From: Streptomyces sp. NBC_01551
GTDB lineage: Bacteria; Actinomycetota; Actinomycetes; Streptomycetales; Streptomycetaceae
Direction of reading: 5' to 3'
Assembly: GCF_026339935.1 (NCBI RefSeq)
Contig: NZ_JAPEPX010000001.1
Location: forward strand, 2,090,501-2,154,500
Length of the DNA stretch: 64,000 nucleotides
Under the pieces are notes generated by a model. That model had not been told where the DNA came from. It searched no databases and saw only the letters and a program-made list of their open reading frames with translations. Below are positions 1 through 64,000 of this stretch, in pieces; positions within the stretch are counted from its first letter, which is position 1; every line of letters starts with the position of its first letter. The position numbers were made by a program, and so were the translations under genes.

Positions 1-951
1 GTCGAGCTGGACACGGCGCGGCCGCTGTCGGCGGTGACCGTGATGACGGACCCGCTGCCGGAGGGGACGCGGGGCGCGATCGTGGAGGTGCGGGTCCCGG
101 GCGAGGGCTGGCGGAAGATCGCCGACGCCTCGCCGTCCGGGTGGACGCAGGCGGACGCGGCGGGCGTACGGGCGGACTCGGTCCGGCTGTCGTGGTCGGG
201 TCCGTCGCCGGAGGTACGGGGCGTCGTGCCGTGGTTCGCCGACGGGCCGCAGGCGCGGTTCGAGCTGTCCGACGGGGGCAAGGCGGACGTGGAGATCGGC
301 GGGGCGGTCAAGCGGGTGACGGCGGAGCTGTCGGGCCTGCGGGCCGACGAGGTCCGCGGGCCGCTGGCGGCGCAGGCGCCGAAGGGGGTCGAGGTACGGC
401 TGCCCTCACAGGCGGCGGCGCCGCGCGGCACCCGGGTCTCGGTCCCGGTGGAGATCACGATCCCGGCGTCGACCCCGGCGGGCGTCTACTCCATCCCCGT
501 CACGTTCGCCGGGGAGACGCGGACGCTCACGGTCCGGGCGGTGCCGAAGACGGGCGGGCCGGACCTGCTGCGGACGGCGCGGGCCACGTCCTCGGGGGAC
601 GAGGCCCCGCAGTTCCCGGCGTCGGCGGTGGTGGACGGCTCGGAGAGCACCCGCTGGTCCTCGCCGGCGGTGGACGGCGCGTGGTGGCAGGCCGAGTTGG
701 CGGCGCCGGCGCGGGTGGGCCTCCTGACGCTGCACTGGCAGGACGCGTACCCCTCCGCCTACCGCGTGGAGACGTCCCCGGACGGCATCACCTGGCACCC
801 GGCGGTCGACGTCCCCGCGTCCCGAGGCGGCCGGGAAACCCTCCGCCTGGACGCCCCGGACACCCGCTTCCTCCGCGTCACCTGCACCACCCGCGCCACC
901 CGCTTCGGCTGCAGCCTCTGGTCGGCAACGGCCTTCGCGGTCACCCCCTGA
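1..951 (+). CDS. 3' part of a secreted carbohydrate-active protein with a C-terminal F5/8 type C domain
   Basis: The frame is open from the first base of the window, so the start lies upstream. About 316 residues are visible. The last ~135 residues form a discoidin (F5/8 type C, CBM32-like) sugar-binding domain: it has 'DGSESTRWSSP', a WW pair, 'LHWQDAYPSAY' and a paired Cys region near the end. Before it sits a beta-rich stretch ending 'TLTVRAVP' that resembles the NEW3 module found in glycosidases. In Streptomyces this arrangement often ends GH84-type beta-N-acetylglucosaminidase/hyaluronidase-like exoenzymes, but the catalytic domain is outside the window, so the enzyme class is inference. 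It probably acts outside the cell on amino-sugar polymers. The adjoining sugar operon may or may not be related. Confidence 0.65.
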   Translation, partial: VELDTARPLSAVTVMTDPLPEGTRGAIVEVRVPGEGWRKIADASPSGWTQADAAGVRADSVRLSWSGPSPEVRGVVPWFADGPQARFELSDGGKADVEIGGAVKRVTAELSGLRADEVRGPLAAQAPKGVEVRLPSQAAAPRGTRVSVPVEITIPASTPAGVYSIPVTFAGETRTLTVRAVPKTGGPDLLRTARATSSGDEAPQFPASAVVDGSESTRWSSPAVDGAWWQAELAAPARVGLLTLHWQDAYPSAYRVETSPDGITWHPAVDVPASRGGRETLRLDAPDTRFLRVTCTTRATRFGCSLWSATAFAVTP

Positions 952-1035
952 CCCGCGCCCGACGCCCGGCCCCCAGGGTCGGCGCACCCCCAACCCCACC
1001 GGGCGCCCTCCCGGGCCCCGTTGCCGCCGAGGCGC

Positions 1036-1171
1036 CTTCCAGCCTCGCCGGCCCACCCCGGCCTCGCCGGCGTTTGAGGCGCGGGGTCTGGGGAGGAGCC
1101 CCAGGAACCCGGCCGCGCCGGGCACCGGGCTCCGTCCGGACCCGCGCCTCAAACGCCGGCGAGGCTGGAAG
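1036..1171. repeat. Intergenic inverted repeat of the Streptomyces 'GCGCCTCAAACGCCGGCGAGGC' type
   Basis: A perfect 25-bp inverted repeat pairs 1061-1085 with 1141-1165. An extra partial left arm at 1036-1051 pairs with 1156-1171 over 16 bp. A related element occurs at 37548-37642. It lies between two convergent genes and fills most of the 334-bp gap 952-1285, so it may act as a bidirectional terminator. No other gene is visible in the gap. Confidence 0.8.
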
Positions 1172-1285
1172 GCGCGGCAGCGTTGCCCGGCGCACCGGAA
1201 GGCCCGGAAGGGGCCCAGGAACGGCCCCGGTGGGGCGAAAGGCCCGGCAGCGGGGCCGCCGGGCCGGGGGAAAAGACCTGCGGAG

Positions 1286-1822
1286 CTATGAGGCGGCCAC
1301 GCCGATGCGTTCCAGGGCGTCGTCCGCCCCGTACGGCTGGAGGTACGGCATCCAGCGCGGGTCCCGGTGCCCCGTGCCGATGATCCGCCACGCCAGCCCC
1401 GACGGCGGAGCAGGATCGTGCCGCAGGCGCCAGCCGAGGTCGACCAGGTGCCGGTCGGCCTTGACGTGGTTGCACCGCCGGCACGCGGCGACGACGTTGT
1501 CCCACGCGTGCTGCCCGCCCCGGCTGCGCGGAATCACGTGGTCGACGCTGGTGGCGACCCCGCCGCAGTACATGCAGCGCCCGCCGTCCCGCGCGAACAG
1601 CGCACGCCGGGTGAGTGGAACGGGCCCCCGGTAGGGGACCCGCACGAAGCGCTTGAGCCGGACCACGCTGGGAGCGGGCACGGCCCTCGTCGCGCTGTGC
1701 AGAAAGGCGCCGGATTCCTCCAGGGAGACCGCTTTGTTCTCCAGGACGAGGACGAGCGCGCGGCGGAGCGGTACGACGCCGAGAGGCTCGTACGACGCAT
1801 TGAGGACCAGGACGTGCGGCAC
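1286..1822 (-). CDS. HNH endonuclease
   Basis: A 178-residue protein of the small HNH nuclease family common in actinobacteria. The zinc-stabilised HNH core is at residues ~83-121: Cys83-x2-Cys86, the Asp94-His95 pair of 'SVDHVIPRSRGG', Asn109, and Cys114-x2-Cys117. These supply the structural zinc and the metal-dependent nicking site of the family. The GTG start is preceded by AAGGAGG at 6-nt spacing, which fixes the start well. It is transcribed divergently from the MscS gene, and nothing around it suggests a restriction system or mobile element. The physiological substrate is unknown; family members are usually described only as HNH nucleases. Confidence 0.85.
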   Translation of the reverse strand: MPHVLVLNASYEPLGVVPLRRALVLVLENKAVSLEESGAFLHSATRAVPAPSVVRLKRFVRVPYRGPVPLTRRALFARDGGRCMYCGGVATSVDHVIPRSRGGQHAWDNVVAACRRCNHVKADRHLVDLGWRLRHDPAPPSGLAWRIIGTGHRDPRWMPYLQPYGADDALERIGVAAS

Positions 1823-2095
1823 GGACTGCCTCCTTGTACGCCGGCGGCGCGTGGCTCGCGCCGGGACGATCTGCTCTCCAGTCTCTCCTTACGGCTGGTC
1901 GAAGCGCCACCACGCGCCCGTAACGGGTCGGAGGTGTTTTCAACCACACCCCAGTTCATCCCCACGTGAATCCGGTCTCTCCCTCGAACACGGCGAACAG
2001 CGGGCAACAGAGTCAAGGGAATGCCCCGTTAGTGTGGATGTTCTGCCCGCACCCCCCCGTCCGCCGGCAGACCGCTATACCTGGAGGTACCCGTC

Positions 2096-3166
2096 GTGCC
2101 CTGGCCCGCCGCCACGCTGCTCCCGCTGGCAGCCGAGATCCCGGACGCCGCCGAAGCCCAGCAGAGCGTGACCAACGCCGCGAGCTTCATCGAGGAGAAC
2201 TGGGCCACCTGGCTGAGCATCGGTCTGAAGATCCTCCTGATCATCGTGATCGCGGCCGCGCTCCGCTCGGTGGTCCGCAAGGCTCTGACCAGGCTGATAA
2301 CCCGGATGAACACCAGCGCCGAGGCTGTCGAGGGGACCGCCCTCGGCGGCCTGCTGGTCAACGCCGAGCGGCGCCGCCAGCGGTCGGAGGCGATCGGCTC
2401 GGTGCTGCGCTCGGTGGCCTCGTTCCTGATCCTCGGCACCGCCGCGCTGATGGTCCTCGGCGCGCTCAAGATCGACCTGGCCCCGCTGCTCGCGAGCGCC
2501 GGTGTGGCCGGTGTCGCGATCGGTTTCGGCGCCCGGAACCTGGTGACCGACTTCCTCTCCGGCGTTTTCATGATCATGGAGGACCAGTACGGCGTCGGCG
2601 ACAAGATCGACGCGGGTGTGGCCTCCGGCGAGGTCGTCGAGGTCGGCCTGCGGGTGACCAAGCTGCGCGGGGACAACGGGGAGATCTGGTACGTCCGCAA
2701 CGGCGAGATCAAGCGGATCGGCAACCTCAGCCAGGGCTGGGCCACCGCGGGCGTGGACGTACAGGTCAAGCCGACGGAGAACCTGACCCACATCCGCGAG
2801 GTCGTCCAGCAGGTCGCGGACGGTCTGGCCAAGGAGACCCCGTGGGACGAGCGCCTGTGGGGCCCGGTCGAGGTGCTGGGCCTGGACGAGGTGCTGCTGG
2901 CCTCGATGACGGTGAAGGTGTCGGCGAAGACGATGCCGGGCCAGCAGTTCGCCGTGGAGCGCGAGCTGCGCTGGCGGATCAAGGAGGCCTTCGACGCGGC
3001 CGGCATCCGGATCATCGGCGGCGTCCCCGCCGCCGACGACGAGGAGGCTCCGGCGGACCCGGCGGCCGCCGTCGCCGCGCCGTCCGCGCTGGCCAACCCG
3101 GCGTCCCCGCAGTCCCTGGCGACCGCCCCGATCCCGGCCCCCGGCGGGCCCCGCATCACCAAGTAG
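2096..3166 (+). CDS. MscS-family mechanosensitive ion channel
   Basis: A 356-residue membrane protein that would open under membrane tension to release solutes on hypo-osmotic shock. Three hydrophobic segments are visible at ~41-58, ~103-124 and ~128-160. The third is the Gly/Ala-rich pore helix followed by the family signature 'AIGFGARNLVTDFLSG', and then a cytoplasmic beta domain with 'GDKIDAG' and 'NGEIKRIGN'. The C-terminal ~45 residues are Ala/Pro-rich and probably disordered. The GTG start has GGAGG eight nucleotides upstream. It ends in a strong hairpin at 3197-3225, so it is most likely monocistronic. The length is normal for small MscS channels (E. coli MscS is 286 aa). Confidence 0.9.
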   Translation: MPWPAATLLPLAAEIPDAAEAQQSVTNAASFIEENWATWLSIGLKILLIIVIAAALRSVVRKALTRLITRMNTSAEAVEGTALGGLLVNAERRRQRSEAIGSVLRSVASFLILGTAALMVLGALKIDLAPLLASAGVAGVAIGFGARNLVTDFLSGVFMIMEDQYGVGDKIDAGVASGEVVEVGLRVTKLRGDNGEIWYVRNGEIKRIGNLSQGWATAGVDVQVKPTENLTHIREVVQQVADGLAKETPWDERLWGPVEVLGLDEVLLASMTVKVSAKTMPGQQFAVERELRWRIKEAFDAAGIRIIGGVPAADDEEAPADPAAAVAAPSALANPASPQSLATAPIPAPGGPRITK

Positions 3167-3196
3167 CCGCGGCCCCCATCAGGCTCGCGACACCCG

Positions 3197-3225
3197 CTGC
3201 CCCGCAGGTCATTCCTGCGGGGCAG
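3197..3225 (+). terminator. Terminator after the MscS gene
   Basis: A perfect 12-bp stem ('CTGCCCCGCAGG' with its complement) around a 5-nt loop, 31 nt after the MscS stop codon. It separates this gene from the ROK sugar operon. Confidence 0.85.
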
Positions 3226-3251
3226 TTCCATTGACACGGAACGAACGCCGA

Positions 3252-3266
3252 TAGGAAACTTACCTA
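3252..3266. promoter_or_regulatory. Putative ROK-regulator operator
   Basis: The imperfect palindrome TAGGAAACTTACCTA lies 31 nt before the start of the ROK regulator. A TTGACA hexamer at 3231-3236 just upstream is a possible -35 element. ROK repressors usually bind AT-rich palindromes of this size near their own promoter, so autoregulation is likely. The assignment is inference from position and symmetry. Confidence 0.5.
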
Positions 3267-3297
3267 ACAGTTCATCTCGGTGAGGGAGAAACGCGCC

Positions 3298-4515
3298 ATG
3301 CCCGCCGCCACGCCCGGAACGCCCAGCCTGCTGCGCGCCATGAACGACCGGGCCGCGCTTGAGCTCCTGCTCACCCACGGCCCGCTGTCCCGCACCAGGA
3401 TCGGCCACCTGACCGGACTGTCCAAGCCCACCGCCTCCCAGCTGCTGGCCCGCCTGGAGGACGCCGGGCTGGTCGTGGCCACCGGCACCGACGGCGGCCG
3501 CCCGGGCCCCAGCGCCCAGCTGTACGCGCTCAACCCCCGCGCCGCCCACGTCGGCGGCCTCGACGTCACCCCCGAGCGGATCACCGCCGCCGTCGCCGAC
3601 CTCACCGGCGAGGTGGCCGGCAGCTTCGAACTCCCGTACGCCGAGGGCGCCGGGGCCGTCGACCAGGTCACCGAGGCGCTCGGCGAGGCCGTCAAGGCCG
3701 CCGGGCTCCAGCGCTCCGACCTGCACCGCCTGGTCATCGCGACCCCGGGCGCCTTCGACCCGCAGACCGGCCAGCTGCGCTACGCGAGCCACCTCCCCGG
3801 CTGGCACTCCCCCACCCTCCTCGACGAACTGGCGGCGGCCCTGCCGATGCCGGTCGAGTACGAGAACGACGTGAACCTCGCCGCGATCGCCGAGCAGCGG
3901 CTCGGCGCGGCCCGCGGCCACGAGGACTTCGTCCTGCTCTGGAACGAGGACGGCCTCGGCGCCGCCCTGGTGCTCGGCGGCCGGCTGCACCGCGGCTGGA
4001 CCGGCGGCGCGGGCGAGGTGGGCTTCCTGCCCGTGCCGGGACACCCCCTGGTCCGGCAGGTCACCCGGGCCAACACGGGCGGCTACCAGGAGCTGGCCGG
4101 CGTACAGGTGCTGCCCCGGCTCGCCGCCGAGCTCGGGATCGAGGCAGCGCCCGAGCACGCGCCCGGCGCCCCGCAGGCGCCGCTGGTCGACGAGGCCGTC
4201 GCACTGCTGAGGCGGGCCGCCGCCGAGCCCGAGGGGCCGCACCTGCGCTTCCTCCAGTCCTACGCCACCGTGCTCGCGACCGGTCTGGCCTCGCTGGTCG
4301 CCGTACTGGACCCGGAGATCGTGGTCCTGTCCGGAGCCGCGATCGCGGCGGGCGGCGATCCGCTGCGCACGCTGCTGGAGGCCGAACTCGCCGAACTGGC
4401 CCCCGCCCGGCCGCGCCTGGTCGCGGGCCAGGTGCACGAGCGGCCCGTGCTGCGCGGCGCGCTGGAGAGCGCCCTCGCCACCACCCGCGAGGAAGTCTTC
4501 GACACCTCCCGCTGA
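3298..4515 (+). CDS. ROK-family transcriptional regulator
   Basis: A 405-residue sugar-responsive repressor. Residues ~15-65 form a winged HTH ('LSRTRIGHLTGLSKPTASQL'); the rest is the ROK sugar-binding fold with 'GGAGEVGFLP'. The DxGxT phosphate loop of ROK kinases is replaced ('GLDVTPERIT'), so kinase activity is unlikely. The CxCGxxGCxE zinc motif common in ROK repressors is also absent: no Cys is present in the corresponding 'NTGGYQELAG' region. I chose ATG 3298 rather than the upstream GTG 3280 because of the GAGGGAG sequence just before it. It heads the importer/hydrolase operon and probably controls it through the palindrome at 3252-3266. Confidence 0.88.
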   Translation: MPAATPGTPSLLRAMNDRAALELLLTHGPLSRTRIGHLTGLSKPTASQLLARLEDAGLVVATGTDGGRPGPSAQLYALNPRAAHVGGLDVTPERITAAVADLTGEVAGSFELPYAEGAGAVDQVTEALGEAVKAAGLQRSDLHRLVIATPGAFDPQTGQLRYASHLPGWHSPTLLDELAAALPMPVEYENDVNLAAIAEQRLGAARGHEDFVLLWNEDGLGAALVLGGRLHRGWTGGAGEVGFLPVPGHPLVRQVTRANTGGYQELAGVQVLPRLAAELGIEAAPEHAPGAPQAPLVDEAVALLRRAAAEPEGPHLRFLQSYATVLATGLASLVAVLDPEIVVLSGAAIAAGGDPLRTLLEAELAELAPARPRLVAGQVHERPVLRGALESALATTREEVFDTSR

Positions 4516-4594
4516 ACCGCCACCGCTCCACCCAGCACCGCTCCACCGCACCTCCCCTCACCGGAAGTTCCTCCCGCAGAGAGCGAGCACCGCC

Positions 4595-5929
4595 ATGCCC
4601 GGAATCGGACGCCTGGCCCCCGCGGCCACCCTGCTGGCCGCGATATCCGTCCTCGCCACCGCCTGTACGGGCCAGAGCGGCGCCGCGGCCGCCGACGACC
4701 CGAAGGCCGACGTCACCCTCAACTTCTGGCACGGCTGGTCCGCGCCCGGCGAGGCCAAGGCGATCGAGGAGAACATCGCCCGGTTCGAGAGGGCGCACCC
4801 GAACATCAAGGTCAAGGTCACCGGCAACATGACCGACGACAAGATCAACCAGGCGCTCCGGGCGGGCGGGGACAAGGCCCCCGACGTGGTCTCCTCCTTC
4901 ACCACCGACAGCGTCGGAAAGTTCTGCAACTCCGGCGCGTTCGCCGACCTGAACCCCTTCCTCCAGAAGTCCGGGGTCGACAAGGCGAAGGTCTTCCCCA
5001 AGACCCTGCTGGAGTACACCCAGTTCAACGGCAACCAGTGCACCCTGCCGCTGCTGAACGACGCGTACGGCCTCGTCTACAACAAGGACGCCTTCAAGGC
5101 CGCCGGCATCACCGAACCGCCCAAGACCTGGAGCCAGTTCACCGAGGCGGCGCAGAAGCTGACCAAAGCCAACGGGGACTCGTACGACCAGCTCGGCGTC
5201 ATGCCCACCTTCCACGGCTACGAGACCACCCCCATGCGCCTGGCCGCGCAGTGGAGCCCGACCTACTTCACCGCCGACGGCAAGTCCAACCTGGCCAAGG
5301 ACCCGGCCTTCGCGAAGATGCTGACGGCCCAGAAGGACCTGGTCGCCCGGCTCGGCGGCTACGAGAAGCTGGAGAAGTTCCGCAGCACCTTCGGTGACGA
5401 GTGGAGCGCCGAGCACCCCTTCCACAAGGGGCTGGTCGCCATGCAGGTCGACGGCGAGTGGCGGGCCGCCATGGCCAAGGAGGCCGGGGTGAAGTTCGAG
5501 ATCGGCACCGCTCCGCTGCCCGTCCCGGACGACCAGGCCGCCGACTACGGCAAGGGCTACCTCTCCGGCACGATCATGGGCATCGCCTCCGCGAGCAAGA
5601 AGCAGAACGCGGCCTGGGAGCTGGTCAAGTACATGACCACGGACACCGAGGCGGTCGTGGCCTTCGCCAACGCCATCCACAACGTGCCCTCCACGCTGGC
5701 GGCCCTGGAGTCCCCGAACCTCCAGGTGACGCCGGAGTTCAAGACCTTCCTCGACATCGCCCGGCACCCGAAGTCGAACACCACCCCGGCCCAGGCCGAC
5801 GGCGGCACCTACCAGCTGACCTTCCAGGACTTCGCGTACTCCGTCGAGAAGGGCGACGTGGCCGACGTCCCGGCCGGCCTCGCCAAGACCGACCAGCAGA
5901 TCGACACGGACATCGCGAAGGCGAAGTAG
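4595..5929 (+). CDS. Sugar ABC transporter solute-binding lipoprotein
   Basis: A 444-residue extracellular binding protein of the MalE/UgpB type. The N-terminus is a lipoprotein signal with a lipobox ending at Cys24 ('LATACTGQ'), so it is anchored to the outer face of the membrane. 'LNFWHGWSAPGEAKAIEE' and 'LPLLNDAYGLVYNKDAF' are typical of this class. It delivers a sugar, probably an oligosaccharide, to the two permeases encoded immediately downstream (5-bp gap). The ligand cannot be read from sequence; the downstream GH4 enzyme suggests a beta-glycoside or disaccharide. The Shine-Dalgarno before ATG 4595 is weak. Confidence 0.9.
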   Translation: MPGIGRLAPAATLLAAISVLATACTGQSGAAAADDPKADVTLNFWHGWSAPGEAKAIEENIARFERAHPNIKVKVTGNMTDDKINQALRAGGDKAPDVVSSFTTDSVGKFCNSGAFADLNPFLQKSGVDKAKVFPKTLLEYTQFNGNQCTLPLLNDAYGLVYNKDAFKAAGITEPPKTWSQFTEAAQKLTKANGDSYDQLGVMPTFHGYETTPMRLAAQWSPTYFTADGKSNLAKDPAFAKMLTAQKDLVARLGGYEKLEKFRSTFGDEWSAEHPFHKGLVAMQVDGEWRAAMAKEAGVKFEIGTAPLPVPDDQAADYGKGYLSGTIMGIASASKKQNAAWELVKYMTTDTEAVVAFANAIHNVPSTLAALESPNLQVTPEFKTFLDIARHPKSNTTPAQADGGTYQLTFQDFAYSVEKGDVADVPAGLAKTDQQIDTDIAKAK

Positions 5930-5934
5930 CCCCG

Positions 5935-6879
5935 ATGACCAGCGCGCACTCCCTGAGGGCGAAGCGCCGGCGGTCCGCTCTGCGAACCGCGGCCTTCATG
6001 TCGCCCTGGCTGATCGGGTTCTCGTTCTTCTTCGCGTACCCGCTGCTGTCGACCGTGTACTTCTCCTTCACCAAGTACGACGGCTTCCGCCCGCCCGCCT
6101 TCAACGGCCTGGACAACTGGACGTACGTCCTCACCGACTACCCGCTGTTCTGGCCTGCCATGTGGAACACGTTGTGGCTGGTCGTGGTCATGGTCAGCTG
6201 CCGGGTCGTCTTCGGCCTCGGCGTCGGCCTGCTCATCACGAAGATCAAGACCGGCTCGGGAATCTTCCGGACCCTGTTCTACCTTCCCTACCTGGCCCCG
6301 CCCGTGGCCGCGACCCTGGCCTTCGTCTTCCTCCTCAACCCCGGCACCGGCCCGGTCAACGTCCTGCTGGACTCGGCCGGGCTGCCCACGCCCGGCTGGT
6401 TCACGGACGCCGACTGGTCCAAGCCCGCGCTGACCATGCTCGCCCTGTGGGGGGTGGGCGACCTGATGGTGATCTTCATGGCCGCGCTGCTCGACGTACC
6501 CAAGGAGCAGTACGAGGCCGCCGAGCTGGACGGGGCCGGGGCCTGGGGCCGGTTCCGGCACATCACCCTGCCGAACATCACCCCGATCATCCTGTTCGCG
6601 GTGGTCACGGGGGTCATCCAGGCCATGCAGTACTACACGCAGCCGCTGGTGGCGGGGAAGGTGTCGGCCGGTGTCATCGGCGGCTCGGGCCAGCAGTTCG
6701 AGCCGGGCTACCCGGACAAGTCCACCCTGACCCTGCCCCAGATCGTCTACAACGCCGGCTTCCAGCGCTTCGACTACGGCGCCGCCTGCGTCGTCGCGCT
6801 GGTGCTGTTCGCCCTCTCCATGGCCTTCACCGCGCTCCTCATGCGCCGCCGTGGCGGACTGATCGGAGCAGGTGACTGA
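5935..6879 (+). CDS. Sugar ABC transporter permease (MalF type)
   Basis: A 314-residue inner-membrane permease with about six transmembrane helices. The cytoplasmic EAA loop that docks to the ATPase is visible as 'EQYEAAELDGAGAWGRFRHI', followed by 'TLPNITPIILF'. It starts five nucleotides after the binding-protein stop and overlaps the leader of the next permease, so the genes are translationally coupled. There is no ATPase gene in the operon, which is normal in Streptomyces, where the shared MsiK ATPase energises many sugar importers. Confidence 0.9.
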   Translation: MTSAHSLRAKRRRSALRTAAFMSPWLIGFSFFFAYPLLSTVYFSFTKYDGFRPPAFNGLDNWTYVLTDYPLFWPAMWNTLWLVVVMVSCRVVFGLGVGLLITKIKTGSGIFRTLFYLPYLAPPVAATLAFVFLLNPGTGPVNVLLDSAGLPTPGWFTDADWSKPALTMLALWGVGDLMVIFMAALLDVPKEQYEAAELDGAGAWGRFRHITLPNITPIILFAVVTGVIQAMQYYTQPLVAGKVSAGVIGGSGQQFEPGYPDKSTLTLPQIVYNAGFQRFDYGAACVVALVLFALSMAFTALLMRRRGGLIGAGD

Positions 6880-6880
6880 G

Positions 6881-7768
6881 ATGGCCGTCGTCATCGATCG
6901 CACGAGCGCGCACCGCGGGGCCGTACGCCACCGGGCGGTACGCCGCAGGGCCGTGCTCCAGTGGATCGGCGTGCACTCCCTCGGGGTCGCCGCCGCCCTG
7001 TTCTTCGTCCTCCCCTTCGTCTTCCTCTTCCTCACGTCCGTGATGAGCGACCAGCAGGCGCTGACCCGCGATCTGACACCGGACACCTGGGAGTGGGGCA
7101 ACTACTCGAAGGTGTGGCACACCCCCGGCTTCCTGACCTGGTGGCGCAACACCCTGCTGTACGCGGGGCTCGGCACCGTGCTGACCGTGCTCTCGTCCGT
7201 GCCCGTCGCCTACGCGCTCGCCAAGTTCCGCTTCCGCGGGCGGCGGCTGTCGCTGCTGCTGGTCATCGCCATGATGATGCTGCCGCCGCAGGTCGTCGTC
7301 ATCCCGATGTACCTCTTCTGGGCCAAGCAGCTGGACCTGTCCGGCACGCTGTGGCCGCTGATCGTCCCGATGGCGTTCGGCGACGCGTTCTCCGTCTTCC
7401 TGCTCCGCCAGTTCCTGCTGACGATCCCCGACGAGTACCTGGACGCGGCCCGGGTCGACGGCTGCGGCGAGGTCCGCACCCTGCTGCGCGTCGTCGTGCC
7501 GATGGCCAAGCCGGGGATCGCGGCCGTCGCGCTGTTCCAGTTCTTCAGCGCCTGGAACGACTACTTCGGCCCGCAGATCTACGCCTCCGACAATCCGGCG
7601 GCCTGGACCCTCAGTTACGGGCTGGAGTCCTTCAAGGGGGCTCACCACACGAACTGGAATCTGACCATGGCCGCGACCGTGCTGGTCATGGCACCCGTGA
7701 TCGTCCTCTTCTTCTTCGCCCAGAAGGCGTTCGTCGAAGGCGTCACCCTGACCGGAGTGAAAGGCTGA
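6881..7768 (+). CDS. Sugar ABC transporter permease (MalG type)
   Basis: A 295-residue second permease with about six membrane helices and the EAA loop 'EYLDAARVDGCGEVRTLLRV'. An in-frame GTG at 6872 could also serve as start. I prefer ATG 6881 because AGGTGA, complementary to the 16S rRNA tail, lies five nucleotides before it. The stop codon overlaps the next start (ATGA). It forms a heterodimeric channel with the upstream permease. Confidence 0.9.
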   Translation: MAVVIDRTSAHRGAVRHRAVRRRAVLQWIGVHSLGVAAALFFVLPFVFLFLTSVMSDQQALTRDLTPDTWEWGNYSKVWHTPGFLTWWRNTLLYAGLGTVLTVLSSVPVAYALAKFRFRGRRLSLLLVIAMMMLPPQVVVIPMYLFWAKQLDLSGTLWPLIVPMAFGDAFSVFLLRQFLLTIPDEYLDAARVDGCGEVRTLLRVVVPMAKPGIAAVALFQFFSAWNDYFGPQIYASDNPAAWTLSYGLESFKGAHHTNWNLTMAATVLVMAPVIVLFFFAQKAFVEGVTLTGVKG

Positions 7769-9039
7769 TGACCATGAAACTCGCAGTGGTGGGTGGCGGT
7801 TCCACCTACACCCCCGAGCTGATCGACGGCTTCGCGCGGCTGCGCGACACCCTGCCGATCAGCGAACTGGTCCTGATCGACCCCGCCACCGAGCGGCTGG
7901 AGCTGATCGGCTCCCTCGCCCGCCGGATCTTCGCCCGGCAGGACCACCCGGGCCTGATCACCACCACGTGCGACCTCGACGCGGGCGTGGCCGGCGCCGA
8001 CGCGGTCCTGATCCAGCTGCGCATCGGCGGGCAGGCCGCCCGGCTCCAGGACGAGACCTGGCCGCTGGAATGCGGCTGCGTCGGGCAGGAGACCACCGGC
8101 GCGGGCGGGCTCGCGAAGGCGCTGCGCACGGTGCCGGTGGTCCTCGACATCGCCGAGCGGGTCCGGCGGGCCAGCCCGGACGCCTGGATCATCGACTTCA
8201 CCAACCCCGTCGGGATCGTCACCCGCGCCCTGCTCCAGGCCGGGCACAAGGCGGTCGGGCTGTGCAACGTCGCCATCGGCTTCCAGCGGAAGTTCGCGGC
8301 GCTGCTGGACGTGGCGCCCGCCGAGGTGCACCTCGACCACGTCGGGCTCAACCACCTGACCTGGGAACTGGGCGTACGGCTCGGCGGCCCGCAGGGTACG
8401 GACGTCCTGCCCGGGCTGCTGGCCGAGCACGGCGACGCGGTCGCCGCCGACCTGCGGCTGCCGCGCGCGGTGCTGGACCGGCTCGGCGCGGTGCCCTCGT
8501 ACTACCTGCGCTACTTCTACGCGCACGACGCGGTGGTGCGGGAGCTCGGCGAGAAGCCCTCCCGGGCCGCCGAGGTCGCCGCGATGGAACGGGAGCTGCT
8601 CGCCCTGTACGCCGATCCCGCGCTCGACGAGAAGCCGGCGCTGCTGGCCAAGCGGGGCGGGGCCTTCTACTCGGAGGCGGCCGTGGACCTGGCGGCGGCG
8701 CTGCTGGGCGACGGCGGCTCCGCCGTGCAGGTGGTGAACACGTACAACGAGGGGACCCTGCCGTTCCTGCCGGACGACGCGGTCATCGAGGTGCAGGCCG
8801 CCGTGGACCGCTCCGGGCCGGCGCCGCTGGCCGCCCCGCGCCTGGACCCGCTGTACGCCGGACTGATCTCGCACGTGACGGCGTACGAGGACCTCGCGCT
8901 GGACGCGGCCCTGCGCGGCGGGCGCGAGCGGGTCTTCAAGGCGCTGCTGGCGCATCCGCTCGTCGGGCAGTTCGACCTCGCCGAGGGGCTGACGGACCGG
9001 CTCCTGGCGCACAACAAGGAGCATCTGCCATGGGCGTGA
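7768..9039 (+). CDS. GH4 family 6-phospho-beta-glycosidase
   Basis: A 423-residue member of glycoside hydrolase family 4, which cleaves glycosidic bonds by an NAD+- and divalent-metal-dependent redox mechanism. The N-terminal nucleotide-binding motif is 'LAVVGGGSTYTPELIDGF'. 'GQETTGAGGLAKALRTVPV' is typical of the 6-phospho-beta-glucosidase branch. Likely metal ligands are the Cys in 'LCNVAIGF' and the His in 'LDHVGLNHLTW'. It starts within the preceding stop (ATGA) with GGAGTG eight nucleotides upstream, and its own end overlaps the kinase gene. The substrate would be a phosphorylated disaccharide, possibly produced by the kinase encoded next, since ABC import does not phosphorylate. Confidence 0.9.
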   Translation: MTMKLAVVGGGSTYTPELIDGFARLRDTLPISELVLIDPATERLELIGSLARRIFARQDHPGLITTTCDLDAGVAGADAVLIQLRIGGQAARLQDETWPLECGCVGQETTGAGGLAKALRTVPVVLDIAERVRRASPDAWIIDFTNPVGIVTRALLQAGHKAVGLCNVAIGFQRKFAALLDVAPAEVHLDHVGLNHLTWELGVRLGGPQGTDVLPGLLAEHGDAVAADLRLPRAVLDRLGAVPSYYLRYFYAHDAVVRELGEKPSRAAEVAAMERELLALYADPALDEKPALLAKRGGAFYSEAAVDLAAALLGDGGSAVQVVNTYNEGTLPFLPDDAVIEVQAAVDRSGPAPLAAPRLDPLYAGLISHVTAYEDLALDAALRGGRERVFKALLAHPLVGQFDLAEGLTDRLLAHNKEHLPWA

Positions 9040-10046
9040 ACCGGCCCGCCGGCACAGCGGCGGCCGTACTCGCCGTCGACGCGGGCAACAGCAAGACGGA
9101 CGTCGCGCTGATCGCGGCGGACGGCGCCGTCCTCGGCACCGGGCGCTCGGGGGGCTTCCAGCCGCCGCGCGACGGTGTCGAGGCGGCCGTGGAGGTACTG
9201 GGGCGGGCCGTCGCGGAGGCCGCCGAGGCGGCCGGACTGCCGCCGCTGCGACCGGGCTTCCCGCACGTCGGCCAGGTCGCGGCGTGTCTGTCCAACGCCG
9301 ACTTCCCGGTGGAGGAACAGCAGCTCGCGGACGCCATCGGCGCGCGCGGCTGGGGCGCGGCGACGCGGGTGCGCAACGACACCTTCGCGATCCTGCGGGC
9401 GGGACTGTCCGGGTCGGAGCCGCCGCGCGGGGTCGCGGTGGTGTGCGGAGCCGGGATCAACTGCGTGGGGATGCTGCCCGACGGGCGCACCGCGCGGTTC
9501 CCGGCGGTCGGGACGATCTCCGGCGACTGGGGCGGCGGGGGCGGCCTGGCGGAGGAGGCCCTGTGGTGGGCGGCGCGGGCCGAGGACGGGCGCGGCGGCC
9601 CGACGGAGCTCGCGGCGGCGCTGCCGGGACATTTCGGTCTCGGCTCCATGGGGGAGCTGATCGAGGCGCTGCACCTGGGCCCGCTCGCCCGGGGGCGGCT
9701 GCACGAGCTGGTGCCGGTGCTGTTCGCGGTGGCGCGGGCGGGCGACCCGGTGGCCTCGGCGATCGTGGAGCGGCAGGCGGACGAGGTGGTGGCGCTGGCC
9801 TCGGTGGCGCTGGGGCGCCTCGGCCTGCTGGGCGAGGCGGCGCCCGTACTGCTCGGCGGGAGCGTGCTGACGGCCGGCCACCCGCAGCTGAACGGGCGGA
9901 TCGAGGCGGGCTTGGCGCAGCGGGCGCCGCACGCCCGGGTGTCGGTGGTCTCGGCGCCGCCGGTGCTGGGCGCCGGACTGCTGGGGCTGGACGCGCTCGG
10001 GTCCCCGCCCGAGGCGTACGGAAAACTCCGTGCCCATTTCGGGTGA
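9030..10046 (+). CDS. BadF/BadG/BcrA/BcrD-family sugar kinase (N-acetylglucosamine kinase-like)
   Basis: A 338-residue ASKHA-fold ATPase. The phosphate-1 motif is 'AVDAGNSKTDVALI' near residue 16, adenosine-site glycines are in 'LLGGSVL', and a Gly-rich loop occurs at 'SGDWGGGGGLAEEA'. This family includes NagK-type GlcNAc/glucosamine kinases as well as the ATPase activators of CoA dehydratases; no 4Fe-4S cysteine pair is seen here, so sugar kinase is the better reading. It overlaps the GH4 gene by 10 nt, with AAGGAG well placed. It presumably phosphorylates the imported sugar so that the GH4 enzyme can act. Confidence 0.82.
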   Translation: MGVNRPAGTAAAVLAVDAGNSKTDVALIAADGAVLGTGRSGGFQPPRDGVEAAVEVLGRAVAEAAEAAGLPPLRPGFPHVGQVAACLSNADFPVEEQQLADAIGARGWGAATRVRNDTFAILRAGLSGSEPPRGVAVVCGAGINCVGMLPDGRTARFPAVGTISGDWGGGGGLAEEALWWAARAEDGRGGPTELAAALPGHFGLGSMGELIEALHLGPLARGRLHELVPVLFAVARAGDPVASAIVERQADEVVALASVALGRLGLLGEAAPVLLGGSVLTAGHPQLNGRIEAGLAQRAPHARVSVVSAPPVLGAGLLGLDALGSPPEAYGKLRAHFG

Positions 10047-10225
10047 ACCCGCCCGGGCTGCCCGCCGGTCTGGAACCGTGGCGGTCGTGTGGACGTATTC
10101 ACGGTGAAGGGGTGACGGGGGCGCCCGCAGGGGTGGATCGCCCAAGATCCAGCACTGGGTGATGTGGTTGACCGTCACTACGGCCATACTGCTGCGGAGC
10201 AAGAGGGACCGAGGGGGAGGTCACG

Positions 10226-11611
10226 GTGGTCGTCACAGCACGCGCGCTCGCGCCCGGGGGCGGCCCCGCCGCGCCTGCCGCCCCGCCGCCGGCGCGGGGT
10301 TCCGCCTGGTCCGAGGGTGTGGAGCAGCTGCGCCGGGCGGCGACGACCGAGCCCGGCAAGCTGCGCATCATCGGCGCGGGGCTGGCCGCGGTGGTGCTGC
10401 TGTTCGGCCTGGTGACGGTGTGGGAGATCTCCGACCGGGCCGCCGCCGCCGATGACGTGGTCAGCCGCAGCCAGCCGCTCAGCGCGGACGCGGCGAGCAT
10501 CTACCGCTCCCTGGCGGACGCGGACACGGCTTCCTCCAGCGGGTTCCTCGCCGGTGCGCAGGAGCCGCACGAGGTCCGCCAGCGGTACGAGAAGGACATC
10601 GCCAACGCCTCCCGGCTGCTGGTCAGCGCGGCCTCCAACGCCGGGGCCGGCGACAGCTCCCGCAAGGAGATCGCGCTCCTCGGCGAGCAGCTGCCCCGGT
10701 ACACCGGGCTGATCGAGCAGGCCCGGGCCACCAACCGGCAGGGCCTGCCGCTCGGCGGCGCCTATCTCCGGTACGCCAACGAACAGATGAGCACGGTGCT
10801 GCTGCCGGCGGCTCAGCGGCTGTACGAGGCGGAGACCGGCCGGCTGTACACGGACTACGACGACGCCCGGTCCTGGCCGCTGGCCGCCCTCGCCGCGGGC
10901 GTGCTCGCGCTGGCCGCCCTGGGCTGGGCGCAGCGGCGCAACTACCACCGGACGAACCGGGTCTTCAACCACGGTCTCGTCGCCGCGACGGCCGCCTCGA
11001 TGGTGGTGCTGCTGTGGCTGGCGGTGGGGCAGGGCGTCGCGCGGGCGGGGCTGAGCGAGGCCCGGTCGGACGGCCAGGAGTCGCTGAAGGTGCTCAACGA
11101 CGCGCGGATCGCCTCGCTGCAGGCGCGGGCCAACGAGAACCTGACGCTGATCTCGCGGGGCGCCGTACTGGCCGATGACAAGAAGTCCGACAAGTACGAC
11201 GTGGACTTCACCGCGAACATGAAGCAGCTGGACGACGGCCTGGCGAGAGCGCTGCGGCTCGCCGACGACGACAGCGGCCGTACGCCGGTCAGCCGCGCCG
11301 CGAGCGGTGTGACGCAGTGGAAGCAGCGGCACGCGGCGGCCCGTGAGAGCGACCTGAAGGGCGACTACGAGGGCGCCCTGCCCCAGGTCATCGGGGACGC
11401 CGACCACAAGGACAGCAGCGGCGCCTCCTTCGACACGGTGGACGCCTCGCTGGAGCTGGCTGTGGCCCATGAGCAGAAGGAGTTCACCCGGGCGGCCCGG
11501 GACGGGCTCGGCGCGCTGGGCGGATTGGTGACGGGCGCGGCGGCCCTGGCGGTCGTCGGCGCGGCGGCGGCGCTGCTCGGTATCGGGCGCAGGCTTTCGG
11601 AGTACAGGTGA
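10226..11611 (+). CDS. GlnX-like four-helix membrane sensor protein
   Basis: A 461-residue membrane protein with helices at ~47-67, ~217-234, ~249-268 and ~432-453. Two large helical extracytoplasmic domains lie between helices 1/2 and 3/4. This matches the architecture of mycobacterial GlnX (Rv0412c), which with GlnH relays amino-acid availability to PknG. The same gene order follows here. GTG 10226 is preceded by a GGGGGAGG Shine-Dalgarno. The first ~40 residues are Ala/Pro-rich and cytoplasmic. The stop overlaps the next gene. Function by homology is an inference from context and topology; no catalytic domain is present. Confidence 0.75.
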   Translation: MVVTARALAPGGGPAAPAAPPPARGSAWSEGVEQLRRAATTEPGKLRIIGAGLAAVVLLFGLVTVWEISDRAAAADDVVSRSQPLSADAASIYRSLADADTASSSGFLAGAQEPHEVRQRYEKDIANASRLLVSAASNAGAGDSSRKEIALLGEQLPRYTGLIEQARATNRQGLPLGGAYLRYANEQMSTVLLPAAQRLYEAETGRLYTDYDDARSWPLAALAAGVLALAALGWAQRRNYHRTNRVFNHGLVAATAASMVVLLWLAVGQGVARAGLSEARSDGQESLKVLNDARIASLQARANENLTLISRGAVLADDKKSDKYDVDFTANMKQLDDGLARALRLADDDSGRTPVSRAASGVTQWKQRHAAARESDLKGDYEGALPQVIGDADHKDSSGASFDTVDASLELAVAHEQKEFTRAARDGLGALGGLVTGAAALAVVGAAAALLGIGRRLSEYR

Positions 11612-12669
11612 GAGCGATGCGGACGATACGAGTGCGGCGCGGTGCGGGCGAGGGCGACGCACCCCGGGTGTCGGGGGTGCGCCGGCTGGCGGGCCGGCTG
11701 CGCGGCTGGGGCGGGGTCACCGCGATGGCCGCGGCCTGTGCGCTGACGGCCGCGGCCGTGCTGCTGCCACTGGCCCAGGCCGCGCCGGAGAGCGGCGGGC
11801 CGGCGACGGTCCACCCGCCCGCGGCGGTGCAGGTGGCGCCGGATGCGCTGTGGGGCCCCGGGGACACCTGCCAGGACCCGGAGGCCAGCCTGCGCCCGTC
11901 CGCGGTGGACGGGCCGACGATCGAGCGGATCCGCAGCGCGGGCAAGCTCGTCGCGGGCGTGGACCAGAACAGCTTCAAGTGGGGCTACCGCAATCCCGAC
12001 GGCCACCTCGACGGCTTCGACATCGCCCTGGTCAAGGCCATAGCCAAGGACATCCTGGGCGACGAGTCCAAGGTGATCTACCGGGCCATCCCCACCAGCC
12101 AGCGCATCCCGGCCCTCCAGGAAGGCCGCGTCGACATCGTCGTGCGGACCATGACGATCAACTGCAAGCGGCTGGAGGACGTCGCCTTCTCGACGGCGTA
12201 CTTCGAGGCCGGGCAGCAGGTGCTGGCCCCCAAGGGCTCCACGATCACCGGGTACGACGCCTCCCTGAAGGACCGGAAGATCTGCGTCGCCGCCGGCTCC
12301 ACCGCCGAGGCCGCCCTCGCGTCACAGTCGTACGGCTCGGCGGCGGTCACCGTGCCCAACCAGCTGGACTGCCTGGTGCGCCTCCAGCTGGGCGAGGTGG
12401 ACGGCATCATCACCGACAACGCCCTCGCGGCCGGCCAGGCCGCCCAGGACCCGTCGGTGCGGCTCGTCGGCTCCCCGTTCACCAAGGAGTTCTACGGGGT
12501 CGCGATGAACAAGGAGGCCACCGATCTGGTGCGCCGCGTCAACAAGGTGCTGGAGAACTACCGCGCGGGTGGGAACGACAGCCCGTGGATGGTCGCCTAC
12601 CGTGCCCACTTCGAGGGTGTGCTGCCCAAGGCGGTCGCACCGCCCGAGCCCAAATACCGGGACGGCTGA
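11608..12669 (+). CDS. GlnH-like periplasmic glutamate/glutamine-binding protein
   Basis: A 353-residue type-II solute-binding protein. A long basic N-terminus leads into a hydrophobic segment (~residues 32-55) that acts as signal or membrane anchor; no lipobox Cys follows. The SBP_bac_3 core includes 'GKLVAGVDQNSFKWGYRNPD', 'GFDIALVKAIAKDIL' and 'GEVDGIITDNALAAGQA'. No ABC permease or ATPase gene is nearby, so it is more likely a sensor component than an importer, as proposed for mycobacterial GlnH acting with GlnX. GTG 11608 has GGAG five nucleotides upstream; ATG 11617 is an alternative start with AGGTGA in front. Confidence 0.8.
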   Translation: MRAMRTIRVRRGAGEGDAPRVSGVRRLAGRLRGWGGVTAMAAACALTAAAVLLPLAQAAPESGGPATVHPPAAVQVAPDALWGPGDTCQDPEASLRPSAVDGPTIERIRSAGKLVAGVDQNSFKWGYRNPDGHLDGFDIALVKAIAKDILGDESKVIYRAIPTSQRIPALQEGRVDIVVRTMTINCKRLEDVAFSTAYFEAGQQVLAPKGSTITGYDASLKDRKICVAAGSTAEAALASQSYGSAAVTVPNQLDCLVRLQLGEVDGIITDNALAAGQAAQDPSVRLVGSPFTKEFYGVAMNKEATDLVRRVNKVLENYRAGGNDSPWMVAYRAHFEGVLPKAVAPPEPKYRDG

Positions 12670-12695
12670 GGCCTGTGGCGGGATCGGAGCCCTAC

Positions 12696-13985
12696 GTGAG
12701 GCGACCGGAAGCGGGACCTGCCCTGATGGACCGGGACGAGGTCGACCGCGCGCTGTCCCGGCTGGGCGCGGAGCACGAGGCCGTCGAGACCTCGCTGCTC
12801 GCCCTCCAGGACCACGCCGGGCGGCGGCTGCTGGAGGGTGCCGGGCTGACCGGTGTCACCAAGGAGCGCTGGACCGCCGCCGACGCGGCGATCACCCGGC
12901 TGTGGACGTACTTCGAGGCGTACACCGGGGCGCTGGACGCCGCCCGGCGGATCCGCGAGCGGCGCCGCTGGCCGAGCCGTGACGACCTGGTCGAACTGAC
13001 CGACCGGCTGCGCGGACCCGGCGTGACGATCGCCGGGGCCGGGGTCGAGGGCGCCGCGCTGGCGGAGCGGTTCTCGCTCGCCGAGCTGGTGGCCCGGATG
13101 AACGAGTTGTACGCGAGCTCGCTGGACGTGGTGGTGGCCGCCGACGCGGTGTGGTCGGCGCTGCCCGCCCGCATCGACCTGCTCGCCGCCGAACTGCACC
13201 GCACCCGCTCGCTGGCCCACTCGGTGGGGGTGCGCCCGGGCGAACACCCCTCGGGGGACGACCTGGAGGACATCACCGCCGAGCTGGCCGAGCTGCGGGA
13301 GCGGGTGATCGCGGACCCGCTGGCGTTCTGGGTGCCGGTGGCGGGGAGTTCCGCGCCCGGCGGCGGCCGCCCGGACACCGGCCGCTACGACCGGGCGGCG
13401 CGCGCGTTGGAGGACGTACGCCGTGAGGTGGAGGCGGTGCTGGACGTTCGGCAGGACGCCGAGGCCCGGCTGATCAGCCTGCGGGACGTGCTCTCGCGGG
13501 CCGACCGGACCCTGGCTGAGGCGCGGACGGCGCGCGGCGAGGTGCTGGCGAAGATCGCGGCGTCGGAGGTCCCGGCGGTGAGCGGGCCCCCGACGGCGTT
13601 GCAGGAGCAGCTGGCGGCGGCCGCGGAGCACCGTCGGCAGGCCCGGTGGCACCGGCTGTCGCCGCTGCTGGAGTCGTTGGAGGAGCGGGCCGAGGAGGAA
13701 CTCCGCCGGGCCCGCGAATCGTTGACCGCGGTGACGGCCCCGCTGGCCGTACGGGCGGAGCTGCGCGGGCGGCTCGACGCGTACAAGGCGAAGATGGCAC
13801 GGCACGGCATGGCCGAGGATCCGCTGCTGATCGAGCGGTACGACACGGCCCGGCGGATGCTGTGGAGCGCGCCCTGCGACTTGCGGGCCGCGGAGCAAGC
13901 CGTGCTGCGCTACCAGCAGGCGGCGGCCGAGGCACTGGCGCCGCGGCAGTACCGGCCCGAGGGGCCGGGGGAGGAGGACGCATGA
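12696..13985 (+). CDS. Helical coiled-coil protein of unknown function in the PknG operon
   Basis: A protein of about 429 residues with no family I recognise. It is rich in Ala, Arg, Glu and Leu and almost entirely helical, with heptad-like stretches such as 'ALEDVRREVEAVLDVRQD' and 'LLESLEERAEEELRRARE'. There is no signal peptide or membrane segment, so it is probably cytosolic. GTG 12696 has GGAG at 6-nt spacing; ATG 12726 is an alternative. Its stop overlaps the kinase start by four nucleotides, so it is coupled to the kinase. It is absent from the mycobacterial glnX-glnH-pknG locus. It could be a scaffold or substrate of the kinase, which is inference from position only. Confidence 0.8.
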   Translation: MRRPEAGPALMDRDEVDRALSRLGAEHEAVETSLLALQDHAGRRLLEGAGLTGVTKERWTAADAAITRLWTYFEAYTGALDAARRIRERRRWPSRDDLVELTDRLRGPGVTIAGAGVEGAALAERFSLAELVARMNELYASSLDVVVAADAVWSALPARIDLLAAELHRTRSLAHSVGVRPGEHPSGDDLEDITAELAELRERVIADPLAFWVPVAGSSAPGGGRPDTGRYDRAARALEDVRREVEAVLDVRQDAEARLISLRDVLSRADRTLAEARTARGEVLAKIAASEVPAVSGPPTALQEQLAAAAEHRRQARWHRLSPLLESLEERAEEELRRARESLTAVTAPLAVRAELRGRLDAYKAKMARHGMAEDPLLIERYDTARRMLWSAPCDLRAAEQAVLRYQQAAAEALAPRQYRPEGPGEEDA

Positions 13986-16635
13986 GTCTGGCCGGAACCG
14001 CGTGCGTTCGCCCCGGCTGCCCGGGGACGTACGAGGACATGGGCGGCGGCGAGCTGTACTGCGACACCTGCGGGCTGGCGCCGGTCGGCTCCGTCGCGGC
14101 GGGCGCGGAGGAACTCGTGTCGCCGCCGACGGGGATGACCAGCGCGGCGCGCCGCGGTGAGGCGTACGGATCCCAGGGGTCACAGGCGTCTCACGGGTCG
14201 CATGGATCCCAGGGGTCTCACGGATCCCAGGGGTCGCAGGGCTCGCACGGGTCCGGGCGGTCCTCGTCGGCCTCGGCCCGTTCCTCGCGGTCCTCGCGTT
14301 CGTCCTCGTCCCGGCGCTCGGTGTCGGGGCGGCTGTCGCGCTCGCTGTCGGGAGCCGCGTCCACCCGGTCGGTGTCGGTGCGCAGTTCCTCCTCCGGGGC
14401 CTCGGCCTCGGGGCGCAGCCGGCTCGGGGCCGGGCTGGTCAACGTCCCGGAGGTACCGCGTCCGGACCCCTCGGCGGCAGTGCTGGAGAACCCGGAGGTG
14501 CCGGAGCGCAAGCGGTTCTGCTCGCGCTCGGACTGCGGGGCCCCGGTCGGCCGGGCGCGGGGCGACCGTCCGGGCCGGACGGAAGGGTTCTGCACCAAGT
14601 GCGGGCACCCGTACTCCTTCGTGCCCAAGCTGCGCGCGGGTGACGTGGTGCACGGCCAGTACGAGGTGGCGGGCTGCCTCGCGCACGGCGGCCTCGGCTG
14701 GGTGTACCTGGCGGTGGACCGGGCGGTCTCGGACCGGTGGGTGGTGCTCAAGGGCCTGCTGGACACCGGGGACCAGGACGCGATGGAGGCGGCGATCTCC
14801 GAGCGGCGCTTCCTCGCGGAGATCGAGCACTCCAACATCGTGCGGATCTACAACTTCGTCGAGCACCTGGACCAGCGGACCGGTTCGCTCGACGGGTACA
14901 TCGTCATGGAGTACGTCGGCGGCAAGTCCCTGAAGGAGATCGCCAACGAGCGGCGCCGGCCCGACGGCCGGCGCGACCCGCTGCCGGTGGAGCAGGCGTG
15001 CGCGTACGGCATCGAGGCGCTGGAGGCGCTCGGGCACCTGCACAGCAGAAACCTTCTGTACTGCGACTTCAAGGTCGACAACGCGATCCAGCAGCAGGAC
15101 CAGCTGAAGCTGATCGACATGGGCGCGGTACGGCGGATGGACGACGAGGAGTCGGCCATCTACGGCACGGTGGGCTACCAGGCGCCGGAGGTCGCGGAGT
15201 TGGGGCCGTCGGTGGCCTCCGACCTGTACACGGTGGCGCGCACCCTGGCGGTGCTGACGTTCGACTTCCAGGGCTACACGAACGTGTTCGTGGATTCGCT
15301 GCCGGATCCGGAGCACATCGAGGTCTTCGGCCGGTACGAGTCGTTCTACCGGCTGCTGGTACGGGCGACCGACCCGGATCCGGGTCGGCGGTTCGCGTCC
15401 GCGCAGGAGATGGCGGACCAGCTGACGGGTGTGCTGCGGGAGGTGGTCGCGCTCCAGACGGGGCGGCCGCGGCCGCAGGTCTCCACGCTGTTCGGGCCGG
15501 AGCTGCGGGTTCCGGACACCCGGCTGTTCGCGGACGCGGCGGGGGCGGAGGTGTCCCGGCTGGGGGCGCGGGCCGTCTCGCGCAAGGGGCGGCCGTCGTC
15601 GGCGGCCGCCGGTGCGGGCGTCCCCGCGCCGCGCCGGGCCCCGGAGGGGATCCGGCGGCGGGTCCGGCCGCGGATCCGGCGGCGCAGGCCGTCCGGCACA
15701 CGGAGCTCGCCTCGCTGGACGCGCACGTCGCGGCGCTGGCCCTGCCGGTGCCGCTGGTGGACCCGGCCGACCCCAACGCCGGTTTCCTGGCGGGCCTGCT
15801 GGCCTCCGCGCCGGCCGACCTGCTGGGCGCGCTCGGCTCGGCGGCCGCGGACTCGGCGGAGCTGCGGCTGCGGGAGCTGCGGGCGCGCCTGGAACTGGGC
15901 GAGCCGGAGGTGGCCGGGGCCGAGGGGCCGCTGGCGCGGCTGGAGACCCTGTATCCGGACGACTGGCGGGTGGTGTGGGCACGCGGGATCGTCTCGCTGG
16001 CCGGCGGGGACGACGAGACGGCGGCCCTGTCCTTCGACGCCATATACGACGCGTTCCCGGGCGAGCCCGCGCCGAAGCTGGCGCTGGGCCTGTGCGCGGA
16101 GATCCTGGGGCAGCTGGACAACGCGGCCGAGTACTACCGCCTGGTGTGGGCCACGGACCCCGGTTTCGTCAGCGCGGCGTTCGGGCTGTCCCGGGTCCAG
16201 CTGGCGGCGGGCGACCGGGCCGGGGCGGTGGCGACGCTGGAATCCGTGCCGGAGGCGTCCATCCACTACACCGCCGCACGGGTGGCGGCGGTACGGGCAC
16301 GCCTGCGCGACCGCTCTCCCGACGAGGCCCTGCTGCCCGACCTGACGGCGGCTGCCGCGCAGGTGGAGGCCCTGGAGCGGTTCGGCCTGGACGCGCAGCG
16401 GCACGAGCGGTTGTCGACGGAGGTTCTGGGCTCGGCCCTGGACTGGGTACTGTCGGGTAGCCGGGGTGCCGACCCCGGCCGGTCCCGGCTGCTCGGCAGT
16501 CAACTGGACGAGCGGGGGCTGCGCTTCGGCCTGGAGCGCTCGTACCGCGTCCTCGCCCGGCTGGCGCAGCGGGGCGAGGAGAGGATCGAACTGGTGGAAC
16601 GGGCAAACCGTTTCCGTCCCCGGACGTGGGTGTGA
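13982..16635 (+). CDS. pknG: PknG-like serine/threonine protein kinase with zinc ribbons and TPR domain (frameshifted)
   Basis: If the frames are joined, this is an 884-residue PknG homologue. Order: zinc ribbon at ~9-31; Ser/Gly/His/Gln/Arg low-complexity ~60-150; rubredoxin-like ribbon ('RFCSRSDCG', 'FCTKCGHPYSF'); kinase domain with 'CLAHGGLGWVYLA', Lys257, catalytic Asp362 in 'YCDFKVDN' and metal Asp379 in 'LIDMGAV'; then TPRs ('FPGEPAPKLALGLCAEILG'). The kinase half reads in the frame of 13982, while the TPR half reads one frame back from about 15650, so a base is missing around 15620-15660 or the gene is truly broken. Without correction the kinase frame continues as Arg-rich nonsense to 16345. 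It sits between the coiled-coil and phosphatase genes with overlaps. It probably phosphorylates FHA or metabolic targets. Confidence 0.85.
14168..14258 (+). repeat. Short tandem repeat inside the kinase linker
   Basis: GGATCCCAGGGGTC occurs at 14168, 14204 and 14222, with degenerate copies between. The 18-bp period (six codons) encodes a Gly-Ser-Gln/His repeat. Length variation here would stay in frame and change only the linker between the two zinc ribbons. Confidence 0.8.
15615..15660 (+). other. Apparent -1 frameshift between kinase and TPR domains
   Basis: Upstream of this stretch the PknG-like sequence lies in codons starting at positions 2 mod 3; downstream the conserved TPR sequence lies in codons starting at 1 mod 3. 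Candidate error sites are the CCCC runs at 15622-15625 and 15639-15642 and the GGGG run at 15646-15649. One extra base in any of them would restore a single gene. Confidence 0.8.
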
Positions 16636-18321
16636 GTGATGTCGATGCATCGGCTGTCGGGATGCCCGAGCTGCGCGGAACCCCTGGAGGAGGGTGACCG
16701 TTTCTGCGGTGTCTGCGGCTACGCCCTCTCCTCCCCACCCCCATCCCAGGACCACCCCACCCTCCCCCTCCCGGCCCCGGCCGGCCGGGGCCCGGCGGGC
16801 GAAGCTGCCGGCGGCCGGGGTCGCGCGACCGCTACGAGCGACCACCCCGGGCCGCAGGCTCGTGCCGCCGAAGCCCCGGGCGGGCGCGGCTACGCCGGGA
16901 CCGGCACGGACACGGACGAGGCTCCGGCCTCGGCGGGCGGCTCCTGGGGGCCCGGCGCGAACGCGGCCGTTCCCGCGGGCCGTCACCGCGGGGCGGACGC
17001 CCGTGCGGGCGAGGCCGCGGGCTCCGTCGACGGGTATCCCCTCGCCGGGCCGGACGCGTACTCCGGTGCGGGTGCCGCCATCGGCGGGCCGGGGTACGCG
17101 GGCTCCGGCGGTGAGCACCACGCCCCGGCAGAGCGCGCGGGCGTGCGCCTCGACGGTGGCCGGGAGCACGGCGACGACTGCGGGTACGGGGCCGTACCCG
17201 CGCCCGGGTGGGGGAGCACGGACGAGGCCGCGCCGACGCTGGTCGGGGACGCGGCCGGCTGGTCCGCGGCCGCGTCCGTGTCGGACCCCGGCGACACCGC
17301 GCCGCGGCCGTCCGGTGAGACCGCCCCGGAGGGCACCGGTGAGACCCGGTACGACCCGCCGGGCGACGGCGGCAAGACCTGCGTCGCCTGCCGGGCCGGG
17401 CGGGTGGACACCGACGGGTACTGCGAGCACTGCGGCCACGCCCAGCCCCGCGAGCGCGACCACCTCGAAGAGGAACTCGGCAGCGTCGCCGCCGTCAGCG
17501 ACCGCGGCCTGCGCCACCACCGCAACGAGGACTCCTTCGCGGTCGCGGCCACCGCCCTCCCCGACGGCTCGGCCGCCACCGTCGCCATCGTCTGCGACGG
17601 CGTCTCCTCCGCCAGCCGCCCCGACGAGGCGTCCGCCGCCGCCGCGGCCGCCGCCAACGAGGCGCTGCTGGAGGCCCTCCCCCGCGGCACCCACCCCCAG
17701 AAGGCCATGCACGAGGCGATCCTCGCCGCCGCGGCCGCCGTCAACGCCCTCGCACCCGACGTGCCGGGTGCCCAGAACGCCCCCGCCTGCACCCTGGTCG
17801 GCGCCGTCGTGAGCGGCGGCCTGCTGACCATCGGCTGGGTCGGCGACAGCCGGGCGTACTGGGTCCCCGACGACCGCGCCGCCCTCCCCCGCCGCCTCAC
17901 CGAGGACGACTCCTGGGCGGCCCAGATGGTCGCGGCCGGCCTGATGGGCGAGGCCGAGGCCTACGCCGACGTCCGCGCCCACGCCATCACCGGCTGGCTC
18001 GGGGCCGACGCGTACGACCTCGAACCACACACCGCCAGCTTCAAGCCGGACCACGACGGCGTGGTGGTCGTCTGCACCGACGGCCTCTGGAACTACGCCG
18101 AATCCGCCCACGACATGGCCCAGGTGCTCCCCGAGGACGCCGCCGCCCGCCCCCTGCACAGCGCGCAGGTCCTGGTGGGGCACGCCCTCGACGGGGGCGG
18201 CCACGACAACGTCACCGTGGCCCTCGTCCCGTTCAACGCACCCCCGGACGCGGACCCCGCCGCGGCGGCGCAACCACAAGCGGAACCGCAAGCGGAAGCG
18301 GACCCCCGCACCCAGGCCTGA
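16636..18321 (+). CDS. PP2C-family serine/threonine phosphatase with two zinc ribbons
   Basis: A 561-residue phosphatase. The first zinc ribbon is Cys10/13/24/27; a ~220-residue Gly/Ala/Pro linker follows; a second ribbon is at Cys249/252/263/266. The PP2C (PPM) domain spans ~280-535 with the metal-binding residues in 'HHRNEDSF' (Asp299), 'VCDGVSS' (Asp321), 'GDSRAYW' (Asp404), 'CTDGLW' (Asp482) and 'GGHDNVTVAL' (Asp524), so it should be an active Mn/Mg phosphatase. The start is either GTG 16636 or ATG 16639, immediately after the kinase stop. It most likely reverses phosphorylation by the adjacent PknG-like kinase; the shared zinc ribbons suggest a common docking partner. Confidence 0.9.
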   Translation: MMSMHRLSGCPSCAEPLEEGDRFCGVCGYALSSPPPSQDHPTLPLPAPAGRGPAGEAAGGRGRATATSDHPGPQARAAEAPGGRGYAGTGTDTDEAPASAGGSWGPGANAAVPAGRHRGADARAGEAAGSVDGYPLAGPDAYSGAGAAIGGPGYAGSGGEHHAPAERAGVRLDGGREHGDDCGYGAVPAPGWGSTDEAAPTLVGDAAGWSAAASVSDPGDTAPRPSGETAPEGTGETRYDPPGDGGKTCVACRAGRVDTDGYCEHCGHAQPRERDHLEEELGSVAAVSDRGLRHHRNEDSFAVAATALPDGSAATVAIVCDGVSSASRPDEASAAAAAAANEALLEALPRGTHPQKAMHEAILAAAAAVNALAPDVPGAQNAPACTLVGAVVSGGLLTIGWVGDSRAYWVPDDRAALPRRLTEDDSWAAQMVAAGLMGEAEAYADVRAHAITGWLGADAYDLEPHTASFKPDHDGVVVVCTDGLWNYAESAHDMAQVLPEDAAARPLHSAQVLVGHALDGGGHDNVTVALVPFNAPPDADPAAAAQPQAEPQAEADPRTQA

Positions 18322-18338
18322 CCCTAGGAGTCCAACCG

Positions 18339-19667
18339 ATGGCGAACTTCGCCAAGCCGAGCGCCCCGCGCTTCAGCGTGGAGGTGTACCAGAACGAGTT
18401 CCTCCCCGAGGGCGGCCGCGACGTCCACGCCATCGTGACGGTCACCTCCACCGGCGGGGCGACCGCGACCCGTGCCGCCGTCCCCGCCCAGGCCGGTGCG
18501 GCCGTCGTGATCATGGTCGACTGCTCCGGTTCCATGGAGTACCCGCCGGACAAGATGCGCGGCGCCCGCGAGGCCACCGCCGCCGCCGTCGACACCCTGC
18601 GCGACGGCACCGCCTTCGCCGTCGTCGCCGGTACCCACGTGGCCAAGGAGGTCTACCCCGGCCAGGGCCGCCTCGCCACCGCGGACCCGGCGACCCGCGC
18701 CCAGGCCAAGGAGGCCCTGCGCGGCCTCAGCGCCGGCGGCGGCACCGCCATCGGCACCTGGCTGCGCCTCGCCGACGGCCTGCTGCGGCAGTCCCCCGCC
18801 GCCATACGGCACGGCATCCTCCTCACCGACGGCCGCAACGAGCACGAGGACCCGGCCGTCCTGCGCGCCACCCTCGACGCCTGCGCGGGCCGTTTCACCT
18901 GCGACGCCCGCGGCGTGGGCACCGACTGGGAGGTCAAGGAGGTCACCGGCATCGCGAGCGCGCTGCTCGGCACCGCCGACATCGTCGCCGACCCGGCGCA
19001 CCTCGCCGAGGACTTCACCCGCATGATGGGCAACGCCATGGGCAAGGAGGTCGCGGACGTATCACTGCGCCTGTGGACCCCGGTCGGCGTGGAGATCCAG
19101 TACGTCAAGCAGGTCGCGCCCTCCGTCCAGGACCTGACCGCCCGCCGCGTCGAGGCGGGTCCGCGCGCCGGCGACTACCCGACCGGTTCGTGGGGCGACG
19201 AGTCCCGCGAGTACCACGTGTGCGTACGGGTGCCGGGCGCGGCCGTCGGCCAGGAGATGCTGGCCGCCCGGGCCACGCTCGTCCTGCCCGGAGCCCCGGG
19301 CGAACCGCCGGCCAGCCTCGCCCAGGGACTGGTCCGGGCGGTGTGGACGACCGATCTCGCCGCTTCGACCGCCATCAACCCGCAGGTCGCGCACTACACC
19401 GGACAGGCGGAGCTCGCGCAGGCTATCCAACAGGGCCTGGAAGCCCGCAAACTGGGTGATGTCGACGGCGCCACGGCCAAGCTCGGCCGTGCCGTGCAGC
19501 TCGCGTCCGCGTCGGGGAACGCGGACACGGCCAAGTTGCTCGCGAAGGTGGTGGACGTCGTGGACGCGGCGGCGGGTACTGTGCGGCTGAAAGCGAAGGT
19601 CGCGGATGCCGACGAGATGACTCTTGAAACGCGTTCGACCCAGACCGTCCGAGTGAAGAAGACCTGA
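18339..19667 (+). CDS. von Willebrand factor type A domain protein
   Basis: A 442-residue cytosolic protein. The VWA domain (~55-230) keeps the MIDAS metal site: 'MVDCSGSMEY' (Asp61, Ser63, Ser65), the Thr of 'GGGTAIG' and the Asp of 'LLTDGRNEHED'. The C-terminal half is beta-rich followed by a helical tail ending 'RSTQTVRVKKT'. There is no signal peptide. GGAG precedes ATG 18339 by eight nucleotides. VWA proteins mediate metal-dependent protein-protein contacts; in this operon it may present substrates to the kinase/phosphatase pair. That role is inference; the fold assignment is firm. Confidence 0.85.
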   Translation: MANFAKPSAPRFSVEVYQNEFLPEGGRDVHAIVTVTSTGGATATRAAVPAQAGAAVVIMVDCSGSMEYPPDKMRGAREATAAAVDTLRDGTAFAVVAGTHVAKEVYPGQGRLATADPATRAQAKEALRGLSAGGGTAIGTWLRLADGLLRQSPAAIRHGILLTDGRNEHEDPAVLRATLDACAGRFTCDARGVGTDWEVKEVTGIASALLGTADIVADPAHLAEDFTRMMGNAMGKEVADVSLRLWTPVGVEIQYVKQVAPSVQDLTARRVEAGPRAGDYPTGSWGDESREYHVCVRVPGAAVGQEMLAARATLVLPGAPGEPPASLAQGLVRAVWTTDLAASTAINPQVAHYTGQAELAQAIQQGLEARKLGDVDGATAKLGRAVQLASASGNADTAKLLAKVVDVVDAAAGTVRLKAKVADADEMTLETRSTQTVRVKKT

Positions 19668-19714
19668 GAAGAAGACCTGACGCGATGACGCAGGGTGAAG
19701 GGGGAAGGGCCGAC

Positions 19715-20833
19715 ATGCCGACCTGCCCGAACGGGCACCACTCGGGTTCCGACGACTGGTGCGAGGTCTGCGGCCACCGCATGGCTGCCTCTTCCCCTGC
19801 CCCCGCCGCCACGGGGGCTCCCGCGGCGCCGTCGTACGGTTACGGCTTTCCTCCCACCGCGGGCGAGCCGACCGCCCAGGCCGAGCTCTGCCCGCAGTGC
19901 CGGACCCCGCGCGAGGCCATGGCCCCGTTCTGCGAGGAGTGCCGGTACAACTTCCTGACGCGTACGGCGACCTCGTACACGCCGCTCGCCCCGGAACCCG
20001 GCATGGGGACCGGCGGCGGCCCGGGTGCGGGCGCGGGCATCGCCCCGCCACCGCCGCCGCCCGCACCGCCGGTGGCGCCCCCCGCACCGCCCGCGCCTCC
20101 GGTTCCGCCCGCGTACTCCCAGGACCACTTCGAGTACCAGGGATCCCGTCCCTCCCGGGTCAACCGGCCGGCCGAGCCGCTGCAGCGCGAGGACGACTGG
20201 CTGCTCCCGCCCCCGGCGCACGAGCAGCACCAGCAGCCCCACTACCAGCAGCAGCCCCCGCCGCCGCCCGCGCAGCAGGAGTACCAGCAGCCGGAGTACC
20301 AGCAGCCTGCGCAGCACCAGGAGTACGCGCCCGCGCAGCAGCAGCCCGCGTACGAGCGGCCGGAGTACGAGCAGCCGGAGTACGAGCAGCCCCGCCGGCA
20401 GCACGAGTCCTTCCCGTCCCAGGGCGGCGGCTCCTGGAGTGCGACGATCGGACCCGACCGCTCGTACTTCATGGCGATGATGCAGCGCAGCGGCCCGGAC
20501 GCGGCAGGGCTCAACCTGCCGGCGTACTCCCCGGAACTCCGCCTTCCGCTCGCCGGCGGCCAGATCACCATCGGCCGCCGCCGCGCCTCCACGGGCGAGT
20601 CCCCGGACGTCGACCTGTCGGTGCCGCCGGAGGACCCGGGCGTCTCGCACCAGCACGCGGTGCTGGTCCAGCAGCCCGACGGCAGCTGGGCGGTGGTGGA
20701 CCAGAACTCCACCAACGGCACCACCATCAACGGCGGCGAGGAGCCGATCCAGCCCTACGTACCGGTCCCGCTCACCGACGGCGACCGCGTCCACGTCGGC
20801 GCCTGGACCACCATCACCATCCGGCGCGGCTAG
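19715..20833 (+). CDS. FHA-domain protein with zinc ribbons
   Basis: A 372-residue protein. Two zinc ribbons lie at the N-terminus (Cys4...Cys16/Cys19, and Cys59/62/73/76). A long Pro/Gln/Tyr-rich linker with 'YQQPEYQQP'-type repeats leads to a C-terminal FHA domain at ~275-372. The phosphothreonine-binding residues are present: Gly-Arg in 'TIGRRR', Ser-His in 'VSHQHAV' and 'NSTNGTTIN'. It should bind phosphothreonine peptides, probably phosphorylated by the kinase of the operon, in the manner of GarA with mycobacterial PknG. I chose ATG 19715 because a GGGGGAAGGG Shine-Dalgarno precedes it; ATG 19685 would add ten residues. Its stop overlaps the opposite gene's stop (CTAG). Confidence 0.88.
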   Translation: MPTCPNGHHSGSDDWCEVCGHRMAASSPAPAATGAPAAPSYGYGFPPTAGEPTAQAELCPQCRTPREAMAPFCEECRYNFLTRTATSYTPLAPEPGMGTGGGPGAGAGIAPPPPPPAPPVAPPAPPAPPVPPAYSQDHFEYQGSRPSRVNRPAEPLQREDDWLLPPPAHEQHQQPHYQQQPPPPPAQQEYQQPEYQQPAQHQEYAPAQQQPAYERPEYEQPEYEQPRRQHESFPSQGGGSWSATIGPDRSYFMAMMQRSGPDAAGLNLPAYSPELRLPLAGGQITIGRRRASTGESPDVDLSVPPEDPGVSHQHAVLVQQPDGSWAVVDQNSTNGTTINGGEEPIQPYVPVPLTDGDRVHVGAWTTITIRRG

Positions 20834-21798
20834 TCCGAGTACGACCGGGCCGCCTCCCCCAGGGGCCACACGTAGGGCCCCTGGGGATCGTCGAGCCATG
20901 ACCACTGGCCCTCCGGGGTGACGGTCACCCCGAAGCGCTCGCGCGCCGGGCGGCCCTCGCCGCGCCACAGGTCCAGCGCCTCGCGGGCGTGCAGGGCCCC
21001 GGCGGTCAGCACCAGCATGAACTGGAAGCGCTCGTTCTCCACCAGCTCGTACGGGAGTCCGTACGAGGCCCCGGGCTCGGCGGGCGGCGCGGCCGTGGCC
21101 CCGCGCAGCGGGACGAAGTAGGCCGCGGTGTGCAGGAACCGGCCCTCGGCGAGCTCGGCGTCCCGGACCGTGAGCGCGATCAGCCCGGTCGACAGCGGTG
21201 CCAGGATCCGCGCCCCCGGGCGGCACTGGGCGAGCCAGGCGGGCGGGATCCGCGGCAGCGTGCAGGTCACCAGGATCCGGTCGAAGGGGGCGCGGGAGGG
21301 GCAGCCGCGCGCCCCGTCGCCGGTGACCACCGCCGGCCGGTAGCCGAGCGCGGCCAGGTGCGCCCGCGCGGACTCGGTGATCTCCTCGTCCAGGTCGATC
21401 GTGGTGACGCGCTCGTCGCCGAGCCGGTGGCACAGCAGCGCCGCGTTGTAGCCGGTGCCCGCGCCGATCTCCAGCACGTGGTGGCCGTCGCGCACGTCCA
21501 GGGCGTTCAGCATCTTCGCCATCAGGGAGGGCTGGCTGCTGGAGGAGACCAGCTCGCCGTCACGGAGCCGGGTCGCGAGCGGGGTGTCCGTGTACACGCC
21601 GCGCAGCCAGCGGGCCCGGCGCTCGGGGTCGGGGTCCTCGCCCCACAGCCGCTCGTGGCCGGCGCCGCGGCCGGTCCAGAAGTACGGCACGAAGGCGTGC
21701 CGGGGCACGGCCTCGAAGGCCGCCCGCCAGGCGGGATCGACCAGCACCCCGGCGGCGGTCAGTTCCCGTACCTGGGCGGCGTGCGCGATTTCCCGCAT
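20830..21798 (-). CDS. Protein-L-isoaspartate O-methyltransferase-like enzyme
   Basis: A 322-residue SAM-dependent methyltransferase. The PIMT-type pre-motif is 'SSSSQPSLMAKML'. SAM motif I is 'VLEIGAGTGYNAALL', followed by acidic loop 'TTIDLDEEI' and 'FDRILVTCTLPRIPPAW'. PIMTs repair isoaspartyl damage, but actinobacterial members of this longer form include enzymes that modify peptides, so repair is not certain. The start at 21798 has GAGG eight nucleotides upstream; a further ATG at 21825 would add nine residues but has a poorly spaced ribosome site. It is convergent with the FHA gene, overlapping by four nucleotides. Confidence 0.8.
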   Translation of the reverse strand: MREIAHAAQVRELTAAGVLVDPAWRAAFEAVPRHAFVPYFWTGRGAGHERLWGEDPDPERRARWLRGVYTDTPLATRLRDGELVSSSSQPSLMAKMLNALDVRDGHHVLEIGAGTGYNAALLCHRLGDERVTTIDLDEEITESARAHLAALGYRPAVVTGDGARGCPSRAPFDRILVTCTLPRIPPAWLAQCRPGARILAPLSTGLIALTVRDAELAEGRFLHTAAYFVPLRGATAAPPAEPGASYGLPYELVENERFQFMLVLTAGALHAREALDLWRGEGRPARERFGVTVTPEGQWSWLDDPQGPYVWPLGEAARSYSD

Positions 21799-21920
21799 GT
21801 CGCGTACCTCGGCGTGTGCGCCCATGCCTCCACTGTCCTGCGCCGGGCCCGGGGGTGCGAACGCGCGCGGGCCCCGGCGCGGCCGGGCGCGACCGCCTGC
21901 CGCCGGCCGCCGCGAACGGG

Positions 21921-21932
21921 GGTCCTAGGACC
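21921..21932. promoter_or_regulatory. Palindrome upstream of the globin gene
   Basis: GGTCCTAGGACC is a perfect 12-bp palindrome, followed two bases later by a third half-site GGTCCT. It lies about 36 nt before the globin start and between divergent genes, a position suited to an operator. No regulator can be named. Confidence 0.35.
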
Positions 21933-21968
21933 GGGGTCCTCCGTCCGGGTGTCTGAGACGATGGTCAG

Positions 21969-22373
21969 GTGAATGACATTCCGCGGAGCACGGTCCAGGA
22001 GCAGACCTTCTACGAGCTGGTGGGCGGCGAGGACACCTTCCGCCGGCTGGTCCACCGCTTCTACCAGGGGGTCGCGGAGGACCCGCTGCTGCGCCCCATG
22101 TACCCGGAGGAGGACCTCGGCCCCGCCGAGGAGCGGTTCACGCTGTTCCTGATGCAGTACTGGGGCGGCCCGACCACGTACAGCGAGAACCGCGGCCACC
22201 CGCGGCTGCGGATGCGGCACGCCCCGTTCCAGGTGGACACGGCGGCGCACGACGCGTGGCTGAAGCACATGCGGGTCGCGGTGGACGAGCTGGGCCTGGC
22301 GCCGGAGTACGAGGAGAAGCTGTGGCGCTACCTCACGTACGCGGCCGCCTCGATGATCAACACGGCCGGCTGA
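21969..22373 (+). CDS. glbO: Group II truncated haemoglobin
   Basis: A 134-residue globin of the trHbO class. The proximal His is in 'RLRMRHAPF', the B10-region Tyr in 'LVHRFYQGVAED', 'FLMQYWGGPTTYS' belongs to the E helix and the C-terminal helix ends 'YAAASMINTAG'. These proteins bind oxygen or NO/peroxide and are usually placed in redox protection or oxygen delivery. GTG 21969 fits the usual start of actinobacterial homologues, though its Shine-Dalgarno is poor. It stands alone between a methyltransferase on the other strand and a minus-strand gene. Confidence 0.9.
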   Translation: MNDIPRSTVQEQTFYELVGGEDTFRRLVHRFYQGVAEDPLLRPMYPEEDLGPAEERFTLFLMQYWGGPTTYSENRGHPRLRMRHAPFQVDTAAHDAWLKHMRVAVDELGLAPEYEEKLWRYLTYAAASMINTAG

Positions 22374-22455
22374 ACCGCAAGCGGAACCCCGACCGGAAGG
22401 CCGGCCGGGGGCGGTCGGCCCGCCCGGTCGGCCCGCGCGGGGTCCGCCGGCGCGC

Positions 22456-22528
22456 GGCCGGACCTGGAGCGGCCGGAACTGGACCGGCCGGACCTACACC
22501 GGCAACCTAGACCGGCCGGACCTGGAGC
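22456..22528 (+). repeat. 15-bp tandem repeat, five copies
   Basis: Units based on GGCCGGACCTGGAGC start at 22456, 22471, 22486, 22501 (13-bp, degenerate) and 22514. The array straddles the stop codon (22507-22509) of the minus-strand gene, so the last codons of that gene derive from the repeat. Confidence 0.85.
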
Positions 22529-23229
22529 GCGCCCAGCCCGCCGACCCGGCCCGGGCGGCGCGTGGCGATGGAGCCGTACGGGGTGCGCAGCCGCAGCCAG
22601 CCCCCGGAGGCCAGCAGCGCCACCGGCTCGGGGCCCCCGGCAGCCGGGGCCCCGGCTGCCGCGGAGGCGACGGGCGTCCGGATCGGGCGCAGGAAGCCCA
22701 GGGACTGCGCGGCGTGCACGGCGCGCAGCGGAAGTTCGGTGTCGCCCAGCGTGCGGGACCAGATCTCGCGGCCGATGCGGTCGCGCTCGGACCGGGTCCG
22801 GTGCTGCGGGGGCAGGGCCTCGTCACGGGCCCGGAATTCGGCGACGGCGGCGGCCACGGCGCCCCTGATGGCCTCGTCGGCGGGCAGCCCCGGCACCTGT
22901 CGCCAGCCGCCGCGCGGCGGCAGCACCCCGGCCCAGGGCGGGCCGGTGACCGGCCCGGGCACGACGGCGCCCGCGGCGGCCTCGTCCACGGACTCCAGCA
23001 GCTCACCGGCGGACACCGTCAGGTCCAGCGGGGTGCCGACGGGCACGGCGAGCCGCACCGTGCGGATGGCCAGCACGTCGAAGGACGGCGGCCGCCCGAA
23101 GACGGCGAGCGCGCCGCCACCCGCCTGGAGGCGAACGGCGGCGGCGCGGTCGTAGTGCACCAGCCGGCCCAGGAAGGCGGCGAGGTCCGCCGCCTCCCCG
23201 GAGTCGGCGAAGTGCAGCTGTCCGGTCAT
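22507..23229 (-). CDS. Conserved hypothetical protein paired with a thioesterase
   Basis: A 240-residue protein I cannot place in a named family. The first half is compact and mixed alpha/beta ('LVHYDRAAAVRLQAGGGALA'), and the second half contains an Arg/Glu-rich helix ('HRTRSERDRIGREIWSRTLG'). There is no signal peptide, membrane segment or obvious catalytic motif. Its start codon overlaps the thioesterase stop (ATGA), so the two are co-translated. The C-terminal residues run into a 15-bp tandem repeat array, and the reading frame ends within a repeat unit. Confidence 0.8.
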   Translation of the reverse strand: MTGQLHFADSGEAADLAAFLGRLVHYDRAAAVRLQAGGGALAVFGRPPSFDVLAIRTVRLAVPVGTPLDLTVSAGELLESVDEAAAGAVVPGPVTGPPWAGVLPPRGGWRQVPGLPADEAIRGAVAAAVAEFRARDEALPPQHRTRSERDRIGREIWSRTLGDTELPLRAVHAAQSLGFLRPIRTPVASAAAGAPAAGGPEPVALLASGGWLRLRTPYGSIATRRPGRVGGLGALQVRPV

Positions 23230-23690
23230 GCCGCGAGGCGCCCTTCCGAGGCCTTGGCGCTCTGCGGCGTGTCGAGGTACTCCTCCAGGAAGCCCCGCTC
23301 CTCGGCCGTGATGCGGCGGGGCCGCCCCTCGGCGAGGTTGTAGGGCACGACCACGGTCTCGGCACGCACGTAGACCGTCTCCGGCCTGTCCGCGGTCGCC
23401 TCGTCCTTGACCTCGTAGCGGATGGTCAGGGACGCGGCGCCTATCCGGGTCACCCAGGACTCGATGAGCACCGGCTCGTGACGGTGCACGAGGGGCAGCT
23501 TGTAGTCGATCTCGTGGCGGGCGACGACGGAGCCGCCCGTGAAGGACTCGCTGCCCTCTCCCGGCGCCAGGCGGAACATGAAGTCGATCCGCGCCTCCTC
23601 CAGGTAGCGGAGGAAGACGACGTTGTTGACGTGCCCGAAGGCATCCATGTCCGCCCAGCGGAGGGGGCACCGGTATTGGTGTCTGGCCAT
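23226..23690 (-). CDS. Acyl-CoA thioesterase (hotdog fold)
   Basis: A 154-residue 4HBT/FadM-type thioesterase that hydrolyses acyl-CoA to free acid and CoA. The active-site motif 'WADMDAFGHVNNVVFLRYLE' is complete, with the catalytic Asp and the His-Val-Asn-Asn turn on the hotdog helix; a later 'ARHEIDYKLPL' is also typical. It lies just downstream of ettA on the same strand (10-bp gap), and its stop overlaps the next gene. Size is normal for the family. Substrate chain length cannot be read from sequence. Confidence 0.88.
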   Translation of the reverse strand: MARHQYRCPLRWADMDAFGHVNNVVFLRYLEEARIDFMFRLAPGEGSESFTGGSVVARHEIDYKLPLVHRHEPVLIESWVTRIGAASLTIRYEVKDEATADRPETVYVRAETVVVPYNLAEGRPRRITAEERGFLEEYLDTPQSAKASEGRLAA

Positions 23691-23700
23691 GGTCTTCGAC

Positions 23701-25365
<1,665 letters not shown>

Positions 25366-25557
25366 GAGAAACCGTCCGGCAAATCGATGGTGGGCAGATA
25401 CACCCCATCTTGCCTGACGTCCATCCCTCGGGGGAAACCCGAATGGTCCCGGGGCCCTGACCTGCACACCGACCGCAGGGGGCCTGACGATCGCGGCCGT
25501 CGTCGCGCTCCGGGCCCGTTCTCGCAGGTGACGGGCCCTGGCGGCCGCCTCCGGACA

Positions 25558-25588
25558 CCCGGGCCCTGCCTGGTAGGCGGGGCCCGGG
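25558..25588 (-). terminator. Terminator after the OmpA-like gene
   Basis: CCCGGGCCC pairs perfectly with GGGCCCGGG around a 13-nt loop, nine nucleotides beyond the end of the OmpA-like gene and upstream of ettA. Confidence 0.75.
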
Positions 25589-25596
25589 CTGCCAGG

Positions 25597-26070
25597 TCAC
25601 GGCCTGAGGTGCGCGACCAGGAACACCACCCGGCGGTTCTCGCGGCGCTCCGTCTCGCCCGCCGGGACCGGGTGCACGAGGTCGGCGGCGCCGGCGGCGG
25701 CGGTGAAGATCGAGGTTCCGCGCAGATCGGCCACGGTCGCCGGCGGGGTGATGCCCGACGCCTGGAGGCGCAGGACGATCTGCCGGAAGAGCCATGCGGC
25801 GGCGGCGTCGGCGCGGCGCCGGCTCGCGTTGCGTTCGCTCTCGCGCCGCTGCTCGGGGGTCAGTCCCGGGGTGTCGTCCCGGTCGGAGTGGCCGACGACG
25901 GTGATCACGCAGGCCTGGCCGTCGAACTCCTCCGCGTTGGCCGCACGGTCCGCTACCTCCAGGTTGACCGCGTCCACGGCCGCCTGGGGCCGGGTCGCCA
26001 GGACGGCGCCGAAGTCGTACTGCCCCGCCCCGTAGCCCGGGATGGGGATCTCCGCCTCGAACTTGATCAT
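25597..26070 (-). CDS. Small OmpA-like domain protein without signal peptide
   Basis: A 157-residue protein. The OmpA C-terminal-like core is seen in 'TVVGHSDRDDTPGL' followed by a Glu/Arg-rich helix 'ERNASRRRADAAAAWLFRQI' and 'RRENRRVVFLVAHLRP'; this is the strand-helix-helix-strand pattern of peptidoglycan-associated domains. There is neither a signal peptide nor a lipobox, so peptidoglycan binding outside the cell is doubtful. AAGGAG precedes the ATG with good spacing. The gene is isolated, with its own terminator downstream. Such minimal cytosolic versions are sometimes found beside phage-tail-like or contractile systems, but none is present here. Confidence 0.7.
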   Translation of the reverse strand: MIKFEAEIPIPGYGAGQYDFGAVLATRPQAAVDAVNLEVADRAANAEEFDGQACVITVVGHSDRDDTPGLTPEQRRESERNASRRRADAAAAWLFRQIVLRLQASGITPPATVADLRGTSIFTAAAGAADLVHPVPAGETERRENRRVVFLVAHLRP

Positions 26071-26195
26071 GGTGGCTCCTTGGTGGATGCTGCGTCCGCT
26101 CCACCTTCCGCCGGGTTCCCGGGGGACGCACGGGCAAGGTCCGTCGCGGCGGGGTGGCGCCGGAGTCAGGACCCCTACCGCTTGGAGGCAGCACC

Positions 26196-26819
26196 GTGGG
26201 CGACACCCTGCTCGCGCTCAGCGTCGCGATAGTCGGCGTGACGGGCACGCTGTTCGCACCCGTCCTGTCCCACCGGCTTCTCGCGCGCGTCCAGTCCGAC
26301 CAGTTCGAGCGCCAGGAACGGATGACCAACGCCCAGTGGCTGCGCGAGCAGCAGGCCATCGAGCTGGACAAACGGCGCGGTTGCTACGTCACCGCCAACT
26401 CCGGCTACCGCCGCTACCGCGTCGAGCTGATGAACTACCTGTGGCTCGTCCACAAGGGGGAGACCACCGCGCAAGGGCGGGCGGACCTGGGGGACGCCCG
26501 GCACGCGATGCACGCGTCCTTCGCCGAGGCCCAGATGGTCGCGTCCGATGCCGTACTGGAGGAACTGGACTCGCTGGCCCAAGCCCTCGCGCACGCGTAC
26601 GACCGGGTCATGCGCCTGGAGGACGGCACCCCCGCACCGGACGGCTCGTTCGAGGACGTACAGGCCACGCTCCTGCGCATCAACGACGCGTGGATCGTCA
26701 TGCGCAGCGCGATGCGGGCCGACCTGGGGCTGGATTCGGGAGCGGGGGGCCGCTCCTCGGTCGCCCCCGACGACGCCCCGGCCGCCGCGGACCTGCCCGC
26801 GGCGGCCGAGGAGCGCTGA
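26196..26819 (+). CDS. Hypothetical protein with one N-terminal membrane helix
   Basis: A 207-residue protein of unknown function. Residues ~4-22 form one hydrophobic helix ('LLALSVAIVGVTGTLFAPVL'). The remainder is a soluble helical domain rich in Arg, Glu and Gln, with a disordered Ala/Pro tail. It is probably a membrane-tethered cytosolic protein. GTG 26196 has TTGGAGG at 7-nt spacing, so I take it over the longer upstream start at 26154. It stands alone between two minus-strand genes. Confidence 0.75.
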   Translation: MGDTLLALSVAIVGVTGTLFAPVLSHRLLARVQSDQFERQERMTNAQWLREQQAIELDKRRGCYVTANSGYRRYRVELMNYLWLVHKGETTAQGRADLGDARHAMHASFAEAQMVASDAVLEELDSLAQALAHAYDRVMRLEDGTPAPDGSFEDVQATLLRINDAWIVMRSAMRADLGLDSGAGGRSSVAPDDAPAAADLPAAAEER

Positions 26820-26850
26820 GCCGGCCCCTCCTCGGACCCGGGCCCCGGGA

Positions 26851-27009
26851 TCAGGCGCGGGCAGCCAGGTTCCAGCCGCTGTCGGCGCCCGATCCGGCGC
26901 CGGCGCCGGCTCCGGTGGCGTTCCAGCCGCTGTCGAAGGACAGGGCCGCGGACGGGGCGGGGGACGCGGTGACCGCTACGGCGGCCCGGGACGAGTTCAC
27001 AGACGGCAC
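26851..27009 (-). CDS. Possible small protein with duplicated Ser-Gly-Trp-Asn motif
   Basis: A 52-residue frame begins at GTG 27009 (an internal GTG at 27000 is also possible). Third-position G+C is very high, as in real genes here. The sequence contains 'FDSGWNATG' and again 'ADSGWNLAARA', separated by a Gly/Ala run. A stop codon just upstream of the start and a weak Shine-Dalgarno make the exact start unsure. A TACAGT hexamer on the minus strand near 27054 could be a -10. It occupies the 292-bp gap between two genes in which nothing else is visible. I do not recognise it. Confidence 0.45.
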   Translation of the reverse strand: MPSVNSSRAAVAVTASPAPSAALSFDSGWNATGAGAGAGSGADSGWNLAARA

Positions 27010-27111
27010 CAGCTAACTCTTCACAAGCTTCATGATCATCAATCTGGCATCACTGTAGGGAAGCCTGCCGGTCCGGGTCGACCGTGGGACGAGACTTCGT
27101 CACGTTCTGAC

Positions 27112-28653
27112 TCAATCCGAACGTTCGGGCCGGTACACGACGAGCGCGTCGGGCAGCTGGTCGATGACGAGGGCGGCCGGCGCCCGCGCGTACTCGCCGT
27201 CGTAGGCGAGGGCGGTGCCGGGCGGGATGTCGCCGACGCGCAGGCTGCGGAGCCGGGTGGCGGTGTGGACCGGCGAGCGGGAGAGCGGGCCGGTGAGGGC
27301 GGCGGCGAGCAGCCGCGGGGCGGGACGGCCGCCGCCGTAGACGAGGCGTACGTCGAGCAGCCCCTCGCCGAGGTTGTCGCGGCGGCGGGGCGTGGGGCCG
27401 GTGCCGTGGTACGTGCCGTTGCCCGCGAACAGCAGCCAGACGGCACGGGGCCGCCCCGCCAGCGTCAGCCGCACCGGCCGCTCGGCCCGCAGCACCCGCC
27501 ACGCGGCGAGCAACGCCGCCGCCCCGCCTCCGATCCGCGGCCCCCACCGCAGCCGGTGCGCGAGCAGCTCGGGATACGCCCCGATGCTGAAGGTGTTCAG
27601 AAAGTACCCGGACCCGCCGCTTCCCGGGGCGGCGGTGGGGGCCGCGTCGGAGGTTGAGTCCAGGCCGACGACCGGGGTGCCCGTCGGGGTGAAGCGGCCC
27701 ACGCCTACGTGGACGGCCTGGCCGGCGGCGATGGCGTCGCAGGTGTCCGCCGGGCCCGCGAGGCCGAGGTCGAGGGCGAAGTGGTTGAGGGTGCCGCCGG
27801 GGAAGACCGCCAGCGGCACGCCGGCCCGCAGGGCGGCGGTGGCGGCCGCGTTGACGGTGCCGTCGCCACCGCAGACGCCGAGCACCGCGGACCGGGAGGC
27901 CGCCGAGGCCAGCGTCTGCGCCAGGTCCGGGCCCTCGCACTCGATCAGCTCCGCCTTGGGCAGCCGGGCCCGCAGTACGTCGAGGCCCGCGCCGGCCGCC
28001 GTGCCCGAGCCGGAGTTCACCACCACGGTCAGCCCGGCCCCGTCGGGCAGCGCCGGCGCCCCGGCCGCCTTCCGCTCGTCACCGGGCACGACCCGGGCGT
28101 CCTCCGCGTCCCGCGCGAGCCGGTTGACGACGAACCCCGCCGCCGCCCCGAGCGCGGCGCCCGCCGCCACGTCCGACGGGTAGTGCACGCCCGTGTACAC
28201 GCGGGAGAACGCCACCGACGCGGCCACCGGCGCCACGACGGCCCCCCACCCCGGGGACCGCAGTGCCAGCCCGGTGGCGAAGGCGAAGGCGGACGCCGAG
28301 TGCCCCGACGGGAACGAGGTGGTCTGCGGCTGCGTGGCCAGCTGCCGGACCGCCGGCACCCCGACCAGCAGCGGCCTCGGCCTGCGCACGGACCACTTCC
28401 CGACGGTGTTGACGGTCGCCGAGGCCAGCGCCAGCGAGGCGGCCCCGCCCAGGGCGGCCTTGCGCGCCCGGGCCGAACCGAAGACGGCGATCGCCGCGGC
28501 GGTCCCGCCCCACAGCACCCCGTGGTTCGCGGCCCGGCCGAGCGCGGGCAGCACCCGGTCGGCGCCGGGCCAGTGCCGTCGCGCCACCGCGTCGAACAAC
28601 GCCCGGTCCCACCGCGCGACCGCGCCCCTCCAGGTCAGCTCCTGATCAGCCAT
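27112..28653 (-). CDS. Bifunctional PAP2 phosphatase / diacylglycerol kinase-family lipid kinase
   Basis: A 513-residue fusion. The N-terminal PAP2 domain (~20-180) has the three phosphatase motifs: Lys86...Arg-Pro ('KWSVRRPRP'), 'FPSGHSAS' with His118, and 'SRVYTGVHYPSD' with His157 and Asp161; several membrane helices surround them. The C-terminal DAGK catalytic domain (~205-505) has 'VNSGSGT', the ATP motif 'GGDGTVN' at 263-269 and 'FPGGTLNHFA'. It would dephosphorylate a lipid phosphate and phosphorylate a lipid, possibly in phospholipid recycling. The order of domains is common in actinobacteria. It is the last gene of a run of minus-strand genes. Confidence 0.9.
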   Translation of the reverse strand: MADQELTWRGAVARWDRALFDAVARRHWPGADRVLPALGRAANHGVLWGGTAAAIAVFGSARARKAALGGAASLALASATVNTVGKWSVRRPRPLLVGVPAVRQLATQPQTTSFPSGHSASAFAFATGLALRSPGWGAVVAPVAASVAFSRVYTGVHYPSDVAAGAALGAAAGFVVNRLARDAEDARVVPGDERKAAGAPALPDGAGLTVVVNSGSGTAAGAGLDVLRARLPKAELIECEGPDLAQTLASAASRSAVLGVCGGDGTVNAAATAALRAGVPLAVFPGGTLNHFALDLGLAGPADTCDAIAAGQAVHVGVGRFTPTGTPVVGLDSTSDAAPTAAPGSGGSGYFLNTFSIGAYPELLAHRLRWGPRIGGGAAALLAAWRVLRAERPVRLTLAGRPRAVWLLFAGNGTYHGTGPTPRRRDNLGEGLLDVRLVYGGGRPAPRLLAAALTGPLSRSPVHTATRLRSLRVGDIPPGTALAYDGEYARAPAALVIDQLPDALVVYRPERSD

Positions 28654-28742
28654 TCCATCCGCCTACCCGAAGGTGCGGGGAGGGAATCAGCGCGCGCGAT
28701 CGGGACCGCGGCGTCCGGCCCCGCCCGCCGGGGCCGGACCGC

Positions 28743-30134
28743 TCAGTTCTCCTCGTCCTCCAGCGGCCGCTTGCGCAGCAGCAGGACGACCATCCCGCCC
28801 AGTACCACCAAGCCCACCGCCAGCGAGGCGATCACCGGCGTGGCCGCGGAGCTGCCGCTGGTGGCCAGCCGCTCCCCGTCCGGGGTGTCCTCCGAGGCGG
28901 CCCCGGATGTCACCCCCGTGGCGGATCCGGCGGACGCCCCCGAGGCGCCCGCGGCCACCGAGCCCTGCCCGGGGGCGGTCAGCTCGCCGACCGTGACGGC
29001 GTGCGGGCTGACCCCCTCGCCCGACGGGACCGTCCGCGCCTTCGGCCACATCGCCTTCGCGGTGACGGTCGTCGCCGACTCGCTGGAGCCGGCCACGATC
29101 TGCGCCTGTGAGGGGATGCCGCTGGTGAAGACCCGCCCGACCGGCACCTTCGTGGCGCCCTGGACGGTGACCGAGGCCGACCCGTCGGGCGTGCCCACCG
29201 GCACCTCGAAGTACAGCCGGGTGCCGTTGGCGGCGGTGGTCAGCGGCCGCCCTTCGGCGTCCACCACCCGCACCCCCATGGCGGCGGCCGCCGCGTCGGG
29301 GGTCACGGTCACGCTCTGCGCACCCGTCCGCACCGTGATCGGGCCGAGCCGGCTGCCGACCGGTCCCGACACCTCGCCCGAGACCTCGCCCGGGTCCAGC
29401 CCCAGCGATGCCGGCGGCTCCGGCAGCTTGCCGGCGGCCCGCTGGAGGTAGTCGGCCAGCTTCTCCGCCGCCGGGTCCGCGGCCTCGACCTGGGCCCCGT
29501 CCGCCAGCCGCCAGATGGCCACCTGCGTTCCGGCGGCCGCGCTCTCCGCCGTGAGCGACCCGGCTCCGGCGGCCTTCGCGAGGCCCACCAGGTCGTTCAG
29601 CTGGGGGTAGGAGTGCTCCAGCACCCAGCGGATCCGGCCCGCCTCCCCGTTCCCCGCGAGCGCGCTCGCGCCCCATCCGCTCTCCGTGTACCGGGCCTGG
29701 GGCTGCGCGTAGCCCGCCGCGCCGACCCCGTAGGTCTGGAGCATGCCGCCGCCGTCGACCCGCATCTCGTACAGCCCTGCCGGGATCTGCCGGACCGAGC
29801 CGTCTCTGGTGCGCACGACCGCCTGGCCGTAGGTCTTCAGCCCGTCCAGCACGGCCCTCGCACCCTCCGGTGCGCGGCCCGCCGGGTCGGCGTCCGCGGC
29901 TGCCTGCGCCCCCGGCGCGGCGGCGAGGGCGGCGGTGAGCAGCGCCACCGCCAGCGGACGCCGGGCGGAGCCCCGTACCGGACCCGGAACGGAAGCGGAA
30001 TCCGCGGCCGCGGCCCGGGCGGGAGCAGGCACGACAGGAGTATCCGGAACAGCGGTGCGAGCGGCGCCGGTTGAGGCCGTCCGCGACGCGGACGCGATGG
30101 TGGGTACGGAGGATGCGGGAACGGCAATCGACAC
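28743..30134 (-). CDS. Surface protein with a degenerate TQXA (thioester) domain
   Basis: A 463-residue cell-surface protein. Residues ~56-79 form a Sec signal after an unusually long 55-residue lead. Residues ~95-235 match a TQXA thioester domain: 'RIRWVLEHSYPQL' and 'AAGTQVAIWRLADG' are conserved, but the thioester Cys expected after Tyr135 is Gly ('QTYGVGAAG'), so the covalent Cys-Gln bond cannot form. The C-terminus has a hydrophobic helix and 'LRKRPLEDEEN', preceded by 'LATSGSS', which only resembles the LAxTG sorting motif of Streptomyces sortase E. The GTG start has AAGGGGAAG upstream. It may be an adhesin that lost covalent chemistry. Confidence 0.78.
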   Translation of the reverse strand: MSIAVPASSVPTIASASRTASTGAARTAVPDTPVVPAPARAAAADSASVPGPVRGSARRPLAVALLTAALAAAPGAQAAADADPAGRAPEGARAVLDGLKTYGQAVVRTRDGSVRQIPAGLYEMRVDGGGMLQTYGVGAAGYAQPQARYTESGWGASALAGNGEAGRIRWVLEHSYPQLNDLVGLAKAAGAGSLTAESAAAGTQVAIWRLADGAQVEAADPAAEKLADYLQRAAGKLPEPPASLGLDPGEVSGEVSGPVGSRLGPITVRTGAQSVTVTPDAAAAAMGVRVVDAEGRPLTTAANGTRLYFEVPVGTPDGSASVTVQGATKVPVGRVFTSGIPSQAQIVAGSSESATTVTAKAMWPKARTVPSGEGVSPHAVTVGELTAPGQGSVAAGASGASAGSATGVTSGAASEDTPDGERLATSGSSAATPVIASLAVGLVVLGGMVVLLLRKRPLEDEEN

Positions 30135-30202
30135 AGTCTTCCCCTTCGGGCCAAAGACCCTGGTGCCCGTGAGTACCGGGGAATCCTAACCGCCTCGAAC
30201 AC

Positions 30203-30610
30203 TCAGACCACCGCCGCCTTCTGAGTGGCCATCAGCGGGACGTCCGTCCTGACGACCCTGCGGAAGGCCGCCGTACCGCGGCTGAGGTCGTGTCCGATGG
30301 CGATCGCGTCGATGTCCGCCGAGAACCAGCGGTTGCCCTCCGTGTCGGGCGGATCCTCCCGGACGCGCAGCCGGCCGTGCACCACGAGCGGTTCGCCGAC
30401 CGACACGGACCCGGCCAGGTTCACCGCGAGGGTGCGGTGCGCCCACACCGTGTAGAAGCTGGTGGGCGCGTCCGTCCAGGTTTCCCTCTTCCGGTCGAAG
30501 TACCGCGGTGTCACCGCGAACCGGAACCTCGCCGACGGCCCGCTCGGCGTCTCCTTGAAGTCGATCTGCGTCGCCACATGGCCCACGAGCGTCACTCGGG
30601 TGTCGTTCAT
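30203..30610 (-). CDS. Single-stranded DNA-binding protein paralogue
   Basis: A 135-residue OB-fold protein. 'RVTLVGHVATQIDFKET', 'ARFRFAVTPRYFDR', 'SFYTVWAHRTLAVNLAGSVS' and 'VHGRLRVRE' follow the SSB fold. It lacks the long glycine-rich tail and acidic tip used by replicative SSB to recruit partners, so it is a paralogue and not the main SSB. GGAGG precedes ATG 30610. It lies 99 bp downstream of dynB on the same strand and could be transcribed with the dynamin genes. Confidence 0.82.
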   Translation of the reverse strand: MNDTRVTLVGHVATQIDFKETPSGPSARFRFAVTPRYFDRKRETWTDAPTSFYTVWAHRTLAVNLAGSVSVGEPLVVHGRLRVREDPPDTEGNRWFSADIDAIAIGHDLSRGTAAFRRVVRTDVPLMATQKAAVV

Positions 30611-30709
30611 CCCGGCCACCCCTCCCCTGCGTACCGCACCCGTACGGACCATCCGCACGAGGTACGACCATGCTGGCGCGGCCCCCGGATTCCCGCTCCG
30701 GCCTGTGGA

Positions 30710-32542
30710 TTACTGGCGGGTTGTGGAAAACTTCGCCACCGTCGCGTACTGCTCGCGCACCTCCCGGTAGCGCAGCAGTTCCGCCGCCACCGGCTCCAGC
30801 ACCCGGGCCCGCCCGCAGCCGGCCGCCGCCTGCCGCAGCCGCCGCTCGGCGTCCTGCCCGTAGCGCCGGGCCGGCCCCCGGGCGGCGAGGGAGCAGGCCC
30901 ACTCCACCAGCGGCCCGCCGACGATGCCCGCCACCATCAGCAGCACCGGCGGCAGCAGGCGCGGCTCCAGGACCCCGACGATCTGGCCGACCAGCCACAG
31001 CCCCCCGTAGACCTGGAGCAGCGTCATCGCGGCCTGTGCCAGCACCGCCGCCGGCCACCACGTGGGCCGCGGCGGCTTGGCGCCCGGCACGGCGACCGCA
31101 GCGCCCAGCGTCACCGCGATCTCGTCCAGCGCCTCCGGGAGCCGTTCGGCGCCCCGCACCGCGGTCTCGCGCACCGCCTGCGCCCAGGGGTCGGGCAGTC
31201 CGATGACCGCTTCCTCGGCGACGGTCCGTACCGCCTGCTCGACGCGCTGACGCGCGGTCACCTCCTCCTCGGCCGGCGCGTCGTAGGGCGTGTAGGTGCG
31301 CCCGATCGCCGCGAGGGCCGCCAGCCCGGCCAGCGAGCGCGGGGCGCGCCGGCTCTCGTACCACCGCCACAGCCGCAGCCACGGTGTCCCGCAGGCCTTC
31401 CCGGCGTTGCGGCGCCAGGCGCGCTCGGCGGCGAGCCCGGCCGCGTACGCCCCGACGGCCTCCGCGAGCCGGTCCTCGAACTCGGCGCGGGTGGCTTCGC
31501 CGATCTCGGGCCCGGCGTGCCCGTCGGCCACGTACAGCGGGCGCAGCCGTACGGCGGCCCGGTCCACGTCCGCCGAGATCCGCCGGGTCGCGGCTCCCTT
31601 CTCCTGGGTGAACTGTGCGAGGAGTTCGCGCAGTTCCCCGACGCCTTCACCCGTGAGGGCGGAGAGTCCGAGCACGGTGGCGCCCGGTTCGCCGTGCTCG
31701 CCGAGCGCGATGCCGTCGTCGTCGAGCAGTCGCCGCAGGTCGTCCAGTACGAGATCGGCCGACTCCCCCGGCAGCCGGTCCACCTGGTTCAGGACGACGA
31801 ACGTCACCTCGGCGTGCCCGGCCAGCGGCCGCAGGTAGCGCTCGTGGAGCACCGCGTCCGCGTACTTCTCCGGGTCCACCACCCACACCACGGCGTCGAC
31901 CAGTCCCAGCACCCGGTCCACGTGGTCCCGGTGCGCGCCGACCGCCGAGTCCAGGTCCGGCAGGTCGACGAGGACCATCCCGCGCAGCGCCTCCGCCTCC
32001 GAGGTCTCGCGGGGCCGCCGGCGCAGCCGTCCCGGGATCTCCAGCCGGTCCAGGAGCCCGGCGGCCCCGTCCGACCAGCTGCACGCGATGGGCGCGGCGG
32101 TGGTCGGGCGGCGCAGACCGGTCTCGGAGATCTGCACTCCGGCGAGTGAATTGAAGAGCGTGGACTTGCCGCTTCCGGTGGCTCCGGCGATCGCGACGAC
32201 CGTGTGCTGCGGTGACAGCCCGCGGCGCGCGGCCGCCTCGTCGAGGACCCGGCCGGCCTCGGCGAGGGTCTTGCCGTCGAGCCGGGTCCGGGACAGTCCG
32301 ACGAGCTGGCGCAGCGCGTCGAGGCGCAGCCGCAGGGCCTGCCCTTCGGGGCTGAGCGGGGCGGCGGGCGCCTTGCCGCCGTCGCTGCCCGCGCCGGAGA
32401 CGGTGCCGGAGACGGCCCGTACGAGGGCGTCGTCGCCGTCCTCGCCGTCGCGCTCGTCGTCCTGGTCGAGGGCCTGGGGGCGCGAGCGCGCGATGAGTCC
32501 GTCGTCCCAGCGGTCGTCGGTGCGGTCGGTCAGGGCGGTCAC
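30710..32542 (-). CDS. dynB: Membrane-bound dynamin-like GTPase DynB
   Basis: A 610-residue GTPase. The P-loop 'GATGSGKSTLFNSL' is at ~120-133, switch motif 'LVDLPDLDS' follows, and 'VLNQVDRLP' is the G4 motif. A helical region leads to two transmembrane helices at ~497-525 and ~530-552, then a cytosolic helical end. Size, two-gene arrangement and membrane hairpin match DynB of Streptomyces, which with DynA stabilises FtsZ ladders during sporulation septation. GTG 32542 has GAAGGAGAGGTGA in front, only four bases after the dynA stop, so the two are co-translated. The name rests on arrangement and topology recalled from S. venezuelae. Confidence 0.78.
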   Translation of the reverse strand: MTALTDRTDDRWDDGLIARSRPQALDQDDERDGEDGDDALVRAVSGTVSGAGSDGGKAPAAPLSPEGQALRLRLDALRQLVGLSRTRLDGKTLAEAGRVLDEAAARRGLSPQHTVVAIAGATGSGKSTLFNSLAGVQISETGLRRPTTAAPIACSWSDGAAGLLDRLEIPGRLRRRPRETSEAEALRGMVLVDLPDLDSAVGAHRDHVDRVLGLVDAVVWVVDPEKYADAVLHERYLRPLAGHAEVTFVVLNQVDRLPGESADLVLDDLRRLLDDDGIALGEHGEPGATVLGLSALTGEGVGELRELLAQFTQEKGAATRRISADVDRAAVRLRPLYVADGHAGPEIGEATRAEFEDRLAEAVGAYAAGLAAERAWRRNAGKACGTPWLRLWRWYESRRAPRSLAGLAALAAIGRTYTPYDAPAEEEVTARQRVEQAVRTVAEEAVIGLPDPWAQAVRETAVRGAERLPEALDEIAVTLGAAVAVPGAKPPRPTWWPAAVLAQAAMTLLQVYGGLWLVGQIVGVLEPRLLPPVLLMVAGIVGGPLVEWACSLAARGPARRYGQDAERRLRQAAAGCGRARVLEPVAAELLRYREVREQYATVAKFSTTRQ

Positions 32543-32546
32543 GGCG

Positions 32547-34163
32547 TCACCTCTCCTTCTGCAGTACGGACAGCGCGGCGATCAGCTCGGCCTGTGGTTC
32601 CGGGGTCACTTCGAGCGCTTCCAGCGGTGCGAGGCGGCGGTCCCGTTCGGCGCGCAGCACCTGGTCGAGGTGGTCGCCGACGAGTTCCCCGCCCCGGTCG
32701 CGCAGCCGTACGGCGGCCTGGACGCCGATCCGTTCGGCGAGTTTCTCCCCGGCGGGCCGGGCCCGCTTGCCGCCGAGGAGGGCGGCGACGAGGAGGGCCG
32801 CGACCGCGTCGGGGTCGGGCGCGGGCTGCTTGTCGAGCTTCCCGACCTCTTCCTCGGCGAGTTCCTCCAGGACCCGCCGCCAGCGCCGTACGGCCATGCC
32901 GATACGTTCCGCCGCCTCCCGGTCGGGCGCGGGCAGGGCCACCGCTCCGGAGGCGGGTTCGCGCCGCCAGGCCTCGGCGATCCGCTCGTCTGCGGCGGCC
33001 ACGGCGCACTGGAGGAGCGCGGCGAGGGATTCGGCGAGCGAGTCGAGCAGCTCGTCGGCGGTGGTGTCGAGCGGGTAGCCGCGCCAGCGGGTGAGCGCGT
33101 CCCCGGAGAGGACGGCGCCGCTGTCGAGCCGGCTGCGGACCCGCTTGCCCTCCCTCTTGTACGCGTCCTCGACGGCCGAGGTCAGCCGTACGGCGGCGGC
33201 GTGCTGGGCGGCGACGGCGGAGGCCAGCTCGGGCATCCGCCGCTTGAGGGAGTCCAGCGCGCCCAGCGCGGTGCGTCCGACGGCGTACTGACGGGCCGCC
33301 GGGTCCTGCGCGTGGTGGGTGAGCCAGGCGGACAGCGGCGCGACGGCGCTGGCCGGCAGCAGCCCGCCTCCGCCGGCCGATTCGGGCAGTTCGGGCACGG
33401 TGAAGCGCGGCACCTCGCCCAGCCCGGCCCGGGTCAGCAGCGCCCCGTACTGGCGGGAGACCTCGGCGAGCACCTGGTGCGGGACCCGGTCGAGGACGAT
33501 GACGAGGGCTGCCTTGTACTGCTTCGCGGTGCGCAGCAGGTGCCAGGGGATGGCATCGGCGTAGCGGGAGGCGGTGGTGACCATGACCCAGACGTCGGCG
33601 GCGCAGATGAGCTCGGCGGCGAGGGTCCGGTTCTCGACGACGAGGGAGTCGATGTCGGGGGCGTCGAGGACGGCGAGCCCGCGGGGCAGGGTCGAGACGG
33701 TCTCGATCCGCAGCTCCCGGGTGGCGTGCGTGGTCCCGTGGGAGCCGTGGCGCTGCGGGGGTGGAGGGGGTTCCTCCTCCCCCTGCGGCGCCCAGACGCG
33801 CATCAGGTCGGGCAGGACCCGCATCCCGGCGAACCAGTAATGATCATCCGGATGGCAGACAAGCACCGGGGTGCGCGTGGTCGGGCGCAGCACCCCCGCC
33901 TCGCTGACCTGCCGTCCGACGAGGGAGTTGACGAGCGTTGATTTGCCGGCCCCGGTCGACCCGCCGACTACGGCGAGCAGCGGCGCCTCGGGCGCCTTGA
34001 GCCGGGGTACGAGGTAGTCGTCGAGCTGCGCGAGCAGCTCGGCTCTGGTCTGGCGGGCGCGTGGAGCGCCGGGCAGGGGCAGCGGCAGACGCACGGACGC
34101 GACCCGGTCGCGCAGGGCGGACAGGGCATCGAGCAGCTGAGGCCGAACATCCAAGGTCACCAC
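32547..34163 (-). CDS. dynA: Dynamin-like GTPase DynA
   Basis: A 538-residue GTPase without clear membrane helices. The P-loop is '[18 protein letters not shown]' at ~66-83, followed by '[15 protein letters not shown]' and the G3 motif '[11 protein letters not shown]'. The G4 position reads 'VIVLDRVP' in place of NKxD, so nucleotide specificity may be relaxed. The C-terminal half is helical. Together with DynB it is predicted to form a septal membrane-remodelling complex that supports FtsZ rings in sporulating hyphae. The start is GTG 34163 (GTG 34160 adjacent) with no good Shine-Dalgarno; a short palindrome CCCAATTTGGG lies 13-23 nt upstream. Confidence 0.78.
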
Positions 34164-34484
34164 ATGCGAAGAATGCCCAATTTGGGACCATTTTTGAAGC
34201 TTATACGCCCTCTGCGCGCCGACCGCGACTTCAGCGGGACATGATGGACAGAGCGGACGAGTGGGGCGCAGGCATAACGAGTGCACAACACCCAGGGCGC
34301 CGCGGCGCAAAAGCGGTGCGAGAATCGCACCTGCCTGCGATTATCGGGACCGCTTCACCGAACCTCCACATCGTGGCACGCGGGTGAAGCAACCGGGACA
34401 AGGCAACCGGAGCCCTATCCTTGACCCGGCATGGACCACAGCCCCACCCCCACCCGGGGCTCCAGGCCACACGGCCACCTTCCG
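34164..34484. promoter_or_regulatory. Divergent promoter region between dynA and tRNA-Arg
   Basis: 321 bp without a gene. It is locally more AT-rich than its surroundings. It holds the palindrome CCCAATTTGGG (34176-34186), a TATAAG hexamer on the minus strand near 34204 that could be a dynA -10, and a small hairpin GGTGCGA/TCGCACC at 34315-34331. Promoter assignments are inference. Confidence 0.4.
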
Positions 34485-34557
34485 GCCCCCGTAGCTCAGT
34501 GGATAGAGCAGGTGCCTTCTAAGCACTTGGCCGCAGGTTCGAGTCCTGCCGGGGGCA
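34485..34557 (+). tRNA. tRNA-Arg (anticodon TCT)
   Basis: A 73-nt cloverleaf. The acceptor stem GCCCCCG pairs with CGGGGGC, with discriminator A. The D arm is 'TAGCTCAGTGGATAGAGCA', the anticodon loop is CTTCTAA with anticodon TCT at 34518-34520, and the T arm is 'CAGGTTCGAGTCCTG'. The 3' CCA is not encoded. It reads AGA, a very rare codon in such GC-rich genomes. Confidence 0.95.
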
Positions 34558-34578
34558 CTCTCCACGTCCCACCCCGGA

Positions 34579-34598
34579 GCCCTCCCTCAGTGGAGGGC
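34579..34598 (+). terminator. Terminator after tRNA-Arg
   Basis: GCCCTCC pairs with GGAGGGC around a 6-nt loop, followed by TTT, 21 nt after the tRNA. Confidence 0.75.
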
Positions 34599-34682
34599 TT
34601 TCGTGCAGGTCAGCGGGACTTTAGCGAGCAGGCCGTAGCGAGGCCGTAAGCACCCCGCCGAGCCGGTCGGTGCGGCTTCGGG

Positions 34683-35171
34683 TCAGGCCGCGGGGGTGTC
34701 TTGCGCGGGGACACCGAAGGCCTTGACCGCCTGGTAGTAGGTCCAGGCCGTGCCGGTGCAGGAGGTCTTCCTGGCTCCCGAGTACCGCGCGCAGACCCGC
34801 TTGAGGTCCGCGTGGAAGGCCTCGTCCAGACGGGACTTGTTGGCGTCGAAGGACCCGGCCGCCCTGTAGTTGCGGTAGCCGAAGTCGTGGCGGGCGCACG
34901 CGGTCCGGAAGGGGAACCCGAACGGGTTGTCCGGGGACGTGGTGCAGTAGTCGGTCGACCAGTCGAAGCCGTACGCCGACCACTGGCCCCGGTTCGCGCG
35001 CGCCGCGGCCCACGCGTCCTGGCTCGCCGCGCTGGTCCGCGTCCAGCCGCTGAGCACCTGGGGCTTGTCCGCGGGCGCGGCGGGGCCGGGGGTGGCGGAC
35101 GCGGGGGCGGCGACGGCCAGGACGGCCGCCATGGCGGCGGCGGAAAGGGCGGGTACGGGACGACGGCGCAC
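34683..35171 (-). CDS. Secreted prokaryotic phospholipase A2
   Basis: A 162-residue exoenzyme. The signal peptide ends near 'APASA' (residue 26). The PLA2 catalytic motif 'TACARHDFGYRNY' carries the His95-Asp96 pair used for calcium-dependent hydrolysis of phospholipids at the sn-2 position. Four Cys (in 'TDYCTTS', 'TACARH', 'RVCARY' and 'TSCTGTA') can form the two conserved disulphides. I chose GTG 35171 because GGAGG precedes it by seven nucleotides and it begins a normal signal peptide; the longer start at 35231 does not. It is divergent from another secreted protein. Confidence 0.9.
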   Translation of the reverse strand: MRRRPVPALSAAAMAAVLAVAAPASATPGPAAPADKPQVLSGWTRTSAASQDAWAAARANRGQWSAYGFDWSTDYCTTSPDNPFGFPFRTACARHDFGYRNYRAAGSFDANKSRLDEAFHADLKRVCARYSGARKTSCTGTAWTYYQAVKAFGVPAQDTPAA

Positions 35172-35322
35172 GGGAGTCCTCCGGGAGTTGGCGTCCGCCG
35201 CCCGGACTCCCGGGCGGCGGCTGGGGATCACTCTCGGAGAAGGAATATCGGCGCCGTCCGCGGTCCGGATGCGTTCGCGGCTTCACCGCCGGAACGGAGT
35301 ACACGGAACTCGGGTGTGCCGG

Positions 35323-35360
35323 CCGGGACTCAGGTACGACGACCGGGACTCAGGTATGAC
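35323..35360 (+). repeat. Two tandem copies of an 18-bp sequence, 20-bp period
   Basis: CCGGGACTCAGGTACGAC at 35323 is repeated at 35343 with one change. It lies in the 270-bp divergent region between two secreted-protein genes, where it could be a regulator binding site. Confidence 0.7.
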
Positions 35361-35441
35361 GCCGTGTGCTACTTCCGGCAGACGTCCGGTTCGTCCTGGG
35401 GAGGGACGCGCCTCGGGGGTCGCGCGGCGAACACTTGTGGC

Positions 35442-35963
35442 ATGAACCGCCGTCGCCCGCTCGTCGTCGCAGCAGCCACCGTGGGAGCCCTCGCCACCGC
35501 GGCCTTCGCGCTGCCCAACCTCCCGCCCAACCCGGTCACAGATGCCGTCAACGACCGCGTTTTCAAGGAGCGGCAGAAGCGGTTCGCGACCGCCGCCGAG
35601 GCACCGGCGCGCGGGGAGACCGCGTTCGCACTGCCGTCGTGGATACCCAAGGACGCCACCGACGTACGGATACGGGCGCGCACCAGCGGCGAGGCCCGGC
35701 TGATCCGGTTCACGCTGGGCGCGACCCCGCTGGACGGCCCGCAGTGCACCGCCGGGAGCCCGAAGCGGCTGGGCGCGACGGAGCTGGCCGCGAAATGGTG
35801 GCCGCGCGACACCCGGGCCGAGGAGCGGCCCGAGTGCCGGGACTTCCACCAGTACCAGGTCGCCGTGCGGGGCAAGCACGTCTACGCCTGGACCGACGGG
35901 ACTCCCTCCCCGGGCTCCCGGATACCGGAGCGCACCACGGCCTCGGCCGGCGTGCGGCGTTAG
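35442..35963 (+). CDS. Secreted or membrane-anchored hypothetical protein
   Basis: A 173-residue protein. The N-terminus has an Arg-rich start and a hydrophobic stretch ('VVAAATVGALATAAFALP') that would act as signal peptide or anchor. The mature part contains two Cys ('GPQCTAG', 'RPECRDF') that probably pair, and 'FHQYQVAVRGKHVYAWTDG' near the end. No family is recognised. It may be an exported small beta-rich protein. Its stop codon overlaps that of the convergent hydrolase by four nucleotides. Confidence 0.75.
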   Translation: MNRRRPLVVAAATVGALATAAFALPNLPPNPVTDAVNDRVFKERQKRFATAAEAPARGETAFALPSWIPKDATDVRIRARTSGEARLIRFTLGATPLDGPQCTAGSPKRLGATELAAKWWPRDTRAEERPECRDFHQYQVAVRGKHVYAWTDGTPSPGSRIPERTTASAGVRR

Positions 35964-36730
35964 TCGCGGGCGAGGGCGGCCGCCGTGGCCCGGGCGAAGG
36001 CCTTGGGGTTGTCCAGCATGATGTTGTGCCCGCAGTCCGGGACGGGGACGACGGCCACGCCGGCCGCCTCCAGCGCCTCGGCCCCCGCGAGCGGCCCGTC
36101 CGCCTCCGGGAGCAGGTAGGTGCGCGGGATCTTCAGCTCCAGCAGCAGCTCCCGCATGGTGGGCGTGGTACCGGCGGCGAGGTGGACCGCGGTGCGGTGC
36201 AGGGCGGCACGGTCCGCCAGCCGCATGGTGGACCACCAGTGCGCGCCGACCCGGTCGCGGACCTCGGCCCAGCCGCCTGCCAGGAACTCCTCCTCGGTGT
36301 AGGAGGCGATCCCGCTGCTGCCGACGGCGGCGGGGACCGGCGGCGCCGGGTCCAGGTTGGCGTCCACCAGCACCAGGCGGGAGACCAGCCGGGGATGCCG
36401 GGCGGCCAGCACGATGGCCACCGCGCCGCCCATGCTGTGCGCGATGACCTCGGCTCCGTCCGCGCCGGCCGCGTCGAGCGCCTGGGCCAGGGCGTCCGCG
36501 TGCGCCTCCAGGGTGTACGAGAACGCCTCGGGCCGGTCGCTGTGCCCGTGCCCGAGCAGGTCGACCAGCAGCGAACGCCGGCCGACCAGCAGCGGGTGCA
36601 CGGCGCTCGCCGCGAAGTAGGCGGGCGAGGTCGAGCCCAGCCCGTGCAGGTACACGCGGGCGGGCTCCGCTCCGGGCAGTTCGACCCAGCGGATCCGGTC
36701 GCCTTCCGGTGTCACGACGGCGTTGTGCAT
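35960..36730 (-). CDS. Alpha/beta hydrolase
   Basis: A 256-residue hydrolase. The oxyanion motif is 'YLHGLGSTSPAYF', the nucleophile elbow is 'VIAHSMGGAVA' (Ser), and the C-terminal catalytic His is in 'VPDCGHNIMLDNP'. The fold covers the whole protein, and it is soluble and cytosolic. Substrate is unknown; the family includes esterases, lactonases and epoxide hydrolases. It is divergent from the phosphopantetheinyl transferase gene (87-bp gap), a pairing that does not by itself indicate function. Confidence 0.88.
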   Translation of the reverse strand: MHNAVVTPEGDRIRWVELPGAEPARVYLHGLGSTSPAYFAASAVHPLLVGRRSLLVDLLGHGHSDRPEAFSYTLEAHADALAQALDAAGADGAEVIAHSMGGAVAIVLAARHPRLVSRLVLVDANLDPAPPVPAAVGSSGIASYTEEEFLAGGWAEVRDRVGAHWWSTMRLADRAALHRTAVHLAAGTTPTMRELLLELKIPRTYLLPEADGPLAGAEALEAAGVAVVPVPDCGHNIMLDNPKAFARATAAALARD

Positions 36731-36817
36731 GGTGGGAGTCCCCCTGGTATCGGTGCGGTGGAAAGGGCAAGCATCAGAGACAACCAGCGCGTCAACCGCC
36801 TCGTCTACCCTCAGCGG

Positions 36818-37516
36818 GTGACCGAGTACGTGAACCAACTCAGCGGCGACACACCCCTGATCGGCGCTCCTCCGGTCGGCACGGACATCACGGTGTGGTC
36901 CCTGGACACCACACTGGCCGCGGTCGGCGGGCTCCGGGTCGAGGAAGCGCTGCCGATCCTGGACGCGGCCGAACGGGAGCGGGCGGGGCGGCTGGTGCGG
37001 GCCGGCGACCGGCAGCGGTACCTCGCCTCGCACGTCGGGCTGCGGGTGCTGCTCGGCGGATACCTGGGGCTGGCGCCGGAGAAGGTCGCTCTGACGCGGG
37101 AGGACTGCCCGTGCTGCGGCGCTCCGCACGGCCGGCCGGCTGTGGTCGGGGGCGGGGTCCACTTCTCGCTGTCGCACAGCGGGGACCTGGCGTACTTCGC
37201 CTTCGCGGCGGCCGCGGTGGGGGTCGACGTGGAGGCCGTCCCGACCCCGGCGGCGGTGGCGGACGTGGTGGGTTCGCTGAACCCGGCGGAGAGCGCCGAG
37301 CTGACCGCGCTGCCCGAGGAGCAGCGGCGGGTGGCGCTGGCGCGGGTGTGGTCGCGCAAGGAGGCGTACCTGAAGGCGACGGGGGCCGGCTTGGCGCTGG
37401 GGCTGACCGAGCCGTACGTCGGGGCGGGGCCGGCGCCGGCGGTGGTGCCGGGGTGGGTGCTGCTGGATCTGGCGGCGCCTGTGGGGTACGCCGCCGCCGT
37501 TGCCCTCCGGGGGTGA
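36818..37516 (+). CDS. Sfp-type 4'-phosphopantetheinyl transferase
   Basis: A 232-residue enzyme that transfers phosphopantetheine from CoA to carrier-protein serines of polyketide, peptide or fatty-acid synthases. The Mg-binding pair is in 'VGVDVEAV' (Asp137, Glu139) and the second signature is 'WSRKEAYLKATGAG' (Lys181, Glu182, Lys186). 'HFSLSHSGDLAYFA' is also typical. A 'CPCC' cluster near residue 98 is common in actinobacterial members. The start is GTG 36818 or GTG 36830; neither has a clear Shine-Dalgarno. No biosynthetic cluster adjoins, so it probably serves synthases encoded elsewhere. Confidence 0.88.
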   Translation: MTEYVNQLSGDTPLIGAPPVGTDITVWSLDTTLAAVGGLRVEEALPILDAAERERAGRLVRAGDRQRYLASHVGLRVLLGGYLGLAPEKVALTREDCPCCGAPHGRPAVVGGGVHFSLSHSGDLAYFAFAAAAVGVDVEAVPTPAAVADVVGSLNPAESAELTALPEEQRRVALARVWSRKEAYLKATGAGLALGLTEPYVGAGPAPAVVPGWVLLDLAAPVGYAAAVALRG

Positions 37517-37547
37517 ACCGGACGCCGCCGGGGCGTGCCCCGGGCCT

Positions 37548-37642
37548 GCGCCTCGATCGCCGGCGGGGCTGGAGGCTTCGGTGCGGCGCCGTTGCGGGGG
37601 CTCCGCCCCCGGACCCCCGCGCCTCAAACGCCGGCGAGGCTG
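37548..37642. repeat. Second copy of the 'GCGCCTCAAACGCCGGCGAGGCTG' intergenic element
   Basis: The 24-bp unit occurs at 37548-37571 (with three to four changes) and 37619-37642 in the same orientation, with a GC-rich hairpin (GGGGGCTCCGCCCCC) between. The 37619 copy matches that at 1144-1167 exactly over the 22-bp core. It fills most of the 245-bp gap before the GNAT gene. Confidence 0.75.
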
Positions 37643-37761
37643 ATTTTGCCGCCGGGGCTGTTTTGCCGCAGGGGCTGAATATTGCGCGGGCGGGGCTGAG
37701 GTCGCCACGCTGTGCGGGAAACGCGGTCGTTGCTCGTCGCGGGGCCATTATCGTGACGGCC

Positions 37762-38205
37762 ATGGACATCCGCCCCGCCCGTACCGTCGCCGACTTCCAA
37801 GCCGCGGAGGGGCTCTTCGACGGCCCCGCCCGACTGGACTGGTCCGAGCGGTTCCTCGCCTCGCAGGGTCACCTGATGCTCATCGCCTACGTCGACGACA
37901 TCCCCGCCGGCATGGTCTCCGGCGTCGAGATGACCCACCCCGACAAGGGCACGGAGATGTGCCTGTACGAGCTCTCCGTGGACGAGGGCTACCGCCGGCG
38001 CGGCATCGGACGCGCCCTGACCCTGGCCCTCGCCGACGAGGCCCGGGCGCGCGGGTGTTACGGCATGTGGGTGGGCGTGGACACCGACAACGAGGCCGCC
38101 CTCGCCACCTACGCCTCCTCCGGCGCCGAGGACGAGGGCCTCTTCACGATGCGCGGCTGGGTCGTCACCCCGGAACACCCCGGGCAGGCGCCCCACCCCG
38201 GGTAA
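37762..38205 (+). CDS. GNAT-family N-acetyltransferase
   Basis: A 147-residue acetyl-CoA-dependent transferase. The acetyl-CoA loop is 'VDEGYRRRGIGRALTLALAD', and 'MCLYELSVDEGYRRRG' with 'TYASSGAEDEG' recall the AAC(3)-I aminoglycoside acetyltransferase layout, but this resemblance is not enough to predict resistance. The substrate-binding N-terminal part 'FQAAEGLFDGPARLDW' is short, as in AAC(3)-I. An in-frame GTG at 37753 is an alternative start. It is preceded by the dispersed repeat and stands alone. Confidence 0.82.
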   Translation: MDIRPARTVADFQAAEGLFDGPARLDWSERFLASQGHLMLIAYVDDIPAGMVSGVEMTHPDKGTEMCLYELSVDEGYRRRGIGRALTLALADEARARGCYGMWVGVDTDNEAALATYASSGAEDEGLFTMRGWVVTPEHPGQAPHPG

Positions 38206-38283
38206 CTCCCCCGTCGGCGTGTCGTGCGCCCACTCGGCGCACCCTCCGCGCGCCCGCGCCGCGCCTCGCCGAGCATCGGCCGC

Positions 38284-39474
38284 ATGACCGCATTCACCGC
38301 CCTGCTCCCGGCCGCCGCCCTGCTCGCGGCGGCCACCGCCCTGCCGCCCGGATCCGACGGCTCCGACGGCTCCGACGCCTCCGCCCACAACGCCGTCGCC
38401 CCGTACGTCGTGGTCCTCAAGGACACCGCCCGGCGGGCCCCGCTCCGCGCCCTCGCCGCCGAGGCGGCCGAGGCGGGCGACAAGGTCGGCGCCGTCTACA
38501 ACACCGCCCTCAGCGGGTTCGCGGTCCGTACCACGGCCGCCCGCGCCGCCGCCCTGGCCAAGGACCCGCGGGTGGCCTCCGTGGAGCCGGACGCGGAGTT
38601 CCGTACCAACGACACCCAGACCCAGACCTCCGCGCCCTGGCCACTGGACCGCATCGACCAGCGCGAGCTCCCGCTCGACGGTTCCTACGCGTACGCGACC
38701 AAGGCGCAGGGGGTCACCGCGTACATCGTGGACACCGGGATCAACACCCTCCACCAGGAGTTCGGCGGCCGCGCCCGGGCGGGCTACAACGCCGTGTTCA
38801 TGCAGTCCTCCGCCGACTGCAACGGCCACGGCACGCACGTCGCGGGAACCGTCGGCGGGGCCACGTACGGGGTGGCGAAGGGGGTCTCCCTGGTCGCGGT
38901 GAAGGTGGCCGACTGCCGGGGCTCGGGCAGTCTGTCGGACATCCTCAGCGGCCTCGAATGGCTGGTGAAGGACGCCGCCAAGACCCCCGGCACCCCGGCC
39001 GTCGCGAACATGAGCATGGGCGGGACCCCGAGCTTCGCCCTGGACTCGGCGGTCAGGCGGGCGGTGCGCGCCGGGATCACCTTCACGGTGGCCGCGGGCA
39101 ACGACGGCTCGAACGCCTGCACCGGGTCGCCGGCCCGCGTGCCGGAGGCCATCACGGTCGGCGCGACCGACGCCGAGGACCGGCGGGCCCCGTTCTCCGC
39201 CTACGGCCCCTGCGTGGACATCTCGGCGCCCGGCGTGGCGGTGACCTCGGCCTGGAAGGGCTCGCCCACGGCCCTCGCCCGGGCGACCGGGACCTCCATG
39301 GCCGCCCCGCACGTGACGGGTGTCGCCGCGCTGATCCTGGCGGGCGGCACGGCGAAGACCCCGGCCCAGGTCTCCGAGGCCCTGGCACGCGCCGCCCTGC
39401 CCGACCACATCACCGGCCTCCCGGCCGGCACCCCGAACCGGCTGCTGCACACACCGGCCGACGGGCGGCCGTAG
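38284..39474 (+). CDS. Secreted subtilisin-like serine protease (S8)
   Basis: A 396-residue exoprotease. A signal peptide (~1-20) is followed by an I9-type propeptide (~38-107, 'YVVVLKDTARRAPL') that acts as intramolecular chaperone. The catalytic triad is Asp150 ('IVDTGIN'), His182 ('NGHGTHVAGT') and Ser338 ('GTSMAAPH'). The oxyanion Asn is in 'AAGNDGSNACTG'. Paired Cys are placed as in proteinase K-like enzymes. ATG 38284 begins the signal peptide; an upstream GTG at 38224 would add an unlikely extension. It is followed by a long inverted repeat. Confidence 0.92.
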   Translation: MTAFTALLPAAALLAAATALPPGSDGSDGSDASAHNAVAPYVVVLKDTARRAPLRALAAEAAEAGDKVGAVYNTALSGFAVRTTAARAAALAKDPRVASVEPDAEFRTNDTQTQTSAPWPLDRIDQRELPLDGSYAYATKAQGVTAYIVDTGINTLHQEFGGRARAGYNAVFMQSSADCNGHGTHVAGTVGGATYGVAKGVSLVAVKVADCRGSGSLSDILSGLEWLVKDAAKTPGTPAVANMSMGGTPSFALDSAVRRAVRAGITFTVAAGNDGSNACTGSPARVPEAITVGATDAEDRRAPFSAYGPCVDISAPGVAVTSAWKGSPTALARATGTSMAAPHVTGVAALILAGGTAKTPAQVSEALARAALPDHITGLPAGTPNRLLHTPADGRP

Positions 39475-39497
39475 ACCTCACCAACCGGTCGGTATCC

Positions 39498-39530
39498 GAT
39501 GTGCCATCAGACCTGTTCTGATGGCACATC
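39498..39530. promoter_or_regulatory. Perfect 13-bp inverted repeat between protease and WxL-like genes
   Basis: GATGTGCCATCAG pairs with CTGATGGCACATC around a 7-nt loop, 24 nt after the protease stop and about 140 nt before the WxL-like start. It could be the protease terminator. However, it is less GC-rich than other terminators here and is followed by AATTTC, so an operator for the surface genes is also possible. Confidence 0.55.
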
Positions 39531-39670
39531 AATTTCTGTGCCCTTCACCCGAAAACAAGTCATTGACTTCTCATCACCGCGACGCGTCAATGTCGGCCAC
39601 CGCACCGGCTCGACCTCCTCCACACAGCGGGTGGGGGGAGGGGTTCGTCTGACGAAGGAGTCGCGACCCA

Positions 39671-40963
39671 GTGAGTACAACGTTCCGACGAAGAGTTCTG
39701 GCCGGGGCGGGCGCGTTGTCCCTGGCCCTGACGGGTGGCGTCGTGGCCTTGACGGGCACGGCGCAGGCCGCGACCAAGACCACAGCGGTGTTCGTGGAGT
39801 GCGACGCCCCGGCGCCGCAGCCCGACGGTTCGGGCAATCAGAACTTCACGGTGACCGTGCCGGACGGCGCGAAGGCCGGGGACGTCGTCCCGATCACGAT
39901 CGACCCGGGCGCCAGCCCGCTGATCCCGCAGTTCGCGGTGACCACCAAGAACACCACCAAGGTCGCCCTGCTCGTGGGCGGCTCCGCCCAGACGGTCACC
40001 GGCGCACCCGAGACGGTCACCGTCACCCCGGGCGTGCCCCTCGACCCGGGCCCGGTCACGGGCACCATCAAGATCCCGGACGGCACCGAGGGCCAGACGA
40101 TCGACGTCAAGCTCGACCAGATGGTGACCGACGCCGACCTCGGCGGCACGGTCTTCACCACCGTCTGCACGCCGAAGCCGCGCCCCAGCGCCGCGCTCGG
40201 CTCGATCGCCGTCGAGGCCCTGCCCAAGGACCCGGTCACCACGAAGCTGACGCCCAACAGCGGCAAGGCGGGCACCGCCGTCGTCGTCACCGGCGCCAAC
40301 TTCCCGGCCGGCCCGGTCACCTGTTCCGCGCTGCTCGCCGGTGTGGCCACCGGTGACGCCGGCACCGGCTCGGCGGCCGCGTCCGGCGCCGCCACCTGCA
40401 ACATCACGGTCACCAAGAAGGCCGACGCCATCAAGATCGACGGATCGATCACCCCGTACAAGGCCTTCGTGTACCTGGAGGACCAGGCGGGCGTGAAGAA
40501 CCCGGTCGACGTGGAGGTGCTGCCCGGACCGCTGGCCCTCGGCCCGAAGGACGGCCAGCCGGCCGTCAGCTTCGGCTCGGTCACCATCAACGGCAAGGCC
40601 CAGTCGGTGGTCGGCGTCTTCAACGCCGCGACCGTCCAGGACTTCCGCGGCGGCTCCCTCGGCTGGGACGTGACGGCGACGCGTACGCCGTTCCTGAACC
40701 AGACGACCGGCCACTCGATGGCGAAGGCGCAGATCGGCATCCAGCCGTCCTGCACCGTGACCAACCCGGACAGCCCGAGCACCTGCTCCGCGGGTACGCC
40801 CGGCGCGATCTCCGACACGCCGATGAAGGTGGCTTCCCAGGCCGCCGGCGGGGACGAGCTGACCGGTGGTGAGTTCGCCGTCGGCGGCGCCGGGATGATC
40901 CAGCTGCCGCCGTTCATGTTCGCCGACACCTACCAGACGGTCGTCACCTTCTCGATCGCCTGA
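39671..40963 (+). CDS. Secreted WxL-like cell-surface protein
   Basis: A 430-residue exported protein. The signal peptide ends at 'TAQA' (residue 33). The middle contains Ig-like/IPT-type beta domains ('LTPNSGKAGTAVVVTGANFP'). The C-terminal ~190 residues resemble a WxL domain: 'GGSLGWDVTAT' (Trp332) gives the first W-x-hydrophobic motif, followed by 'PLALGPKDG'-type and 'MKVASQAAGG' strands, but the second Trp is absent ('YQTVVTFSIA' ends the protein). In Firmicutes WxL domains bind the cell wall non-covalently and work with DUF916/WxLIP proteins; such a protein is encoded next. AAGGAG lies 11 nt before the GTG start. Confidence 0.72.
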   Translation: MSTTFRRRVLAGAGALSLALTGGVVALTGTAQAATKTTAVFVECDAPAPQPDGSGNQNFTVTVPDGAKAGDVVPITIDPGASPLIPQFAVTTKNTTKVALLVGGSAQTVTGAPETVTVTPGVPLDPGPVTGTIKIPDGTEGQTIDVKLDQMVTDADLGGTVFTTVCTPKPRPSAALGSIAVEALPKDPVTTKLTPNSGKAGTAVVVTGANFPAGPVTCSALLAGVATGDAGTGSAAASGAATCNITVTKKADAIKIDGSITPYKAFVYLEDQAGVKNPVDVEVLPGPLALGPKDGQPAVSFGSVTINGKAQSVVGVFNAATVQDFRGGSLGWDVTATRTPFLNQTTGHSMAKAQIGIQPSCTVTNPDSPSTCSAGTPGAISDTPMKVASQAAGGDELTGGEFAVGGAGMIQLPPFMFADTYQTVVTFSIA

Positions 40964-40983
40964 CCGGTCCGGCACGGCTCCAG

Positions 40984-41013
40984 GGTGGTGCGGCGCTCCG
41001 GCGCCGCACCACC
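40984..41013 (+). terminator. Hairpin between the WxL-like and DUF916 genes
   Basis: A perfect 13-bp stem (GGTGGTGCGGCGC with its complement) and a TCCG loop, followed by TTT, 20 nt after the WxL-like stop. It would reduce transcription into the partner gene, giving more of the surface protein than of the anchor. Confidence 0.85.
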
Positions 41014-41088
41014 TTTCCCGCTCTCCGCACCCGAAACGCGCTCTCCGCATCCGAAGAAAACGCCGCCCGTCCCGTCTGGAGACCGCCC

Positions 41089-42117
41089 ATGCGCACCCGC
41101 ACCTCCCTGTACGGTCTGCTCCTCGGCCTCCTCGTGCTGGGCTCGGGGCTGCTCCCGGCCGCCACCGCGACGGCCGCGGACAACGGCACCTGGGGCGTCT
41201 TCCCCACGCCCCCGGCCGGGGCGGCGATGACGGACCGCGCGTACTTCTTCCACCAGGGCGCCGCCGGGACCACCGTCAGCGACAGCGCGACGATCCTGAA
41301 CTCCTCCGACAAGGAGCTGACGTTCCAGGTCTTCGCCACCGATGCCACGAACACCCGGGCGGGCGGCGCCTTCGCGCTGTACCCGGTCGAGACGAAGCCC
41401 GAGGACGTCGGCTCGTGGGTCGCGCTGCCCCCGGAGGCCGCGACCACCGTCACCGTGCCGCCCAAGGGCCGCAAGGACATCCCGTTCACCGTGAAGGTCC
41501 CCGAGGACGCCACTCCGGGCGACCACGTCGGCGGGATCGTCGCCGTCAGCACCGTCGTCGAGGGCGTCCGGCAGGACGGCAAGGTCCAGGTCGGCGTCAA
41601 GCGCCAGGTCGGCGCCCGCCTGTACTTCCGGGTGCCGGGACCGCTGACCCCCGGTCTGAGCGTGGAGAACGTACGGGTCGACCGGGGCGCGCCGCTGGTG
41701 CCGTGGGTCAAGGACGCCCGCGCCACCGTCTCGTACTCCCTGGTCAACCGGGGCAACGTGGTGATCGGGCCGAAGGTGACGGTGTCCGCCGAGGGCCTGT
41801 TCGGGCGGGAGGTGCTGGACCGGCCGGCCCGCGAGCTGAAGCTGGTGCTGCTGCCCGGCCAGCGGATCGACCTGACGGAACCCTGGCCGGACGCCCCGCA
41901 GTTGGACTGGGTGAGCGTCAAGGTGGCCGCGGGGGCGGCGGCTTACCCGGATCTGGCCTCGGAGTCCGAGACCGGATTCGTCGCCGTGCCGTGGCCCGCG
42001 GCGGGCGCGGCCCTGCTGCTGGCCGGCGCCGGGATCGCCTTCCGGGTGCTGCGGCGCCGGCGCCTGACTACCGGAGAACAAGCGGAACCCGCCCCGGACT
42101 TGGCTGACGCCCGCTGA
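41089..42117 (+). CDS. DUF916/WxLIP-type membrane-anchored surface protein
   Basis: A 342-residue protein. A signal peptide (~1-29, ending 'TATAA') is followed by the two beta-sandwich modules of DUF916 (WxL-interacting, peptidoglycan-binding): 'NGTWGVFPTPP', 'DSATILNSSDKELTFQVFA', 'VPEDATPGDHVGGIVAVS' and 'VGARLYFRVPG'. A transmembrane helix near the C-terminus ('AAGAALLLAGAGIAFRVL') and a basic tail anchor it with the bulk outside the cell. In Firmicutes such proteins hold WxL proteins at the surface, and here one is encoded directly upstream, so the pair probably works together. Confidence 0.8.
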   Translation: MRTRTSLYGLLLGLLVLGSGLLPAATATAADNGTWGVFPTPPAGAAMTDRAYFFHQGAAGTTVSDSATILNSSDKELTFQVFATDATNTRAGGAFALYPVETKPEDVGSWVALPPEAATTVTVPPKGRKDIPFTVKVPEDATPGDHVGGIVAVSTVVEGVRQDGKVQVGVKRQVGARLYFRVPGPLTPGLSVENVRVDRGAPLVPWVKDARATVSYSLVNRGNVVIGPKVTVSAEGLFGREVLDRPARELKLVLLPGQRIDLTEPWPDAPQLDWVSVKVAAGAAAYPDLASESETGFVAVPWPAAGAALLLAGAGIAFRVLRRRRLTTGEQAEPAPDLADAR

Positions 42118-42189
42118 CCGGCGAGGGTGTCCCCCAGGGGACGGCGACGGCATTCGGCCATCGCCGCCGCAGGGGGGAAGGCACAGCGG

Positions 42190-43386
42190 ATGGCACGAGA
42201 ACACAGCGGGACCCGGCCCGACCCGTCGGCTCCCGCCGCCCTGGGCTTCGGGCTGCTGACCCGCGTCGAGGGCGCCCTGGGGACCGGAACCGCCGCCTAC
42301 GCGCCCGGCGACGGCTGGATACGGCTCACGCTGCCGCTCGCGGACGGCGGCCCGGCGCCCGTCACCGTGGACGTGCTCGCCGACGCTGCCCGGGCGCCGC
42401 ACGGGATCGCGTACCTGCTGCCCGGCGGCGGACTGAACTTCACCGCGGACTTCCTCACTGCGGGCAGCGCCCGTCGGGACGGCCTCGCCCAGCACCTGCG
42501 CCGCCAGGGCCTGCTCGTCGTCGGCGTCACCCCGCGCGAGGACGCCGCGACGGCCGCCGACGTCGGCGCCGGCTGGGGGCTCGCGGCGCACCGCCGGGAT
42601 CTGGCCACGGTGGTGGGCGCGCTGGACTCCGTACTGCGGCTGCCGTACCAGTACGTCGGGCACTCGGCCGGGGCCGCCCTCGCGCTGGACGCGGCCGCGC
42701 ACGACGAAGGGCCGCGGCTGCGCCGGGTGGTGGCCCTGGACACGACGGGCCCGTACGAGGGTGAGGCCGCGCTGCGGGCGGCCCGTACCCGGGATGCCTT
42801 CGCGGGCCTGCTCGCCCGGGGCACGTACGCCGTCGACCCGGGTCTCGCCCCGCTGATCGCCCGGGCGGTGACCGACCCGGCCGCCCCCTCCGCGGTGCCG
42901 TGGCCGCCGGATCCCTCGCTCCGGTTCACCGCCGCCGGGCTCGCGCATTTCGCGCTGATCCGGACCGCCTCCCTCCCCGGCGAGGCGAACTGGATCTACA
43001 CCCGGGGCCACAGCGCCGGCGACTACGCCTTCGGAGCCACCCCGGCCGAGGACCGGTTCTCCCTGGCCCACACCCCGGTGACCGCCTGGCACGCCGCCAC
43101 CGCCGCCCTGGGCAGCGGGCTGATCCCGGCCGCCCTGATGCGGGATCTCGCCGCCGTGTGGGCGGGGGACGGGACGACGTACGCGATCCCCTGGGAGCGG
43201 ATCGGCGCCGAGGTGGTGTGGGTCAACACCGAAGGGGGCCGCGGCCACGAGCCCGGCGGTGCGGAGCTGATCCGGGCGGGCGGCAACGACCGGGTGCGCT
43301 TCGCGGTCGTCCCCGGCTACGGCCACGGCGACGCGGTGTGGAGCGCCACGGCGGCCGAGGACGTCTGGTCCCTCCTCGGCACCTGA
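42190..43386 (+). CDS. Alpha/beta-fold hydrolase, substrate unknown
   Basis: A 398-residue soluble protein with an alpha/beta hydrolase core. The oxyanion region is 'AYLLPGGGLNFTADFL', the nucleophile elbow 'YVGHSAGAALALDAA' (Ser) and a likely catalytic His in 'VPGYGHGDAVWS'. A large helical cap (~residues 180-300) is inserted. No signal peptide is seen. GGGGGGAAGG lies upstream of ATG 42190; a GTG at 42127 would add 21 unconvincing residues. It follows the DUF916 gene by 72 bp on the same strand but need not be related. Confidence 0.82.
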   Translation: MAREHSGTRPDPSAPAALGFGLLTRVEGALGTGTAAYAPGDGWIRLTLPLADGGPAPVTVDVLADAARAPHGIAYLLPGGGLNFTADFLTAGSARRDGLAQHLRRQGLLVVGVTPREDAATAADVGAGWGLAAHRRDLATVVGALDSVLRLPYQYVGHSAGAALALDAAAHDEGPRLRRVVALDTTGPYEGEAALRAARTRDAFAGLLARGTYAVDPGLAPLIARAVTDPAAPSAVPWPPDPSLRFTAAGLAHFALIRTASLPGEANWIYTRGHSAGDYAFGATPAEDRFSLAHTPVTAWHAATAALGSGLIPAALMRDLAAVWAGDGTTYAIPWERIGAEVVWVNTEGGRGHEPGGAELIRAGGNDRVRFAVVPGYGHGDAVWSATAAEDVWSLLGT

Positions 43387-43411
43387 GCGGGCGCAAGGAC
43401 GGCATACGGAA

Positions 43412-43444
43412 CTCGCCCCCCGCGTGAGGGATGCGGGGGGCGAG
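43412..43444. terminator. Bidirectional terminator between the hydrolase and mmsA
   Basis: A perfect 12-bp stem, CTCGCCCCCCGC with its complement, around a 9-nt loop, placed between two convergent genes. Confidence 0.85.
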
Positions 43445-43457
43445 CGGCCGAGCCAGG

Positions 43458-43546
43458 GGTCAGCGGTCAGCGGTCAGGGGCCAAGGCGAGCGGTCAAGGC
43501 CGGCCGTCGAGGCGAGCGGTCAAGGCCCGCAGTCAAGGCCCGACCG

Positions 43547-43550
<4 letters not shown>
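43458..43550. repeat. Degenerate short repeats after mmsA
   Basis: A run of imperfect copies of GGTCAGC and AGCGGTCAAGGC lies between the terminator and the mmsA stop codon, which it reaches. It looks like slippage-derived simple sequence and shows no coding potential. Confidence 0.6.
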
Positions 43551-45046
<1,496 letters not shown>

Positions 45047-45058
45047 TGCCTTGCTCCT

Positions 45059-46927
45059 TCACAGATGGCGACGTCGCTGCGCGGCTTGCCGGTCGTACTC
45101 TTCGCGGGCCTCGATCGCCGCCGCACGGGTCGCGGTCTCGGCCACAGGAACATCCCACCACGCCTGTGCCGGGGGTGGGCCCGACACAGTGTCGGGTGTT
45201 CGGGTCTGTGCGTAGACACATGTGGGACGGTCCGCCGCTCGCGCCTCCGCGAGGGCTTTCCGCAGGTCACCGACGGTGTGGGCGCGGATCACGGCCATCC
45301 CGAGGGAAGCGGCGTTGGCCGCGAGGTCCAAAGGCAGCGGCGCGCCGCTGTACACACCGTCCACCGCCCGGAAGCGGTACGCCGTCCCGAAGCCCTCGCC
45401 GCCCACCGCCCCGGAGAGGCCGCCGATGGAGGCGTAGCCGTGGTTGTCGAGGATGACGACCTTGACCGGGATGCCCTCCTGCACGGCGGTGACGATCTCG
45501 GTCGGGTTCATCAGGTACGTCCCGTCGCCGACCAGCGCCCACACCGGGCGGCCGGGCGCGGCCAGCGCCACCCCGATGGCGGCCGGGATCTCGTAGCCCA
45601 TGCAGGAGTACCCGTACTCCACGTGGTACTGGTCGGCGGACCGGGCCCGCCAGAGTTTGTGCAGGTCGCCGGGGAGCGAGCCGGCGGCGTTGATCAGGAT
45701 GTCGCCGTCGTCGACGAGCGCGTCGAGCAGCCCGAGCACCTGGGCCTGCGTCGGGGCGTCGTCCTCGCGGGAGACGGCGTAGGCCCGGTCGACGCGCTCC
45801 TCCCAAAGCCGTTTGCCTTGCCTGTACGCGGACTCGTACGCGGCGTCGACCCGGTACCCGGCAACCGCCCGGCGGAGCCCCTCCAGTCCTTCGCGCGCGT
45901 CGCCCACGAGGGGCCGGGCGGCGAGTTTGTGGGCGTCGAACGGGTCGAGGTTCAGGCCGACGAACCGGACGGCCGGATCCTGGAAGAGCGTCGCGGAGGC
46001 GGTGGTGAAGTCCGTCAGCCGGGTCCCGGCGGCGATCACCAGGTCGGCCCCCCGCGCCAGCTCGGCGGCGGCCGCCGTCCCCGTGTGCCCGACCCCGCCC
46101 ACCTCGGCGGGATGGTCGTACGGGAGGACGCCCTTGCCCGCCTGGGTGGTGGCCACGGGGATCCCGGTGGCCCCGGCGAACTCCGCCAGGGCGGCCTGCG
46201 CCCCGCTGTGCCGGATCCCGCCGCCGGCGATGAGCAGGGGGCGCGCGGCGCCCCGTACCGCCTCGGCGACCGCGGCGAGCTCCGCCTCGTCGGGCCGGGG
46301 CCTGCGCACGCCCCACACCCGCTCGCGGAAGAACTCCTCGGGCCACTCCCACGCCTCAGCCTGCACGTCCTGCGGCAGCGCGAGCGTGACGGCGCCGGTC
46401 TGCACCGGGTCGCTGAGCACCCGCATCGCCTGGAGCGCGGCCGGGATCAGCGCCTCGGGCCGGGTGACGCGGTCGAAGTAGCGGGAGACGGGCCGCAGCG
46501 TGTCGTTGACGGAGATGTCGCCCGCGTGCGGAACCTCCAGCTGCTGGAGCACCGGATCCGCGGGCCGCGTCGCGAAGCTGTCGCCGGGCAGCAGGAGCAC
46601 GGGGATCCGGTTGATGGTGGCGAGCGCCGCCCCGGTCACGAGGTTCGTCGCCCCGGGTCCGATGGAGGTGGTGACGGCGTGCGCGGACAGCCGGCCGCAC
46701 TGGCGCGCGTACCCGACGGCGGCGTGCACCATCGCCTGCTCGTTGCGGCCCTGGAGGAACGGCATCTCCTCGCGGCCGGTCTCCAGGAGGGCCTGGCCGA
46801 TGCCGGCGACGTTGCCGTGGCCGAAGATCCCCCAGGTGGCGGCGATGAGCCGGTGGCGCCCGCCGTCGCGCTCGGTGTACTGGCGCGCGAGGAAGCGGAC
46901 GAGGGCCTGGGCGACGGTGAGCCTCAT
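45059..46927 (-). CDS. iolD: 3D-(3,5/4)-trihydroxycyclohexane-1,2-dione hydrolase
   Basis: A 622-residue thiamine-diphosphate enzyme that opens the inositol ring to 5-deoxy-D-glucuronate. The N-terminal TPP domain has 'AATWGIFGHGNVAGIGQAL' and the activating Glu in 'QGRNEQAMVHAA'. The C-terminal TPP-binding motif runs from 'GDGTYLMNPTEI' to 'VVILDNHGYASIG'. Length matches IolD. The ATG at 46927 overlaps the iolB stop (ATGA). It acts after IolE and before IolB in the pathway. Confidence 0.93.
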   Translation of the reverse strand: MRLTVAQALVRFLARQYTERDGGRHRLIAATWGIFGHGNVAGIGQALLETGREEMPFLQGRNEQAMVHAAVGYARQCGRLSAHAVTTSIGPGATNLVTGAALATINRIPVLLLPGDSFATRPADPVLQQLEVPHAGDISVNDTLRPVSRYFDRVTRPEALIPAALQAMRVLSDPVQTGAVTLALPQDVQAEAWEWPEEFFRERVWGVRRPRPDEAELAAVAEAVRGAARPLLIAGGGIRHSGAQAALAEFAGATGIPVATTQAGKGVLPYDHPAEVGGVGHTGTAAAAELARGADLVIAAGTRLTDFTTASATLFQDPAVRFVGLNLDPFDAHKLAARPLVGDAREGLEGLRRAVAGYRVDAAYESAYRQGKRLWEERVDRAYAVSREDDAPTQAQVLGLLDALVDDGDILINAAGSLPGDLHKLWRARSADQYHVEYGYSCMGYEIPAAIGVALAAPGRPVWALVGDGTYLMNPTEIVTAVQEGIPVKVVILDNHGYASIGGLSGAVGGEGFGTAYRFRAVDGVYSGAPLPLDLAANAASLGMAVIRAHTVGDLRKALAEARAADRPTCVYAQTRTPDTVSGPPPAQAWWDVPVAETATRAAAIEAREEYDRQAAQRRRHL

Positions 46928-47832
46928 CGGGTCTCGTCCTCGTCTCGGCGGAGCGGCCGGGGGTAGAAGGGGAGCCGGGGGTCGATGCCCTGTCCGGCCC
47001 AAGTGCCACGGATCCAGGCGTGGTCGGGATGGTCGCGGATCAACCACGCGCGGGGCGGTCCCGGCGGCCCGGCCATCACGTTGAGGTAGTACATGTGGTG
47101 CCCGGGCGCGGCGATGGACGGCCCGTGCCAGCCGTCCGGAATCAGCACCGCGTCCCCGCTCCTCACTTCGGTGAGGATGTCGGTCTTCCCCGCCGGGGAG
47201 GGGGTGACACGCTGGTAGCCGAGGCCGGGGGTGTCACCGTGCGGGGCGATCTCGAAGTAGTAGATCTCCTCCAGCCTCGATTCCCGGCCGGGGTGGTCCT
47301 CGTCGTGCTTGTGGGGCGGGTACGAGGACCAGTTGCCGCCGGGGGTGAGGACCTCGACCGCGATGAGGCGGTCGCAGTCGAAGGTGTCGGCGGCGGCGAA
47401 GTTGTTGACCTGGCGCGAGCACTGGCCGGCCCCGCGCAGCTCGACGGGGACGTCCGCCGCCGCCCCGTACCGGGCGGGCAGCCGCCGCTCGCACCGGGCT
47501 CCGACCAGCGCGAACCGGCCGCCGGCGGCGGAGACGACCTCGACTTCCGCGTCCCGGGGCGCGTAGGCGAAGTCACTGACCGCGCTGAACACCCCCTCCC
47601 GGCCCCGCAGTTCGAACACCGACGCCGACGCCGACACCGCCCCGTCAGCCTCGGGCGACGCCGCCGGCGAGGCGCCCGGCGAGGCACCCGGCTCCGCGCA
47701 GCGGACCACGCAGGCGCCGGCCAGCGGGAGGACGATCCACTCCCGCTCCCCGCACGCGTGCGCGTACGTCTCCCCCGCGCCCAGGCTCAGCACCCGCAGC
47801 GCGGTGTGCTCCGTCTCGTACGACGCGGTCAC
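46924..47832 (-). CDS. iolB: 5-deoxy-glucuronate isomerase
   Basis: A 302-residue bicupin that converts 5-deoxy-D-glucuronate to 2-deoxy-5-keto-gluconate. Metal-binding His/Glu are in 'YPPHKHDEDHPGRES' and 'LEEIYYFEIAPHGD', and 'DAVLIPDGWHGPS' is also conserved. A small Ala/Pro/Ser insert ('PGASPGASPAASPEADG') in the N-terminal cupin is probably a surface loop. The GTG start overlaps the iolC stop (GTGA), and its own stop overlaps iolD, so the three are translationally coupled. Confidence 0.92.
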   Translation of the reverse strand: MTASYETEHTALRVLSLGAGETYAHACGEREWIVLPLAGACVVRCAEPGASPGASPAASPEADGAVSASASVFELRGREGVFSAVSDFAYAPRDAEVEVVSAAGGRFALVGARCERRLPARYGAAADVPVELRGAGQCSRQVNNFAAADTFDCDRLIAVEVLTPGGNWSSYPPHKHDEDHPGRESRLEEIYYFEIAPHGDTPGLGYQRVTPSPAGKTDILTEVRSGDAVLIPDGWHGPSIAAPGHHMYYLNVMAGPPGPPRAWLIRDHPDHAWIRGTWAGQGIDPRLPFYPRPLRRDEDETR

Positions 47833-48785
47833 CGGCACGACTCCAGCACCTCCTCCACCTCGGCGGGGAACGGCATCGCCGTCGAACACGCCAGCCGCGT
47901 GGCGACGATCGCCCCGGCCGCGTTCGCGTAGCGCATCGTCCGCTCCACGTCCCATCCGGCGAGCAGCCCGTGACACAGCGCGCCGCCGAACGCGTCGCCC
48001 GCCCCTAGGCCGTTGACCACTTCCACCCGGACGGGCGGGACTTCGACCGCCGTGCCGTCGCGGTGCACCGCGAGCACGCCCGCGGGGCCCTGCTTGACCA
48101 CCGCCAGTTCCACCCCGGCGGCCAGCAGCGCCCGCGCCGCCGCGTACGGCTCCTTCTCGCCCGTGGCGATCGCGCACTCCTCCAGGTTGCCCACCGCGAC
48201 CGTCGCGAGGCCCAGCGCCCGCTCGTACCAGGGGCCGGGCTCGCTCGACCACAGCATCGGCCGCCAGTCCAGGTCGAAGACGGTGGTCCCGGACTTGGCC
48301 CGGGCCTCCAGGGCGCCCAGCGTCGCGGCGCGGCTCGGCTCCTCGCTCAGTCCCGTCCCCGTCATCCAGAACACCTTCGCGGCGCGCACCGCCGCCGTGT
48401 CCACCTCCCCCGGCTCGATCTCCAGGTCGGGCGCCTTCGGCGAGCGGTAGAAGTACAGGGGGAACCGGTCCGGCGGGAAGATCTCGCAGAACGTCACCGG
48501 GGTCGGGTACGCGGCGACCTCCGCCACCCACCGGTCGTCGACCCCGAACCCGCGCAGCTCCGCCCGCAGATACGCCCCGAAGGGATCCGCTCCGGTCCGG
48601 GTGATCACCGCCACCCGCCGCCCCAGCCGGGACGCCGCGACCGCGACGTTCGTCGGCGATCCGCCGAGGAACTTCCCGAAGGTGTCCGCCTCCGCCAGCG
48701 GTACGCCCGTTCTCAGCGGGTAGAGATCAACCCCGATGCGCCCCATCGTGATCAGGTCGAAAGCGTTACCGTCCCCGGTAGTCAC
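47829..48785 (-). CDS. iolC: 5-dehydro-2-deoxygluconokinase
   Basis: A 318-residue PfkB-family sugar kinase. It has 'GRIGVDLYPLRTGVPL' at the N-terminus, the substrate motif 'KFLGGSPTNVAVAASRLG' and the ATP/base motif 'NGLGAGDAFGGALCHG' with the catalytic Asp. It phosphorylates 2-deoxy-5-keto-gluconate in inositol breakdown. I chose GTG 48785 because GGAGGA lies six nucleotides upstream; a GTG at 48800 is too early. It is the first gene of the minus-strand iol operon and diverges from the iolE-like gene with only 41 bp between starts. The aldolase gene iolJ is not seen. Confidence 0.92.
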   Translation of the reverse strand: MTTGDGNAFDLITMGRIGVDLYPLRTGVPLAEADTFGKFLGGSPTNVAVAASRLGRRVAVITRTGADPFGAYLRAELRGFGVDDRWVAEVAAYPTPVTFCEIFPPDRFPLYFYRSPKAPDLEIEPGEVDTAAVRAAKVFWMTGTGLSEEPSRAATLGALEARAKSGTTVFDLDWRPMLWSSEPGPWYERALGLATVAVGNLEECAIATGEKEPYAAARALLAAGVELAVVKQGPAGVLAVHRDGTAVEVPPVRVEVVNGLGAGDAFGGALCHGLLAGWDVERTMRYANAAGAIVATRLACSTAMPFPAEVEEVLESCR

Positions 48786-48826
48786 CGGCAGTCCTCCCAC
48801 TCGTCTCGCACCCTAAGGTGGCCGTC

Positions 48827-49741
48827 ATGACCTCCTCCCCACCCCCGTTGACCCGTATCCGCGTCGGTTCGGCTCCGGACTCCTGGGGTGTCTGGTTTCC
48901 CGACGATCCCCGGCAGACCCCTTGGGAGCGTTTCCTCGACGAGGTGGCCGACGCCGGCTACGAGTGGATCGAACTCGGCCCGTACGGCTACCTCCCCACC
49001 GATCCCGCCCGCCTCGCCGACGAGACCGCCAAGCGCGGGCTGCGCGTCTCGGCCGGGACCGTCTTCACCGGACTCCATCACGGGCCCGGCGTCTGGGAGG
49101 ACACCTGGGAGCACGTGTCGCGGATCGCGGCGCTCACCCAGGCCATGGGCGCGGCCCATCTCGTCGTGATCCCGTCGTTCTGGCGGGACGACAAGACCGG
49201 CGAGGTGCTGGAGGACCGCACGCTCAGCCCCGCGCAGTGGCGCGAACTGACCACCCAGACCGAGCGGCTGGGCCGGGAGGTCGCGGACCGCTACGGGCTG
49301 CGGATCGTCGTGCACCCGCACGCCGACACCCACATCGACACCCCCGAGAACGTGGCCCGCTTCCTGGACGCCACCGATCCCGGGCTGGTCTCCCTCTGCC
49401 TGGACACCGGGCACTACGCGTACTGCGGCGGCGACAGCGTCCAGGCCATCGAGGCCTTCGGGGAGCGGATCGGCTACCTCCACCTCAAGCAGGTGGATCC
49501 GGCGATCCTCGCCGAAGTGGTGGCCGGGCAGGTCCCGTTCGGGCCGGCCGTGGCCCGGGGGGTGATGTGCGAACCGCCGTCGGGGGTGCCCGCGCTGGAG
49601 CCCGTGCTGGCCGCCGCCGAGCGGATCGGCGTGGACCTCTTCGCCATCGTGGAGCAGGACATGTACCCCTGCCCGCCGGACAAGCCGCTGCCGATCGCCC
49701 GCCGCACCCGTTCCTACCTGCGCTCCTGCGGCGCACGCTGA
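48827..49741 (+). CDS. IolE-like inosose dehydratase / sugar isomerase (TIM barrel)
   Basis: A 304-residue AP-endonuclease-2 superfamily TIM-barrel protein. '[15 protein letters not shown]' at the N-terminus is close to IolE, which dehydrates 2-keto-myo-inositol; metal-site residues are in '[12 protein letters not shown]', '[14 protein letters not shown]' and 'YLHLKQVDP'. AAGGTGG precedes ATG 48827. It is divergent from iolC and followed by an inositol-dehydrogenase-like gene, which fits the role of IolE, although some such proteins are inosose isomerases (IolI/IolH). I leave the symbol blank for that reason. Confidence 0.82.
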
Positions 49742-49766
49742 CCCCGCTCCGGGAAGGACCTCGCAC

Positions 49767-50780
49767 ATGAGCAGCACCCTCGGCATCGCCGTCATCGGCA
49801 CCGGGAGGATGGGCGCCGACCATGCCCGCCGGATCGGCCACACGGTCGGCGGGGCCCGGGTGGTGGCCGTGGCCGACCCGGACGGGGACCGGGTCAAGGA
49901 GGTCGCCCGGGGCTTGGAAGGAGCCGGCGCCTACACGGACCCGGCGGCCGCCGTGGCCGCCCCCGGGGTGGAGGCCGTCCTGATCGCCTCGCCGGGACCC
50001 GCCCATGAGGAAGCGATCCTGCACGCCCTGGAGCGGGAGCTGCCGGTGCTGTGCGAGAAGCCGCTGACCCCGGATGCGGCGGGGGCGCTGCGCGTCATGG
50101 AGGCGGAGCGGCGCCTCGGCCGCAGGCTCGTCCAGGTGGGCTTCATGCGGCGCTACGACGCCGAGTACGAGCGGCTGAAGGCGCTCCTGGACGCGGGCGC
50201 CATCGGGCGGCCGCTGTTCCTGCACTGCCGGCACCGCAACGCCTCCTCGCCCTCGTGGTTCACCAGCGACATGCTGATCAGCGACTCGGTGGTGCACGAG
50301 GTGGACGCCGCCCGCTGGCTGCTGGGCCAGGAGATCACCGCCGTGACGGTGCTCTCCCCCAAGCCGTCCTCGGCGGCCCCCGAGGGGCTGAGCGATCCCC
50401 GGCTGGTCCTGCTGGAGACCTCCGGCGGGGCGATCGTCGACGTGGAGATCTTCGTCAACTGCGGCTTCGGCTACCAGGTTCGATGCGAGGCGGTCGGCGA
50501 GTCCGGCAGTGCCCGGATCGGCGACGGCCACGCGATGGTCGTCGAGTCCGCCGGCCGCTGGGGCGGGGAGATCGCCCAGGACTTCACCGTCCGGTTCGCC
50601 GACGCCTACGACCGCCAGCTGCGGCGCTGGGTGGCGCAGGCCGCCCGGGGCCGGGTCGAGGGTCCGACCGCATGGGACGGCTACGCCGCGGCGGCCGTCT
50701 CCGAGGCGGGCCTCACCGCCGGGCGTACCGGCGTGCGGACCGAGGTGGAACTGGCCGAACGGCCACCGCTGTACCGCTGA
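49767..50780 (+). CDS. iolG: Gfo/Idh/MocA oxidoreductase, probable inositol 2-dehydrogenase
   Basis: A 337-residue NAD(P)-dependent dehydrogenase. The Rossmann motif is '[18 protein letters not shown]', the catalytic-region motif is '[16 protein letters not shown]' and the substrate-site '[16 protein letters not shown]' carries the conserved His and Asp. In an iol region it most likely oxidises myo-inositol to scyllo-inosose, the first step of the pathway. It lies 25 bp after the IolE-like gene, with AAGGAC before the ATG. Other sugar specificities are possible in this broad family. Confidence 0.85.
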
Positions 50781-50991
50781 CCCCAGGTGCCGCTTCCGTC
50801 ACGGCCGTCACCCTTGTGTCACGCATGTCCGCATTATGCGGGTCTTCCGTCACAGCCGGTCGACAGCCACTCGCCTGCCTTCACTGTGCGTCGTTCTCCG
50901 GGCACAACCCGAGTGATCGTCACTGTCCACGTGCCGGCTCCCCCGACGGCCTCCCGGCCGGCCCCGCGGCGTGGACCAGGAGGTGTCGTTG

Positions 50992-51192
50992 ATGAGCGAC
51001 CGACAGCTGTGGTCCTACAAGGAAATCGCCGCCCATATTCGGGTCCAGCCTGACACCGTGCGCTCCTACCGCAAGCACGGGCTGCTTCCCCCGCCCGACC
51101 ACGTGGAGGGCGGCAAGCCCTACTGGTACGCCGACACCATCCGCGCCTGGGTGGCCCGCCGCCCCGGCAACCGGAGCCGCCGCGAGGACTGA
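50992..51192 (+). CDS. Small MerR/AlpA-like helix-turn-helix protein
   Basis: A 66-residue DNA-binding protein consisting almost only of a winged HTH ('WSYKEIAAHIRVQPDTVRSY', then 'GKPYWYADTIRAWVARRPG'). This class includes excisionase-like and BldC-like regulators. AGGAGGTG six nucleotides before ATG 50992 decides the start over GTG 50971. No integrase is nearby, so an excisionase role is unsupported. A 13-nt palindrome CCGCATTATGCGG about 150 bp upstream could be its site. Confidence 0.8.
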   Translation: MSDRQLWSYKEIAAHIRVQPDTVRSYRKHGLLPPPDHVEGGKPYWYADTIRAWVARRPGNRSRRED

Positions 51193-51257
51193 CCCCCGGG
51201 GCCGGGCCACGGACGGGGCCGCACCACGCGCCCCGTCCGCCCACGGCCCGCGCCCCG

Positions 51258-53534
51258 CTAGTGCTGCCCGGCCGGTATCTTCTCCGGCCGCCCGGCCTCC
51301 GGCTCCGCCGGGACGGCGGCCGCGGCGGCGGGAGCGGACTCCCCCTCGCTCAGACCGAACCGCTCGTGGAGCCTGCGCAGCGGACGCGGCGCCCACCAGG
51401 TGGCCTTCCCGGTCAGCTTCATGACCGCCGGGACCAGCAGGCTCCGCACGACCATCGCGTCCATCAGCACGGCCAGCGCGATCCCGAGCCCCAGCATCTT
51501 GGTGTTGGTGACCCGCGAGGTGCCGATGGCCACCATCACCACCGCCAGGATCACGGCCGCCGCGGTGATCAGCCCGCCCGTGCGGGCCAGCCCGGTGCGC
51601 ACCGCACCCTCATGGTCCCCGGTCCGGTCGTACTCCTCCTTGATCCGGGATATGAGGAACACCCCGTAGTCCATGGAGAGCCCGAAGGCGATGCAGAACA
51701 TCAGCACCGGCAGGGTCGTCTCGATGTCCCCGGTGGAGGTGAAGGAGAGGAAGCCGGAGAGGTTGCCCTCCTGGAACACCCAGACCACCGCCCCGAACAT
51801 CGCCGTCAGGCTCAGCGCGTTGAGCAGCACCGCCTGGAGGGGTATCAGCACGCTGCCGGTGAGCAGGAAGACCAGCAGGAGCGTGGCCAGCACCACCAGT
51901 GCCAGCGCGGCCGGCAGCTTCTCGGCTATGGCCTCCTGGGCGTCGACCAGCACCGCCGCCTGCCCGGTCACCGAGGTCTCGAACGGGGCCTGCACCTTGC
52001 GCACCTCGCCGACCAGGTCCTGGGCCCGCTCCCCCACGGCCTCGCCCTCGGTGGCGACGGAGAAGTAGGCGTACCGCGCGCCCGGGCCGGAGCTGACCGG
52101 CCCGTCCACCCGGACCACCCCGTCCAGGCCGGCCACCCGCTGCCGGTAGGCGTCGAGGTCGCCGGCTCCGGCGGCCCCCTCGGTCAGCACGATCAGCCCG
52201 CCCCCGGGGCTGCCGGGGAAGCCGTCCCGGATCTGCTGCTGGACCACGTGCGAGGACGCGGTCTTCGGCAGCTGCCGGTCGTCCACGGTGCCGAACTTGA
52301 CGCCGAGGAAGGGCAGCCCGAGGAGCAGCAGCCCCGCCGTGGTGACGATGGCGAACACCGGGGCCCGGCGCATCACCAGCGCGGTCAGCCGCGCCCAGCC
52401 CCGCCCGGCCCCGTCGGCGGAAGCTGCGGCCGCGCCGTCGGCCCCCGCCGCACCCCGGCGCCGGCGCCACAGGCGCCGCAGGTCGAGGGAGTTGACCCGC
52501 TCCCCGAGCAGCACCAGCGCCGCCGGCAGCAGGATGAGCGCGGCCGCCGCCGCGAGGAGGACCACCGCGACCCCGGCATAGGCGAAGGAGCGCAGGAAGT
52601 ACATCGGGAAGAACAGCATCGCCGAGAGCGCGACCGCGACGGTCAGGGCGGAGAACAGCACCGTACGCCCGGCGGTGCGCAAGGCGGCCCCGACGGCCGC
52701 CACCGGGTCCCGCCCGGCGGCGAGTTCCTCGCGGAACCTCCGCACGATGAACAGGGCGTAGTCGATGGCGAGTCCGAGGCCGAGCGCGGTCGTCAGGTTC
52801 TGGGCGAAGACGGAGACGTCGGTGAACTCGGTGAGCCCGCGCAGCACGGCGTTGGTGCCCAGGATCGCGACGATGCCGACGCCGAGCGGCAGCAGGGCCG
52901 CGACGGCGCTGCCGAACACGAGGATCAGCAGCACGAGCGTCACCGGGAGGGCGATCAGCTCGGCGCGCAGCAGGTCCTCCTGGATCGTGGCGGTCACCTC
53001 CCGCTGGACGGCGACCGGCCCGCCGAGGGAGACCCGCAGCGGGCCGTGATCACCCTCGTAGCGCGGGGCGATCCGCTCCAGCGCCTGGGTGGCGGTCTTC
53101 TCGTCGCCGAGCACCCGGGCGGCGATCAGCGCTTGGCGGCCGTCCTCGGAGCGCAGGGCGGGCAGCGGGGTCCGCCAGTAGGAGCCGACGCCGGTCACCC
53201 CCCGCTCGGCGGCGAGCAGCCCCGTCAGCCGCTCGGCCTCGGCGGCGACGGCGGGGGCATCCACCCCGCCGGCCGCGTCGGCGTCCACGAGCAGCAGCAG
53301 GTTGGGCTGGGAGGCCGGGAATTCGCGCTCCAGGGCCTCGGCGGCGTAGGTGGACCGGGCGTCCGGGTCCTCCCAGCCGCCGCTGCCCATCCGGTCGGCG
53401 GCGCCACCGCCCGCGAACACGGCCAGCGCCGTGACGACGAGGGCGAGCAGCAGCGAGAGCCGCGGCCGGGCCGTGACGAACCGGGTCCACCGGCCGCTCT
53501 CCCCGGGCGGCGGCGGATTTTTGACTTCGGACAT
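51258..53534 (-). CDS. MMPL-family RND transporter
   Basis: A 758-residue inner-membrane exporter with about twelve helices arranged as two repeats of one helix, a large extracytoplasmic loop, then five helices. The repeats show 'VFAQNLTTALGLGLAIDYAL' and 'FCIAFGLSMDYGVFLISRI', whose Asp-Tyr pairs are the proton-relay residues of MMPL proteins. Substrates of the family are lipids, siderophores or drugs. The start ATG has AAGGGG upstream. It is divergent from a TetR gene across a 132-bp region with two inverted repeats, so it is probably repressed by that regulator. Confidence 0.9.
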   Translation of the reverse strand: MSEVKNPPPPGESGRWTRFVTARPRLSLLLALVVTALAVFAGGGAADRMGSGGWEDPDARSTYAAEALEREFPASQPNLLLLVDADAAGGVDAPAVAAEAERLTGLLAAERGVTGVGSYWRTPLPALRSEDGRQALIAARVLGDEKTATQALERIAPRYEGDHGPLRVSLGGPVAVQREVTATIQEDLLRAELIALPVTLVLLILVFGSAVAALLPLGVGIVAILGTNAVLRGLTEFTDVSVFAQNLTTALGLGLAIDYALFIVRRFREELAAGRDPVAAVGAALRTAGRTVLFSALTVAVALSAMLFFPMYFLRSFAYAGVAVVLLAAAAALILLPAALVLLGERVNSLDLRRLWRRRRGAAGADGAAAASADGAGRGWARLTALVMRRAPVFAIVTTAGLLLLGLPFLGVKFGTVDDRQLPKTASSHVVQQQIRDGFPGSPGGGLIVLTEGAAGAGDLDAYRQRVAGLDGVVRVDGPVSSGPGARYAYFSVATEGEAVGERAQDLVGEVRKVQAPFETSVTGQAAVLVDAQEAIAEKLPAALALVVLATLLLVFLLTGSVLIPLQAVLLNALSLTAMFGAVVWVFQEGNLSGFLSFTSTGDIETTLPVLMFCIAFGLSMDYGVFLISRIKEEYDRTGDHEGAVRTGLARTGGLITAAAVILAVVMVAIGTSRVTNTKMLGLGIALAVLMDAMVVRSLLVPAVMKLTGKATWWAPRPLRRLHERFGLSEGESAPAAAAAVPAEPEAGRPEKIPAGQH

Positions 53535-53558
53535 GACTCGGTGTCCCCTTCACCGTGA

Positions 53559-53583
53559 TTGCCAGGCCAAATTAGACTGGCAA
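53559..53583. promoter_or_regulatory. Inverted repeat in the MMPL/TetR divergent region
   Basis: TTGCCAG and CTGGCAA form a perfect 7-bp inverted repeat 11 nt apart, just upstream of the MMPL start. It is a likely TetR operator. Confidence 0.55.
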
Positions 53584-53595
53584 ACACGAGCAGTC

Positions 53596-53620
53596 GCTCG
53601 CGTTCCCCAAGAATGCGAGC
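53596..53620. promoter_or_regulatory. Second inverted repeat in the MMPL/TetR region
   Basis: GCTCGCGTT and AATGCGAGC match at 8 of 9 positions, 7 nt apart. The repeat overlaps a possible minus-strand promoter, with TTGACA (-35) at 53635-53640 and CATTCT (-10) near 53611-53616, in a position to block transcription of the transporter gene. Confidence 0.5.
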
Positions 53621-53666
53621 GCCCTCTCGCGTTTGTCAATCGCCCACGGGAAGCAAGGGATCGGAC

Positions 53667-54341
53667 ATGCCGGAGAGCCCTCAGGCCCAGCCGAAGGACA
53701 AAAAGGGAGAAAAGACCTCGGAAGCGGCGGCCGCGCCGCGCCGCCGCCAGGCCCGCGGGGAACGCCGGATCGCCCAGCTCCTCGCGGCCGCCGCCGGCGT
53801 GTTCTGCCGTACCGGCTACGCCGCGGCGAGCACGAACGCCATCGCCCGCGAGGCCGGCGTCTCACCGGGCACCCTCTACCAGTTCTTCCCGAACAAGGAG
53901 GCCATCGCGGTCGAGCTCGGCGGCCAACTGCTGCACCGCGCGCACGAGATGCACGGCCAGGCGTTCCTGCCCGAGAACCTGGCCAAGCCGCTGCCCGAGC
54001 TGCTGGACGCCGTCCTCGACCCGGTGATCGCCTTCAACTGCGAGAACCCGGCCTTCTGGGCGCTCATGCACGGCTCCGGCGTCCCCGGCATCCAGCAGGA
54101 GCACGAGGAGCTGCACTCGAGCCTGCTGACCCGCGTCGAAGGCGTCATGCGCAGCTTCTGCCCGGACAGCACGCCCGCCGAGCTCGCCCGCGTCTCCAAC
54201 ATGGTCCTGGGCATCTTCAAGTCCTCGCTCGACCTGATCCTCGCGACCGAGGGCGCCGAGCGGGCCGCCTACGTCGCCGAACTGAAGACCGTGCTGCTGC
54301 GCTACGTGGAGCCGATGATCACCACGTCCCGCCCCCACTGA
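53667..54341 (+). CDS. TetR-family transcriptional regulator
   Basis: A 224-residue repressor. The HTH is at ~50-80 ('TNAIAREAGVSPGTLYQFFP'), preceded by a basic Lys/Arg-rich arm; the rest is the helical ligand-binding and dimer domain. AAGGGA six nucleotides before ATG 53667 decides the start. It is divergent from the MMPL transporter and likely controls it and itself through the inverted repeats between them. The inducer is unknown. Confidence 0.9.
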   Translation: MPESPQAQPKDKKGEKTSEAAAAPRRRQARGERRIAQLLAAAAGVFCRTGYAAASTNAIAREAGVSPGTLYQFFPNKEAIAVELGGQLLHRAHEMHGQAFLPENLAKPLPELLDAVLDPVIAFNCENPAFWALMHGSGVPGIQQEHEELHSSLLTRVEGVMRSFCPDSTPAELARVSNMVLGIFKSSLDLILATEGAERAAYVAELKTVLLRYVEPMITTSRPH

Positions 54342-54392
54342 CCGGGCCGACACGCGGCGGGGCGGAAAAGAACGCCGGAAGATGCTCGCCTG

Positions 54393-54409
54393 ATACCCCC
54401 TAGGGGTAT
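54393..54409. promoter_or_regulatory. CsoR-type copper operator
   Basis: ATACCCCCTAGGGGTAT is a palindrome of the CsoR type, which releases its repressor on Cu(I) binding. It overlaps TATAGT (54407-54412), a good -10, and lies 87 nt before copZ. The csoR gene is not in the window. Confidence 0.8.
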
Positions 54410-54495
54410 AGTCTCTGAGTGGCCGGGGAGGACGGTGGGAGGATCCGCCACCACACCCGGCACCGGACACGCAAGCCCCCGAAGAGGAGAACGAC

Positions 54496-54801
54496 ATGAC
54501 CGCCGAGACGGAAACCCAGCAGTCGGCCGGTTCCTGCTGCTCCCCCGCAGGTTCCTGCCACGACACCGCGGCCGACGTCCAGATCGGCGCCGTCACCGCC
54601 GTCTACCGGGTGACCGGCATGACCTGCGGGCACTGCGAGGGCGCGGTGACCGCCGAGCTCACCGCGCTGCCGGGGGTCAGCTCCGTCAAGGCCGTCGCCG
54701 CGACCGGCGAGGTCACCGTGGTCTCCGCCGCCCCGCTCGCCGAGGACGACGTGCGCGCCGCCGTGGACGAGGCCGGGTACGAGTTCGCCGGCCAGGCCTG
54801 A
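54496..54801 (+). CDS. copZ: Copper chaperone (heavy-metal-associated domain)
   Basis: A 101-residue cytosolic copper carrier. The HMA domain has the Cu(I)-binding 'GMTCGHCEG' (Cys44, Cys47). The N-terminal extension contains 'SCCSPAGSCH', a further Cys/His cluster that could bind copper and is not part of the usual ~68-residue CopZ. It would pass Cu(I) to the P-type ATPase encoded next. Transcription probably starts at the CsoR-controlled promoter upstream. Confidence 0.9.
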   Translation: MTAETETQQSAGSCCSPAGSCHDTAADVQIGAVTAVYRVTGMTCGHCEGAVTAELTALPGVSSVKAVAATGEVTVVSAAPLAEDDVRAAVDEAGYEFAGQA

Positions 54802-54822
54802 GCAGCCCCCACCGCGACCGCG

Positions 54823-54857
54823 GGCAGCAGGCAGCAGGCAGCAGGCAGCAGGCAGCA
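54823..54857 (+). repeat. Five tandem copies of GGCAGCA
   Basis: A perfect 7-bp microsatellite of 35 bp in the 144-bp gap between copZ and copA. Copy number could vary by slippage and change spacing in the leader of copA. Confidence 0.9.
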
Positions 54858-54945
54858 CGAAGAACGCGCACGCAGTACCCCGCCGGGTCGTACCGGCCAG
54901 CTCATACTGGTTCCGTACGGCTCGGCCCACCCCCTGGAGCCGGAC

Positions 54946-57252
54946 ATGAGCAGCAGCACAGTGCACGACGGACCCATAGCGGCGCAGGCCCAGACCGCCG
55001 AGGTCGAGCTGACCATCGGCGGTATGACCTGCGCCTCCTGCGCGGCCCGCATCGAGAAGAAGCTGAACCGGATGGACGGGGTCACCGCGACGGTGAACTA
55101 CGCCACCGAGAAGGCCCGGGTCTCGTACGCCGGTGACGTGCGGGTCGCCGATCTCATCGCGACCGTCGTGAAGACCGGGTACACGGCCGAGGAACCCCCT
55201 CCGCCGACCCCGGAGCCGGAAGCGGGAGCCGGGGCGGAGACCACCGGAGCCGAGGCCCCGCGCGATCCCGAGTTGGCCGCGCTGCGCCAGCGGCTGCTGG
55301 TCTCCTCGGTGCTCGCCCTTCCCGTCGTGCTGCTCGCCATGATCCCGGCCCTCCAGTTCGACAACTGGCAGTGGCTCTCGCTGACCCTGGCCGCCCCCGT
55401 GGTCGTCTGGGGCGCCCTCCCCTTCCACAAGGCCGCCTGGACCAATGCCCGGCACGGCGCGGCCACGATGGACACCCTGGTCTCGGTGGGCACGCTGGCC
55501 GCCTTCGCCTGGTCCCTGTGGGCCCTGTTCTTCGGCGACGCCGGGATGCCCGGCATGCGGCACGGCTTCACCCTCTTCACAGTCCAGGGGGGCACCATCG
55601 GCCGCACGGACGGCGCCTCCGCCATCTACCTGGAGGTCGCGGCCGGAGTCGTCAGCTTCATCCTGCTCGGCCGCTACCTGGAGGCCCGCTCGAAGCGGAA
55701 GGCGGGCGCCGCCCTCAAGGCCCTGCTGGAACTCGGCGCCAAGGACGTGGCCGTCCTGCGCGGCGGCGCCGAGGTACGCGTCCCCGTGAGCGCGCTCACC
55801 GTCGGCGACCGGTTCGTCGTCCGCCCCGGCGAGAAGATCGCCACCGACGGCACCGTCGTCGAGGGCAGCTCCGCCGTGGACGCCTCGATGCTGACCGGCG
55901 AGTCCGTCCCGGTCGAGGTCGCGGTCGGCGACTTCGTCACCGGCGCCACCGTCAACGCCTCCGGCCGTCTCGTCGTCCGGGCCACCCGGGTCGGCTCGGA
56001 CACCCAGCTCGCCCGGATGGCCCGGCTCGTCGAGGACGCGCAGAACGGCAAGGCCGAGGTGCAGCGGCTGGCCGACCGGATCTCCGGGGTGTTCGTGCCG
56101 GTCGTCCTGCTGCTCGCGCTCGGCACCTGGGTGACCTGGCTGCTGATCACCGACAACCCGACCGCCGCCTTCACCGCCGCCGTGGCCGTCCTGATCATCG
56201 CCTGCCCGTGCGCCCTGGGCCTGGCCACGCCGACCGCGCTGATGGTCGGCACCGGCCGGGGGGCCCAGCTCGGCATCCTGATCAAGGGCCCCGAGGTGCT
56301 GGAGTCCACCCGCCGCGTGGACACCGTCGTCCTGGACAAGACCGGAACCGTCACCACCGGCCGGATGACCCTGGCCGGCGTCCACCCCGCCGAGGGCGTC
56401 GACGAGAACGAGCTGCTCCGCCTCGCGGGTGCCCTGGAGCACGCCTCGGAGCACCCGATCGCCCGGGCCATCGCCACCGGCGCGGCCGAGCGCAGCGGCG
56501 AACTCCCCGTACCCGAGGGCTTCGAGAACCTCGCCGGGCTGGGCGTGCAGGGCGTGGTCGACGGTCACGCCGTCCTGGTCGGCCGGGAGAAGCTGCTCGC
56601 CGACTGGGCGATCACCCTGCCCGCCGGGCTCTCCGAGGCCAAGGCGGCCGCCGAGGGCGCCGGCGCCACCGCGGTGCTGGTGGCCTGGGACGGCGCGGCG
56701 CGCGGCGTGCTGACGGTCGCGGACGCGGTCAAGGAGACCAGCGCGGAGGCGGTGTCCCGGCTGCGGGCGCTCGGCCTCACCCCGATCCTGCTGACCGGCG
56801 ACAACAAGGCCGTCGCCGAGACGGTGGCCCGCGAGGTGGGCATCGACGAGGTGATCGCCGAGGTGCTCCCGCAGGACAAGGTGGACGTCGTGCGCCGGCT
56901 CCAGGCGCAGGGCCGTACGGTCGCCATGGTGGGCGACGGGGTCAACGACGCGGCCGCCCTCGCCCAGGCCGATCTGGGCCTGGCCATGGGCACCGGCACC
57001 GACGCCGCGATCGAGGCCGGCGACCTGACCCTTGTACGGGGCGACCTGCGGGTCGCGGCGGACGCGATCAGGCTCTCCCGCAGGACCCTCGCGACCATCA
57101 AGGGCAACCTGTTTTGGGCCTTCGGCTACAACGTGGCGGCGCTCCCGCTCGCCGCGGCCGGCCTGCTCAATCCGATGATTGCAGGGGCCGCGATGGCGTT
57201 CTCCTCCGTTTTCGTGGTGAGCAACAGCCTCCGGTTGCGATCCTTCCGATAG
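54946..57252 (+). CDS. copA: Copper-exporting P1B-type ATPase
   Basis: A 768-residue Cu(I) pump. One N-terminal HMA domain has '[11 protein letters not shown]' (Cys29, Cys32). Membrane-site motif '[18 protein letters not shown]' includes Cys420-Pro-Cys422. The phosphorylated Asp464 is in '[13 protein letters not shown]', with '[11 protein letters not shown]' (the HP motif) and '[18 protein letters not shown]' after it. It exports excess copper at the cost of ATP. The gene follows copZ on the same strand. GGAG lies upstream of ATG 54946. Confidence 0.94.
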
Positions 57253-57564
57253 GGGCCCTCCTCCTTCACTCTGACACCGTTTCTTCACAAGAGACGCAAA
57301 TCACAGTGATGGGAGCGTAACCATCGGGCGGTCGGGTGGGTCTAATGGGGCGATGCCAAGAACGTCTTGGGGGACGTTCACGGGGGTCTTGGGGGACGTC
57401 CGAGGCATCAGCCGGCCGGGACGCGTGCCCACTGGGAAGCTTTGAGCGGCCCTCCCGACCCGTACGGGTCCCGGCAGAAAACCCATCGGAGCGCGCCTCG
57501 TGCGCGCTCCTCGCCGACGCCCCGGCTCGGGTCCCGTGGGGGGAATCCGTTCCGGGGAAAAGGA

Positions 57565-57611
57565 AAGCGCCCCGACCGTCGACCCGTGGGGGGATCGACG
57601 GCGGGGCGCTT
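57565..57611. terminator. Strong terminator, probably bidirectional
   Basis: AAGCGCCCCG pairs with CGGGGCGCTT and, inside it, CCGTCGA with TCGACGG, with one bulged base. T-rich runs follow on both strands. Confidence 0.85.
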
Positions 57612-57625
57612 TTCGCTGCCTGCGC

Positions 57626-57655
57626 CAAAGGCCGCCACGAACGTGGCGGCCTTTG
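57626..57655 (-). terminator. gltA terminator
   Basis: CAAAGGCCGCCACG pairs perfectly with CGTGGCGGCCTTTG with a two-base centre, 39 nt beyond the gltA stop. Confidence 0.85.
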
Positions 57656-57694
57656 ACTGTGCGCAATCGCGTGGAGCCGTGTGCGGCCTCAGCC

Positions 57695-58984
57695 TCAGCG
57701 GGCCTCGACCGGGACGAAGTCGCGCAGGACCTCGCCGGTGTAGATCTGGCGCGGGCGGCCGATGCGGGAACCCGGCTCCTTGATCATCTCGTGCCACTGG
57801 GCGATCCAGCCGGGAAGCCGGCCGAGCGCGAAGAGCACGGTGAACATCTCGGTCGGGAAGCCCATGGCCCGGTAGATCAGACCCGTGTAGAAGTCCACGT
57901 TCGGGTAGAGGTTGCGCTCGACGAAGTAGTCGTCGGCCAGCGCGTGCTCTTCCAGCTTGAGCGCGATGTCGAGCAGCTCGTCGCTCTTGCCGAGCGCCGA
58001 GAGGACGTCGTGCGCCGCAGCCTTGATGATCTTCGCCCGGGGGTCGAAGCTCTTGTAGACGCGGTGTCCGAAGCCCATGAGGCGGACGCCGTCTTCCTTG
58101 TTCTTCACCTTGCGGATGAAGGCGTCGACGTCGCCGCCGTCGTTCTTGATGCCTTCCAGCATCTCGAGGACGGACTGGTTGGCGCCACCGTGCAGCGGGC
58201 CCCACAGGGCCGAGATGCCGGCGGAGATCGAGGCGAACATGTTCGCCTGCGAGGAGCCGACCAGGCGCACGGTGGAGGTCGAACAGTTCTGCTCGTGGTC
58301 CGCGTGCAGGATCAGCAGCTTGTCGAGCGCCGACACCACGACCGGGTCCAGGTCGTACTCCTGGGCCGGCACGGAGAACGTCATGCGCAGGAAGTTCTCG
58401 ACGTAGCCGAGGTCGTTGCGCGGGTAGACCACCGGGTGGCCGACCGACTTCTTGTACGCGTACGCCGCGATCGTCGGGAGCTTGGCCAGCAGCCGGATCG
58501 TCGAGAGGTGCCGCTGCTTCTCGTCGAACGGGTTGTGGCTGTCCTGGTAGAACGTCGACAGCGCGCTGACCACGGAGGACAGCATCGCCATCGGGTGCGC
58601 GTCGCGCGGGAAGCCGTCGTAGAAGCGCTTCACGTCCTCGTGCAGCAGCGTGTGCTGGGTGATCTCGTTGCGGAACGACGCGAGCTGGTCGACGGTCGGC
58701 AGCTCACCGTTGATCAGCAGGTACGCGACCTCGATGAAGGTCGAGCGCTCGGCCAGCTGTTCGATCGGGTAACCGCGGTAGCGCAGGATGCCCTGCTCAC
58801 CGTCGAGGTAGGTAATCGCGGACTTGTAGGCGGCGGTGTTTCCGTAGCCACTGTCCAGAGTGACGAGCCCGGTCTGGGCCCGCAGCTTCGAGATGTCGAA
58901 GCCCTGGTCACCGACGGTGCTCTCGACCACCGGGTAGGTGTATTCACCGTCCGCGTACCGGAGTACTACAGAGTTGTCGCTCAC
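57695..58984 (-). CDS. gltA: Type II citrate synthase
   Basis: A 429-residue enzyme that condenses acetyl-CoA and oxaloacetate to start the TCA cycle. The N-terminal beta domain 'LRYADGEYTYPVVESTVG' is specific to the hexameric type II form. Catalytic His are in 'LHADHEQNCSTSTVRLVGSS' and 'LMGFGHRVYKSFDPRAK', and the catalytic Asp is near 'YPNVDFYTGLIY'. GTG 58984 is preceded by GAGGGATGAC; a GTG at 58996 is an alternative. The 182-bp gap upstream probably carries its promoter. Confidence 0.94.
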   Translation of the reverse strand: MSDNSVVLRYADGEYTYPVVESTVGDQGFDISKLRAQTGLVTLDSGYGNTAAYKSAITYLDGEQGILRYRGYPIEQLAERSTFIEVAYLLINGELPTVDQLASFRNEITQHTLLHEDVKRFYDGFPRDAHPMAMLSSVVSALSTFYQDSHNPFDEKQRHLSTIRLLAKLPTIAAYAYKKSVGHPVVYPRNDLGYVENFLRMTFSVPAQEYDLDPVVVSALDKLLILHADHEQNCSTSTVRLVGSSQANMFASISAGISALWGPLHGGANQSVLEMLEGIKNDGGDVDAFIRKVKNKEDGVRLMGFGHRVYKSFDPRAKIIKAAAHDVLSALGKSDELLDIALKLEEHALADDYFVERNLYPNVDFYTGLIYRAMGFPTEMFTVLFALGRLPGWIAQWHEMIKEPGSRIGRPRQIYTGEVLRDFVPVEAR

Positions 58985-59166
58985 GTCATCCCTCACCGAC
59001 GTAGTGCCTCTTCTTCGAGGTGCCCTGACTGCCTCTACCTTCCCCCATTTGGCGCAGGAGAGTGCACTCGGGGTCGGCCTTTGGTCTTTTTGACGGCACT
59101 GAGTGCCTTCAACCTGCTCATCCTGCCCCCTCCGCACCGGTGCGGGAACCCCAAATGATCGATCAT

Positions 59167-61413
59167 CTAGGTGATGTTTCCCACCGGTATCCGACCGGAC
59201 AGCCTGGGTGCGACCGCTGTGAACCTCCTGCCTGCGGAAACGGTACGCACAGCCTGGCCGAGAGCCTTGCGGGACCCGACCAGCACGACGAGTTTCTTCG
59301 CCCTGGTCACCGCCGTGTAGAGCAAGTTGCGCTGGAGCATCATCCAAGCCCCGGTGGTGACAGGGATCACGACGGCCGGATATTCACTCCCTTGGGAACG
59401 GTGGATGGTGACGGCGTACGCGTGGGCCAGCTCGTCGAGCTCCGAGAACTCGTACGCGACCTCCTCGTCCTCCTCCGTCCGGACGGTCAGGCGCTGTTCG
59501 TCCACGTCGAGTCCGGTGACCACCCCGACGGTGCCGTTGAACACGCCGTTGGCCCCCTTCTCGTAGTTGTTGCGGATCTGGGTCACCTTGTCGCCGACCC
59601 GGAAGACCCGGCCGCCGAACCGCTTCTCGGGCAGGTCCGGCCGCGCCGGGGTGATCGCCTGCTGGAGCAGTCCGTTGAGGTTGCCGGCGCCGGCCGGGCC
59701 CCGGTGCATGGGCGCCAGTACCTGGATGTCGCGGCGCGGGTCGAGGCCGAACCTGGCCGGGATCCGCCGGGCGGCCACGTCCACGGTGAGCCGCCCGGCC
59801 TCCTCGGTGTCCTCCTCGGGGAAGAGGAAGAAGTCCGGGAGACCGTCGGTGATCGGCGGCGCGCCGGTGTTGATCCGGTGGGCGTTGGTGACCACGCCCG
59901 ACTGCTGGGCCTGCCGGAAGATCCGGGTCAGCCGCACCGCGGGCACCGGCCCGCCTTCGGCCAGCAGGTCCCGCAGCACCTCCCCCGCGCCGACCGACGG
60001 CAGCTGGTCCACATCCCCCACCAGCAGCAGGTGTGCACCCGGTGCCACGGCCTTGACCAGCTTGTTCGCGAGCAGCAGGTCCAGCATCGAGGCCTCGTCG
60101 ACCACCACCAGGTCCGCGTCCAGCGGCCGTTCGCGGTCGTACGCCGCGTCCCCGCCCGGTTTGAGCTCCAGCAGCCGGTGCACGGTGGAGGCGTCCGCCC
60201 CGGTGAGCTCCGAGAGCCGTTTCGCGGCCCGGCCGGTCGGCGCGGCGAGCACCACCTTGGCCTTCTTCGCCCGGGCCAGCTCCACGATCGAGCGCACCGT
60301 GAAGGACTTCCCGCACCCCGGGCCGCCGGTGAGGACGGCGACCCGCCGGGTGAGCGCCAGCTGCACCGCCTCCCGCTGCTCGGGCGCCAGCTTGGCGCCG
60401 GTGCGCCCGGCCAGCCAGTCCAGGGCCTTGGCCCAGTCCACGTCCCGGAAGCCCGGCATCCGGTCCTCCTCGGCGTTGAGCAGCCGCCGTACCTGCCCGA
60501 CCAGCGACAGCTCGGCCCGGTGGAAGGGCACCAGGTACACGGCGGTCAGGGGGTCCGGGCCGCCCTGCGGATCCGGCACGGATTCCCGTACGACGCCTTC
60601 CGGGTCGGCGGCGAGCTCGGCCAGGCACTCGATCACCAGCCCGGTGTCCACCTGGAGGAGCTTGACCCCGTCGGCGATGAGCCGCTCCTCGGGCAGGAAG
60701 CAGTGCCCCTGGTCGGTGGACTGGGACAGGGCGTACTGGAGCCCTGCCTTGACCCGCTCGGGGCTGTCGTGCGGTATGCCGACGGCCTGCGCGATCCGGT
60801 CGGCGGTGAGGAAGCCGATGCCCCACACGTCGGCGGCGAGCCGGTAGGGCTGGTTCTTGACCACCGAGATGGAGGCGTCGGCGTACTTCTTGTAGATCCG
60901 GACCGCGATGGAGGTGGAGACGCCGACACCCTGGAGGAAGACCATGACCTCCTTGATCGCCTTCTGCTCCTCCCAGGCGGCGCCGATCAGCCTGGTCCGT
61001 TTGGGACCGAGGCCGGGCACCTCGATCAGCCGCTTCGGCTCGCCCTCGATGACGTCCAGGGTGTCGAGGCCGAAGTGCTCCACGATCCGGTCGGCGATCT
61101 TCGGGCCGATGCCCTTGATCAGGCCGGAGCCGAGGTAGCGCCGGATGCCCTGGATGGTGGCGGGGAGGATGGTCGAGTAGTTCTCGACCGTGAACTGGCG
61201 GCCGTACTGCGGGTGGGAGCCCCAGCGGCCCTCCATGCGCAGCGATTCGCCCGGCTGCGCCCCGAGGAGGGAACCGACGACGGTGAGCAGGTCGCCGGCG
61301 CCGCGGCCGGTGTCGACCCGGGCGACCGTGTACCCGCTCTCCTCGTTGGCGTAGGTGATGCGCTCCAGCACCCCCTCGACCACCGCCTGTTGTACCGCCC
61401 CGTTCGTCGTCAT
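59167..61413 (-). CDS. recD2: RecD2-type 5'-3' DNA helicase
   Basis: A 748-residue SF1B helicase acting without RecB or RecC. The N-terminal part has helix-hairpin-helix segments ('GSGLIKGIGPKIADRI', 'LIEVPGLGPKRTRLIG'). The motor has Walker A 'LTGGPGCGKSFT' (363-370), 'VVDEASMLDL' (motif II), 'LVGDVDQLPSVGAGEVL' (III) and 'AVTIHRSQGSEYPAVVI' (V), ending 'LLYTAVTRAKKLVVLVG' (VI). Such enzymes unwind DNA with a 5' tail in repair and fork protection. The ATG start is clear. It is upstream of gltA on the same strand, but the two are probably separate units. Confidence 0.93.
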   Translation of the reverse strand: MTTNGAVQQAVVEGVLERITYANEESGYTVARVDTGRGAGDLLTVVGSLLGAQPGESLRMEGRWGSHPQYGRQFTVENYSTILPATIQGIRRYLGSGLIKGIGPKIADRIVEHFGLDTLDVIEGEPKRLIEVPGLGPKRTRLIGAAWEEQKAIKEVMVFLQGVGVSTSIAVRIYKKYADASISVVKNQPYRLAADVWGIGFLTADRIAQAVGIPHDSPERVKAGLQYALSQSTDQGHCFLPEERLIADGVKLLQVDTGLVIECLAELAADPEGVVRESVPDPQGGPDPLTAVYLVPFHRAELSLVGQVRRLLNAEEDRMPGFRDVDWAKALDWLAGRTGAKLAPEQREAVQLALTRRVAVLTGGPGCGKSFTVRSIVELARAKKAKVVLAAPTGRAAKRLSELTGADASTVHRLLELKPGGDAAYDRERPLDADLVVVDEASMLDLLLANKLVKAVAPGAHLLLVGDVDQLPSVGAGEVLRDLLAEGGPVPAVRLTRIFRQAQQSGVVTNAHRINTGAPPITDGLPDFFLFPEEDTEEAGRLTVDVAARRIPARFGLDPRRDIQVLAPMHRGPAGAGNLNGLLQQAITPARPDLPEKRFGGRVFRVGDKVTQIRNNYEKGANGVFNGTVGVVTGLDVDEQRLTVRTEEDEEVAYEFSELDELAHAYAVTIHRSQGSEYPAVVIPVTTGAWMMLQRNLLYTAVTRAKKLVVLVGSRKALGQAVRTVSAGRRFTAVAPRLSGRIPVGNIT

Positions 61414-61490
61414 GGCACGAAGCTACCGGTAGCCGCCGACAGCCCGCCGGGCCTGTGGACAACTCGGGAACGACGAGGCCGCGGAACCCA

Positions 61491-61522
61491 GAGGGGGTCC
61501 GGCCTCGCGGCCGGACCCCCTC
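61491..61522. terminator. Strong hairpin in a divergent intergenic region
   Basis: A perfect 14-bp stem, GAGGGGGTCCGGCC with its complement, around a TCGC loop. It lies between two divergent genes (recD2 and the DUF937-like gene), where a terminator is not expected, so it may end a short transcript or act in a leader. Confidence 0.55.
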
Positions 61523-61691
61523 ACGGTTACCCCTCCCTCGTCGGACTTCCCGATCCCCCCAGATCCCCTCCCGGAAGTGCCGACGCACCATATGACCCTC
61601 GATCCCCCCAGACGGTTGCACGCGGAATCGCAGATTTATTTTTCGTTGACCCGAGGTGCCGGAAAATCGGGACGGACGTAGCGTTTCCGGC

Positions 61692-62249
61692 ATGAGTGAA
61701 TCCTCGTTCCAGGACGACGTGCTCGGAGAGCTCGGGCCCGACCGGCTGACCGAGATCGCGTCCCTGCTCGGCACCGACGAGAGCGGTGCGAAGGAGACCG
61801 TCGCGACCACGGTCGGCGCCATGACCGGCGGCCTCCAGCAGAAGGCCGACGCCGATGACGACGACGGCAACGAGGTGCGCCAGGCCTTCGCCGAGGTGGC
61901 CGAACCCCCGCTGCAGGGCGTGGCGACGCTCGGCGGCGGGCTGCTCGGCGGCGGGCTGATGGCCGGGGTGCTCGCGAAGGTGAGCAAGCCGGTGGCCGCG
62001 GCCGTCTCGAAGAAGACCGGCATCCCCGCGCCCACCATCGCCCGGGTCATCGAGATGCTGATCCCCGTTCTGCTGGCGGTCTTCGCCAAGCGCGCGGCCG
62101 GCGCAGGCAATGCGGGCAACGTCGCCGGCCAGGGCTCCCCGACCGCCTCCGGGACGGCCCCCGCCGGCGCGGCCCCCGGGTCCGCCCCGGCGCAGGGCGG
62201 CGGGCTCGGCGACCTGCTCGGCCAGATCCTGGGCGGCGGCAAGAAGTAG
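61692..62249 (+). CDS. DUF937-like (YidB-type) protein
   Basis: A 185-residue protein. The N-terminal half 'LGPDRLTEIASLLGTDESGA' and 'VGAMTGGLQQKA' fit the DUF937 pattern. The middle has Gly-rich hydrophobic runs ('VATLGGGLLGGGLMAGVLAK'), and the tail is Gly/Ala/Pro-rich ending 'LGDLLGQILGGGKK', a repeat typical of the family. There is no signal peptide. Function is unknown. ATG 61692 is the only credible start. It is followed by a GNAT gene 23 bp downstream. Confidence 0.78.
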   Translation: MSESSFQDDVLGELGPDRLTEIASLLGTDESGAKETVATTVGAMTGGLQQKADADDDDGNEVRQAFAEVAEPPLQGVATLGGGLLGGGLMAGVLAKVSKPVAAAVSKKTGIPAPTIARVIEMLIPVLLAVFAKRAAGAGNAGNVAGQGSPTASGTAPAGAAPGSAPAQGGGLGDLLGQILGGGKK

Positions 62250-62272
62250 CCGGCGCGCTATCCTCGGGGGCC

Positions 62273-62803
62273 ATGGAGCCCCCTGCTGACACCCCTCCCG
62301 CGAAGGTCCTCCTGCGGGATCCGGAGCCCGGCGAGCTGGGCTGGATCGTGCAGCGGCACGGCGCGCTCTACGCCGGCGAGTTCGGCTGGAACCAGGAGTT
62401 CGAGGGCCTGGTCGCCCGTATCGTCGCGGACTTCGCCGAGGACCACGACCCCCACCTGGAGCGCGTCTGGATCGCCGAGCTGGACGGGGCGCCCGTCGGC
62501 TCGGTGATGTGCGTACGGGAGGACGGCGCGCCCGGGACCGCCCGGTTGCGGCTGCTCCTGGTGGAACCGGCCGGCCGCGGTCACGGCATCGGGAGCCTGC
62601 TGGTCGACACCGTGGTCGCGTTCGCCCGTTCCGTCGGCTACCGCGAGCTGGTGCTCTGGACCAACGACGTGCTGACCTCGGCCCGTTCCCTGTACGAGCA
62701 CGCCGGGTTCACGCTGGTCTCCGAGCAGCCGCACCGCTCGTACGGCGTCGCGCTCACGGGGCAGGACTGGCGACTGCCGTTGCGGGAGAGCTCCCCGCGC
62801 TGA
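62273..62803 (+). CDS. GNAT-family N-acetyltransferase
   Basis: A 176-residue acetyltransferase. The acetyl-CoA motif is 'LVEPAGRGHGIGSLLVDTVV', followed by 'ELVLWTNDVLTSARSLYEHA'. 'GWIVQRHGALYAGEFGWNQE' at the N-terminus resembles the GNAT half of actinobacterial MarR-GNAT fusion proteins, but no MarR domain is present. Substrate is unknown. Its 3' end overlaps the convergent EamA gene by 50 bp, so the last ~16 codons are read on both strands. Confidence 0.85.
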   Translation: MEPPADTPPAKVLLRDPEPGELGWIVQRHGALYAGEFGWNQEFEGLVARIVADFAEDHDPHLERVWIAELDGAPVGSVMCVREDGAPGTARLRLLLVEPAGRGHGIGSLLVDTVVAFARSVGYRELVLWTNDVLTSARSLYEHAGFTLVSEQPHRSYGVALTGQDWRLPLRESSPR

Positions 62804-63677
62804 CGGCGGTGCGAGCCGGCGTACGGGCCGGGGCCAGCGAGGTCACCGCCACTCCGCCGACCAGCAGCACCGCCGCGACCCAGCGCAGCCCCGAGATCCC
62901 CTCACCCAGCACCAGCGCGGCCGAGGACATCCCGAACACCGGCACCAGCAGCGAGAACGGCGCCACCGCGGAGGCCGGGTAGCGCCGCATCAGGTAGCTC
63001 CAGGCGCCGAAGCCGAACACGGTGGACACCCACGCCACGTACGCGATGACGGCCGCCCCGGACCAGTCCAGGCCGCGCAGCGCCGCCAGGTCCCGGCCGG
63101 GCCCCTCGAACAGCAGCGAGAGCGCGAACAGCGGCAGCACCGGGACGGTGCAGACCCACACCATGAAGTTCATCGCGTCGGGCGGCGCCGCCTTGCGGGT
63201 CAGCACGTTGGAAACGCCCCAGCAGGCGGCGGCCGCCACGACCAGCGTGAAGCCGAACACCGGCCCGGAGGCGCCGCCGTCCACGGCGGCGACGGCGATC
63301 CCGGCGAGCGCGACGCCCATGCCGAACACCCGCACCCGGCCGGGCCGCTCGCGCAGCACGACGGCGGCGAGCACGGCGGTGAACACGGCCTGGATCTGGA
63401 GCACGAGCGAGGACAGCCCGGCCGGCATCCCGGCGTCCATCCCCGTGAAGAGCAGGCCGAACTTGGCGATCCCGAGGGCCGCGCCGACCCCCAGGATCCA
63501 CTTCCAGGCGACCTTGGGCCGCCCGACGAAGAACACGGCGGGCACGGCGGCGACGAGGAAGCGCAGGGCGGACAGGAGCAGCGGCGGGAAGTGGCCGAGA
63601 CCGATCTGGATGACGACGAAGTTGAAGCCCCAGACGGCGGCGATGAGCACGGCGAGTGCGGTGTGTACGGGACGCAT
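62754..63677 (-). CDS. EamA-family (DMT) transporter
   Basis: A 307-residue membrane protein with ten helices in two EamA repeats ('VLIAAVWGFNFVVIQIGLGH' begins the first; 'ACWGVSNVLTRKAAP' the second). The family exports amino acids, nucleosides or other metabolites. ATG 63677 starts directly at the first helix; an ATG at 63743 would add 22 polar residues. It diverges from a LysR regulator whose gene begins 111 bp away, a common pairing in which the regulator controls the exporter. Confidence 0.88.
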   Translation of the reverse strand: MRPVHTALAVLIAAVWGFNFVVIQIGLGHFPPLLLSALRFLVAAVPAVFFVGRPKVAWKWILGVGAALGIAKFGLLFTGMDAGMPAGLSSLVLQIQAVFTAVLAAVVLRERPGRVRVFGMGVALAGIAVAAVDGGASGPVFGFTLVVAAAACWGVSNVLTRKAAPPDAMNFMVWVCTVPVLPLFALSLLFEGPGRDLAALRGLDWSGAAVIAYVAWVSTVFGFGAWSYLMRRYPASAVAPFSLLVPVFGMSSAALVLGEGISGLRWVAAVLLVGGVAVTSLAPARTPARTAVSAGSSPATAVASPAP

Positions 63678-63788
63678 GCTCCGAGCATCGACGCCCGGAC
63701 CATGTAGCACCAGCGCGGATCTCTTCCGGGATGGATGAAGCATCCCTTACGAATGCCGGTCGGTGCGGAGCTGCCTACGATGGGCCGC

Positions 63789-64000
63789 ATGCTCGACCTC
63801 TCCCGGCTGCGCGCCCTGCACGCCGTCTCCGTCCACGGCTCGGTCGCGGCCGCGGCCGCCGCCCTCGGCTACACCCCCTCGGCCGTCTCCCAGCAGATCA
63901 CCAAGCTGGAGCGCGAGACCCGCACCACGCTGCTGGAGCGGCGCGGCCGCGGGGTCGCGCTCACCGAGGAGGCCCGGCACCTGGCCGACACCGCCCAGGA
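63789..64000 (+). CDS. LysR-family transcriptional regulator (5' part)
   Basis: The first 70 residues are visible before the window ends. They form the N-terminal winged HTH of LysR proteins: 'LDLSRLRALHAVSVHGSVAA' and 'LGYTPSAVSQQITKLERET', then 'LERRGRGVALTEEARHLA'. The effector domain lies beyond the window. The gene is divergent from the EamA transporter and probably regulates it. Confidence 0.92.
   Translation, partial: MLDLSRLRALHAVSVHGSVAAAAAALGYTPSAVSQQITKLERETRTTLLERRGRGVALTEEARHLADTAQ

Follow-up and report, generated by a model that had tools for sequence, protein, structure and literature searches.

A seven-gene PknG-type signalling operon of Streptomyces with a candidate FHA-VWA switch beside the GarA branch

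The window analysed here is a 64,000-nt stretch of Streptomyces sp. NBC_01551 (assembly GCF_026339935.1, a 28-contig draft; contig NZ_JAPEPX010000001.1, positions 2,090,501 to 2,154,500, forward strand). Open reading frames and domain matches bore out the seven genes of the initial annotation at positions 10226..20833, all on the + strand and in the order glnX-glnH-helical-pknG-PP2C-VWA-FHA. The genes and features of the locus, in window coordinates, are as follows:

10226..11611, + strand: glnX, membrane protein (NCBIfam NF058618, GlnX subfamily, 477.8 bits; cut-off 250)
11608..12669, + strand: glnH, family 3 solute-binding protein (PF00497, 88.8 bits)
12726..13985 (alternative GTG start 12696), + strand: helical, coiled-coil-like protein with no known domain and no hydrophobic segment
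13982..15645, + strand: first part of pknG, with N-terminal Cys4 ribbon, Ser/Arg-rich segment, rubredoxin and kinase domain (PF16919, 110.5 bits; PF00069, 90.9 bits)
14003..14071, + strand: zinc-ribbon-like CxxxxC...CxxC at the PknG N-terminus (pattern and conservation)
14312..14389, + strand: Ser/Arg-rich segment of PknG, RRSVSGRLSRSL...TRSVSVRSS (conserved over 111 Streptomyces sequences)
15640..15660, + strand: frame change in the linker between the kinase and TPR parts of pknG (open reading frames and third-position GC)
15640..16635, + strand: second part of pknG in another frame, PknG TPR domain (PF16918, 295.7 bits)
16636..18321 (ATG at 16639), + strand: PP2C Ser/Thr phosphatase with two N-terminal zinc ribbons (PF13672, 45.4 bits)
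18339..19667, + strand: VWA protein (PF18571, 75.9 bits)
19602..19664, + strand: C-terminal Ser/Thr tail of the VWA protein, DEMTLETRSTQTVRVKKT (sequence conservation)
19685..20833 (possible start 19715), + strand: FHA protein with zinc-ribbon-like N-terminus, Pro/Gln-rich middle and C-terminal FHA domain (PF00498, 59.7 bits)
20830..21825, - strand: convergent PCMT-like methyltransferase, the downstream edge of the operon (PF01135, 107.4 bits)

The genes had been described as one overlapping transcript. Overlaps of 4 bases were indeed found at glnX/glnH and helical/pknG, but pknG and the PP2C gene abut with no gap, 17-base gaps precede the VWA and FHA genes, and glnH is separated from the helical gene by 26 or 56 bases, depending on the start of the latter. 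We infer that the seven genes are co-transcribed. Scans of positions 9900-21100 revealed no sigma-70-like promoter and a single terminator-like site, on the - strand, and Rfam gave no match at the locus. A DNA match reached into the region upstream of the operon in only 7 of 80 Streptomyces loci; downstream, the PCMT-like neighbour was present on the opposite strand in 53 of the 63 loci having the FHA gene.

The assignment of glnX, glnH and the kinase gene to GlnX, GlnH and PknG was upheld by the family scores and by matches to the structures 6H2T and 2PZI. GlnX showed four hydrophobic segments by hydropathy (residues 48-66, 217-235, about 246-268 and about 435-457), in keeping with a 4-TM topology, and scored 181.7 bits against the narrower equivalog NF041460, under its cut-off of 780. 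GlnH matched M. tuberculosis GlnH (6H2T) at 184 bits and carried an N-terminal hydrophobic segment (residues 37-55, hydropathy). A lipobox was found neither in the window protein nor in the 61 testable of the 80 Streptomyces loci (in one lipobox count, 85 of 111 Streptomyces GlnH sequences without the anchor motif were left out); the GlnH of L167 had LAAC, but within the hydrophobic segment. Compared with M. tuberculosis GlnH, whose ligand-binding residues are assigned roles in passages of PMC6069109, the residues R147, T162, R169 and D250 were retained, while S164 was replaced by Thr, K161 by Arg and W232 by Gln. In 110 of the 111 Streptomyces sequences, Gln stood in place of this ligand-contacting Trp. 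Given this pocket change, different families are predicted to sense different ligands, and the Streptomyces ligand may not be the mycobacterial one. None of the seven genes encodes a permease or ATPase, which, together with published work on orthologues (passages of PMC6069109 and PMC9769921), fits the proposal that GlnH serves sensing over import.

The helical protein had no Pfam or NCBIfam match and 2573 homologues among 8000 scored candidates; its label reflects sequence appearance and two source names of homologues. It is probably a scaffolding partner. The first part of PknG matched 2PZI at 395 bits, and the catalytic residues K257, D362, N367 and D379 were invariant in ten aligned sequences. 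Its Ser/Arg-rich segment is a candidate docking or phosphorylation segment. In the window, pknG does not form one open frame: rubredoxin and kinase lie in one frame and the TPR domain, to position 16635, in another, and third-position GC changes frame near 15640. This frame split counts against the complete candidate circuit that had been proposed, which may not work in Streptomyces sp. NBC_01551.

The PP2C protein scored 107.5 bits against NF033484, under the cut-off of 230, and its motifs NED, DG, GDSR, DG and DN aligned to 1TXO. Residues 7-441 of the 442-residue VWA protein matched 4FX5 (E 3.5e-136), and its MIDAS was intact in the alignment (D61, S63, S65, T136 and D164). According to PMC6509490, 4FX5 and the ArnB paralogue vWA2 share a tripartite fold, with about 20% sequence identity within the vWA domain. 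By homology, the VWA protein is predicted to have an ArnB-like tripartite architecture, in which the vWA domain is inserted in a beta-sandwich and followed by a C-terminal helix bundle. Its Ser/Thr tail is a candidate kinase target and FHA ligand. The tail motif was found in 94 of 97 Streptomyces operon VWA proteins and also in five other families (VWA matches under 150 bits, namely L058, L191 and L192, were excluded from this survey). Among 42 rows, tail and FHA neighbour were both present in 32 and both absent in nine, with the FHA neighbour alone in one; this co-occurrence was rejected as independent evidence, since the VWA tree shows just one change of the tail and so provides a single contrast. 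L112 was likewise rejected as a VWA-FHA fusion, because the frame departs ahead of the tail and the fusion is not clean.

The N-terminus of the FHA protein contained one zinc-ribbon-like motif by pattern and a second Cys/His-rich one by eye, and the R, S, H and N positions of its FHA domain were present. GarA, with its ETTS motif, is an established PknG target. The operon FHA protein was rejected as GarA/OdhI, as it lacks ETTS and its score of 24.8 bits does not reach the cut-off (200 bits). Elsewhere in the genome, an unlinked gene encodes a GarA/OdhI-like protein that does carry the ETTS motif and, at 193.6 bits, narrowly misses that cut-off. The ribbons of the kinase, PP2C and FHA proteins looked alike by eye, but a shared zinc-ribbon assembly was also rejected: a kinase-ribbon profile searched against 23125 ORFs (i-Evalue 0.01) picked up 137 kinase ORFs but neither PP2C nor FHA ORFs.

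Recurrence of the exact gene order in other Streptomyces genomes, as opposed to homologues scattered through them, had been proposed as a check, and it was borne out. Of 80 loci, 63 showed the full order and the remaining 17 ran into contig ends; in a second set of 30 loci the full order was found in 29, and the last was likewise truncated by a contig end. This conservation far exceeds chance. Across 197 class-wide genomes, 34 of 47 matches to the VWA C-terminal family followed a same-strand PknG TPR match at a distance of 1.2-2.9 kb (rows of family f4 and four sub-cut-off PknG_TPR matches omitted). Loci were fetched around the TPR matches, except one of 18 in f18, four of 16 in f4 and the four sub-cut-off matches. 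At 25 pknG loci of other families (eight of f17, nine of f18, five of f26 and one each of f11, f27 and f73), PP2C was present in 25, FHA in 21, VWA in 19, a helical homologue in 15 and all seven genes in 11, including one genome of another class. Outside Streptomyces the order was partly reshuffled, with linkage to pknG maintained in several families and that other class. Among 296 genomes sampled across the phylum, only one outside the class had a strong TPR match.

The initial annotation had taken the mycobacterial glnX-glnH-pknG operon as the basic set, extended here. Our results point the other way, as the fuller set was found to be the more widespread. In f4, a Mycobacteriaceae-like family in which the PknG of one member matches M. 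tuberculosis 2PZI at 1398 bits, the helical, PP2C, VWA and FHA genes were absent from the 12 loci fetched of 16 matched, ten of which had enough flank, and none of 14 f4 PknG genomes was among the 40 genomes with VWA_3_C. On the PknG tree, f4 formed one clade (support 100) nested within cassette-bearing lineages, although SH-aLRT reached just 88 and 77 at the nesting nodes and the rooting depended on distant paralogues. Because PP2C, VWA and FHA genes lie beside pknG in other families and are missing from the loci nested among them, the three-gene operon looks reduced and is probably a descendant of a fuller circuit.

On balance, and by a narrow preference, we regard the locus as the complete version of the PknG signalling operon of actinobacteria, with a proposed FHA-VWA switch beside the GarA branch. 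As judged from mycobacterial and corynebacterial orthologues, an amino acid would be bound by GlnH outside the membrane and GlnX would relay the signal to the PknG TPR domain. Active PknG would phosphorylate GarA encoded elsewhere in the genome, as its ETTS motif suggests, and, as a further proposed substrate, the VWA protein of the operon on its conserved Ser/Thr tail. Once phosphorylated, this tail would be bound by the operon FHA protein through its FHA domain, forming a switch like that of ArnA-ArnB, and the PP2C, whose motifs are consistent with this role, would oppose PknG and reset it. Several observations count against this reading. PMC6509490 reports that the testable Thr-to-Ala pairs of ArnB still bound ArnA and that binding was weakened only when the C-terminal domain was deleted, which argues against the tail-FHA switch. 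The Mycobacteriaceae manage without the cassette, and second PknG clades often lack it: a separate clade in f18 (L060, L062, L064, L067, L069, L072, L074 and L075) had no PP2C, three VWA and two FHA genes in eight loci, and ten Streptomyces PknG paralogue loci had no PP2C, no FHA and seven VWA genes.

The PP2C-VWA-FHA cassette of f18 was also found apart from full-length PknG, and the modules are therefore separable. This favours an alternative in which only signalling from GlnH-GlnX-PknG to GarA at the 2-oxoglutarate node matters and the cassette is a separate module sharing the transcript. Additionally, a GarA/OdhI-like protein with ETTS is encoded in the same genome, and three genes suffice in mycobacteria and corynebacteria according to passages of PMC6069109, PMC9769921 and PMC8546545. 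We nevertheless consider this alternative rather improbable: the cassette tracks pknG across several families and into one other class, and three among the unlinked f18 copies (L188, L189 and L191) adjoin a PknG-like kinase, two of these kinases (L188 and L191) having a weak Pfam rubredoxin match (26.5 and 23.5 bits, below the cut-off of 28.5).

That pknG is a true pseudogene in a decaying operon is, in our judgement, unlikely. The kinase and TPR parts do sit in different frames, two homologous database proteins (P0128 and P0164) are likewise out of frame at the linker, and one other Streptomyces operon (L193) has visibly decayed. However, L193 has lost most of its kinase and has broken glnX, glnH and VWA genes, whereas the other six genes of the window are open. 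The split occurred in three of 104 loci, each time in the variable linker, with a single ORF in 101; this points to a sequencing error, which a draft of 28 contigs would fit, or to a strain-specific break. A conflict or stress module like TerY-P, in which kinase, PP2C and VWA would act in the response to phage or damage, seems very improbable, although these three proteins make up the TerY-P triad in passages of PMC4978471 and actinobacterial GAP1-N2 systems with zinc-ribbon kinase, PP2C and standalone vWA are described in passages of PMC7159879. PADLOC matched the kinase domain with 31 models (mostly PD-T4-6 among the 25 listed), but gave no matches for GlnX, GlnH, helical, VWA or FHA proteins and just 17.5 bits for PP2C. 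No TerD gene lies closer than about 250 kb, the operon is coupled to an amino-acid sensor, and its order is stable genus-wide with the same downstream neighbour (53/63).

In the titles, abstracts and passages of open PMC papers, PknG with VWA, PP2C and FHA was not found described; the extended set appears undescribed in that literature, the GlnX-GlnH-PknG part being known. The PknG work found mostly concerned organisms in which the operon has three genes. Were the fuller set the older one, it would offer candidates for three missing pieces, namely a phosphatase dedicated to the circuit, another output and a partner in the cytoplasm. A tentative, possible extension is that PknG originally served to drive an FHA-VWA switch that depended on phosphorylation, had a phosphatase of its own and answered extracellular amino acids. 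Such a switch would be the bacterial equivalent of ArnA-ArnB in archaea, and mycobacteria and corynebacteria would have lost this arm entirely, the GarA branch alone being retained.

Compared with the glnX-glnH-pknG operon of Mycobacterium and Corynebacterium, the Streptomyces operon has GlnX, GlnH and PknG relatives with the same catalytic residues and TPR domain and a GarA-like protein elsewhere. In contrast, it adds four conserved genes (helical, PP2C, VWA and FHA), its kinase has an additional N-terminal Cys4 ribbon and Ser/Arg-rich segment, and its GlnH lacks a lipobox and has Gln in place of Trp232. The PpkA-PppA-FHA system of type VI secretion contains kinase, phosphatase, FHA and VWA parts, as does the Streptomyces operon; however, no secretion genes are among the seven, and the operon FHA protein scored 39.1 bits against TagH, under the cut-off of 120.25. 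Kinase, PP2C and VWA are common to the TerY-P triad (passages of PMC4978471), whereas FHA, GlnX/GlnH and a PknG-type kinase are present here without a nearby TerD. The actinobacterial GAP1-N2-associated genes (passages of PMC7159879) share the adjoining zinc-ribbon kinase, PP2C and standalone vWA, but the Streptomyces seven include no GAP1-N2 gene and have the PknG architecture and an amino-acid sensor. ArnA-ArnB of Sulfolobus acidocaldarius, with the kinases ArnC/ArnD and a published link to nutrient state, likewise combines a zinc-finger FHA protein with a VWA protein having an intact MIDAS and a Thr-bearing C-terminus, and its VWA protein has the tripartite architecture predicted for the Streptomyces one (PMC6509490). 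That system is archaeal, whereas the Streptomyces operon itself includes the kinase, the PP2C and the amino-acid sensor.

The ORFs and domain scores placed the seven genes in the order proposed by the initial annotation, and the gene identities and their conservation are firm. The features were as follows:

10226-20833, + strand: seven-gene set encoding GlnX, GlnH, a helical protein, PknG, a PP2C phosphatase, a VWA protein and an FHA protein
20830-21825, convergent to the operon: PCMT-like methyltransferase, the downstream boundary of the set

The single overlapping transcript proposed initially stood in part: two junctions overlapped by 4 bases, but one abutted, two had 17-base gaps, and glnH and the helical gene were separated by 26 or 56 bases. 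The seven genes are likely co-transcribed. The helical protein contained no known domain; among the matches listed, its closest were from Streptomyces goshikiensis, which was also among the closest for the kinase. The host genome comprised 7.05 Mb in 28 contigs. The methyltransferase gene was transcribed toward the operon in 53 of the 63 named loci having an FHA gene; its product scored 289 bits against a graspetide-system family (cut-off 380), and four ORFs near it showed no NCBIfam match. The gene upstream of the operon (9029-10046), which presumably resembles a BadF/BadG-type kinase, had no Pfam or NCBIfam matches.

Both the kinase part (from 13982) and the TPR part (to 16635) of pknG were present, but they occupied different frames, which had been overlooked. 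Third-position GC traced the switch to near 15640, in the GC-rich linker joining the catalytic and TPR domains. Among the best 120 kinase-part homologues listed, 105 had 904-1003 residues and 15 had 527-704 residues with the TPR domain absent; several of the latter were labelled "partial", and two (P0128 and P0164) lost the frame in the linker. Separate kinase and TPR ORFs were found in 3/104 loci, namely the window, L033 and L090 (2/30 in the first Streptomyces set and 0/73 among named loci having both parts), a tally that counts loci rather than strains, as the two sets have some genomes in common: L020 and L119 sit on equally long contigs. The split is either a sequencing error or a strain-specific mutation. 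The PknG N-terminus carried Gly-Ser-His/Gln repeats (14160-14260) of varying length among relatives.

The PknG TPR domain (PF16918) was matched in 18 of 21 genus genomes, the window genome counted. Completeness was 79% in one of the three negative genomes and 98-100% in the other two, so the set is not universal in Streptomyces. Where present, the exact gene order was kept, as the comparison suggested by the initial annotation revealed: 29 of 30 first-copy loci in the first Streptomyces set carried the complete set in this order, with every gene in the same orientation, the remaining locus being truncated at a contig edge, and in L029 the helical gene itself was spread over two frames. Among 80 named loci (79 labelled Streptomyces and one Microtetraspora glauca), 63 were complete with identical order and strand, and the genes missing from the other 17 all fell past the contig end. 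One decayed operon (L193, from the 6.1-Mb Streptomyces genome G172) had nearly lost the kinase domain and retained only a TPR fragment; glnX and glnH were broken and the VWA gene ran across several frames, with the helical, PP2C and FHA genes open.

Class-wide, TPR matches occurred in 56 of 197 genomes, above the cut-off in 55. We scored the fetched loci with iterated profiles (hits of at least 30 bits) and tallied 25 loci outside Streptomyces and the Mycobacteriaceae-like family f4, excluding a second-copy clade of family f18. PP2C adjoined pknG in 25/25, FHA in 21/25 and VWA in 19/25; GlnX and GlnH were found in 23/25, a helical homologue above 60 bits in 15/25, and all seven in 11/25. VWA was absent from L049, L050, L051, L052, L063 and L070, and FHA from L050, L051, L063 and L070; L051 and L070 are truncated at contig ends. 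The linkage was kept despite family-specific gene order, with glnX-glnH last in family f17. In a sample of 296 genomes from the phylum, the only strong TPR match outside the class was in the genome of L195, with the helical-to-FHA block and divergent glnH and glnX alongside. The separate f18 clade (8 loci) had PP2C in 0, VWA in 3 and FHA in 2, and ten Streptomyces paralogue loci had PP2C in 0, FHA in 0 and VWA in 7.

The search was also run in reverse on the 197 genomes: for 34 of 47 matches to the VWA C-terminal family (VWA_3_C, PF18571), a PknG TPR match was located 1.2-2.9 kb upstream in the same orientation. We fetched nine of the other 13 (L185-L192 and L194), leaving out four scoring below 27 bits, and all nine contained consecutive PP2C, VWA and FHA genes, with partial VWA matches in L190, L191 and L192; L194 may continue the contig-end-cut locus L070. 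A PknG-like kinase adjoined the three genes in L188, L189 and L191; those of L188 and L191 had a Pfam kinase domain, a rubredoxin match below the cut-off and no TPR match. Kinases usually carry Lys two residues past the catalytic Asp; these two carried Ala.

Family f4, one member of which has a PknG scoring 1398 bits against M. tuberculosis 2PZI, gave 16 matches, and we fetched 12 of these loci. None of the 12 contained the four extra genes (flanking sequence was sufficient in 10), and the 40 genomes with VWA_3_C included none of the 14 f4 genomes that encode PknG. A quick maximum-likelihood tree of 61 kinase-plus-TPR sequences, rooted on distant Streptomyces paralogues, placed f4 as one clade (100) nested within lineages bearing the PP2C-VWA-FHA cassette (SH-aLRT 88 and 77 for the two nesting branches); seven terminal branches were long, and two sequences had unusual composition. 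A single loss in f4 is the simplest reading, short of proof, and the operon in Mycobacteriaceae is probably a reduced one.

The operon GlnH matched M. tuberculosis GlnH. At the ligand residues whose roles are described in PMC6069109, R147, T162 and D250 were kept in 111/111 Streptomyces and R169 in 109/111; position 164 held Thr in 108 sequences and kept Ser in 3, while Trp232 was replaced by Gln in 110 and by His in one. Elsewhere, position 232 was Trp in f4 (8/8), Tyr in f17 (7/7) and mostly Ile in f18 (9/16). Judged from these residues, Streptomyces GlnH plausibly, if not assuredly, binds Asp/Glu. The testable Streptomyces GlnH sequences showed no lipobox. The step from sensor to kinase is proposed from orthologues, for which PMC9769921 records no demonstrated GlnH-GlnX or GlnX-PknG contacts as of that report. 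The genome also encoded, far from the operon, one strong GarA/OdhI-like match (193.6 bits, slightly below the NCBIfam cut-off of 200) with SETTSTISI followed by an FHA domain; thus, the established PknG-GarA branch is probably present alongside. Ten weaker matches included the operon FHA protein. In Saccharopolyspora erythraea, GarA is phosphorylated at ETTS, according to PMC12321487.

The VWA MIDAS residues were invariant in 22 sequences. A C-terminal motif, L[DE][TAS].S[TV].T, was present in 94/97 Streptomyces proteins (two misses end at a contig edge, and L112 shifts frame before the tail), and in families f26 (5/5), f17 (4/4), f11 (1/1), f73 (1/1) and f18 (7/10; far copies, 7/7). Tail conservation was about equal to that of the rest (0.69 vs 0.65; nine sequences, several families). 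Paralogous VWAs had the motif in 0/7, and in our reading of their neighbourhoods none of these seven genes had an FHA domain within 5 kb. However, the tree shows a single change in the tail, so the association with a neighbouring FHA gene amounts to one contrast. Second Streptomyces PknG paralogues (L036-L038 and L095-L098) adjoined a VWA gene whose product ended in a zinc-ribbon-like segment without the Ser/Thr motif, with no FHA gene within 5 kb.

The VWA and FHA proteins may form a switch, in a circuit in which the PP2C phosphatase would also have a role. In PMC6509490, on the archaeal FHA/VWA pair, ArnA is a zinc-finger FHA protein, and ArnB carries phosphorylated residues in its C-terminal domain, the removal of which strongly cuts ArnA binding; the Thr-to-Ala pairs tested did not abolish binding, and the interaction fades upon starvation. 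The operon VWA protein matched structure 4FX5 over residues 7-441 of 442; according to the same paper, 4FX5 and the ArnB paralogue vWA2 have a common arrangement of a vWA domain, a beta-sandwich and a helix bundle.
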